From: Actinomycetota bacterium
GTDB lineage: Bacteria; Actinomycetota; Acidimicrobiia; Acidimicrobiales; Ilumatobacteraceae
Direction of reading: 5' to 3'
DNA length: 35,545 bases
Assembly (NCBI GenBank): GCA_009726095.1
Contig: WLMZ01000024.1
Coordinates: 1 to 35,545 of the forward strand
In this document: positions 1-35,545 of the stretch, one piece after another
How the letters are laid out: each line of letters starts with the position of its first letter
Position numbering within the stretch: the stretch's first letter is position 1
The notes under the pieces: model-generated
Told to the model about the DNA's origin: nothing
The model's database searches: none
Seen by the model: the letters and a program-made list of their open reading frames with translations, nothing else
Made by a program: the position numbers and the translations under genes

Positions 1-15
1 CCTGGGGCCGATGCC

Positions 16-687
16 TTAGACCAGTCGATGGGCGATGTTGGTGAACTTGTCGTCGAACTCTCCAGCCAGCACCAGCACTGGCGCAGTGATCTCTGCCAGG
101 TGATCCCACAACGGTTGCTGGCTACCGGTGCCCGCCAGACGCAGGCTGCTGGCCAGACCGGCAGCGGTGTTCTGCAGGCGATCCTCGAGCGCCCGTGCCT
201 GGACGGGCAGCGTGGCGAACAGCGGAAGGGCCAGCCACTTCACGAGGAACTTCTCCACGCCATCGGCTTGCGCGTTGCAGGCCAAGACCTCGTCAGCGGC
301 GCGACGTTGTGCCCGTTCGATGGGGTCCTCGATGCCGGCTGTTGCGCCGAGCAGTGTCAGGGAGCGAACCAGATGGGGATGGGCAAGGGCAAGGTGTAGG
401 CACAACCGGCCACCCATTGAGTAGCCGACATAGTCAGCCTCGCCCGTGGTTGCGGCCAGCAGATCGGCGCCCTGTTGCAGGTTCGCCCGGATATCGCTGG
501 AGTACCCATGCCCGGCGGCGTCCACCAGTACGACCTCGTGGTCGGCGGCGAACTGTTCAGCGACAGGCAACCACGACCGACCGGTCTGCGTGAATCCGTG
601 TACGAACACCATGCGCGGTCCAGTTCCCCGGCGCATCGACCACAGTGGCCCCGGCGCGGCTCGCCAACCAGCGGGCGTGTCAGACAT
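16..687 (-). CDS. menH: MenH-like SHCHC synthase (alpha/beta hydrolase), C-terminus cut by a stop
   Basis: Likely 2-succinyl-6-hydroxy-2,4-cyclohexadiene-1-carboxylate synthase, which removes pyruvate from the MenD product in cytosolic menaquinone synthesis. The 223-residue frame shows the oxyanion motif HGFTQTG, the nucleophile elbow GYSMGGR, a MenH-like cap segment (GIEDPIERAQRR...ALPLFATL) and the acid-residue segment LAGEFDDKF. It then stops at TAA (16-18), before the catalytic His segment expected about 25 residues later. The same frame continues beyond the stop as GIGPR to the window edge, which is what an intact MenH would show there. The ATG at 687 is chosen because upstream codons in this frame are only the shadow of the preceding gene, whose stop it overlaps by 8 bp. 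menD and menF nearby support MenH over a generic hydrolase. It may be a pseudogene or a base error. Confidence 0.75.
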   Translation of the reverse strand: MSDTPAGWRAAPGPLWSMRRGTGPRMVFVHGFTQTGRSWLPVAEQFAADHEVVLVDAAGHGYSSDIRANLQQGADLLAATTGEADYVGYSMGGRLCLHLALAHPHLVRSLTLLGATAGIEDPIERAQRRAADEVLACNAQADGVEKFLVKWLALPLFATLPVQARALEDRLQNTAAGLASSLRLAGTGSQQPLWDHLAEITAPVLVLAGEFDDKFTNIAHRLV

Positions 688-1387
688 CGCAGGCGTCGTC
701 GACGCAGGCCTGCGCATCCTGGGGCTCGGCCTTGGGCGTGTCCTGCAGTTCCCTCGACAACAGGCGTTCGAGGGCACGCTCGAACACGTCGGCATCCTGG
801 GCCCCCGGTATGGCCCACTGGCCATTGATGACAAAGGTGGGCACGGCGGTGATGCCGTTGGCGGCGGCAACGGCGAGATCTTCCATGACCTCGCCATGTC
901 CGGCGTCGGAGCTCAGCATTGTGCGCACCTCATCGGCATCGAAACCGCACTCGGTGGCGCAGGTGACCAACACCTCTGGCTCGCCGATGTTCAGGCCCTC
1001 GGTGAAGTACGCCCGCAGCAGGCGCTCTTTCATGGCGATCTGGTCGCCGTGGGTCTCGGCGAACCACAGCAGGCGATGGGCGAGCAGTGTGTTGGCGCGA
1101 AGTGCTCGGTCCATGTGGAACTCGATCCCGTCTGCTGCCGCGACGGCGGTGAGTTGTTCGATGATCTGCTCGGCGCGCTCGTGGCCGCCGAACTTCTTCG
1201 CGTATGCCTCGACAACGGGCTGTGCCTTGCCGGGTGATGCCGTGGGGTCGAGTTGGTAGGGCTTGTACACCACCTCGATGTCCGCTGCCCCCGGCAGGTG
1301 TTGGACGCGTGCCAGTGCTGTCTCGAACCGCCGCTTACCGATGTAACACCACGGACAGACAACGTCAGACCAGATCTCCACTCGCAT
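680..1387 (-). CDS. DsbA-family thiol oxidoreductase, FrnE-like
   Basis: A thioredoxin-fold oxidoreductase or isomerase of the FrnE branch of the DsbA family (235 residues). The redox motif CPWC is at residues 11-14 (SDVVCPWCYIGKRRFE), and the helical insert and the late motif FVINGQWAIPGAQ (cis-Pro loop region) are typical of FrnE. There is no signal peptide, so it should act in the cytoplasm. The ATG at 1387 puts the CxxC near the N-terminus as in the family; a longer in-frame upstream extension lacks family features. Its stop overlaps the menH start by 8 bp, so the two are probably translated from one message. Its start lies only 19 bp from the divergent menD start. The substrate is unknown, and its link to the quinone genes may be positional only. 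Confidence 0.88.
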   Translation of the reverse strand: MRVEIWSDVVCPWCYIGKRRFETALARVQHLPGAADIEVVYKPYQLDPTASPGKAQPVVEAYAKKFGGHERAEQIIEQLTAVAAADGIEFHMDRALRANTLLAHRLLWFAETHGDQIAMKERLLRAYFTEGLNIGEPEVLVTCATECGFDADEVRTMLSSDAGHGEVMEDLAVAAANGITAVPTFVINGQWAIPGAQDADVFERALERLLSRELQDTPKAEPQDAQACVDDACDV

Positions 1388-1406
1388 ACATGACACGATA
1401 GAACCG
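1388..1406. promoter_or_regulatory. very short divergent gap between frnE-like and menD
   Basis: Only 19 bp separate the two divergent start codons. No Shine-Dalgarno-like purine run precedes menD (bases just upstream read cgatagaacc). Promoters for each gene must therefore lie inside the other gene, or the messages are leaderless or nearly so. This is inferred from spacing only. Confidence 0.4.
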
Positions 1407-3137
1407 ATGTCGCCCGCACACACGCCCGCACCCGTAACCGGGAACCTGCCCGAGGACACCGCAGCCACCTTCTGCGCCACGCTCATCGACGAGTGGATCC
1501 ACCATGGTGTGCGTCATGCGGTGGTCGCCCCCGGGTCGCGGTCCACGCCGATGGCGTTGGCCCTCACCGATCGGCCGGAGCTCACGGTGCACGTCGTGCA
1601 CGACGAGCGTGCCGCATCGTTCGTCGCTCTCGGCATCGGGCTGCACGGGGTGCCGGCAATCCTGCTGTGCACCAGCGGAACCGCCGCAGCGCATTTCCAC
1701 GGCGCAGTCATCGAGGCGCACCAGTCGGCAGTACCGATGATCGTGTGCACCGCCGATCGCCCGCCTGAGCTACGCGACGTCGGAGCTCCCCAGACCATCG
1801 ATCAGACCAAGCTGTACGGCAACTCCGTGCGCTGGTTCCACGATCCCGGCGTGGCCAGCGAGGCGGCAGCGCATACCTGGCGTTCGCTCGCGGCGCACTG
1901 CTTCGCGTCGTCGACCGGTGCGTGGCCGGGTCCGGTGCATCTCAATTTGCCGTTCCGCGAGCCGTTGGTGGGCCACGCAGGACCGTTACCGCTGCGCCTC
2001 GCTGCGCCCGACCGCCGAGCCGCCATCAACGCCGTTGCCTCGCTCGATGCTGGGTCGCTGGCCGACCTCGCTGCGCTGCTGGGTCATCGGCGGGGGGTCA
2101 TCGTTGCGGGCCGGGGATGTGGCGACGCTGCTGGCGTCGTCGAGCTGGCGGTGGCGTCGGGTTGGCCGGTCATCGCCGATTCCCGCTCAGGCCTGGGTCA
2201 CCACCACGGACCGGTTGTTCGGTCAGCGGATCAAATCCTGCGCCACGCAGCCTTCGCCGCACAGCATCTCCCCGATGTCGTGGTTCGACTCGGCGAACCG
2301 CCGGCGTCGAAGGTGCTGAACCAGTGGCTGTCAGGATCGGGAGCGGCACAGGTGCAGGTCACGTCGGTGCCAGTGTGGACCGATGCTGACGGGGTCATCA
2401 CACATCGCGTGGTTGCCGATCCCGCGGCGGTGTGTCGCTCGCTCGCAGCGGTCCTGTCGTTCGGTGCTTCCGATTGGGCCGATGAGTGGCTCGTCGCCGA
2501 GGGCCGGGCGCAGATGGCGGTCACCGCTGCTCTGGGGGACGACGCGCACACGATCCTCACTGAGCCGTTGGTGGCTCGATCCGTCGGGTCGCTGTTGCCC
2601 GGCGGCGCGCAGTTGGTGGTGTCGTCATCGATGCCCATCCGCGACGTGGAGTGGTTCGGTCTTATCGCAGAGGGCGTGACGGTGCACTCCAATCGCGGCG
2701 CGAACGGCATCGATGGTGTCATTGCCACGGCCATCGGTGTGGCCGCCAGCACGCAGTCGCCCACGGCGCTGCTCATCGGCGATGTTGCGTTCCTGCACGA
2801 CAGCGCTGCGCTCGTTGGTCTGGCTGCCCGCAACCTGGATCTGCGCATCGTGCTGATCGACAACGATGGTGGGGGAATCTTCAGCTTCCTGCCCCAGGCG
2901 GCCTCCTTGGCGGGTGGCCGTTTCGAGCAACTGTTCGGCACGCCGCACAACACCAACCTCGTTGCGCTGGCTGCTGCCCACGGGCTGTCCGTGACGGCAG
3001 TGTCTACCCTTCACGATCTTGGTCAGGCGTTGTCCGCTGTCGGCCCGCACGTGATCCATGTGCGGTCAGAACGCGCCGAGAACGTGGTCGTACACCAACG
3101 CATCACCGATGCGGTCGTTGCCTCGCTCGATTCCTGA
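1407..3137 (+). CDS. menD: MenD, SEPHCHC synthase
   Basis: 2-succinyl-5-enolpyruvyl-6-hydroxy-3-cyclohexene-1-carboxylate synthase. It is a thiamine-diphosphate enzyme joining isochorismate and 2-oxoglutarate in the second step of menaquinone synthesis. At 576 residues it is full length. Visible motifs are GSRSTP (43-48), the ThDP-activating Glu in VVHDERAASFVALG (Glu67), TSGTAAAHFHGAVIEAH, and DRPPELRDVGAPQTIDQ (about 118-132). The C-terminal ThDP/metal motif begins at GD (458-459) and ends at the Asn of IDNDGGGIFSF (Asn486). It faces the menF gene, which makes its substrate, across an 18-bp gap holding a strong inverted repeat. The ATG at 1407 gives the usual N-terminus. Confidence 0.97.
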   Translation: MSPAHTPAPVTGNLPEDTAATFCATLIDEWIHHGVRHAVVAPGSRSTPMALALTDRPELTVHVVHDERAASFVALGIGLHGVPAILLCTSGTAAAHFHGAVIEAHQSAVPMIVCTADRPPELRDVGAPQTIDQTKLYGNSVRWFHDPGVASEAAAHTWRSLAAHCFASSTGAWPGPVHLNLPFREPLVGHAGPLPLRLAAPDRRAAINAVASLDAGSLADLAALLGHRRGVIVAGRGCGDAAGVVELAVASGWPVIADSRSGLGHHHGPVVRSADQILRHAAFAAQHLPDVVVRLGEPPASKVLNQWLSGSGAAQVQVTSVPVWTDADGVITHRVVADPAAVCRSLAAVLSFGASDWADEWLVAEGRAQMAVTAALGDDAHTILTEPLVARSVGSLLPGGAQLVVSSSMPIRDVEWFGLIAEGVTVHSNRGANGIDGVIATAIGVAASTQSPTALLIGDVAFLHDSAALVGLAARNLDLRIVLIDNDGGGIFSFLPQAASLAGGRFEQLFGTPHNTNLVALAAAHGLSVTAVSTLHDLGQALSAVGPHVIHVRSERAENVVVHQRITDAVVASLDS

Positions 3138-3142
3138 ACCGC

Positions 3143-3174
3143 GGCCGTCATCCGCTCAGGGGCGGATGATGGCC
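3143..3174. terminator. inverted repeat between convergent menD and menF
   Basis: Arms 3143-3155 (ggccgtcatccgc) and 3162-3174 (gcggatgatggcc) pair over 13 positions with one G-T wobble and a 6-base loop. The menF stop codon lies in and beside the loop. No long T run follows on either strand. Its placement between two convergent genes suggests a bidirectional terminator. Confidence 0.6.
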
Positions 3175-4334
3175 GAGAGCATCGCTTGAAACTTGGCCTG
3201 TGTCTCGGCCAGTTCGGCCAACGGTTCACTGTCGGCCACAATGCCCCCGCCGGCAAACAAGCGGGCCTGTCGGCGATCGGTGGAGAACTCGGCGCAGCGA
3301 ATGGCGACCGCCCACGTTCCGTTGCCGCGTGAATCCATCCAGCCGACAGCGCCGCCGTAACGCCCGCGGCGGAAGCCCTCGACGCGTTCGATCAACTCCA
3401 GCGCAGCGGCCTGCGGGTGCCCACCGAGGGCCGGTGTGGGGGAAAGGGCGCGGGCGAGCGTCAGCACATCGGGGCCGGGTTGCGACAGGTGCCCCTCCAT
3501 GCGTGTGCCGAGATGCTGCACATTTGCAACGGCAACAATCGACGGCTCGGGCTCCCAATCGAGGTAGCTGGCCCACGGCAACAGCGTGTCGTGCACGACA
3601 TCGATCACGACGCGGTGTTCGATCTGGTTCTTCGCGCTCGCCAGCAGCTCGGCCGCAAGACGGGCGTCGGTGGCCGGATCGCCGGTGCGGGGTGTGGTGC
3701 CGGCGAGGGGGTGCGACGAGACCGTGGCTCCGTCGAGGCCAACCAGCAACTCGGGTGACGCGCCGACGAAACCATCGATGGCGTACCGATAGCTCGAACC
3801 GAAGCTGGCACGTAGCCGAAGCATCACTGCGTGCACGTCGATGGGTTCGGTGGACGTGACCACGATGTCGCGGGCGATCACGGCCTTGTCGAGCAGCCCG
3901 GCGCGCACTGCATCGCGTGCGGCGGTCACTGCGGCGAGATACGTCGCCACGTCGACCCCGGGGCGCACGGTGAACTCCGCAGCAGCGGGCGCCGGCCGTG
4001 GTGCAGCAGCGGGGACCTCGGCGTTGTCGATGATGGTGATCCACCGCTGCCCATCGGCGCCCTTGCCGATGGTGACCGCCGGGATCACCAGCTTGGCCGA
4101 GGCGCCGGGTTTGAACGGCAGCACCCCCAGCGCAACCGGCCCACATCCGGCGGCGCCGACGTAGTCCTCGCAGTCGATCGAGGCCAGCAGGTCGAGCGCC
4201 GAGTCGGCCTCGACCCGTGCGGCCACCCCGCGCCCGGCCAGGCCAACGCCATCGCGTACGAACAAGAAGCCGTCGCCGCCAGCAAAATCGTTGAGGTCGA
4301 CGTCGTCAGGAAAGAGGGTGGTGACGGCGCGCAC
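3156..4334 (-). CDS. menF: isochorismate synthase
   Basis: Chorismate-utilising enzyme that converts chorismate to isochorismate, the entry to menaquinone. The 392-residue protein has the chorismate-binding fold in its C-terminal two-thirds: the general-base Lys segment LLDKAVIARDIVV, then PELLVGLDG, HPLAGTTPRTG, KNQIEHRVVIDVVHDTL, LSPTPALGGHP, ERVEGFRRGRYGGAVGW and the final GGGIVADSEP...E helix. Salicylate synthase and anthranilate synthase share this fold. The flanking menD and menG favour isochorismate synthase for menaquinone. The start is GTG at 4334. It lies 50 bp downstream of menG on the same strand, so they are probably co-transcribed. Confidence 0.92.
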   Translation of the reverse strand: MRAVTTLFPDDVDLNDFAGGDGFLFVRDGVGLAGRGVAARVEADSALDLLASIDCEDYVGAAGCGPVALGVLPFKPGASAKLVIPAVTIGKGADGQRWITIIDNAEVPAAAPRPAPAAAEFTVRPGVDVATYLAAVTAARDAVRAGLLDKAVIARDIVVTSTEPIDVHAVMLRLRASFGSSYRYAIDGFVGASPELLVGLDGATVSSHPLAGTTPRTGDPATDARLAAELLASAKNQIEHRVVIDVVHDTLLPWASYLDWEPEPSIVAVANVQHLGTRMEGHLSQPGPDVLTLARALSPTPALGGHPQAAALELIERVEGFRRGRYGGAVGWMDSRGNGTWAVAIRCAEFSTDRRQARLFAGGGIVADSEPLAELAETQAKFQAMLSAIIRP

Positions 4335-4384
4335 GGGGTCAGCTTAGGAGCGCTGTCCGTGCGTGGCGCTGATGTGGCGCCGTG

Positions 4385-5089
4385 CTACGAACGCGTGCCG
4401 AGCAGCAGCTGGGTGATGCCGCCGCTCAGGAGTCGGTGCTCGGCATCGGCGAAGCCGGCGGCGCGCAGCGCTGCGACCATGACATCGCCCGAGGGCAGGT
4501 ACGCCACGCTCTTGGGCAGGTAGCGGTAGGCCGCCTTGTCGCTGAGCAGTCCACCGATCTTGGGCACCACCTTGCCGAAGTAGAAGGCGTGGCCGAAGCG
4601 CATCAGCCGGTTCTTGGGGATACCCACATCGAGCAGGGCGATGCGTCCGCCAGGACGCACGACGCGCCCGAGTTCGTTGAAGAAGGCGGGCAGGTCGACG
4701 AGGTTGCGAAGAGCGAAGCCGCATGTGACGCCGTCGACGCAATCATCGGGGAAGGGCATGTTCAGGATGTCGGCCTGTGTGCGGGGCGAGCCGCTGCGGT
4801 CGGCTGCCAGCATGCCGTAGCTGAGATCGACCGAGAGCGGCTGGTAGCCGGCGCGGGACAGATCGAGGCACAGGTCGCCCGTGCCGCTGGCGAGGTCGAG
4901 CACCAGACTGCCCGGCGGCAGTGCGAGCAGGCGTACGGCCTTGCGTCGCCAGCGGACATCGAGCCGAAAGGTCATGATGCGGTTCACCATGTCGTAGCGC
5001 GGGGCGATGCTGTCGAACATCTGCCGGACGGCCACGACCTTCTCGTCGCCCTGGGGCAACGTGTCTCGATCCCACGTGGATTTGCTCAT
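4385..5089 (-). CDS. menG: demethylmenaquinone methyltransferase
   Basis: UbiE/MenG-family SAM-dependent C-methyltransferase (234 residues) for the last step of menaquinone synthesis. Motifs: the N-terminal VRQMFDSIAPRYDMVNRIMTF, SAM motif I VLDLASGTGDLCLDL, the ADILNMPFPDD segment, CGFALRNLVDLPAFF, LGRVVRPGGRIALLDVG, and the C-terminal YRYLPKSVAYLPSG. The ATG at 5089 is chosen because residues from there match the family start; the frame is open much further upstream but only as the shadow of the opposite-strand dehydrogenase gene. It reads toward menF. The 105-bp region to the divergent acyl-CoA dehydrogenase gene presumably holds promoters for both. Confidence 0.95.
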   Translation of the reverse strand: MSKSTWDRDTLPQGDEKVVAVRQMFDSIAPRYDMVNRIMTFRLDVRWRRKAVRLLALPPGSLVLDLASGTGDLCLDLSRAGYQPLSVDLSYGMLAADRSGSPRTQADILNMPFPDDCVDGVTCGFALRNLVDLPAFFNELGRVVRPGGRIALLDVGIPKNRLMRFGHAFYFGKVVPKIGGLLSDKAAYRYLPKSVAYLPSGDVMVAALRAAGFADAEHRLLSGGITQLLLGTRS

Positions 5090-5183
5090 CGGCTGAAGGC
5101 TACGACCGAAGGAGTGGCGCAATGCACCCGCGACCGGCGAGACTCGGCGGGTTCGCCTGCGGTTGGGTACCGCACACATCCTT

Positions 5184-5189
5184 CGGAGG
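5184..5189 (+). promoter_or_regulatory. ribosome binding site of the acyl-CoA dehydrogenase gene
   Basis: The purine-rich run cggagg lies 5 bases before the ATG at 5195 and fixes that start against the long open frame upstream. Confidence 0.7.
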
Positions 5190-5194
5190 CCATC

Positions 5195-6415
5195 ATGATC
5201 GACTTCACATTCCCCCCCGAGGTGGAAGAAATCCGCATGAAGGTGCGGCAATTCATGGACGAGGTGGTGCGCCCGCGCTGGGATGCCACCGACCAGAACG
5301 ATCGCGCCGAGGTGGTCAAGACCATCGGCAAGTTGCGTCACAAGGCCAAGGAGGACTGGGGTCTCTGGCTGCCACACATGCCCAAGGAATGGGGCGGCAT
5401 GGCACTGGGGCCGACCGCGATGGCGGCGGTGTCGGCCGAGGCTGCCAAGGTGGGCATCGGACCATTCGTCCTCAACGCTCAGGCGCCCGATGAGGGTAAC
5501 CAGCACACGCTCGAGCACTGGGGCACTGACGAGCAGAAGGAGAAGTACCTCCGGCCGTTGTGCGAGGGCACCACGCGCAGCTGCTTCGCGATGACCGAGC
5601 CCGAGGTGGCCGGCAGTGACCCCACGCTGATCAAGACGTTTGCCTACCGTGATGGCGACGAATGGGTCATCAACGGTCACAAGTGGTTCATCAGCGGCGC
5701 CCGTGGCGCCAAGTTCGCCCTACTCGTGGCTCGCACCGAGGAAGACCCCGACATCCCGCAGGCAGCCAACAGCTGCTTCATCGTCGACCTGCCCAGTCCC
5801 GGGTGGACCATCGTGCGCGACGTGCAGACGATGAGCGGTGGCCACAACCACTGTGAGATCCTCATCGAGGACCTACGCGTGCCCGCCGCCAACATGCTCG
5901 GCGGCCAGGGCCAGGGCCATCTGCTCGGCCAGTATCGGCTCGGGCCGGCCCGTCTTGCGCACTGCATGCGTTGGCTCGGCCAGGCAGAGATGGCTCTGGA
6001 CATGATGGTGAAGCGGTCGATGGAGCGCTACAGCCATGGTTCGTACCTGGCCGAGAAGCAGGGCATCCAGTGGCTCATCGCCGACTCGGCGATGGAGCTG
6101 TACCAGTGCAAGCTGATGGTCCTGCACGCTGCGTACAAGATCGAGAACAAGATGGACTTCACCAGCGAGGTCTCGATGGCCAAGCACTTCGTGGCCAACA
6201 GTCTGTGGCGCATCATCGACCGTGCGGTGCAGGTGCACGGCGCGCTCGGCTATTCCACCGACACGCCGTTGGCGGGCATGCTGCAGCAGGCGCGGTGGAG
6301 CCGTTTCGCCGATGGTGCCGACGAGATCCACCAGATGCGTATCGCTCAGCGCACCATCGCTGCCTGGAACGACCACGGCAGCACCAAGAAGGCCACGGGC
6401 GACCTGCCGTTGTAA
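5195..6415 (+). CDS. acyl-CoA dehydrogenase, ACAD10/11-like
   Basis: FAD-dependent enzyme introducing the alpha,beta double bond into an acyl-CoA (406 residues, normal length). The mid-domain shows CFAMTEPEVAGSDPTLI (about 130-146), then the FAD/substrate strand GDEWVINGHKWFISGA. The C-terminal helical domain has QVHGALGYSTDTPLAGM and ends with FADGADEIHQMRIAQRT. The DGxDEIH segment occupies the place where ACAD10/11 and many actinobacterial FadE proteins carry their catalytic acid. Substrate chain or ring cannot be read from sequence. It converges on the flavin monooxygenase gene with 7 bp between them and opens a cluster of acyl-CoA genes, which suggests catabolism of an uncommon acid. Confidence 0.92.
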   Translation: MIDFTFPPEVEEIRMKVRQFMDEVVRPRWDATDQNDRAEVVKTIGKLRHKAKEDWGLWLPHMPKEWGGMALGPTAMAAVSAEAAKVGIGPFVLNAQAPDEGNQHTLEHWGTDEQKEKYLRPLCEGTTRSCFAMTEPEVAGSDPTLIKTFAYRDGDEWVINGHKWFISGARGAKFALLVARTEEDPDIPQAANSCFIVDLPSPGWTIVRDVQTMSGGHNHCEILIEDLRVPAANMLGGQGQGHLLGQYRLGPARLAHCMRWLGQAEMALDMMVKRSMERYSHGSYLAEKQGIQWLIADSAMELYQCKLMVLHAAYKIENKMDFTSEVSMAKHFVANSLWRIIDRAVQVHGALGYSTDTPLAGMLQQARWSRFADGADEIHQMRIAQRTIAAWNDHGSTKKATGDLPL

Positions 6416-6422
6416 CCCACCA

Positions 6423-7910
<1,488 letters not shown>

Positions 7911-8010
7911 CTGCTTCGTCCTTCGTATCCGTCGGGCACGCTGATCGGCGCGACCCAGCGGACTCTACTGGCGACACCCCGCAGCCCCCGAGCGCAGCCC
8001 GGTTGCCGGA

Positions 8011-9642
8011 TCAGTGCTGGGCGGCGGTTTGCTTGGCCCAGCGGTAGTCGGCCTTGCCGCTGGGGGAGCGTTCGATGTGGTCCACGAACACGAAAGCCTT
8101 CGGCAACTTGTACCGGGCGATGTGGCGAGCCGCCTCGGCCAGGAGATCGGCCTCGGTGACGGTGTAGCCCTCGCGGATACGCACGACCGCCACGACCTCG
8201 TTGCCCCAGCGATCACTCGGGCGGCCGGCGACCACGCAGTCGTAGACGCCCTCGTGGGCCTTGAGTGCAGCCTCGACCTCTTCGGCGAAGATCTTCTCAC
8301 CACCGCTGTTGATGGTGGCGCTGTCGCGGCCGTGCAGCTCGATGGTGCCGTCGCGGCGTAGCCGGGCCCGGTCGCCGGGCACCGCGTAGCGCACGCCGCC
8401 GATGACTGGGTAGGTGCGCGCGGTCTTGGCCGGATCGCCAAGGTACCCGAGGGCCAGGTGGCCGCTCTTGGCCAGCCAGCCGAGTTCGTCCTCGCCGGGT
8501 GTCAGCTGGCGGTCGAGATCGGCCGACAGCACATGGTTGCCGGGGCTGATGGGGAAGGTGCCCGTGGTTGCGTTGGCCCCCGCCGACACCTGGCTCACCT
8601 GCCCACCGGCTTCCGATGAGCCGAGCCCATCGACGATCATCAGCGTGGGCAAATGGCGCAGCAACTCGTCTTTGAGGTTGGCCGACAGGGCAGCACCGCC
8701 CGAGAGCACCACGGTGAGGCTGGACAGGTCGTAGCTGTTGCGGTCGAGTTCGTCGAGCAGTGGCCGGGCGAAGGCATCGCCGACGATCAGCAAGAAGTCG
8801 AGCCGTTCGCGCTCGATCAGGCCCCACACCTCAACTGGGTCCAGGCGGTCGGGGGACTCCTGAACGAACACGGTGCCGCCGGAGTTCCACGTGCGAAAGC
8901 TCATCCAGTGCGCGGCGCCGTGCATGAACGGCGGTGCAAGCAGGGCGCGCAGGCCACCGACGGCCTCGTCGGCGAACTCCTGCAGCGACGTCGCGGTCCT
9001 CGGCCCGCCGAAGCATTCGATGATGGCGTCGCCGCCTCGCCAGAGCACGCCCTTGGGCATGCCGGTGGTGCCGCCGGTGTAGAGGATGTAGAGATCGTCG
9101 CCCGAGGTCGTGACCGGTGGCCGTTGGTTGGACGACCCGGCCAGAGCATCTTCGTACCACACCGCCCCGGGGAGCAGATCGTTGCCCGAAGCGTCGGGCA
9201 CCTGCAGGATGACCCGCAGCGATGGTACTTCGTGGAGCACCTCGGCCAGGGTGGGGGCGAACTGCGAGTGCACCACCACGGCCGCTGCCTGCGAATCGTT
9301 GAGCAGATAGCGCAACTCCTCGGCGACGTAGCGGTAGTTCACGTTGAGCGGGGCAACGCGGGCCTTGAATGCTCCGAGCATCGCTTCGAGGTACTCATTG
9401 CCGTTGTGCAGGTAGATGGCCAGGTGATCCTGTCCGCTTGCTGAGCCGTGCAGGTGAGAGCGCTCGGTGTGACAGCCGAGTCGCTGCCCGTGCAAGTAGT
9501 TGGCGAGGCGCCGGGTGCGGTCGGTGACGTCGGCCCACGTGAGTCGGCGATCGCGGAAGACCAGACAGAGTTCGTTCGGACGCGTGGCGGCGATCGCCTC
9601 GTGGATATCGCCCACACTGAAGTCAGCGTTGCTGGTTTCCAT
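8011..9642 (-). CDS. acyl-CoA synthetase (AMP-forming ligase), first of two
   Basis: ANL-superfamily ligase that activates a carboxylate to its acyl-adenylate and then to CoA thioester (543 residues from this start). Motifs are the P-loop ILYTGGTTGMPKGVLW, VDGLGSSEAGG (A5), the hinge region PGDRARLRRDGTIELHGRD, SATINSGGEKIFAEEVE (A8), and the catalytic Lys near the end in SPSGKADYRW (A10). The ATG at 9642 is preferred because family N-termini begin close to SVGDIHEAIAA; an in-frame start at 9678 would add 12 residues. It is read divergently from the LLM oxidoreductase gene and toward the flavin monooxygenase gene. The acid it activates is not evident. Confidence 0.9.
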   Translation of the reverse strand: METSNADFSVGDIHEAIAATRPNELCLVFRDRRLTWADVTDRTRRLANYLHGQRLGCHTERSHLHGSASGQDHLAIYLHNGNEYLEAMLGAFKARVAPLNVNYRYVAEELRYLLNDSQAAAVVVHSQFAPTLAEVLHEVPSLRVILQVPDASGNDLLPGAVWYEDALAGSSNQRPPVTTSGDDLYILYTGGTTGMPKGVLWRGGDAIIECFGGPRTATSLQEFADEAVGGLRALLAPPFMHGAAHWMSFRTWNSGGTVFVQESPDRLDPVEVWGLIERERLDFLLIVGDAFARPLLDELDRNSYDLSSLTVVLSGGAALSANLKDELLRHLPTLMIVDGLGSSEAGGQVSQVSAGANATTGTFPISPGNHVLSADLDRQLTPGEDELGWLAKSGHLALGYLGDPAKTARTYPVIGGVRYAVPGDRARLRRDGTIELHGRDSATINSGGEKIFAEEVEAALKAHEGVYDCVVAGRPSDRWGNEVVAVVRIREGYTVTEADLLAEAARHIARYKLPKAFVFVDHIERSPSGKADYRWAKQTAAQH

Positions 9643-9750
9643 CAGGACGCAAGCTACGGCGCTCGTGGGGCATGACACGAACTCACCGGGTTGTCGAGCG
9701 CTGCATCAGTCACGGTGTCATGCGCTGCGTTCGGCTCTAGGGTTCCGGCC
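9643..9750. promoter_or_regulatory. divergent intergenic region, ligase and LLM oxidoreductase
   Basis: These 108 bp separate two divergent starts and should contain promoters for both. I see no clear palindromic operator or convincing -10/-35 pair. Confidence 0.35.
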
Positions 9751-10725
9751 ATGATTGATGCGACCTCCGACGTGATCTTTGGCGTGTTCATGCCCCAGGG
9801 CTGGAAGATGGAACTCTCGTCCATCGATGGGGCCGAGGCGAAGTGGAACCGTGCTGTCGACATCGCGCTGCTTGCCGAGCAACTCGGCTACGACTCGATC
9901 TGGCTCTACGACCACTTCCACAACGTGCCGCGTCCCGCCCACGAGGCGGTGTTCGAGTGCTGGACCACCATCGCCGCCATCAGCCAGCGCACCAGCCGCA
10001 TCCGCCTCGGGCAGATGGTCGGCTGCAACAGCTACCGTTCGCCGGGCCTGCTGGCAAAGATCACCTCGACGGTTGACGTCATCTCCGGTGGTCGTCTCGA
10101 ATGGGGTATCGGCGCTGGCTGGTACGAGCTCGAGTACCGCGGGTACGGATACGAGTTCCCCTCCCCAAAGGATCGCATCGGCATGCTCCGCGAGAGCGTG
10201 GAGATCGTGAAGTCGATGTGGTCGCAGCCCGAGACCAGCTACGACGGCAGGTACTACAAGCTCGTGCGCGCCAATTGCGACCCCAAGCCGCTGCAGCAGC
10301 CGCATCCGCCGATCTGGATCGGCGGCGGGGGAGAACAGCTCACCCTGCGGGTGGTGGCCGAGCATGCCGATGCCAGCAACTGGGGTGGCAAGCCCGATGA
10401 ATGGGCGCGCAAGCGAGAGATCCTGAAGGGCCACTGCGCAGCGGTTGGCCGCGACGAGGACACGATTCGCAAGACCTGGTCGCCCGAGATGTTCATCCGC
10501 CAGACCGAGGCCGAGATCGTCGCTGCGGGCAGCAAGAGCATCAACGGCGAGTCGTTCGAATCATGGCGCGCCGGCAACCTGGTGGGTACGCCCGAACAGG
10601 TGAGCGAGAAGGTCGCCAGCTACATTGCCCTCGGCTGCCGCGGGTTCATCCCGTGGTGCAGCGACTACCCAGAGACCACCTCGATGGAGTTGTTCGCCAC
10701 CCAGGTGATGCCCAATTTCCGCTGA
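9751..10725 (+). CDS. LLM-class oxidoreductase, probably F420-dependent
   Basis: Luciferase-like TIM-barrel oxidoreductase of 324 residues. Features typical of the F420-linked branch are FGVFMPQGWKMEL at the N-terminus, AEQLGYDSIWLYDHFHNV, TSRIRLGQMVGCNSYRSPGLLAKITSTVDVISGGRLEWGIGAGWYELEYRGYGYEFPSP broken across several strands, then PPIWIGGGGEQLTLRVVAEHAD and the C-terminal GTPEQVSEKV...GCRGFIPW. It should transfer hydride between cofactor F420 (or FMN) and an unknown substrate in the cytoplasm. Start ATG 9751 is followed directly by family sequence; an in-frame TTG at 9691 is less likely. It is convergent with the MaoC gene, with only 6 bp between them. Confidence 0.88.
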   Translation: MIDATSDVIFGVFMPQGWKMELSSIDGAEAKWNRAVDIALLAEQLGYDSIWLYDHFHNVPRPAHEAVFECWTTIAAISQRTSRIRLGQMVGCNSYRSPGLLAKITSTVDVISGGRLEWGIGAGWYELEYRGYGYEFPSPKDRIGMLRESVEIVKSMWSQPETSYDGRYYKLVRANCDPKPLQQPHPPIWIGGGGEQLTLRVVAEHADASNWGGKPDEWARKREILKGHCAAVGRDEDTIRKTWSPEMFIRQTEAEIVAAGSKSINGESFESWRAGNLVGTPEQVSEKVASYIALGCRGFIPWCSDYPETTSMELFATQVMPNFR

Positions 10726-10731
10726 TTCAGA

Positions 10732-11193
10732 TCAGACGTAGCTGCGGAAGATGATCTCGGCGACGCAGGCCGGCTTGGGGTTGCCCTCGACTTCGAAGGT
10801 GAACTCCATGGTGGTCTGGATGCCGCCGGCGATGTCGTCGACCGCGAGCAACTTCACGCCGAGGCGAAGGTTGCTGCCAACGGGCACGGGTGACATGAAG
10901 CGGATCTTGTTGGCGCCATAGTTGACACCCATCGAGAAACCGCGGATCTGCACGACCTGTGGGTACAGCACGGGTCCGAGCGACAAGGTGAGATACCCGT
11001 GCGCAATGGGCCCGCCGAACGGGCTTTCCTTCTTGGCGCGCTCGACGTCGATGTGGATCCACTGGTGGTCGCCGGTGGCGTCGGCGAACAGGTTCACGCG
11101 TTCTTGCGTGACCTCGAAGTATGGGCTGTAGCCGAGGTGCTCTCCGATGAGCGCCTTGATGCCGTCGATTCCGTCGATCACTCGTACTGTCAT
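10732..11193 (-). CDS. MaoC-like enoyl-CoA hydratase
   Basis: A single hotdog-fold (R)-specific hydratase/dehydratase of 153 residues. The hydratase-2 motif is clear in FADATGDHQWIHIDVERA, giving the catalytic Asp42 and His47, followed by SPFGGPIAHGYLTLSL. Such enzymes add water to a trans-2-enoyl-CoA, the step after an acyl-CoA dehydrogenase, so it fits the surrounding ligase and dehydrogenase genes. It lies tail-to-tail with the LLM oxidoreductase gene and is divergent from the second ligase gene across 75 bp. The chain-length or ring preference cannot be seen. Confidence 0.9.
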   Translation of the reverse strand: MTVRVIDGIDGIKALIGEHLGYSPYFEVTQERVNLFADATGDHQWIHIDVERAKKESPFGGPIAHGYLTLSLGPVLYPQVVQIRGFSMGVNYGANKIRFMSPVPVGSNLRLGVKLLAVDDIAGGIQTTMEFTFEVEGNPKPACVAEIIFRSYV

Positions 11194-11268
11194 ACCGCGA
11201 GTGTTGCAGGTGCTGCAGCCCTGTCTGCAAGCGGCCGTCGTCGTGCGGGCCTCCGATACCCTGCGGGG

Positions 11269-12939
11269 ATGAGCCGGTCGCCCCTTGGTCGCCTACGCAA
11301 GGTCCTCGATGTTCCTGTGGTGCTCGCGGGGATGGCCCGCGGTGCGATGAGGGTCGCGCTTCGTGCTAGGAACGGGCGCATGCCCGACTTTCTCACCGTG
11401 TATGCGCAGGTCCAACCCGACAAGCCGGCCGTCATCGACGACCGCCCCAACGGCCAGGTCACCACGCTCACCTACGCACAACTGAACGAACAGGCCAACC
11501 GTTTGGCCAACGTGCTCATCGCATTCGGTGCCCGACCGCCCGAGACGAAAGTGGTGTGGTGCGGCCAGAACTCCATTGGCCTGGTCACCATGGTCAACGC
11601 CGCGCGCAAGCTCGGTGTCACGGCGGTGCCGTTGAACTATCGCCTCTCCGACGAGGAAGCGGCGTACGTCACCGATCACTGTGACGCCACCATTGTCTAT
11701 GTCGACGCCGAGTTCGCCGCCACGTTCGAGCGCATCCGTGGTGCCATCCCGCAGGTGCAGCACATCTTGGTGTTCGACGGTGCGGCCCCCGCCGGGATGG
11801 AGAGCGCCGATGTGCTGATGGCCGCGGCCAGTAGCGACGAGCCCGAGATCCCCGCTGCCACCGAGGCAGGGGCCACGATGATCTACACCAGTGGCACCAC
11901 CGGCAAGCCCAAGGGCGCCCTGCGTCGCGGCGCCGGCAACGCCGAGCAGTCGGGGGCAATGGTCGCGTTCGTCGGCTACACGAACGACGACGTGTACCTG
12001 CCCACCGGCCCGCTGTACCACTCGGGTCCCGGCGGCTTCATGGGCATGGCCCAGGCGCTCGGTCAGACCGTGGTGTTGCAGCGAAAGTTCTCACCCGAGG
12101 ACTGGCTGCGCATCGTCTCCACGCACAGGGTCACGTCCACCTTCAGTGCGCCCACGCCCATCCGCATGATCTGCTCGCTGCCGGCAGACGTGAAGGCGAA
12201 GTACGACACGTCGTCAATGAAGCGCATGATCGCCAACGCGGCGCCGTGGAGCTTTGCTCTCAAGCAGATGTACCTCGCCGACTTCCCCCACGATTCGCTG
12301 TGGGAGGTCTACGGCAGCACCGAACTCGGTGTCAACTGCATCCTTCGCCCCGAAGACCAGTTGCGCAAGCCCGGGTCGTGCGGGCGGCCCTCGCCGATGG
12401 TGGAGGTGAAGCTGTTCGACGACGACGGCAACGAGGTCACCGGGTTTGGCCCGCAGCACACCGGCGAGTTGTTCGTGAAGAGCCCCAGCGTGTTTGCCGA
12501 CTACTACAAGCAGCACGACAAGTTCGAGGCCGATCAGAAGCACGGGTTCCAGACGGTGGGCGACATTGCCTACCGCGACGACGAGGGCTTCGTCTACATC
12601 TGCGACCGCAAGAAGGACATGATCATCTCCGGTGGTATGAACATCTATCCTGCCGAGATCGAGGCGGCGCTCGAGGCGCATCCCGACATCTACGAGGCCG
12701 CCGTGTTCGGCATCCCCAGCGACGAATGGGGCGAGACGGTGCACGCCGTCATCGTGGCCCGCCAGGGTTCAGGGCTCGATGACGCGCAGGTCGCGGCATA
12801 TGCGCGTGAGCATCTCGCCAGCTACAAGGTGCCGCGGTCGATCTCGTGGATGGACGAACTCCCCAAGACCGGCAGCGGCAAGTTGCTCAAGCGTGAGCTC
12901 CGCGCGCCGTTCTGGGCGGGCCGCGACAGCCAGGTGTAG
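11269..12939 (+). CDS. acyl-CoA synthetase (AMP-forming ligase), second of two
   Basis: ANL-superfamily ligase of 556 residues. Motifs are MIYTSGTTGKPKGALRRG (P-loop), WEVYGSTELGVN (A5), QTVGDIAYRDDEGFVYICDR with KKDMIISGGMNIYPAEIE (hinge, A7-A8) and LPKTGSGKLLKRELR with the A10 lysine. A basic, hydrophobic N-terminal stretch (VLDVPVVLAGMARGAMRVALRARNG) precedes the ligase domain and resembles actinobacterial FadD enzymes for bulky substrates. The ATG at 11269 is chosen from this family start; the longer open frame upstream is a shadow of the MaoC gene. It differs clearly from the ligase at 8011-9642, so two different acids may be activated in this cluster. Confidence 0.9.
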   Translation: MSRSPLGRLRKVLDVPVVLAGMARGAMRVALRARNGRMPDFLTVYAQVQPDKPAVIDDRPNGQVTTLTYAQLNEQANRLANVLIAFGARPPETKVVWCGQNSIGLVTMVNAARKLGVTAVPLNYRLSDEEAAYVTDHCDATIVYVDAEFAATFERIRGAIPQVQHILVFDGAAPAGMESADVLMAAASSDEPEIPAATEAGATMIYTSGTTGKPKGALRRGAGNAEQSGAMVAFVGYTNDDVYLPTGPLYHSGPGGFMGMAQALGQTVVLQRKFSPEDWLRIVSTHRVTSTFSAPTPIRMICSLPADVKAKYDTSSMKRMIANAAPWSFALKQMYLADFPHDSLWEVYGSTELGVNCILRPEDQLRKPGSCGRPSPMVEVKLFDDDGNEVTGFGPQHTGELFVKSPSVFADYYKQHDKFEADQKHGFQTVGDIAYRDDEGFVYICDRKKDMIISGGMNIYPAEIEAALEAHPDIYEAAVFGIPSDEWGETVHAVIVARQGSGLDDAQVAAYAREHLASYKVPRSISWMDELPKTGSGKLLKRELRAPFWAGRDSQV

Positions 12940-13008
12940 CGCCGCGCGAACGTCCTGCTCGCGCCCACAAACCGAAGCATCGGGTGGTGGCGCTAGCCTG
13001 AACGGCAC

Positions 13009-13848
13009 ATGAAATCTGGCTTTATCACCTTTGTCGGCCGCCCGAATGTGGGCAAGAGCACGCTGTTGAACGCCGTGTGTGGGCAAAAGGTCAGCATCGT
13101 CAGTGACAAGCCGCAGACCACGCGTACCCGCATCCGCGGCATCCTCAACCGCCCCGATGCCCAGCTGGTGTTCGTCGATACCCCCGGTCTGCACAAGCCC
13201 GTCACGGCGCTCGGTAAGCGCGTCAACGCAACGGCGCTCGAATCGGCCGAAGACGTCGATGTGGTGTGCCTGGTCATCGATGCCACCATGCCGTTCGGCA
13301 AGGGTGACGAATGGGTGGCCAGTCGCATCGATGCCAAGAAGGCGATCATCATCGTCAACAAGGTCGATGCTGCCTCGAAGCAGGCGGTACTGAAGCAGCT
13401 CGTGCGGGCCAGCGGACTCGATGCGGCCGCCTATTTCCCGATCTCGGCGCTCACGGGCGAGGGGGTGCCCGAGCTCATCGATCATCTGGTCACGCTGCTG
13501 CCCGAGGGCCCGATGTACTACCCGATCGAAACCGCCAGCGATGTCGAAGAAGCCACGTGGATCGCCGAGTTGGTTCGTGAACAGTTGCTCGCCATCTTTC
13601 AGGACGAGTTGCCGTACTCCATTGCCACCCGGGTCACCGAGTGGGAGGGCAAGCGCGTCCGCTGCGAGATCATCGTCGAGCGCGAGAGCCAAAAGGGAAT
13701 GGTCATCGGAAAGCACGGTGCCATCCTCAAAGAAGTGGGCGTGCGGGCGCGTGCGCAACTGCCGCCGGACACCTTTCTCGAGCTGTTCGTGAAGGTCGAC
13801 AAGGACTGGCAGCGCCGCCCGGCCCGCGTCGAGCGTCTCGGCTACTGA
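13009..13848 (+). CDS. era: GTPase Era
   Basis: Ribosome-assembly GTPase that binds the 3' end of 16S rRNA (279 residues). G1 GRPNVGKST is at 10-18, G2 in KPQTTRTRIRG, G3 DTPG at 57-60, G4 NKVD at 117-120 and G5 SAL at 146-148. The C-terminal KH domain carries GKHG at 234-237 (GMVIGKHGAILKEVG). All key residues are present. The start ATG directly precedes the G domain; only a weak ribosome site is visible upstream. It converges on the GerMN lipoprotein gene across 10 bp, where a 6-bp stem at 13838-13853 overlaps the era stop. Confidence 0.97.
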   Translation: MKSGFITFVGRPNVGKSTLLNAVCGQKVSIVSDKPQTTRTRIRGILNRPDAQLVFVDTPGLHKPVTALGKRVNATALESAEDVDVVCLVIDATMPFGKGDEWVASRIDAKKAIIIVNKVDAASKQAVLKQLVRASGLDAAAYFPISALTGEGVPELIDHLVTLLPEGPMYYPIETASDVEEATWIAELVREQLLAIFQDELPYSIATRVTEWEGKRVRCEIIVERESQKGMVIGKHGAILKEVGVRARAQLPPDTFLELFVKVDKDWQRRPARVERLGY

Positions 13849-13858
13849 GCCGACGAGG

Positions 13859-14557
13859 TCACGGTTCCCCGGTGGTGGTTGCGGTCGTGGGTGCCGTGGG
13901 TGTCGTTGGTTGGGTGTTTGCTCCCGCCGAGCTGCTGAGCAACTGCTCATAGTCGGCGCTGACCAGTAGTTGCCCGGGCTGCGTCAGGTCGCCGCCGCCG
14001 CGCAGCACCGAGATCGGCAGGTTGTTCTGCGTGAACGTCACCTGACCGACGCCGCGTTGATCGGTGAGCGTCAGCACGATCTGGGCGATCGCCAGGCGTT
14101 GGTCCTGGGGTGCCATGTCCTTGAAGAAGGCAATCGGCAGGTCCACCGTGACCACGCCGGCGGCCTCACTGAGCTGGCTCTGTGCCCCCTCGGGGATTGC
14201 CGTGCGCAGCCCGAGCCCGAACTCGCGGGGTGGCCCGGCCTCGAGCACGGCCATGGTCTGGGCGATCGATACCGGTCGGGGCAGGAGCTGGGTGACGCTG
14301 ACCAATTGGGTGCCCGCCACGTAGTAGAGCAGCACCGGCTCGGTAGCGATGGTGGTGGCCGGCTCGACCAGCGTGGTGGTGCTCGCCGGCACGATCGTGG
14401 TGGTCGTGGTGGTGCTCGTTGTGGTGTCGGACAATCCGAAGGGGATGTTGGCCCGGTCGATCGTGGAGAATTTGCTCGAGCTTGGTACCCCGCACGACAC
14501 GGCGGTCATCGCGACCGTGGCAATGATCAGCAACGTGGCGATGCCCCGACGTCTCAT
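13859..14557 (-). CDS. GerMN-domain lipoprotein, LpqB-like without the propeller
   Basis: Secreted lipoprotein of 232 residues. A signal peptide (MRRRGIATLLIIATVAMTAVSC) ends at a lipobox-type Cys22. A Thr-rich linker (about 44-72) leads to a GerMN-type domain (about 73-200: LYYVAGTQLVSVTQLLP, ALEAGPP-like turn, TAIPEG, VVTVDLPIAF). A second Thr/Pro-rich tail ends the protein. Its ATG overlaps the stop of the sensor kinase gene as ATGA, and a strong AGGAGGGG site lies just upstream. In actinobacteria the kinase MtrB is followed by LpqB, a GerMN lipoprotein with a large beta-propeller. Here the propeller is absent, so it is at most a short LpqB counterpart, probably modulating the kinase from outside the membrane. 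Confidence 0.8.
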   Translation of the reverse strand: MRRRGIATLLIIATVAMTAVSCGVPSSSKFSTIDRANIPFGLSDTTTSTTTTTTIVPASTTTLVEPATTIATEPVLLYYVAGTQLVSVTQLLPRPVSIAQTMAVLEAGPPREFGLGLRTAIPEGAQSQLSEAAGVVTVDLPIAFFKDMAPQDQRLAIAQIVLTLTDQRGVGQVTFTQNNLPISVLRGGGDLTQPGQLLVSADYEQLLSSSAGANTQPTTPTAPTTATTTGEP

Positions 14558-15975
14558 GATTCCCCTCCTGGGCGGTCCAGCGGGAAGCGCACGACGAAAC
14601 GGGCACCGCCCCCGATTCGATCTTCGACCCACGCCACGCCACCCAGGGCCTGAGCATGCTCGGAGACCAGGGCCAGACCGAGCCCGGTGCCGACGCGGTG
14701 GCGGGCAGCGGTGCCACGGGCGAAGCGCTCGAAGATGCGTTGGCGTTCGCCGCGGGCGACGCCGGGGCCAGCGTCTTCGACAGCGAGCAGCAGACCACCG
14801 GTGCGGTCGATCTCGATGCTGACCCGGGTGGGGCCACCTCCGTGCTGGCGGGCGTTGTCGAGCAGGTTGGCCAAGATGCGTTCGAGCCGAAGCTTGTCGA
14901 TCCAGAGGTTCTTGCGGGCGTCGGGCTCGACCGAGATCGGTACGTCGGCGAACCCGTAGCGCTGGGCGATACGTGGCACGATGTCATCGAGGCGCAATTC
15001 CTCGGTGTGGACGTCGCTGACCCCTGCATCGATACGGGAGAGTTCGAGCAGGTCCATCACCATCTGATCGAAGCGGCGCACCTGATTCACGACCACATCG
15101 AGGGCCTGCTGGGTGCGGTCGGGCAGGTCCGCTCGGCGGGCATCGAGCACTTCGACGGCTGCGCTCAGCGCCGTGATCGGCGAGCGCAGTTCGTGGCTCA
15201 CGTCGGACGCAAAACGGGCCTCGCGTTCGATTCGGGTCTGGACGGCATCGGCCATGTCGTTGAACGACTGGGCAAGGCGGTTCAGTTCTGGGTCGCTTTC
15301 GGGATCGAGCCGGGTGTCGAGCCCTCCCGATGCGATGCCTCCCGCAGCAGCCGCAACCCGACTGAGCGGTTTGAGCAGCCGGCGGCTCGTCCACCAACCG
15401 AGCGCTGCGGCGACGAGGGTGATGATGCCCGAGCCAACCAACAGCGCCGTACCGATGACGCGCAACACGCGGTCGGTGGTGGCCAGTGGGAACGCCTCGA
15501 AGTAGTTGGCATTCGATTCGCGGATGCTCACCCCGACGGCCAGGTACGGCTTGCCGTCGAGCGTGAACCGTTGCTGGCCCGTCTGCCCGTCGAGCACCTG
15601 CGCAACGAGATCGGCAGGGAGCGAGTCCTGTCGGAACTGCACCTTTTGCGGGTACGACGTCTGCCCGACATAGAGAATTGCAAACCCGTTCTCGTCGGTA
15701 CGGATGCTGGTGATGAAGCGACCGAGGTCGGTACTGCCGAGGCGGAGCTCATCTCGGGCCGCTTTGGCGTTGGCGAAGGTCTGTACCCGGGCGACCGAAG
15801 AACGCTGGTCGAGCAGGTAGTTGCGCGCCGTCGTGTAGGTGATCAGCGTCAGGCCGAGGGAGGCCACCAGCGCCGTGAGGCTGAGGAACAACGTGACGCG
15901 GGTGCGCAGACTGAGCGTCCGGCGTGCTTGCTTCACTCGTGCCACGCTGTCAGTGTTGCCGATTTTCGTCGCCAT
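14554..15975 (-). CDS. sensor histidine kinase, MtrB-like
   Basis: Membrane sensor kinase of 473 residues. Order: TM1 (about 27-49), an extracytoplasmic sensor segment (50-168), TM2 (about 170-195), HAMP (196-250), HisKA with phospho-acceptor His261 in ASDVSHELRSPITAL, and HATPase with NLLDNARQHG (about 370-379), VEDAGPGV and GTGLGLALV. The arrangement and the overlapping GerMN lipoprotein gene downstream resemble the MtrB-LpqB pair of actinobacteria. A response-regulator gene is divergent 160 bp away instead of upstream in the same operon. The ATG at 15975 is preferred over an upstream start at 16062 that would add 29 non-family residues. Confidence 0.88.
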   Translation of the reverse strand: MATKIGNTDSVARVKQARRTLSLRTRVTLFLSLTALVASLGLTLITYTTARNYLLDQRSSVARVQTFANAKAARDELRLGSTDLGRFITSIRTDENGFAILYVGQTSYPQKVQFRQDSLPADLVAQVLDGQTGQQRFTLDGKPYLAVGVSIRESNANYFEAFPLATTDRVLRVIGTALLVGSGIITLVAAALGWWTSRRLLKPLSRVAAAAGGIASGGLDTRLDPESDPELNRLAQSFNDMADAVQTRIEREARFASDVSHELRSPITALSAAVEVLDARRADLPDRTQQALDVVVNQVRRFDQMVMDLLELSRIDAGVSDVHTEELRLDDIVPRIAQRYGFADVPISVEPDARKNLWIDKLRLERILANLLDNARQHGGGPTRVSIEIDRTGGLLLAVEDAGPGVARGERQRIFERFARGTAARHRVGTGLGLALVSEHAQALGGVAWVEDRIGGGARFVVRFPLDRPGGES

Positions 15976-16135
15976 GTCCCGCTCTGGTCGGCGCACTTTG
16001 GTTCCACGCTGCCGGTGAGGCACCAGGGGGAGGAAGGTACCCCACCGAAGCAGCGTGAACACGTGTCATGATGGTGGCTGCATGTGACGAGCAGTTGTCC
16101 GGGCTGTGCGATTTGTGTAACAGAATTGGTGGACC
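15976..16135. promoter_or_regulatory. divergent control region of the MtrAB-like system
   Basis: 160 bp between the kinase and the regulator. It contains an 8-bp inverted repeat, cacgctgc at 16005-16012 and gcagcgtg at 16050-16057, and the string tgtgtaacagaatt about 15 bases before the GTG of the regulator. Either could take part in autoregulation. This is an inference from position only. Confidence 0.35.
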
Positions 16136-16822
16136 GTGTACTCGCTGTTGTTCGTAGAAGACGATGACTCCATCCGTCTGGCGCTGAGGCTGGCCCTCGA
16201 GGACGAGGGGTACGAGGTGCGCGAGGCGCCCGATGGTCGGTCCGGCCTGGCGGCATTCGCCGAGCGCGAACCCGACCTCGTGCTGCTCGACCTGCGTCTG
16301 CCTGACATCTCGGGCTTCGACGTGTGTCGGGCGATGCGCGCCAAGAGCATCGTGCCGATCATCATCGTCACTGCGCAGACCGATACCCACGACCTCGTGG
16401 TCGGGCTCGAGGCTGGTGCCGACGACTATGTGACCAAGCCGGTGGTGCCCAAGGAACTCGCGGCACGGATCCGGGCCCAGTTGCGGCGCGTGCAGTTGCA
16501 TGAACTGCCCGTGGCCGGCGTGCGCCCGAGCAGGTTCGGCGATGTCGAGGTGCGCCACGAGCAGGGCATCGTGTTGAAAGGTGGGGTGGAGCTGAGCCTC
16601 ACCAAGACCGAGTTCCGACTGATGTGTGAGTTCGCCGAACATGCTGGAGCGGTGCTGTCGCGCGACCAACTGCTCGAGCGCGTCTGGGGCTATGAGTATC
16701 TGGGTGACAGCCGACTGGTCGATGCACACGTGCGCCGACTGCGGTTGAAGATCGAGGATCAGCCCGAGGACCCCAAACTGCTCATCACGGTGCGGGGTCT
16801 GGGGTATCGCCTGCTTGGGTGA
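16136..16822 (+). CDS. OmpR/PhoB-family response regulator, MtrA-like
   Basis: DNA-binding response regulator of 228 residues. The receiver has acidic residues EDDD (8-11), phospho-acceptor Asp52 in LVLLDLRLPD, and the conserved Lys100 in DDYVTKP. The winged-helix output domain shows LSLTKTEFRLMCEFAEHAG, LLERVWGYEYLGDSRLVDAHVRRLRLKIE and VRGLGYRLLG. Start is GTG 16136, giving the standard N-terminus. It is the likely partner of the divergent MtrB-like kinase. Its last 38 bp overlap the end of the opposite-strand helicase gene. Confidence 0.93.
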   Translation: MYSLLFVEDDDSIRLALRLALEDEGYEVREAPDGRSGLAAFAEREPDLVLLDLRLPDISGFDVCRAMRAKSIVPIIIVTAQTDTHDLVVGLEAGADDYVTKPVVPKELAARIRAQLRRVQLHELPVAGVRPSRFGDVEVRHEQGIVLKGGVELSLTKTEFRLMCEFAEHAGAVLSRDQLLERVWGYEYLGDSRLVDAHVRRLRLKIEDQPEDPKLLITVRGLGYRLLG

Positions 16823-18686
16823 TCTCGCGCAGGAACGCCTCTGCCTCGCTGCGGTGGCGGGTGCGTTTCATGGGTGGGAGCGCCTTGATGATGTCCCAGC
16901 GGTAGGCGGCCTTGCCCAGCCGCGGATCCATCACGGCCACGACGCCCCGATCGGTGGCGGTACGGATCAGGCGACCGGTCGCCTGCGCCAACAGCGTCGC
17001 AGCGCGAGGCAGGTCGATCTGGGCAAATGCCTTCGCCCCCAACAGATCGCGGCGCGCCGCCAGTAGCGGATCATTCGGCCGGGGGAACGGCAGGCGGTCG
17101 ATGGTCACCAGCGAGAGCGTGCGCCCCGGAATGTCGACGCCTTGGAAGAACCCGGCCGTGGCGAACAGGCACGAGTTCTCATCGTTGCTGAACGCCTTCA
17201 CCAGCGCAGTCTTGGGGAGATCGCGCTGGGTCATCACGGCGAACGGAATGCGGGCTCGAACCGCTTCAGCGGCAGCGTCCATCGCCTTCCAGCTCGTGAA
17301 CAGTGCCAGCGTGCGGCCACCGGCAGCGCTGATGAGCGCAACCAGTTCGTCGTGAGTGGCGGCAGCGAACTCGGGCGAGCGCGGCTCGGGGAGGTGGATG
17401 GCGCAGTACAGCATCGCGTTGCGTTCGTACTCGAATGGGCTGCCGACATCGGTGGTGTCCACCGCACCGTCGGGCAAGCCGACGCGATCTGCCAACGAGG
17501 CGGGGATGGTGGCGCTCGTGAGCACAGCAGTGTGCTTGTCCCAGACCCCGGTGCGCAGCGTGGGGCCGACGTCGAGTGGGGCAATCTCGAGCCGGGGTGT
17601 GTCCGGGGCACCGGAAACGAACGCAACAGATCCGTCGTGTGTGCCGATCGCGATGTCGATGTGGTCGATCAACCGGCCGGCCTGGGTCTGCGCCCGGAGT
17701 TTGCGTTGTTTGGCGTCTTCGACGTCGGTATCGATGGCACGCAACGCCGACTGCGCGTTGTCGATGCGGGTGCGTCCGTTGACGAGCGCTGCGGTGACCG
17801 CTGTGGGAAGCGGCAGCGGGAGCCGCTGACCGACGTGGGGTACCAGCGACTCGCGCAGGGCAACGCCGGCATCGACGACGGACCCCAGCAGCACGGGGTC
17901 GTCGAGGATGCGCTTCAAGGTGAGCATCAGGCTGGTGAAGCGTCCGCTGCCGATGGAGACGCCGACGGTGTCGCTCATGATGTCTTCCAACGAGTGGGCC
18001 TCGTCGATGATGACCACGTCGTGCTCGGGCAGCAACACGCCTCCGCTGGCAACGTGCAAGCCGTACAGGTGGGTGTTGACCACGATGACATCGGCGTTGG
18101 CGGCCCGTTGGCGCGCTGCTTCGGCGAAGCATGGTTGGCCCATCGGGCACCGAGCCGCGCCCGGGCATTCGTCGCTGCTGACCGAGACCGACTGCCAGGC
18201 CCGGTCGGTGGGAAGCCAGTCCAATTCGGCCATGTCGCCGGTCGCCGTGGTGCCGGCCCATTCGCTGAGGCGCTTCACCTCCACCCTCACGGTTGGCGCG
18301 AGTTCGTCCATCTCCAACTGACCGTTGCCGGCGGCCTGCACCTCGCGGACGCGTTGCAGGCAGATGTAGTTGCTGCGCCCCTTGAGGATTGCCCATTCGA
18401 AAGGGTGGTCCAGGTGCTCGGCCAGGAATGGGAGGTCCTTCGATGCCAGTTGGTCCTGCAGCGCCTTGGTGGCGGTGGCAACAACGATGCGCTTGTCCGC
18501 CAGGACGGCGGGCACGAGGTAGCCCATGGTCTTGCCGGTGCCCGTGCCGGCCTGCACCACCAGATGCCGGCCGGATTGGATCGCGGCGGCGACGGCCTCG
18601 GCCATGTGCCGTTGGCCGGGCCGGTCCTCTGCGGCGGGCAGGGCCGCCGTCACCGAGGCGAGCGCAGAAGCGGTCTTGTTCTTCAT
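16785..18686 (-). CDS. DinG/XPD-family iron-sulfur DNA helicase
   Basis: Superfamily 2 5'-3' DNA helicase of 633 residues. Walker A is QAGTGTGKT (45-53) and the DEAH box is at 228-231 (VVIIDEAHSLED). Four cysteines between them, Cys109, Cys174, Cys180 and Cys186 (SNYICLQ; DECPGAARCPMGQPCF), form the expected 4Fe-4S site. C-terminal motifs are LFTSWKAMD, GFFQGVDIPGRTLSLVTIDRLPFP and QATGRLIRT (motif VI). No exonuclease domain precedes it. It probably unwinds R-loops, D-loops or forked DNA during repair. The ATG at 18686 is 10 bp downstream of the uppS stop on the same strand. Its C-terminal codons overlap the regulator gene on the other strand. Confidence 0.93.
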   Translation of the reverse strand: MKNKTASALASVTAALPAAEDRPGQRHMAEAVAAAIQSGRHLVVQAGTGTGKTMGYLVPAVLADKRIVVATATKALQDQLASKDLPFLAEHLDHPFEWAILKGRSNYICLQRVREVQAAGNGQLEMDELAPTVRVEVKRLSEWAGTTATGDMAELDWLPTDRAWQSVSVSSDECPGAARCPMGQPCFAEAARQRAANADVIVVNTHLYGLHVASGGVLLPEHDVVIIDEAHSLEDIMSDTVGVSIGSGRFTSLMLTLKRILDDPVLLGSVVDAGVALRESLVPHVGQRLPLPLPTAVTAALVNGRTRIDNAQSALRAIDTDVEDAKQRKLRAQTQAGRLIDHIDIAIGTHDGSVAFVSGAPDTPRLEIAPLDVGPTLRTGVWDKHTAVLTSATIPASLADRVGLPDGAVDTTDVGSPFEYERNAMLYCAIHLPEPRSPEFAAATHDELVALISAAGGRTLALFTSWKAMDAAAEAVRARIPFAVMTQRDLPKTALVKAFSNDENSCLFATAGFFQGVDIPGRTLSLVTIDRLPFPRPNDPLLAARRDLLGAKAFAQIDLPRAATLLAQATGRLIRTATDRGVVAVMDPRLGKAAYRWDIIKALPPMKRTRHRSEAEAFLREITQAGDTPDPAP

Positions 18687-18696
18687 GGCGCCACGC

Positions 18697-19401
18697 TCAC
18701 TGCAGCAGTGAGAGGGCGGCGTCGAGTTCGTGCTCGTCGAAATCAGGCCAGGCCTTCTCGGTGAAGTACACCTTGCTGGCGTGGATCTGCCACAGCAGGA
18801 AATTGGAGATGCGCATCTCGCCCGAGGTGCGCACCAGTACGTCGACCGCTGGTAGATCGGGAAGGTAGAGGCGTTGCTGCAGGGTCTCGATGGTGGCTGG
18901 GACGCCATCGGCGATGATCTGCTGGGCAGCTCGCGCCAACTCGGCGCGGCTGCCGTAGTCGAACGCGATCGTCAGTGTCATTCCGGTGTTCGCTGCGGTG
19001 TCGGCGATGGCTTTGCGGATGGCCCGTTGTACGTATTTCGGGGTGCGCGCATCGGGTGAGCCGAACGGCCTGCCGATCCACTGGATGCGAACATTGAGTT
19101 CGTTGAGTTCGGCCACGCGCCCGAAGAGCTTCTCGTGCAGTCCCAGAATGTGACGCACCTCGGTGCGGGGGCGCACCCAGTTCTCGGTGCTGAAGCCGAA
19201 CGCTGTGAGCCAGCCGACATTGCGTTGCACCGCAGCGCGTACCACGCTGGCGAGGTTCTCTTCGCCCTCGGTGTGGCCAGCCGTACGGGGCAGGCCCCGG
19301 GCCTTTGCCCACCGGCCGTTGCCGTCCATGATGCACGCCACATGCGGGCCATCGTGGCTGGCTCGGGACGCGGAGTTGGACGGGGTGGGGGTGGGGCTCA
19401 C
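18697..19401 (-). CDS. uppS: undecaprenyl diphosphate synthase, catalytic type, lacking the C-terminal R-x-G tail
   Basis: cis-Prenyltransferase that extends farnesyl diphosphate with isopentenyl units to the C55 carrier for peptidoglycan (234 residues). Motif I is intact at 24-31 (IMDGNGRW, catalytic Asp26), followed by RTAGHTEG, FGFSTENWVRP and the diphosphate-binding RTSGEMRISNFLLWQ (Arg191, Arg197, Ser199). The protein ends at WPDFDEHELDAALSLLQ. E. coli-type homodimeric enzymes continue about a dozen residues further to RRFGG, a tail that reaches the partner active site. That tail is absent here, and no stop-codon readthrough frame restores it. The start is GTG 19401. The gene is followed by dinG on the same strand and is divergent from a UppS-like paralogue that does carry the tail. 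Confidence 0.93.
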   Translation of the reverse strand: MSPTPTPSNSASRASHDGPHVACIMDGNGRWAKARGLPRTAGHTEGEENLASVVRAAVQRNVGWLTAFGFSTENWVRPRTEVRHILGLHEKLFGRVAELNELNVRIQWIGRPFGSPDARTPKYVQRAIRKAIADTAANTGMTLTIAFDYGSRAELARAAQQIIADGVPATIETLQQRLYLPDLPAVDVLVRTSGEMRISNFLLWQIHASKVYFTEKAWPDFDEHELDAALSLLQ

Positions 19402-19501
19402 GACACTGTCACGTTAGCGATCGCGACGCTGTCATGGCGGTGCAGTCGGGCCGTTGCGGCCATGCGGTTCGCTCGGGTGCCCGCCGTGCGAGAATCGGAC
19501 C
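19402..19501. promoter_or_regulatory. shared control region of uppS and its paralogue
   Basis: 100 bp between two divergent starts. It contains the perfect palindrome gcgatcgc at 19417-19424, flanked by cgt and acg to give an imperfect longer dyad (19412-19428). The shared position could allow joint regulation of both genes. No clear promoter elements are assignable. Confidence 0.35.
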
Positions 19502-20071
19502 GTGGCGAGGAAGCGAACACAACCAGTGACGGCGGGCGCAGCGGGACCCGCCGCGCTCCGGCATGTCCTGGTGGTCGCCGGCACTCTGGCCGAATGGGAT
19601 GCCCTCGGCGAGCAGCGTTGGGCCGAGCGTCGGCGTGATCTCGCCCGTGTTGCCGCCGCCGCTGGCGCGATGTGGCTCACCGTTCGTCCGTACGAACGCG
19701 GTGCCGTCAGCGCTGAGCCGGCCACGCAACGCATGATCGCGCTCCACGATGGCTGCACGATCGTGGTGGATCCCTCGCCCGACGGACGCGAACGGTTCCT
19801 TGCTGCCGTCGAACAGCTTCGTGATGCCTCGGTCACCGTGGTCGATGAATCCGCGATCACCGGCGTGCTGATGGCCCCGGCCCCTGTGGAACCCGACCTC
19901 ACGGTGATCCTCGGTCCATCCACCCAACTCCCGCCATCGCTGGTCTGGGAGCTGTCGTACAGTGAGATCGTGTTCGTCGACGCAGCGTGGGACGACTTGG
20001 CCGGTGCACACGTCGAGGCCGCGATCACCGCGTATTCGCAGCGTCACCGCCGGTTCGGTGCCATCGAATGA
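19502..20071 (+). CDS. degenerate UppS-fold protein, possible non-catalytic cis-prenyltransferase subunit
   Basis: 189 residues from a GTG start. The N-terminal strand HVLVVAGTLAEWDALG lies where UppS has HVACIMDGNGRWAKARG, so the catalytic Asp and the Asn-Gly-Arg-Trp are gone. WLTVRPYERG corresponds to the WLTAFGFSTENW region. The C-terminal part aligns well by eye: VILGPSTQLPPSLVWELSYSEIVFVDAAWDDL against VLVRTSGEMRISNFLLWQ...WPDF, again with both diphosphate-binding Arg lost. It ends ITAYSQRHRRFGAIE, matching the RRFG tail of homodimeric UppS that the neighbouring uppS product lacks. Its stop overlaps the recO start (ATGA). Role is inferred: an NgBR/Nus1-like partner of UppS. The alternative is a decayed paralogue kept for recO translation. 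Confidence 0.75.
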   Translation: MARKRTQPVTAGAAGPAALRHVLVVAGTLAEWDALGEQRWAERRRDLARVAAAAGAMWLTVRPYERGAVSAEPATQRMIALHDGCTIVVDPSPDGRERFLAAVEQLRDASVTVVDESAITGVLMAPAPVEPDLTVILGPSTQLPPSLVWELSYSEIVFVDAAWDDLAGAHVEAAITAYSQRHRRFGAIE

Positions 20072-20787
20072 GCCGGCTCTACCGGGACACGGGCGTGGTG
20101 TTGCGCACCTACAAACTGGCCGAGTCAGACCGCATCATCGTGCTGCTCACCGAGGGGCACGGCAAGGTGCGGGCGGTGGCCAAGGGTGTCCGCAAGACGG
20201 GCTCGAAGTTCGGCGGTCGTCTCGAGCCGATGAGCCACGTCCGTCTGCTGTTGCACCAGGGGCGCGAGCTCGACATCGTCAATCAGGTCGACACGGTGGA
20301 ATCCCTCGCGCCGTTGATGGTCGACCTCGACCACATGACCAAGGGTATGGCCGTACTCGAGGCGGTCGATCAGATGGCGATGGACCGCGAGGCAAACCCG
20401 CGGCTCTACCGCATGCTCGTGGGTGTGCTGCGCACCATCGCCACCAATGATTCGCCGCTGGTGGTGCCTGGATTCTTCTGGAAGCTGCTGGCGCTCGAGG
20501 GCGTGCGCCCCGAACTCGATGTGTGTGTGCAATGCGGTGCACCCGAGCCGTTGGTGGCCTTCGACATGGACCATGGCGGAGTGCTGTGCCGCACCTGCCG
20601 CTCGGGGGCGCCCATCAGTGCTGACGCGCTGCAGCTGATGCGGATGATCCTTGGTGGACAGCTGAATGCTGCGCTGGCCGAACCGGTGTCTCAAGCTGCC
20701 CACGAGGTCAACTCCCATGCCACCAGAGCTGTCGAGCACCACATCGAGCGTCGGCTCCGATCAGTGGCAGTGTTCGAGCGCCACTGA
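20068..20787 (+). CDS. recO: DNA repair protein RecO
   Basis: Recombination mediator that loads RecA with RecR (239 residues). The N-terminal OB fold reads YRDTGVVLRTYKLAESDRIIVLLTEGHGKVRAVAKGVRK. The helical domain follows and includes a Cys4 zinc site at Cys153, Cys156, Cys174 and Cys177 (CVQCGAPEP, GGVLCRTC). Its ATG overlaps the preceding stop as ATGA, so it is translationally coupled to the UppS-like gene. RecO near era and uppS is a common bacterial arrangement. glyS follows 76 bp later on the same strand. Confidence 0.95.
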   Translation: MSRLYRDTGVVLRTYKLAESDRIIVLLTEGHGKVRAVAKGVRKTGSKFGGRLEPMSHVRLLLHQGRELDIVNQVDTVESLAPLMVDLDHMTKGMAVLEAVDQMAMDREANPRLYRMLVGVLRTIATNDSPLVVPGFFWKLLALEGVRPELDVCVQCGAPEPLVAFDMDHGGVLCRTCRSGAPISADALQLMRMILGGQLNAALAEPVSQAAHEVNSHATRAVEHHIERRLRSVAVFERH

Positions 20788-20863
20788 GCCAGGCACCTGA
20801 GCCGGGCAGCTTTTCCGAAACCATTTCGTGCGTGTCGCCGCCGCTCCCATAACCTTGACACCT

Positions 20864-22174
20864 ATGCCAGCCACCGAGCTCGAACAAATCGTCAACCTGT
20901 GCAAGCGGCGCGGCTTCGTGTATCCCTCCGCCGAAATCTACGGCGGCTTTCGTTCGAGCTACGACTACGGCCCGCTCGGCTCGCTCATGCTGCGCAACGT
21001 GAAGGACGCATGGGTGCGTTCGATGGTGCAGCAGCGTGACGATGTCGTGTTGATCGATGCTTCGGTGCTGTCGCCGCCGCAGGTTTGGGAGGCCAGCGGC
21101 CACCTTGCCAACTTCACCGATCCGCTGGTGGATTGCACCAAGTGCAAGCAGCGTTTCCGCGAGGACCACCTCGTCGACCCCAACGTGTGCCCCAACTGCG
21201 CAGCCACGAACTCCTTCACCGAGGCCCGGGCCTTCAACCTCATGTTCAAGACCCAGGCCGGCCCGGTCGAGGGAGCTGGCGCCGATGTGTACCTGCGCCC
21301 AGAGACCGCCCAGGGCATGTTCTTGAACTTTGCCAACGTGTTGCAGACCAGCCGCAAGAAGCCCCCGTTTGGTATCGCCCAGGTCGGCAAGAGCTTCCGC
21401 AACGAGATCACACCCGGCAACTTCATCTTCCGCACGCGTGAGTTCGAGCAGATGGAGATGGAGTTCTTCGTGCCCCCGGCCGATGGGCCGAAGTGGTACG
21501 AGTACTGGTGCACCGAGCGCCTCAACTGGTACCGCGACCTCGGCATCCCGGCAGACCTGTTGCGCATGCGCGCCCACGACGACGACGAACTCAGCCACTA
21601 TTCCACCGGCACCAGCGATATCGAGTTCAAGTTCCCGTGGGGCTGGGGCGAGCTCGAAGGCGTGGCGCAGCGCACCGACTACGACCTCAAACAGCATGCC
21701 CAGCACAGCGGCCAGAAGCTCGATTACTTCGATCAGGCCACCAACGAGCGGTACGTTCCCTTTGTCATCGAGCCCGCAGCAGGGGCAACACGAACCATGG
21801 CAGCGTTCCTGCTCGCCGCGTACGACGAGGACGAGGTCGGTGGCGAGGCGCGCACCATCTTGCGCCTGCACCCGCGCCTGGCGCCGTACAAGGTTGCCGT
21901 GCTGCCGCTGTCGAAGAAGGACACCCTCACGCCGCTCGCCCGTCAGGTCTTCCAGACCCTCAGCGCGCAGTACATGGTGGAGTACGACGACACGCAGTCC
22001 ATCGGCAGGCGCTATCGCCGTCAGGACGAGGTCGGTACGCCGTTGTGCGTCACGGTCGACTTCGATTCGCTCGACGATGCCGCGGTCACCATCCGCGATC
22101 GCGACACCACCGATCAGGTGCGTGTGCCGATCAGCGCCCTGCTCGGCGAGATCAGCGCCCGTCTGGGTTTCTGA
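20864..22174 (+). CDS. glyS: glycine-tRNA ligase, homodimeric (eukaryote/archaea-like) type
   Basis: Class II aminoacyl-tRNA synthetase of 436 residues. The N-terminus has CKRRGFVYPSAEIYGGF and SSYDYGPLG. A Cys4 zinc site lies at Cys91, Cys94, Cys109 and Cys112. Motif 2 covers LRPETAQGMFLNF and GKSFRNEITPGNFIFRTREFEQ split over two strands, and motif 3 is in RTMAAFLLAAYDEDE. The anticodon-binding domain occupies the last third (YKVAVLPLSKKDTLTPLA...QSIGRRYRRQDEVGTPLCV). The alpha2 type is usual in actinobacteria, in contrast to the glyQ/glyS tetramer of proteobacteria. Start ATG 20864 is favoured over 20828, which would add 12 residues. It converges on a sensor kinase gene 11 bp away. Confidence 0.96.
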   Translation: MPATELEQIVNLCKRRGFVYPSAEIYGGFRSSYDYGPLGSLMLRNVKDAWVRSMVQQRDDVVLIDASVLSPPQVWEASGHLANFTDPLVDCTKCKQRFREDHLVDPNVCPNCAATNSFTEARAFNLMFKTQAGPVEGAGADVYLRPETAQGMFLNFANVLQTSRKKPPFGIAQVGKSFRNEITPGNFIFRTREFEQMEMEFFVPPADGPKWYEYWCTERLNWYRDLGIPADLLRMRAHDDDELSHYSTGTSDIEFKFPWGWGELEGVAQRTDYDLKQHAQHSGQKLDYFDQATNERYVPFVIEPAAGATRTMAAFLLAAYDEDEVGGEARTILRLHPRLAPYKVAVLPLSKKDTLTPLARQVFQTLSAQYMVEYDDTQSIGRRYRRQDEVGTPLCVTVDFDSLDDAAVTIRDRDTTDQVRVPISALLGEISARLGF

Positions 22175-22185
22175 CCCGGCGTTCG

Positions 22186-23562
22186 TCAGGTCTGCAGCAG
22201 CGGGAGTCGCACGACGAACCGTGCGCCGCCAGTTGCAGATTGTGTGGCAGCAACTGTGCCACCCATTGCCTCGGTGAGTTCCTTCACGATGGCCAGACCG
22301 AGCCCGCTCGAGTTCTCCTTGCGGGAGGGTGCGTGGCGGGCGACGTACAGCCGGTCGAAGACATGCGCCAGGTCGGCACCGGAAATGCCCGGGCCGTCGT
22401 CGTCGATGGCCAGCACTGCCCACGAGCCATCCTGCGCCGTGGTCACGGTGACCGCTGTGGCGGCGTACTTCAACGCGTTCTCCATCAGGTTGGCGGCGAT
22501 CTGCGCCAGGCGGTCGTGGTCGGCCGACACGATCAGCTGCCCGCCGCCCAGGTGCTCGATGCGCAGGTTCCGCTCGGCCGCGTCGATCTGGAAACCCTCG
22601 ATCGACACCGACGCCAGCGCAGCCAGGTCAACACGTTCGAGGTGCATGGAGAAGCCCTGGGCGCGGAGTTTGGCCAGATCGAGCAGGTCGGCCACGAGGC
22701 GTTCGAGGCGCCGCGCCTCGCTCTGGATCACCAACGCCGATCGCTGCGGGTCTCCCGCGCCGTCGCTGATCGCCTCGGCATAACCACGGATCGAGGTGAG
22801 CGGAGTTCGCAGGTCGTGCGAGACCGACAACAGGAACTGTTGCTCCAGAAGATGGGAGCGTTCGAGTTCACCAGCCATTGCGTTGACCGAGCGGGCCAGA
22901 TCGGCCAGCTCGTCGGTGTGGCGGGGCGACGGCTCGGGCAGGCGGGTGGACAGCTCGCCGCGAGCGATGCGGTGGGTGGCCTCACTGGCGTCGCGGATGG
23001 GTCGGGTGAGCCGCCGGCCCAGCAGGATGGCGGCTCCGGCACCGAGTGCCAGGGTGGCCAGCGCGGCGAGCAGAAAGGTGCGCAGCGAGGTCGACAGGCC
23101 GGAATTCGCCGTTCGTGACAACAACACGACCACCACGGTGTTGTTCGGCAGCCGTGCCGGGGCTGCGGCGTACACGAGATTGCCACGGTTACCCGAGACC
23201 GTGTGCAACTGCCGGAGTTCCGCCACGGGCAACGCGTTGATGTCGAGCCCAGGTGGCAGGGTGTCGCCGGTCAGGGTGTCGTTCGGTTGCAACGTGAGGA
23301 TGGACAACCCGGCGAGATCGAGGACCGAGCGAAAGGTGTTGAACAGCCGGAGGCGGCGTTTCACCGCTTGGGGCGTGCCCGTGGCGATCCCGTTCTCGAG
23401 CATCTGGTCGATGTTCGCCGCTACCGATTGTGCCTGTCCGCGCAGCTCGGCTTCGCTGGTCTGGCGGGCCCGCAGGTTGGCCACCACGATGGTGCCGATC
23501 CCAGCGACCAGCAGCGTTGCCATCACCACGGACACGATCACGATGGTCAGCCGGCGAGTCAT
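22186..23562 (-). CDS. sensor histidine kinase of second two-component system
   Basis: Membrane kinase of 458 residues. TM1 is at about 6-28 and an extracytoplasmic segment follows (about 30-160). TM2 (about 161-183) leads to HAMP, then HisKA with His249 in FLLSVSHDLRTPLTSIRG. The HATPase part shows NLMENALKYA, IDDDGPGIS and SSGLGLAIVKELTEAMGG. The ATG at 23562 starts just before TM1; an upstream extension lacks such features. It lies 38 bp downstream of its response-regulator gene on the same strand. The signal sensed is unknown. It differs from the kinase at 14554-15975 in having no lipoprotein partner. Confidence 0.92.
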   Translation of the reverse strand: MTRRLTIVIVSVVMATLLVAGIGTIVVANLRARQTSEAELRGQAQSVAANIDQMLENGIATGTPQAVKRRLRLFNTFRSVLDLAGLSILTLQPNDTLTGDTLPPGLDINALPVAELRQLHTVSGNRGNLVYAAAPARLPNNTVVVVLLSRTANSGLSTSLRTFLLAALATLALGAGAAILLGRRLTRPIRDASEATHRIARGELSTRLPEPSPRHTDELADLARSVNAMAGELERSHLLEQQFLLSVSHDLRTPLTSIRGYAEAISDGAGDPQRSALVIQSEARRLERLVADLLDLAKLRAQGFSMHLERVDLAALASVSIEGFQIDAAERNLRIEHLGGGQLIVSADHDRLAQIAANLMENALKYAATAVTVTTAQDGSWAVLAIDDDGPGISGADLAHVFDRLYVARHAPSRKENSSGLGLAIVKELTEAMGGTVAATQSATGGARFVVRLPLLQT

Positions 23563-23600
23563 AGTGGGGCGCAGTGTGGTCGGGTCATGTGAGGGAAGTG

Positions 23601-24278
23601 TTAGCCGAGGCGGTAGCCGATGCCCCACACGGTGGCGAGGGCCAGTTCGTCGCCCAGCTTCTTGCGCAGCTGGCGCACGTGCACGTCGACGGTGCGGTCG
23701 TCGCCGTACCAATCAGCTCCCCAGACGCCGTCGAGGAGCTGTTGGCGCGACAGCGCGATGCCCTGATTGGCGGCCAGATGGGCGAGCAGATCGAATTCGC
23801 GTGTGGCCAGTGCGACGGGTTGCCCCTTGGCGCGTACCTCGCGGCGGGCCAGGTCGATGGCAAAGTCGTCGCCGATGTGGATCACGCTGGCGCCGACCGG
23901 CGCGGGGGGCTGGCCGCGTCGCAGGATGGCCTTGACGCGGGCAACGATCTCGCGGGGCGAGAACGGCTTGGTGACGTAGTCGTCGGCGCCGAGCTCGAGG
24001 CCCAACACTCGATCGATCTCACCATCGCGGGCGGTGAGGAAGAGCACGGGAAGGGCGCCCTTGGCTCGGATGCGCCGGCACACGTCGAAGCCGTCGATGT
24101 CGGGGAGCCCAATGTCGAGGATCGCCAGCGCGGGTGCGTGCTGCTCGATCAGTTCGAGGCCCCGCTCGCCGGTTGCTGCCTGCAGGGCTCGGAACCCAGC
24201 GCCGCGCAGGTAGGTGTCGAGCAGGTCGGCGATGTTGGGATCGTCCTCGATCACGATGATCGTTTGCTCGACGCTCAT
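23601..24278 (-). CDS. OmpR/PhoB-family response regulator of second system
   Basis: 225 residues. The receiver domain has EDD (11-13), phospho-acceptor Asp55 in LAILDIGLPDIDG, and DDYVTKPFSPREIVARVKAILRR. The winged-helix domain shows VALATREFDLLAHLAAN, LLDGVWGADWYGDDRTVDVHVRQLRKKLG and VWGIGYRLG. It is the first gene of the pair with the kinase downstream. The ATG at 24278 gives the family start MSVEQTIIVIEDD. It is divergent from the ABM-domain gene across 95 bp. Targets are unknown. Confidence 0.94.
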   Translation of the reverse strand: MSVEQTIIVIEDDPNIADLLDTYLRGAGFRALQAATGERGLELIEQHAPALAILDIGLPDIDGFDVCRRIRAKGALPVLFLTARDGEIDRVLGLELGADDYVTKPFSPREIVARVKAILRRGQPPAPVGASVIHIGDDFAIDLARREVRAKGQPVALATREFDLLAHLAANQGIALSRQQLLDGVWGADWYGDDRTVDVHVRQLRKKLGDELALATVWGIGYRLG

Positions 24279-24363
24279 GTGCCCATCGTTGCACCTCAGT
24301 CGTGGCCAGCGGTGCATCGACTGTGTACGGTCGCAGGGTCGCATCAGCAACGAACATCCAACT

Positions 24364-24367
24364 GGAG
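24364..24367 (+). promoter_or_regulatory. ribosome binding site for the ABM-domain gene
   Basis: ggag lies 6 bases before the GTG at 24374 and supports that start over an upstream in-frame ATG at 24302. Confidence 0.55.
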
Positions 24368-24373
24368 TCAGTC

Positions 24374-24679
24374 GTGTCACAGGTAACCATCATCGCCAAG
24401 ATCCCCGCCGCCCCCGGCCAGCGCGCCCAGCTCGCCGCTGCCATGCAGGTGGCGCTCGACACCGCAACGACCGAGGCCGGTACCCGCTTCTACATCCTGC
24501 ACGAGGACGCCGTCGATGCCGATGTGCTCTGGATGTATGAGATGTACGAAGATCAGGATGCGCTCGCCGCGCATTCGGGCTCGGAGAGCTTCAAGGCGCT
24601 CGGCCCGGCGATCAAGCCGTTCTTGGGTGGTCGCCCAGAGTTCACGTTCGCCACGCCCATCGGCGGCAAGGGGTTCTAG
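24374..24679 (+). CDS. antibiotic-biosynthesis-monooxygenase (ABM) domain protein
   Basis: Small ferredoxin-like-fold protein of 101 residues, resembling YgiN/quinol monooxygenase-type ABM proteins. It shows VTIIAKIPAAPGQRAQLAAAMQVAL at the N-terminus, then ILHEDAVDADVLWMYEMYEDQDALAAHSGSESFKALG. The WMYEMYEDQDALAAH segment is the usual ABM signature. Members oxidise quinols or heme-like or aromatic substrates, or act as dimeric binding proteins, so the exact activity is unknown. The stop shares a CTAG with the stop of the convergent DUF2071 gene. Confidence 0.82.
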   Translation: MSQVTIIAKIPAAPGQRAQLAAAMQVALDTATTEAGTRFYILHEDAVDADVLWMYEMYEDQDALAAHSGSESFKALGPAIKPFLGGRPEFTFATPIGGKGF

Positions 24680-25422
24680 CTGCGCTGCGGTGACCCGTGG
24701 CGAATTCGATAGGGCATGCTCACCCGTACGTTCACGCCGGGGGAGTACTGCACGATCGGGTCGCCGGTCGGTTCGGGCAGACCGGATGCTGTCACGAGCT
24801 CGTCGTCGTACCGGATCAAGCTGGCCCGGTGCAGCGGCCACGGCTCGTGGAGCGCACGCGCGCCCCAGAGAGAACCGAACATGCTGCTGTACAGCCGCCA
24901 CCGAGCCGAGAGGAAGTGGTCTCGTTCGTCGAGTTGTTGGGCCGCAACTTCCGCGCCGATGCGAATGCCGACGGTGCTGTGTGCGCCGCGTGGACCTGGC
25001 CAGCGACGCACGCAGTCGTAGTTGATGTGGTCGCCCTCGGTCCGTACGGACATGCTCGACCACATGTACGGCAGTCGATACCCGACGCGCGCCGCCAGGA
25101 CCGCCGCCAGACGAGACGCATCGAGACTGAAGAACCAGATGCCCTCTGTGCCATCGGCTGCGGTGACGTAGGTGCGCACGTTGGTCTCGGGAAACACCGA
25201 CAACCACGGCACCGCCCCGACCAGGGGAAAGCGGACACGCATCACGAAGGGAACCAGGCTGACCCAGGCCCGATCGTCGAAGGTCTGCACAGTGAGCCCG
25301 GGTGGCAGGAGGCGTTGCACAGCGGCAGGGTCGTAGGCCCAGTGTACGAAGGTGAGCTGCTCCCAGCCCATCTGCATAATGGGGTGAGCAACGCTGACGG
25401 TGGGGTTTGGACCGTGGGTCAC
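24676..25422 (-). CDS. DUF2071 (YqjF-like) protein
   Basis: 248-residue protein of the DUF2071 family. Typical segments are MGWEQLTFVHWAYDPAAVQRLLPPGL near the N-terminus, DDRAWVSLVPFVMRVRF, FPETNVRTYVTAADGTEGIWFFSLDAS and LPYMWSSMSV. The function of the family is not established; its fold is related to acetoacetate-decarboxylase-like proteins. No signal peptide or membrane segment is visible. Start is GTG 25422, with an in-frame ATG 15 codons later as an alternative. The stop codon overlaps that of the convergent ABM gene by 4 bp. It is divergent from trpC across 76 bp. Confidence 0.85.
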   Translation of the reverse strand: MTHGPNPTVSVAHPIMQMGWEQLTFVHWAYDPAAVQRLLPPGLTVQTFDDRAWVSLVPFVMRVRFPLVGAVPWLSVFPETNVRTYVTAADGTEGIWFFSLDASRLAAVLAARVGYRLPYMWSSMSVRTEGDHINYDCVRRWPGPRGAHSTVGIRIGAEVAAQQLDERDHFLSARWRLYSSMFGSLWGARALHEPWPLHRASLIRYDDELVTASGLPEPTGDPIVQYSPGVNVRVSMPYRIRHGSPQRS

Positions 25423-25498
25423 CCGTTCAGGCTACGGCGGGGCCGCCGTCGCGTGCTGCGGCTCGGGTACCGAGTGAGCAGATAGCGTTCAGAATCAC

Positions 25499-26287
25499 AT
25501 GGCCACGTACCTCGACCGCATCCTCGCCCGTCACCGTGACGTGGCTGCCACCGATCAGCGTCGGCTTGCGCACCTCGTCGAACAGGCGTGTGCGCAACCG
25601 GCGGTTCGCCCGTTTGCCGGATCGTTGCGGCAGGCCGTCGAGCGCGGTGAGCTGGGCGTGATCAGCGAGATCAAGCGGCGCTCTCCCTCGAAGGGCGATC
25701 TGAACGCCGATCTCGATCCTGCGGGGCTGGCGCTGGTGTACGCCGCCGGCGGAGCCGCAGCGCTGTCGGTGCTGACCGATGAGGAGTTCTTCGGCGGGTC
25801 GGTCCACGACCTGCAGGCGGCACGTGCTGCCGTGGCGCTGCCCGTTCTCCGTAAGGACTTCACCGTCGACCCGCGCGATGTGTGCGATGCCCGTCTGATG
25901 GGCGCCGACTGTGTGCTGCTCATCGCAGCTGCGCTCAGCCCGTCCGAGCTGATCGACATGCACGCGCTTGCCGATGAGATCGGCATCGAGGTGCTCGTCG
26001 AGATCCATGACGAGCGCGAACTCGACGCCGCACTTGCCGCTGGCGCCCGGATCGTGGGTGTGAACCAGCGCGACCTCGTCACCTTCCAGGTCGATCACGC
26101 CAGAGCCGTGCGCATGGCCGGTGTGATCCCCGACCATGTCGTGAAGGTGGCCGAGAGCGGCGTACGCGGTGCAGCCGATGCCAGCGAACTGCAGCGTGCG
26201 GGGTACGACGCCGTGCTCGTCGGCGAAACGCTCGTGACCGCTGCCGATCCGGCGGCTGTACTCGGCCAACTTCGTCATCCCCGGTAG
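25499..26287 (+). CDS. trpC: indole-3-glycerol phosphate synthase
   Basis: TIM-barrel enzyme that closes the indole ring in tryptophan synthesis (262 residues). Motifs are ISEIKRRSPSKGDL (Glu57, Lys59), LSVLTDEEFFGGSVHDL, LPVLRKDFTVDPRDV, EVLVEIHDERELDAAL, IVGVNQRDLVTFQVD and VAESGVRGAADASEL. All catalytic positions look intact. It heads a trpC-trpF-trpB-trpA run; trpE, trpG and trpD are not in the window. No leader peptide, attenuator or T-box is evident in the 76 bp before it. Confidence 0.97.
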   Translation: MATYLDRILARHRDVAATDQRRLAHLVEQACAQPAVRPFAGSLRQAVERGELGVISEIKRRSPSKGDLNADLDPAGLALVYAAGGAAALSVLTDEEFFGGSVHDLQAARAAVALPVLRKDFTVDPRDVCDARLMGADCVLLIAAALSPSELIDMHALADEIGIEVLVEIHDERELDAALAAGARIVGVNQRDLVTFQVDHARAVRMAGVIPDHVVKVAESGVRGAADASELQRAGYDAVLVGETLVTAADPAAVLGQLRHPR

Positions 26288-26383
26288 GGCGGCCCGGCTC
26301 GGCATCGTCCAGCAACGAGCACGCCAAGCTCCTCGCGAACAAACAGGCAAAGCGCACCGGTGCGCTGTACGGTTCACGACGGA

Positions 26384-27040
26384 ATGTTCGTCAAGATCTG
26401 CGGAATCACCAACGAAGACGATGCGCTGTTTGCTGTGGCCATGGGCGCTGACGCAGTGGGCTTCGTCTTCGCGCCGTCGCCCCGGCAGGTCGCTGCTCAA
26501 CAGGTCTACGACATCACCCGGCGCCTTCCACCGGAGATCCTCACCGTCGGGGTCTTCCGCGACGAGCACCCCAGCCGCATCATCGACATCGTCAACCGTT
26601 CCGGCGTGCGCGCCGTGCAGATGCATGGGCATGAGTCCCCCGCCGATGTTGCCGAGGTTGCGACGCAGGTTCGTTGGGTCATCAAGGGCCTCGTCGCCGG
26701 CACCACCGATGCGCGTCGTGCGGATCAGTTCGGTACCGACCTGGTGCTGCTCGACGCTCCGTCGCCGGGCTCGGGAGCGATGTTCGACTGGTCGCTGGTC
26801 GACGACATTCCCGATGGTGTGCGAGTAATTCTGGCCGGCGGGCTCACCCCCGACAACGTGGCATCAGCGGTGCAGCGCGTGCGCCCGTGGGGTGTCGACG
26901 TGTCGAGCGGTGTGGAGCGATCGCCGGGCAAAAAGGACGCCTTGAAAGTGAAGGCGTTCATTGAGCGTGCCCGTAAGGCTGCGCCGGAACAGTATGTGGG
27001 GCCCGATCAGATGCCCTACGACTGGATGGATGACGAATAG
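26384..27040 (+). CDS. trpF: phosphoribosylanthranilate isomerase
   Basis: Amadori-type isomerase of tryptophan synthesis (218 residues). The catalytic Cys is in [10 protein letters not shown] (Cys6) and the catalytic Asp in [12 protein letters not shown]. Other family segments are [48 protein letters not shown] and [19 protein letters not shown]-terminal extension of about 20 residues ([21 protein letters not shown]) goes beyond the usual end. ATG 26384 is chosen as it puts KICGITN at the N-terminus. It follows trpC by 96 bp, longer than the other gaps in the run. Confidence 0.95.
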
Positions 27041-27061
27041 CTCTGCTGCAGAGCCCGTGAA

Positions 27062-27067
27062 AGGAAG
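27062..27067 (+). promoter_or_regulatory. ribosome binding site for trpB
   Basis: aggaag lies 4 bases before GTG 27072 and 13 bases before ATG 27081, so the GTG is the better placed start. Confidence 0.45.
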
Positions 27068-27071
27068 CATT

Positions 27072-28235
27072 GTGTCGATCATGGCCGAACCCTCCGCAGA
27101 GGGTCGCTTTGGTGAATTTGGTGGTCGCTTTGTGCCCGAGACGCTGGTCCCAGCGTGTCAGGAGCTCGAGGCTTCATTCCGGGAGGCCTGGGCCGATCCC
27201 GTGTTTCGTGCTGAGCTGCATCACCTGCTACAGGAGTACGCCGGGCGTCCGAGCATCATCACCGAATGCCACAATCTCGGACGGTCGTTGGGCATCCGCT
27301 TGATCCTGAAGCGCGAGGACCTCAACCACACCGGCTCGCACAAGATCAACAACGTGCTCGGTCAGGCATTGCTGGCCAAGCGCATGGGCAAGACTCGCCT
27401 GGTTGCCGAGACCGGTGCCGGCCAGCACGGCGTTGCCAGTGCCACCGCCGCGGCCCTGCTCGGCATGTCGTGCAAGGTGTACATGGGCGCTGTCGATGTC
27501 GAACGACAGGCACTCAACGTGTTCCGGATGAAGCTGCTCGGCGCCGAGGTCGAGGCGGTGCACAGCGGCAGCCGCACCTTGAAAGATGCTGTCAACGAGG
27601 CCATGCGCGACTGGGTGGCAACCGTGGGCGAGACCCACTACTGCCTTGGCTCGGTGATGGGCCCGCATCCGTACCCGTGGATGGTTCGCGAGTTCCACCG
27701 CGTCATCGGTGACGAGGCTCGGGCCCAGTGTCGCGACCTGCTCGGAGGCGCCGACCCCGACTTCATCGTGGCCTGCGTGGGCGGCGGGTCGAACGCGATG
27801 GGCATCTTCAGCGGCTTTGTCGATACCGAGGCCCGACTCATCGGCGTCGAGCCCGCCGGCGGCGCTGCCGTTGGCCGGGGTGTCCCCGGCGTCGTGCACG
27901 GGATGCGCAGCTATCTCATGCAGGACGAATACGGTCAGGTGCAAGAAGCGCACTCCATCTCGGCAGGACTCGATTATCCCGGCGTCGGCCCCGAGCATTC
28001 GTATCTGGCCTCCATCGGGCGCGCCGAGTACCCCACGGTCACCGACGCCGAGGTGATCGACGCCTTCCAGTTGATGGCCCGCTCTGAGGGCATTATTCCC
28101 GCGCTCGAGTGTGCCCATGCGATGGCATGGATCTCACGCGAGGCGCCCACCATGCAGGGCAAGGTCGTGCTGATGAACCTTTCCGGCCGCGGCGACAAAG
28201 ATGTCGCCCAGATGATGGAGATCCTGGGCGGATGA
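27072..28235 (+). CDS. trpB: tryptophan synthase beta chain
   Basis: PLP enzyme that condenses indole with serine (387 residues). The N-terminal [13 protein letters not shown] and the PLP lysine in [17 protein letters not shown] (Lys91) are clear. [10 protein letters not shown], the phosphate-binding GGGSNAMG and the late [16 protein letters not shown] and SGRGDKD complete the family pattern. It is the TrpB1 type that partners TrpA. Start GTG 27072 has the best ribosome site; ATG 27081, or an ATG at 27030 overlapping trpF, is possible. Its stop overlaps the trpA start (ATGA). Confidence 0.97.
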
Positions 28236-29005
28236 GTTTCGGACGGATGGAAACAGAGTTCAGGGCCAAGCGCGATGCCGGCCGCAAACTGTTGGTGCCG
28301 TACATCACCGGCGGTCTCACCGGCTGGCAACAGGCCATTCGCGCGGCCGCCGATGCCGGCGCCGACGCCATCGAGATCGGGATCCCCTTTTCCGATCCGG
28401 TGATGGACGGCCCGATCATTCAAGAGGCATCGCAGCGTGCGCTCGATGCCGGGGTAACGCCGGTGAGCATCTTCGAGGAAGCCCGCGAGCTCGAGGTTGG
28501 TATCCCGCTGGCGGTGATGTGTTACTACAACACGGTCCATCATGCGGGCCACGAACGCTTCGCCTATCAACTCCTCAGCGCCGGCATCTCCGCAGCCATC
28601 GTGCCTGACCTGCCGCTCGAGGAGTCAGGCCTCTGGTGCACAGCGGCTGACGCTGCCGGCATCGAGACCGTCATGCTCGCTGCGCCGACAGCGCCAGACG
28701 ACCGCCTGCCGCGCATCGCTGCGCGGGCCAGAGGATTCGTGTACTCCGTTGGCCTGCTCGGCGTCACCGGTGAGCGGGCTTCGCTGGCCGAGTCGGCAAC
28801 GGCCCTCGCCCGGCGTCTGAAGGCCATCACCGATGTGCCCGTGCTGGTGGGTGTCGGCGTGTCCAACGCCGAGCAGGCACGGCAGGCGTGTGTTGTCGCC
28901 GACGGCGTCATCCAGGGCGCCAGCGTGGTGCGACGGCTCATGGACGGCGGCCCCGAAGCGGTGGGCGAGTACGTCTCCGAAGTGCGCGCGGCGATTTCCT
29001 ACTAA
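28232..29005 (+). CDS. trpA: tryptophan synthase alpha chain
   Basis: TIM-barrel subunit that cleaves indole-3-glycerol phosphate (257 residues). The catalytic Glu48 is in [17 protein letters not shown] and the catalytic Asp is at residue 59. Later segments are [55 protein letters not shown] and [14 protein letters not shown] overlaps the trpB stop, so the two subunits are translationally coupled. No terminator is obvious in the 78 bp before the next gene, which may be read through. Confidence 0.97.
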
Positions 29006-29071
29006 AAGATTCATCCGGTTCCGGCCGGGCTCCGTAGAGAAGGTATGGCGCAGTTGTTGCGTCCTCACCCC

Positions 29072-29077
29072 CAAGGA
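29072..29077 (+). promoter_or_regulatory. ribosome binding site of the FAS1 lipoprotein gene
   Basis: aaggag lies 6 bases before the GTG at 29084 and sets this start, which places the signal peptide at the very N-terminus. Confidence 0.75.
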
Positions 29078-29083
29078 GTTCAC

Positions 29084-29677
29084 GTGAACAAGAAATTCCT
29101 CGTCGTTTCCGCTGTGGCGGTGTCGCTGCTGCTTGCTGCCTGCGGCAGCGACAGCAAGACGGCCACACCGGCAACCGAAGCAATGCCCGAGTCCACCGAA
29201 GCAATGACCCCGACCACCGAGGCCATGACCGAAGGCACCACGGCGATGGCTCAGGACATCGTTGCCGTCGCGTCCGCCGCTGGTTCGTTCAAGACCCTGG
29301 TCGCCGCTGTTGCTGCCGCCGGGCTCGTCGAGACCCTCCAGAGTGCTGGCCCATTCACGGTGTTCGCACCGACTGATGATGCCTTTGCTGCCCTGCCCGC
29401 CGGGCTCGTCGACAAGCTGCTGTTGCCAGCCAACAAGGACCTCCTCGTGAAGATCCTGACCTACCACGTGGTGTCGGGCAAGGTCCTCGCTGCCGACGTG
29501 AAGTCGGGCGACGTTGCCTCGGTCGAGGGTTCCAACATCACCCTCACCGTTGCCGATGGCAAGGTCATGGTCAACAAGGCCACTGTCACCGCAGCAGATG
29601 TGATGGCCAGCAATGGCGTCATCCACGTGATCGATCAGGTCATCCTGCCCCCAGACGTGGACATCAGCACGCTCTGA
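29084..29677 (+). CDS. fasciclin (FAS1) domain lipoprotein
   Basis: Secreted lipoprotein of 197 residues. The signal peptide [20 protein letters not shown] ends at lipobox Cys20. A low-complexity linker with repeated TEAM units ([21 protein letters not shown]) spans about 31-57. One FAS1 domain follows with the H1 segment [16 protein letters not shown], the central YHVVSGKV and the H2-like end [16 protein letters not shown]1 domains mediate adhesion or cell-surface contacts. It follows trpA by 78 bp and has a strong hairpin after its stop, so it may be its own unit or the tail of the trp operon. Confidence 0.93.
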
Positions 29678-29698
29678 GTTCACGACCGTAGACGGAGG

Positions 29699-29724
29699 AG
29701 AAGGGGCCCCTCGGGGCCCCTTCT
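29699..29724 (+). terminator. GC-rich stem-loop after the FAS1 gene
   Basis: A perfect 12-base inverted repeat, agaaggggcccc at 29699-29710 and ggggccccttct at 29713-29724, with a central tc (effective loop 4). It lies 22 bases after the FAS1 stop. The following sequence has few T residues. The stem is strong and suggests a factor-independent terminator. Confidence 0.75.
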
Positions 29725-29775
29725 GCGCGTCTGGCATCCGCGCTGTGGAGCGTGATTGGTACTAGAAGAAGACCC

Positions 29776-30093
29776 ATGACGCACAACGACTGCGACCTCT
29801 GCGAGGCGGCCCGGATCACACCTTGGTTCTACGAGGACGACGTGTGCTGGATTGCAGAGTGCGAGATCTGTTGCGTGCCGATGGTGGTCTGGCGCGAGCA
29901 CGATGCGTTGCCGTCGCAGGAGGTGAAGGACTACCTACACCTGCAACTCGAACTGGTGGTGGCGACGCACTTCGACTTCGTCCATTACGTGGACGACAAC
30001 ATGCGCAACATCCCGGATCATTACCACGCCCATGCTCGTCCGCGTGGTGGTTTCTTCGGCCATGGTCTCAAGCGAGAAACGCGAAACTCATAA
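29776..30093 (+). CDS. Cys-rich HIT-like small protein
   Basis: 105 residues, not matched to a named family with certainty. The N-terminus has CDLCEA (Cys6, Cys9), as in HIT proteins with an N-terminal metal site (CxxC). Further cysteines lie at 24, 29, 32 and 33 (CWIAECEICCVPMVVW). The segment DHYHAHARP (His82, His84, His86) resembles a histidine triad H-x-H-x-H. VVWREHDALPS mimics the HIT strand with its nearby His. A HIT-like nucleotide-binding or metal-binding role is inferred. Start ATG 29776 follows agaagaag. The last codons and the stop lie in the first unit of a 14-bp tandem repeat. Confidence 0.65.
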   Translation: MTHNDCDLCEAARITPWFYEDDVCWIAECEICCVPMVVWREHDALPSQEVKDYLHLQLELVVATHFDFVHYVDDNMRNIPDHYHAHARPRGGFFGHGLKRETRNS

Positions 30094-30129
30094 CCCGTAA
30101 CTCATAACCCGTAACTCATAACCCGTAAC
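30085..30129. repeat. 14-bp direct tandem repeat, three copies
   Basis: The unit aactcataacccgt is repeated exactly at 30085-30098, 30099-30112 and 30113-30126, followed by a partial aac to 30129. It contains the stop codon of the small HIT-like gene in its first copy and then runs into noncoding DNA. The copies are identical, so the expansion is recent or under constraint. It is too short and unspaced to be a CRISPR array. Confidence 0.95.
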
Positions 30130-30581
30130 GAATCGCTGTCGATGACACGCTGCGTACGGCGTGGCGACAAGCGGCCTTTGCAGGGGAAGAACAACGACTC
30201 CACGCTGAGTGATCAGCTTGCTGGAATCAACATGGTGGGACTTCACGCGGCTTGGTGAGCCCGATCATACGGGAAAGCCACGCTGCGTGATCTTTCTCTG
30301 GGTGACAAAGAAAGCACCAAGAGTGAGATTTTTCAGATGGGGCGAACGACGATTCCACGCATGACTCTTGCCTCCTCACCAGGTAGCGGAGCATCGCTCC
30401 TTGCCAATGGGCACATTTCTAACACGGATGCGTCAGAGTGGCAAGAGAAGCGCAAGGAAAAGATCTCAGAAACACCCACCACTATGCGTAGCGCCACCAC
30501 CGATTGCGGTCAGTGTTGAGCCAACGCGAACATTGACAGGGGTATCAGCCCGTCCGCGGAGGCGCGCTAGAGTCACGTGAC
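30130..30581. other. AT-richer noncoding gap with short imperfect repeats
   Basis: About 450 bp without a supported gene. G+C drops to roughly half by eye against two-thirds around it. The string ccacgctgMgtgatc occurs at 30200-30214 and 30278-30292 with one mismatch (M is a or c), and cacgctgcgt at 30146-30155. A 6-bp stem (30292-30297 with 30309-30314) is followed 17 bases later by a run of five T. A 60-codon open frame at 30337-30519 has no family features. It could hold a small RNA, the promoter of bcp, or the remains of inserted DNA. Confidence 0.55.
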
Positions 30582-31034
30582 GTGCTCACTCCTGGTGATA
30601 TTGCCCCTCACGCCGATGTGCTCGACCAGGACGGCGCAGCGTTTGACTGGGCCAGCTTGCGCGGTCACCCGACGTTGATCTTTTTCTACCCCAGGGCGTC
30701 GACGCCCGGTTGCACACAGCAGGCGTGCGCGCTGCGCGACGTCAGCGGCCAGATCGGCGACACACAGGTCGTCGGTGTCAGCCCTGACAAGCCGGCATCG
30801 CAGAAGAAGTTCGCCGACAAGAACTCGCTGCCGTATCCGCTGCTGGCCGATACCGAACATCTCCTGGCCGAGGCGTACGGGGTTTGGAAGCAAAAGCAGC
30901 TGTACGGTCGCACCTATCTGGGCATCGAACGATCGGCATTCCTGATCGATGGTCAGGGCGTGGTTCTGCATGCTTGGTACAAGATCAGCCCGAAGGACAC
31001 ACCTGTGAAGCTGCTCGAGGCGTTGGCAGCATGA
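30582..31034 (+). CDS. bcp: thioredoxin-dependent peroxiredoxin, Bcp/PrxQ type
   Basis: Peroxide-reducing enzyme of 150 residues. The peroxidatic Cys44 and the resolving Cys49 lie in YPRASTPGCTQQACALRD, the atypical two-Cys PrxQ pattern with five residues between them. The C-terminal part has GVWKQKQLYGRTYLGIERSAFLID and the end helix KLLEAL. Start is GTG 30582, which gives the standard short N-terminus before PGDIAP. Its stop overlaps the next start as ATGA, so it leads a three-gene unit with a FabZ-like dehydratase and an aminopeptidase. Confidence 0.94.
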   Translation: MLTPGDIAPHADVLDQDGAAFDWASLRGHPTLIFFYPRASTPGCTQQACALRDVSGQIGDTQVVGVSPDKPASQKKFADKNSLPYPLLADTEHLLAEAYGVWKQKQLYGRTYLGIERSAFLIDGQGVVLHAWYKISPKDTPVKLLEALAA

Positions 31035-31459
31035 GCGCGTTCCCGCTGCCAGCCGACGTCCTCGCCCATCGACCACCGTTCCTGTTCGTCGACGAGATCA
31101 CCGCCCTGCAACCGGGCGTCAGCGCCACAGGCCTGTGGCGGCTCACCGGGGACGAATGGTTCTTTGCCGGCCACTTTCCCGGCCGGCCCACGCTGCCGGG
31201 CGTGTTGATGTGCGAGGCCATAGCCCAGGTGGGCGCGATCGCCGTGCTGACCGACCCTCGCTTCGCCGGGAAGCTGCCGTTGTTTGGCGGGCTCGACGCA
31301 GCACGCTTTCGCCGTCAGGTACTGCCGGGCGACACGCTCGAGTTGTCCGTGCAGTTGGGTCGTATGTCAGCCCGTGCAGGCAAGGGGACCGGCAAGGCGT
31401 TGCTCAACGGCGAGACCGCGTGCGAGTGCGAGCTGATGTTCGTGCTCGTCAACGCGTAA
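31031..31459 (+). CDS. FabZ-like 3-hydroxyacyl-ACP dehydratase
   Basis: Hotdog-fold dehydratase of 142 residues. It shows LAHRPPFLFVDEI at the N-terminus and the catalytic His48 in GHFPGRPTLPGV and Glu62 in MCEAIAQVGA. LDAARFRRQVLPGDTLEL and the late strand follow as in FabZ. It should remove water from 3-hydroxyacyl-ACP in fatty-acid synthesis. The main FAS genes of the window lie about 1.2 kb away on the other strand, so this dehydratase is near them but not in their operon. The ATG overlaps the bcp stop. Confidence 0.9.
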   Translation: MSAFPLPADVLAHRPPFLFVDEITALQPGVSATGLWRLTGDEWFFAGHFPGRPTLPGVLMCEAIAQVGAIAVLTDPRFAGKLPLFGGLDAARFRRQVLPGDTLELSVQLGRMSARAGKGTGKALLNGETACECELMFVLVNA

Positions 31460-31473
31460 CGGCGGCGCGTCGC

Positions 31474-32424
31474 GTGAGCGTGCACGCAGCGGGGGTTCCC
31501 GAACCGTTCGACGCGGGGATGCTCGACGTGGATGATGGCCACGTGCTGTACTACGAACAACTCGGCCGACCCGACGGGGTCCCGGTGATCTATCTCCACG
31601 GTGGCCCGGGTTCGGGCTGCGTGCTTGGGGCGCGAACTCCATTCGATCTCGAGCGCCATCGTGCTGTCCTGCTCGATCAGCGTGCGGCTGGCAGGAGCAC
31701 GCCCTACGCAGGCGACGACGGCGTGAACTGGGCGGCAATCGACATGAACCATCACGTTGCCGACATCGAACAACTTCGTGCTCACCTCAGTATCGACAAG
31801 TGGATCGTCTTCGGACTCTCGTGGGGGTCTGTGCTCGGTCTCGCCTACGCCGAGCGGCACCCTGATCGGGTGACAGCGGTCGTTGTTGCGGCTGTGAGTA
31901 CGGGCACGTCAGCGGACATCGATTGGCTGACGGTGCATGCGGGACGGTTCTTCCCCGCCGAATGGCACGAGTTCCGCGATTACATCCCGATCGAGCTTCG
32001 CGGGATGCGTCTGGTCGATGCCTACAACGAACTCCTCATGCACCCTGACCCTGCGGTGCATGAGCCAGCGGCCGTCGCGTGGTGTCGCTGGGAGGATGCC
32101 CACGTGGCTACGACGCCTGGCGCCGTGCCGAATCCTCGATTTGAGGATGCGAGGTTTCGCCTTGCCTTCGCGCGTCAGGTGACGCACTGTTGGCGCCACG
32201 ACTCGTGGCTCAGCGACGACGAGATCGTTCGAGGTGCCCACCGGTTAATAGGTATTCCCGGGTGGCTCATCCATGGTCGCCTCGATGTCAGTAGCCCGCT
32301 CGACGCGCCGTGGCGTATCCACCAGGCGTGGCCGGGAAGCGAGCTGATCGTCGTCGACGACGGAGGCCACGGAGGAACGACGATGATGTCGCATTGTCGC
32401 CGTGTGCTCGCCGATCTGGGTTGA
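31474..32424 (+). CDS. prolyl aminopeptidase (peptidase family S33)
   Basis: alpha/beta-hydrolase of 316 residues from a GTG start. The oxyanion motif LHGGPGSG (41-48), LLDQRAAGRSTP (66-77) and the nucleophile GLSWGS (Ser116) are those of proline iminopeptidase (usual motif GGSWGS). The acid is Asp271 in IHGRLDVSSP and the base His299 in DDGGHGG. WCRWED is the family segment in the cap. It removes N-terminal proline from peptides in the cytoplasm. It follows fabZ by 14 bp and ends at a perfect stem-loop shared with fabF. Confidence 0.9.
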   Translation: MSVHAAGVPEPFDAGMLDVDDGHVLYYEQLGRPDGVPVIYLHGGPGSGCVLGARTPFDLERHRAVLLDQRAAGRSTPYAGDDGVNWAAIDMNHHVADIEQLRAHLSIDKWIVFGLSWGSVLGLAYAERHPDRVTAVVVAAVSTGTSADIDWLTVHAGRFFPAEWHEFRDYIPIELRGMRLVDAYNELLMHPDPAVHEPAAVAWCRWEDAHVATTPGAVPNPRFEDARFRLAFARQVTHCWRHDSWLSDDEIVRGAHRLIGIPGWLIHGRLDVSSPLDAPWRIHQAWPGSELIVVDDGGHGGTTMMSHCRRVLADLG

Positions 32425-32443
32425 CATGCCGCTGCCATGAATG

Positions 32444-32470
32444 CTGAGCGCACCGTAGACGTGCGCTCAG
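32444..32470. terminator. bidirectional stem-loop between the aminopeptidase and fabF genes
   Basis: Perfect 10-base inverted repeat, ctgagcgcac at 32444-32453 and gtgcgctcag at 32461-32470, with a 7-base loop. It lies between two convergent genes, 20 bp after one stop and 25 bp after the other. No long T run is present. Confidence 0.7.
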
Positions 32471-32494
32471 CCCTCACGAAGGGCGTGCGTGGCG

Positions 32495-33679
32495 TCAGCG
32501 GCCGGGGCCGATGATGACAGAGCCGTTGTGCCCGCCGAAACCGAAGTTGTTCGAGATGGTTGGTCCAGGGGTCCACGGACGGGGTTGGCCCATCACGATG
32601 TCGATCCGCATCTCGTCGGACAACTGTGTGGTGCCCGCAGTGGGGGGAATCAGCCCGTGCTCCATCGACAACAGCACCGCAGCGGCCTCGAGCGCTCCGG
32701 CGGCGCCGAGGGGATGGCCCGTGACACCCTTGATGCTGGTCATCGGCGGGCTCTGCGGCCCGAAGACTGCGCTCACGGCCTCGGCCTCGGCAGCGTCGTT
32801 GAGCGGGGTCGAGGTGCCATGTGCGTTGATCTGGCGGATGTCTCCGGGTGCGAGGCCGGCGTCGTCGAGGGCCAGGCTCATGCAGTGGATGGCGCCGGTT
32901 CCGCCCGGGGCGGGGGCGGTGATGTGGTGAGCGTCGGCGGTGCTGGCTGCGCCGAGGATCTCGCCGTAGATGGTGGCACCACGGGCCTCGGCGACCTCCC
33001 AGGCCTCGAGGATGAACGTGGCCGAGCCTTCGCCCATCACGAACCCGTCGCGGGTGGTGTCGAAGGGCTTGCTGGCCCCCGACGATGACAGTGCGGTCAT
33101 GTTGCTGAACCCGGCGACCGAGGTGAGCGTTGCCGCTGCCTCGGACCCGCCCGTGACCATGGCGTCGCAGCGGCCCCAGGCGATGAGTCGGGCGGCGTAG
33201 CCAATGGCATGGGTTGCCGCCGCGCATGCGGTGCAGATGGTCTCGTTCGGGCCCTGGAGTCCATAGCGCATGGAGATGGCCGCACCAGAGGCGTTGCCCA
33301 TCATCATCGGCACGAGGAAGGGCGAAACCCGGCGCTCGCCCTTGTTGAGACGGAGCTCGACCTGTTCTTCGAGCGTGCGCAGGCCGCCGATCCCCGTGCC
33401 ATAGACCACGCCGAAACGACGCGGGTCGACATCGGGCCGTCCGGCGTGTTCGAACGCTTCGGCCGCCGAGGCGACCGCGAACTGTTCGACAGCATCGGCC
33501 CGGCGCGATTCCTTGGGGCTTGCGTAGTAGGGCGAGGGATCCCAGTCGGCAAACGTGATTGATTTGGTGCCGGTCGTGGCAGGGCCGAGGAGGCCCTGCC
33601 AGAACGCAGCTTTACCCATTCCACACGGCGCGACCACTCCGTAGCCGGTGATGGCGACGCGCCGTCCACGCCCTTCCAT
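32495..33679 (-). CDS. fabF: beta-ketoacyl-ACP synthase II
   Basis: Condensing enzyme that elongates acyl-ACP with malonyl-ACP (394 residues). The Cys-His-His triad is Cys152 (ICTACAAATHAIG), His287 (NAHGTSTPLND) and His322 (GVTGHPLGAAG). The GFG loop NNFGFGGHNGSV is near the end. Start ATG 33679 shares one base with the acpP stop (TGATG), so its translation is coupled to acpP. It is last in the fabH-fabG-acpP-fabF run. It faces the aminopeptidase gene across a perfect stem-loop. Confidence 0.96.
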   Translation of the reverse strand: MEGRGRRVAITGYGVVAPCGMGKAAFWQGLLGPATTGTKSITFADWDPSPYYASPKESRRADAVEQFAVASAAEAFEHAGRPDVDPRRFGVVYGTGIGGLRTLEEQVELRLNKGERRVSPFLVPMMMGNASGAAISMRYGLQGPNETICTACAAATHAIGYAARLIAWGRCDAMVTGGSEAAATLTSVAGFSNMTALSSSGASKPFDTTRDGFVMGEGSATFILEAWEVAEARGATIYGEILGAASTADAHHITAPAPGGTGAIHCMSLALDDAGLAPGDIRQINAHGTSTPLNDAAEAEAVSAVFGPQSPPMTSIKGVTGHPLGAAGALEAAAVLLSMEHGLIPPTAGTTQLSDEMRIDIVMGQPRPWTPGPTISNNFGFGGHNGSVIIGPGR

Positions 33680-33927
33680 CAGAGCTTGCCGACAACCAGG
33701 TCGTATGCCTGACCGACGGTCTCGATGCCGTCGAGCTCCTCTTCGGGAACTTCGACGCCGAACTCTTCCTCGAGCGCCATGACGAGCTCGACCAGATCGA
33801 GGCTGTCGGCATCGAGATCATCGGCGAACTTTGCCTCGGGCACGACCTGATCGGCCGAGACCGATAGCACGTCGACGGCGCACTTCTTGAAGCGATCGAA
33901 CTTTTCCTGATCCACTGTGTTCTCCAT
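33679..33927 (-). CDS. acpP: acyl carrier protein
   Basis: 82-residue acidic carrier of fatty-acid synthesis. The 4'-phosphopantetheine serine is Ser42 in DDLDADSLDLVELVMAL, and the rest (EEEFGVEVPEEEL, IETVGQAYDLV) follows the ACP four-helix pattern. ATG 33927 is used because an upstream extension of the frame has no ACP features; no clear ribosome site precedes it. It lies 47 bp after fabG and overlaps fabF by one base. Confidence 0.97.
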   Translation of the reverse strand: MENTVDQEKFDRFKKCAVDVLSVSADQVVPEAKFADDLDADSLDLVELVMALEEEFGVEVPEEELDGIETVGQAYDLVVGKL

Positions 33928-33974
33928 TGCTGTTATTTGGTGTTGTTGAGATGCATTGCTGTGTCGGACGGAAC

Positions 33975-34679
33975 CTAATGGCCCATGCCCAATCCACCAT
34001 CGACGGGGATGACGGCCCCGGTGATGTAGGCGGCGTCGTCGGAGGCGAGAAAGACCACGGCCCCGGCGATTTCCTGTGGCGTGGCCATGCGCCCGAGTGG
34101 GACGGCGTCGGTGAGCTCGGCGAGACGCTTCTCGCCGAGGGCCGCTGTCATATCGGTGGCCACGGGGCCGGGTGCGACCACGTTGACGGTGATGCTGCGC
34201 GAACCGAGTTCGCGGGCGAGTGATCGGGCCAGGCCAACGAGGCCCGCCTTGCTCGCTGCGTAGTTGGCCTGCCCTGCCGACCCGAGCAGGCCCACGACCG
34301 ACGACATGAAGATCATCCGCCCGGCACGGGCGCGCAGCATGCCCTGCGTGGCGCGCTTGGCCACGCGGTAGGCGGCGGTGAGGTTGGCGTCGATGACGCT
34401 GGTGAAGGCCTGCTCGTTCATGCGCAACAGGAGGCCGTCGTTGGTGAGCCCGGCGTTCGAGACCAGCACCTGCACCGGGCCGAAGCGCTCCTCGGCGAAC
34501 GCGAAGGCGGCGTCGACATCGGCAACGGAGGTGACATCGCACCGGATACTGGCGAAACCGTCGGGCGGGGGAGTGGTGTTGTAGGTGACCACCACGTTGT
34601 CGCCGAGCGCCGCAAAGCGCTGTGCGCAGGCCAGGCCGATCCCTTTCGAGGCGCCGGTGATCAGCACGGTGCGGGTCAT
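33975..34679 (-). CDS. fabG: 3-oxoacyl-ACP reductase
   Basis: Short-chain dehydrogenase of 234 residues, NADPH-dependent in this family. Cofactor motif TGASKGIG is at 8-15, NAG at 74-76, and the catalytic Ser/Tyr/Lys are in MSSVVGLLGSAGQANYAASKAG (Tyr139, Lys143), written here across the active-site loop. PVATDMT and ITGAVIPVDGGLGMGH are typical of FabG. Start ATG 34679 overlaps the fabH stop as ATGA. The order with acpP and fabF supports a fatty-acid role over a general SDR. Confidence 0.94.
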   Translation of the reverse strand: MTRTVLITGASKGIGLACAQRFAALGDNVVVTYNTTPPPDGFASIRCDVTSVADVDAAFAFAEERFGPVQVLVSNAGLTNDGLLLRMNEQAFTSVIDANLTAAYRVAKRATQGMLRARAGRMIFMSSVVGLLGSAGQANYAASKAGLVGLARSLARELGSRSITVNVVAPGPVATDMTAALGEKRLAELTDAVPLGRMATPQEIAGAVVFLASDDAAYITGAVIPVDGGLGMGH

Positions 34680-35545
34680 CGAGCGTCGCCACCCCAGCGC
34701 AGAACGGCGCTGGCCGCCGTCATGCCGGCACCGAACCCGACCATCAGCACGTGATCGCCGGGAGCAACGCGGCCGGCGTCGAGCGCATTGTTGAGGGCGA
34801 GCGGGATGGATGCCGAGGACGTGTTGCCGGTGAAGTGCAACACGGTGGCGGCGCGCTCCATCGGGATACCGAGGCGACTGCAGGCGGCTTCGATGATGCG
34901 GATGTTGGCCTGATGAGGCACCACCAAGGAGATGTCGTCGGCGGTGACGCCGGCATGAGCCATCGACTTCGTGGCGGAGTCGACCATGATGCGCACGGCG
35001 CGGCGGAAGACTTCCTTGCCCTCCATCGTCAGGTTGCCGCCGAGTTCGGCATAGAGGAATCGTTCGGCGCTGCCGTCGGCGTCGAGGTCCCAGCCCAGCA
35101 GTTGGCCTGGGCCCGGCACATGCTCGAGCACGACAGCGCCGGAGCCGTCGGCGAAGAGGATGGCAGTGTTGCGGTCGGTCCAATCGGTGATGCGGGCCAG
35201 CGTGTCGGTGCCGATGACGAGCACCTTGTTGGCGCCCATCGCGATGAGCCCGTGCGCATTGACGAGGGCGTACATGAAGCCCGAGCACGCAGCGTTCACG
35301 TCGAATGCCCCGCAGCGCAGGCCGAGTTCGTGCTGCACGGTGGCCGAGGTGGCCGGCACAGCGCGGTCGGGCGTCGTGGTGGCCAGGATGAGTGCGTCGA
35401 TCTCGCCGGGGTCGATGCCGGCCATTTCGATGGCCCGGCTCCCGGCCTCGATGGATAGGCCTGCGGTGGTGCCGCCGATGTGGCGCTCACGGATGCCCGT
35501 GCGCTCGACGATCCATTCGTCGCTGGTCTCGAACATGCCCTCGAG
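34676..35545 (-). CDS. fabH: beta-ketoacyl-ACP synthase III, 5' end beyond the window
   Basis: Initiating condensing enzyme of type II fatty-acid synthesis; 289 codons plus stop are present and the N-terminus is cut off by the right edge (first codons read LEGMFETSDEWI). The catalytic Cys is in NAACSGFMYAL, the His in VVPHQANIRI and the Asn in FTGNTSSASIPL. ETSDEWIVERTGIRERHI is the standard N-terminal signature, about 30 residues into a full FabH. An apparent start at 35536 is internal. The stop overlaps fabG (ATGA). It heads the visible fab run. Confidence 0.95.
   Translation of the reverse strand, partial: LEGMFETSDEWIVERTGIRERHIGGTTAGLSIEAGSRAIEMAGIDPGEIDALILATTTPDRAVPATSATVQHELGLRCGAFDVNAACSGFMYALVNAHGLIAMGANKVLVIGTDTLARITDWTDRNTAILFADGSGAVVLEHVPGPGQLLGWDLDADGSAERFLYAELGGNLTMEGKEVFRRAVRIMVDSATKSMAHAGVTADDISLVVPHQANIRIIEAACSRLGIPMERAATVLHFTGNTSSASIPLALNNALDAGRVAPGDHVLMVGFGAGMTAASAVLRWGGDAR

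Follow-up and report, generated by a model that had tools for sequence, protein, structure and literature searches.

Gene Arrangement at the recO Locus

We analyzed a 35,545-nucleotide stretch of DNA (the window) from an Actinomycetota genome bin of the family Ilumatobacteraceae. Two genes related to undecaprenyl diphosphate synthase (UppS), here called cat and psd, lie on opposite strands 100 bp apart, flanked by conserved neighbors (Table 1). The psd frame begins with GTG and runs unbroken through 189 codons, and its TGA stop shares the letters ATGA at 20068-20071 with the ATG of recO, as the initial annotation had stated. The initial annotation also read translational coupling to recO into this arrangement. 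Such an overlap is not universal (ATGA or GTGA in 52 of 80 relatives), and the position next to recO is not distinctive. The linkage to recO is inherited, because complete uppS genes lie upstream of recO in other Acidimicrobiales families. No sigma-70-like promoter match was found in the region between cat and psd.

Table 1. Features of the cat-psd locus in the window.
Feature	Position	Strand	Evidence or remark
dinG-like helicase gene	16785..18686	-	conserved neighbor directly downstream of cat; name from translation by inspection
cat (catalytic UppS, 234 aa)	18697..19401	-	PF01255, residue alignment; without C-terminal RxG tail, ends ...ELDAALSLLQ*
cat-psd divergent intergenic region, 100 bp	19402..19501	.	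possible shared promoter region
psd (proposed accessory subunit, non-catalytic cis-prenyltransferase fold, 189 aa)	19502..20071	+	ORF, PF01255, profiles, predicted fold
Gly27 of psd	19580..19582	+	at E. coli Asp26 position; Gly in 88/88 homologues
WELSYSE segment of psd	19946..19966	+	Tyr153 and Glu155 (E. coli Tyr211, Glu213) invariant; other residues in most Cat proteins
RxG motif of psd (Arg184-Phe185-Gly186)	20051..20059	+	invariant in relatives; missing from Cat
recO	20068..20787	+	overlaps psd stop codon (ATGA)
glycyl-tRNA synthetase gene (glyS)	20864..22174	+	conserved neighbor; name from translation by inspection

Both proteins pass the curated cut-off of PF01255 (Prenyltransf; 27 bits). 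Cat scores 218.2 bits and carries the complete catalytic motif set; its match stops at profile position 209 of 219, the chain being cut short ahead of the RxG tail. Psd scores 43.1 bits, its residues 94-186 aligning with profile positions 124-219. The genome bin, which is 87.8% complete, contains no further PF01255 gene, and neither of the two combines catalytic residues and RxG on one chain as a homodimeric UppS does. The bin contains mraY, and an undecaprenyl or polyprenyl carrier is therefore expected to be needed; the bin offers no candidate source for it other than cat and psd. This genome has two mraY-like genes that exceed the family cut-off (G000:C112:27080-28021 and G000:C166:216-1103), which could mean a true second copy or bin heterogeneity.

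Psd Retains the Cis-Prenyltransferase Fold

The initial annotation had described Psd as a degenerate homologue of UppS that keeps the fold, and sequence profiles and predicted structure bear this out. In addition to the PF01255 match, a psd-family profile built from 23 relatives matched solved UppS structures over nearly its whole length (E ~2e-20) and NUS1 chains weakly (E ~3e-5). The profile-profile comparison proposed as a check, run with hhalign against full-length UppS from the same order, returned a probability of 99.7%. The single-chain AlphaFold2 model (pLDDT 89.2, pTM 0.83) matched UppS structures in Foldseek (prob 1.00), and VIA-align gave Z ~12 with an rmsd of ~4 over ~160 residues. 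The 50 VIA-align matches listed were UppS-type enzymes only, with no NUS1, a result that is uninformative either way.

Between strand 58-62 and helix 95-108, the Psd model contains two strands only (78-82 and 85-89), at a place where the catalytic relative has helices 79-93 and 96-101. This part would correspond to the substrate tunnel region. By inspection, no hydrophobic segment was found in the ~19 residues ahead of the Psd domain; Psd therefore does not have the membrane-anchoring N-terminal segment by which an NgBR/NUS1 orthologue would be recognized.

Reciprocal Partition of Conserved Residues

We aligned 88 distinct Cat and 88 distinct Psd sequences with complete UppS proteins from 17 other genomes. 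Positions are numbered by the E. coli UppS sequence, in which Asp26 is the essential Mg-binding Asp. Cat proteins keep D26, N28, R30, R77, R194, E198, R200 and S202 at 97-100%, gaps being due to contig ends, and have no R239-G245. The loss of catalytic residues initially proposed for Psd extends to all 88 distinct homologues, with D26 replaced by Gly in 100% and S202 by Pro in 98%; Y211, E213, R239, R241, R242, F243 and G244 are kept in 100%. The complete UppS proteins of the 17 other genomes keep both the catalytic and the interface/tail set.

The entire partition is present in 82 of 84 cat-psd pairs, and the remaining two are cut by contig ends. The corresponding local segments read WQIHASKVYF in Cat and WELSYSEIVF...RRFG in Psd, and the conserved residues of Psd cluster in the interface segment and the tail. 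At the Glu213 position, Psd always has Glu and Cat mostly Ala or Lys; Glu is still present there in 12 of 88 Cat proteins, which counts against the heteromeric reading set out below. A search for a fossil RxG tail 3' of the cat stop codon in 75 loci yielded nothing convincing, only four chance-like matches.

Distribution of the Pair and Inheritance of the Locus

A first survey covered 25 Ilumatobacteraceae genomes, including the one studied here: 23 carried the pair, one (G019) had a single complete gene, and one incomplete bin gave no match. The same pattern was found in 200 sampled genomes of the family; among the matches listed, only G019, G046, G078 and G127 had a complete gene. Family identity was taken from named records, including the cultured Ilumatobacter nonamiensis. 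About 50 sister families of the order have one complete UppS each (profile positions 1-219); in 123 genomes from these families, UppS was complete, the exceptions being a fragment at a contig edge and a single genome with no match. No other complementary split was seen in ~100 Actinomycetota genomes, and the cat/psd split is seen only in Ilumatobacteraceae. In G023, cat and psd are on different contigs (L042 and L127), both in their complementary state; the two genes are likely truly unlinked there, on contigs that are short.

G127 belongs to a genus that otherwise has the split pair. Its complete UppS (G127:C4:86498-87157) comes from a bin without a recO or glyS match, and contamination or misassignment is possible.

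Among the complete-UppS loci examined, recO adjoins uppS in 16 of 17, and dinG is divergent in several. In Ilumatobacteraceae, psd stands at this place of uppS, and cat lies between psd and dinG on the dinG strand. The place held by psd is the ancestral uppS-recO-glyS locus, at which G019 has an undivided uppS.

A Proposed Heteromeric Cis-Prenyltransferase

With the tail on Psd only and the chemistry on Cat only, a Cat-Psd heteromer would restore a complete active site. On the basis of sequence, predicted structure and comparative genomics, we consider it very likely that Cat and Psd form an obligate heteromeric cis-prenyltransferase, in which Psd would give the RxG tail in trans. The initial annotation had taken the retained fold as a sign of selection for binding. 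Purifying selection agrees with this, but the reading was incomplete, having overlooked the adjacent cat without a tail: as Cat lacks exactly the C-terminal element that Psd keeps, "binding" becomes the specific prediction of a non-catalytic heteromer subunit.

In the proposed mechanism, the ancestor would have been an ordinary homodimer with both functions on each chain; a second uppS copy would then have appeared beside the recO-linked copy, and the functions would have been divided between the two. Cat would bind FPP, IPP and Mg and perform the condensation. Psd would complete the dimer and thread its RRFG(G) C terminus into the Cat active site, as NgBR does with DHDDS, and the product would be a polyprenyl diphosphate carrier for cell-wall synthesis. 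The analysis shows the presence, conservation, reciprocal losses, fold and locus history of the pair, and purifying selection; from these we infer the association of Cat with Psd, the insertion of the tail in trans, the dependence on two chains and the length of the product. Glu213 may also act in trans.

Bacterial cis-prenyltransferases have been described as homodimers (PMC7839719), and heteromers as typical for eukaryotes and for the synthesis of long-chain products (PMC7839719, PMC7573591). The C-terminal RxG segment of human NgBR reaches across the dimer interface and contributes to the substrate sites of DHDDS; comparable transverse interactions, in which the tail enters the active site of the partner chain, have been reported in homodimeric enzymes (PMC7573591). 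Structures of homodimers show a water-mediated contact of the RxG Arg with Mg and a contact between the Gly backbone and the acceptor phosphate (PMC8131916). The fold of homodimeric UppS (E. coli, M. luteus, B. subtilis) is common to Cat and Psd and its active-site residues are shared by Cat, but no single chain here has the full residue set.

DHDDS/NgBR, yeast Rer2/Nus1 and plant CPT/CBP show the same division: a catalytic subunit with active-site residues and without RxG, like Cat, and a non-catalytic subunit keeping the fold and the C-terminal RxG, like Psd, although Asn replaces the RxG Arg in yeast Nus1. In the human pair, DHDDS has no RxG and has Cys at the Glu213 position; NgBR, like Psd, keeps the equivalent Glu, and it ends in RLGK. 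The segments WQTSHSCLVF of DHDDS and LTEIV of NgBR match PDB chains exactly. In contrast to DHDDS/NgBR, Psd has no hydrophobic N-terminal anchor and Cat no C-terminal helix-turn-helix; the pair is bacterial, confined to one family and located at the ancestral bacterial uppS locus, and its product is presumably a cell-wall carrier, not dolichol. MM_0618/MM_1083 of Methanosarcina mazei is, as cited in PMC8131916, an archaeal heteromeric enzyme. By that description, it resembles the proposed bacterial pair in being a prokaryotic heteromeric cis-prenyltransferase for a glycosyl carrier lipid (PMC8131916), and differs from it in being archaeal.

If the heteromeric reading is true, a split enzyme together with a relative that keeps the ancestral form intact would allow direct tests of the course and causes of the change from homodimer to obligate heteromer, of whether heteromery itself alters chain length, and of which residues act in trans. 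The pair would also offer candidates free of a membrane anchor in which to study how the human RxG disease mutation acts. For annotation, it would correct a case in which an enzyme is expected to be essential but its second subunit may be listed as a hypothetical protein or taken for a spurious duplicate.

Selection on psd and Alternative Explanations

The dN/dS analysis across relatives that had been suggested for psd gave NG86 values of 0.05-0.22 (10 pairs computable). An intact, motif-bearing frame is present in 79 of 80 loci, and 19 residues are invariant across 58 sequences. This indicates that psd is under purifying selection for something other than its own chemistry. The same values and residue conservation, together with the high-confidence predicted fold, largely refute the idea that psd is a pseudogene in decay, left at the former uppS locus and open only via recO coupling, an idea we rejected as having next to no likelihood even though psd evolves fast, its frame is broken in one relative, and the recO overlap could favor an open frame. 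The overlap is equally the ground for regarding Psd as a partner or regulator of RecO or of DNA repair. We find this scarcely credible: the linkage is older than the loss of chemistry, complete uppS genes preceding recO in sister families, and a role with RecO would leave unexplained why Psd has kept RxG while Cat has lost it.

A further explanation is that Cat is a self-sufficient homodimer without RxG, with Psd as an optional modulator or in an unrelated lipid- or protein-binding role. Its precedent is Methanosarcina MM_0014, which has no RxG, is homodimeric and is active in vitro (PMC8131916), so loss of the tail alone is no proof of dependence on a second chain. This explanation is nevertheless improbable given the exact reciprocal partition in the 82 pairs, the centering of Psd conservation on the interface segment and tail, and the retention of psd in G023 with cat on another contig. 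Against the preferred reading of an obligate Cat-Psd heteromer stands the rate of psd, which evolves ~3x faster than cat (mean distance 1.05 vs 0.37). In its favor, the distances of the two genes are correlated in a way that the species signal does not account for (partial Mantel r 0.26, p 0.001); shared local rate effects could contribute to this correlation.

The sole broken psd frame among the 80 relatives (L084:650-1255) lies on a short metagenome contig, and sequencing error is possible.

Origin of the Split

In a recO+glyS tree, all pair-bearing genomes form one group with moderate support (90/54), and G019 and genus g39 are sister to all of them. The split probably arose once. Its restriction to one family and its position at the ancestral bacterial uppS locus point to an origin in bacteria apparently separate from that of DHDDS/NgBR. 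We think it likely that the pair represents a bacterial heteromeric polyprenyl/undecaprenyl diphosphate synthase, independent of the eukaryotic and archaeal ones, that arose as two UppS copies underwent complementary losses and that serves as the sole cis-prenyltransferase of nearly all Ilumatobacteraceae, one sister lineage in the sample having kept the undivided ancestral state. Searches of the openly licensed literature yielded no report of a bacterial heteromeric cis-prenyltransferase, which does not in itself prove novelty.

In the gene tree, psd groups with the complete UppS of Acidimicrobiales and cat falls outside (100/97); a single clade of cat and psd was not rejected (AU p 0.156). 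No close donor for cat was found in the phylum sample. From these sequence comparisons, cat may be either a duplicate or a foreign copy.

Genus g39 (G046, G064, G078; L146, L147, L148) has no uppS at the recO locus, where dinG abuts recO. G046 and G078 have a different complete UppS elsewhere, with the tail RRRRKG or RRRRMG, which suggests a replacement. A quick tree had put g39 inside the pair-bearing genomes, unlike the careful species tree, which places it with G019 outside them; co-loss of cat and psd was accordingly rejected for this genus, and loss of the single ancestral uppS is the simpler reading.

Elsewhere in the phylum, G398, G413 and G420 have a complete UppS and a second, divergent homologue covering profile positions 78-219 only, in which the catalytic Asp region may be missing. 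In G402 and G417, UppS is matched in two pieces (1-103 and 89-219) on adjacent stretches of one open frame, which suggests an insertion or an internal repeat.
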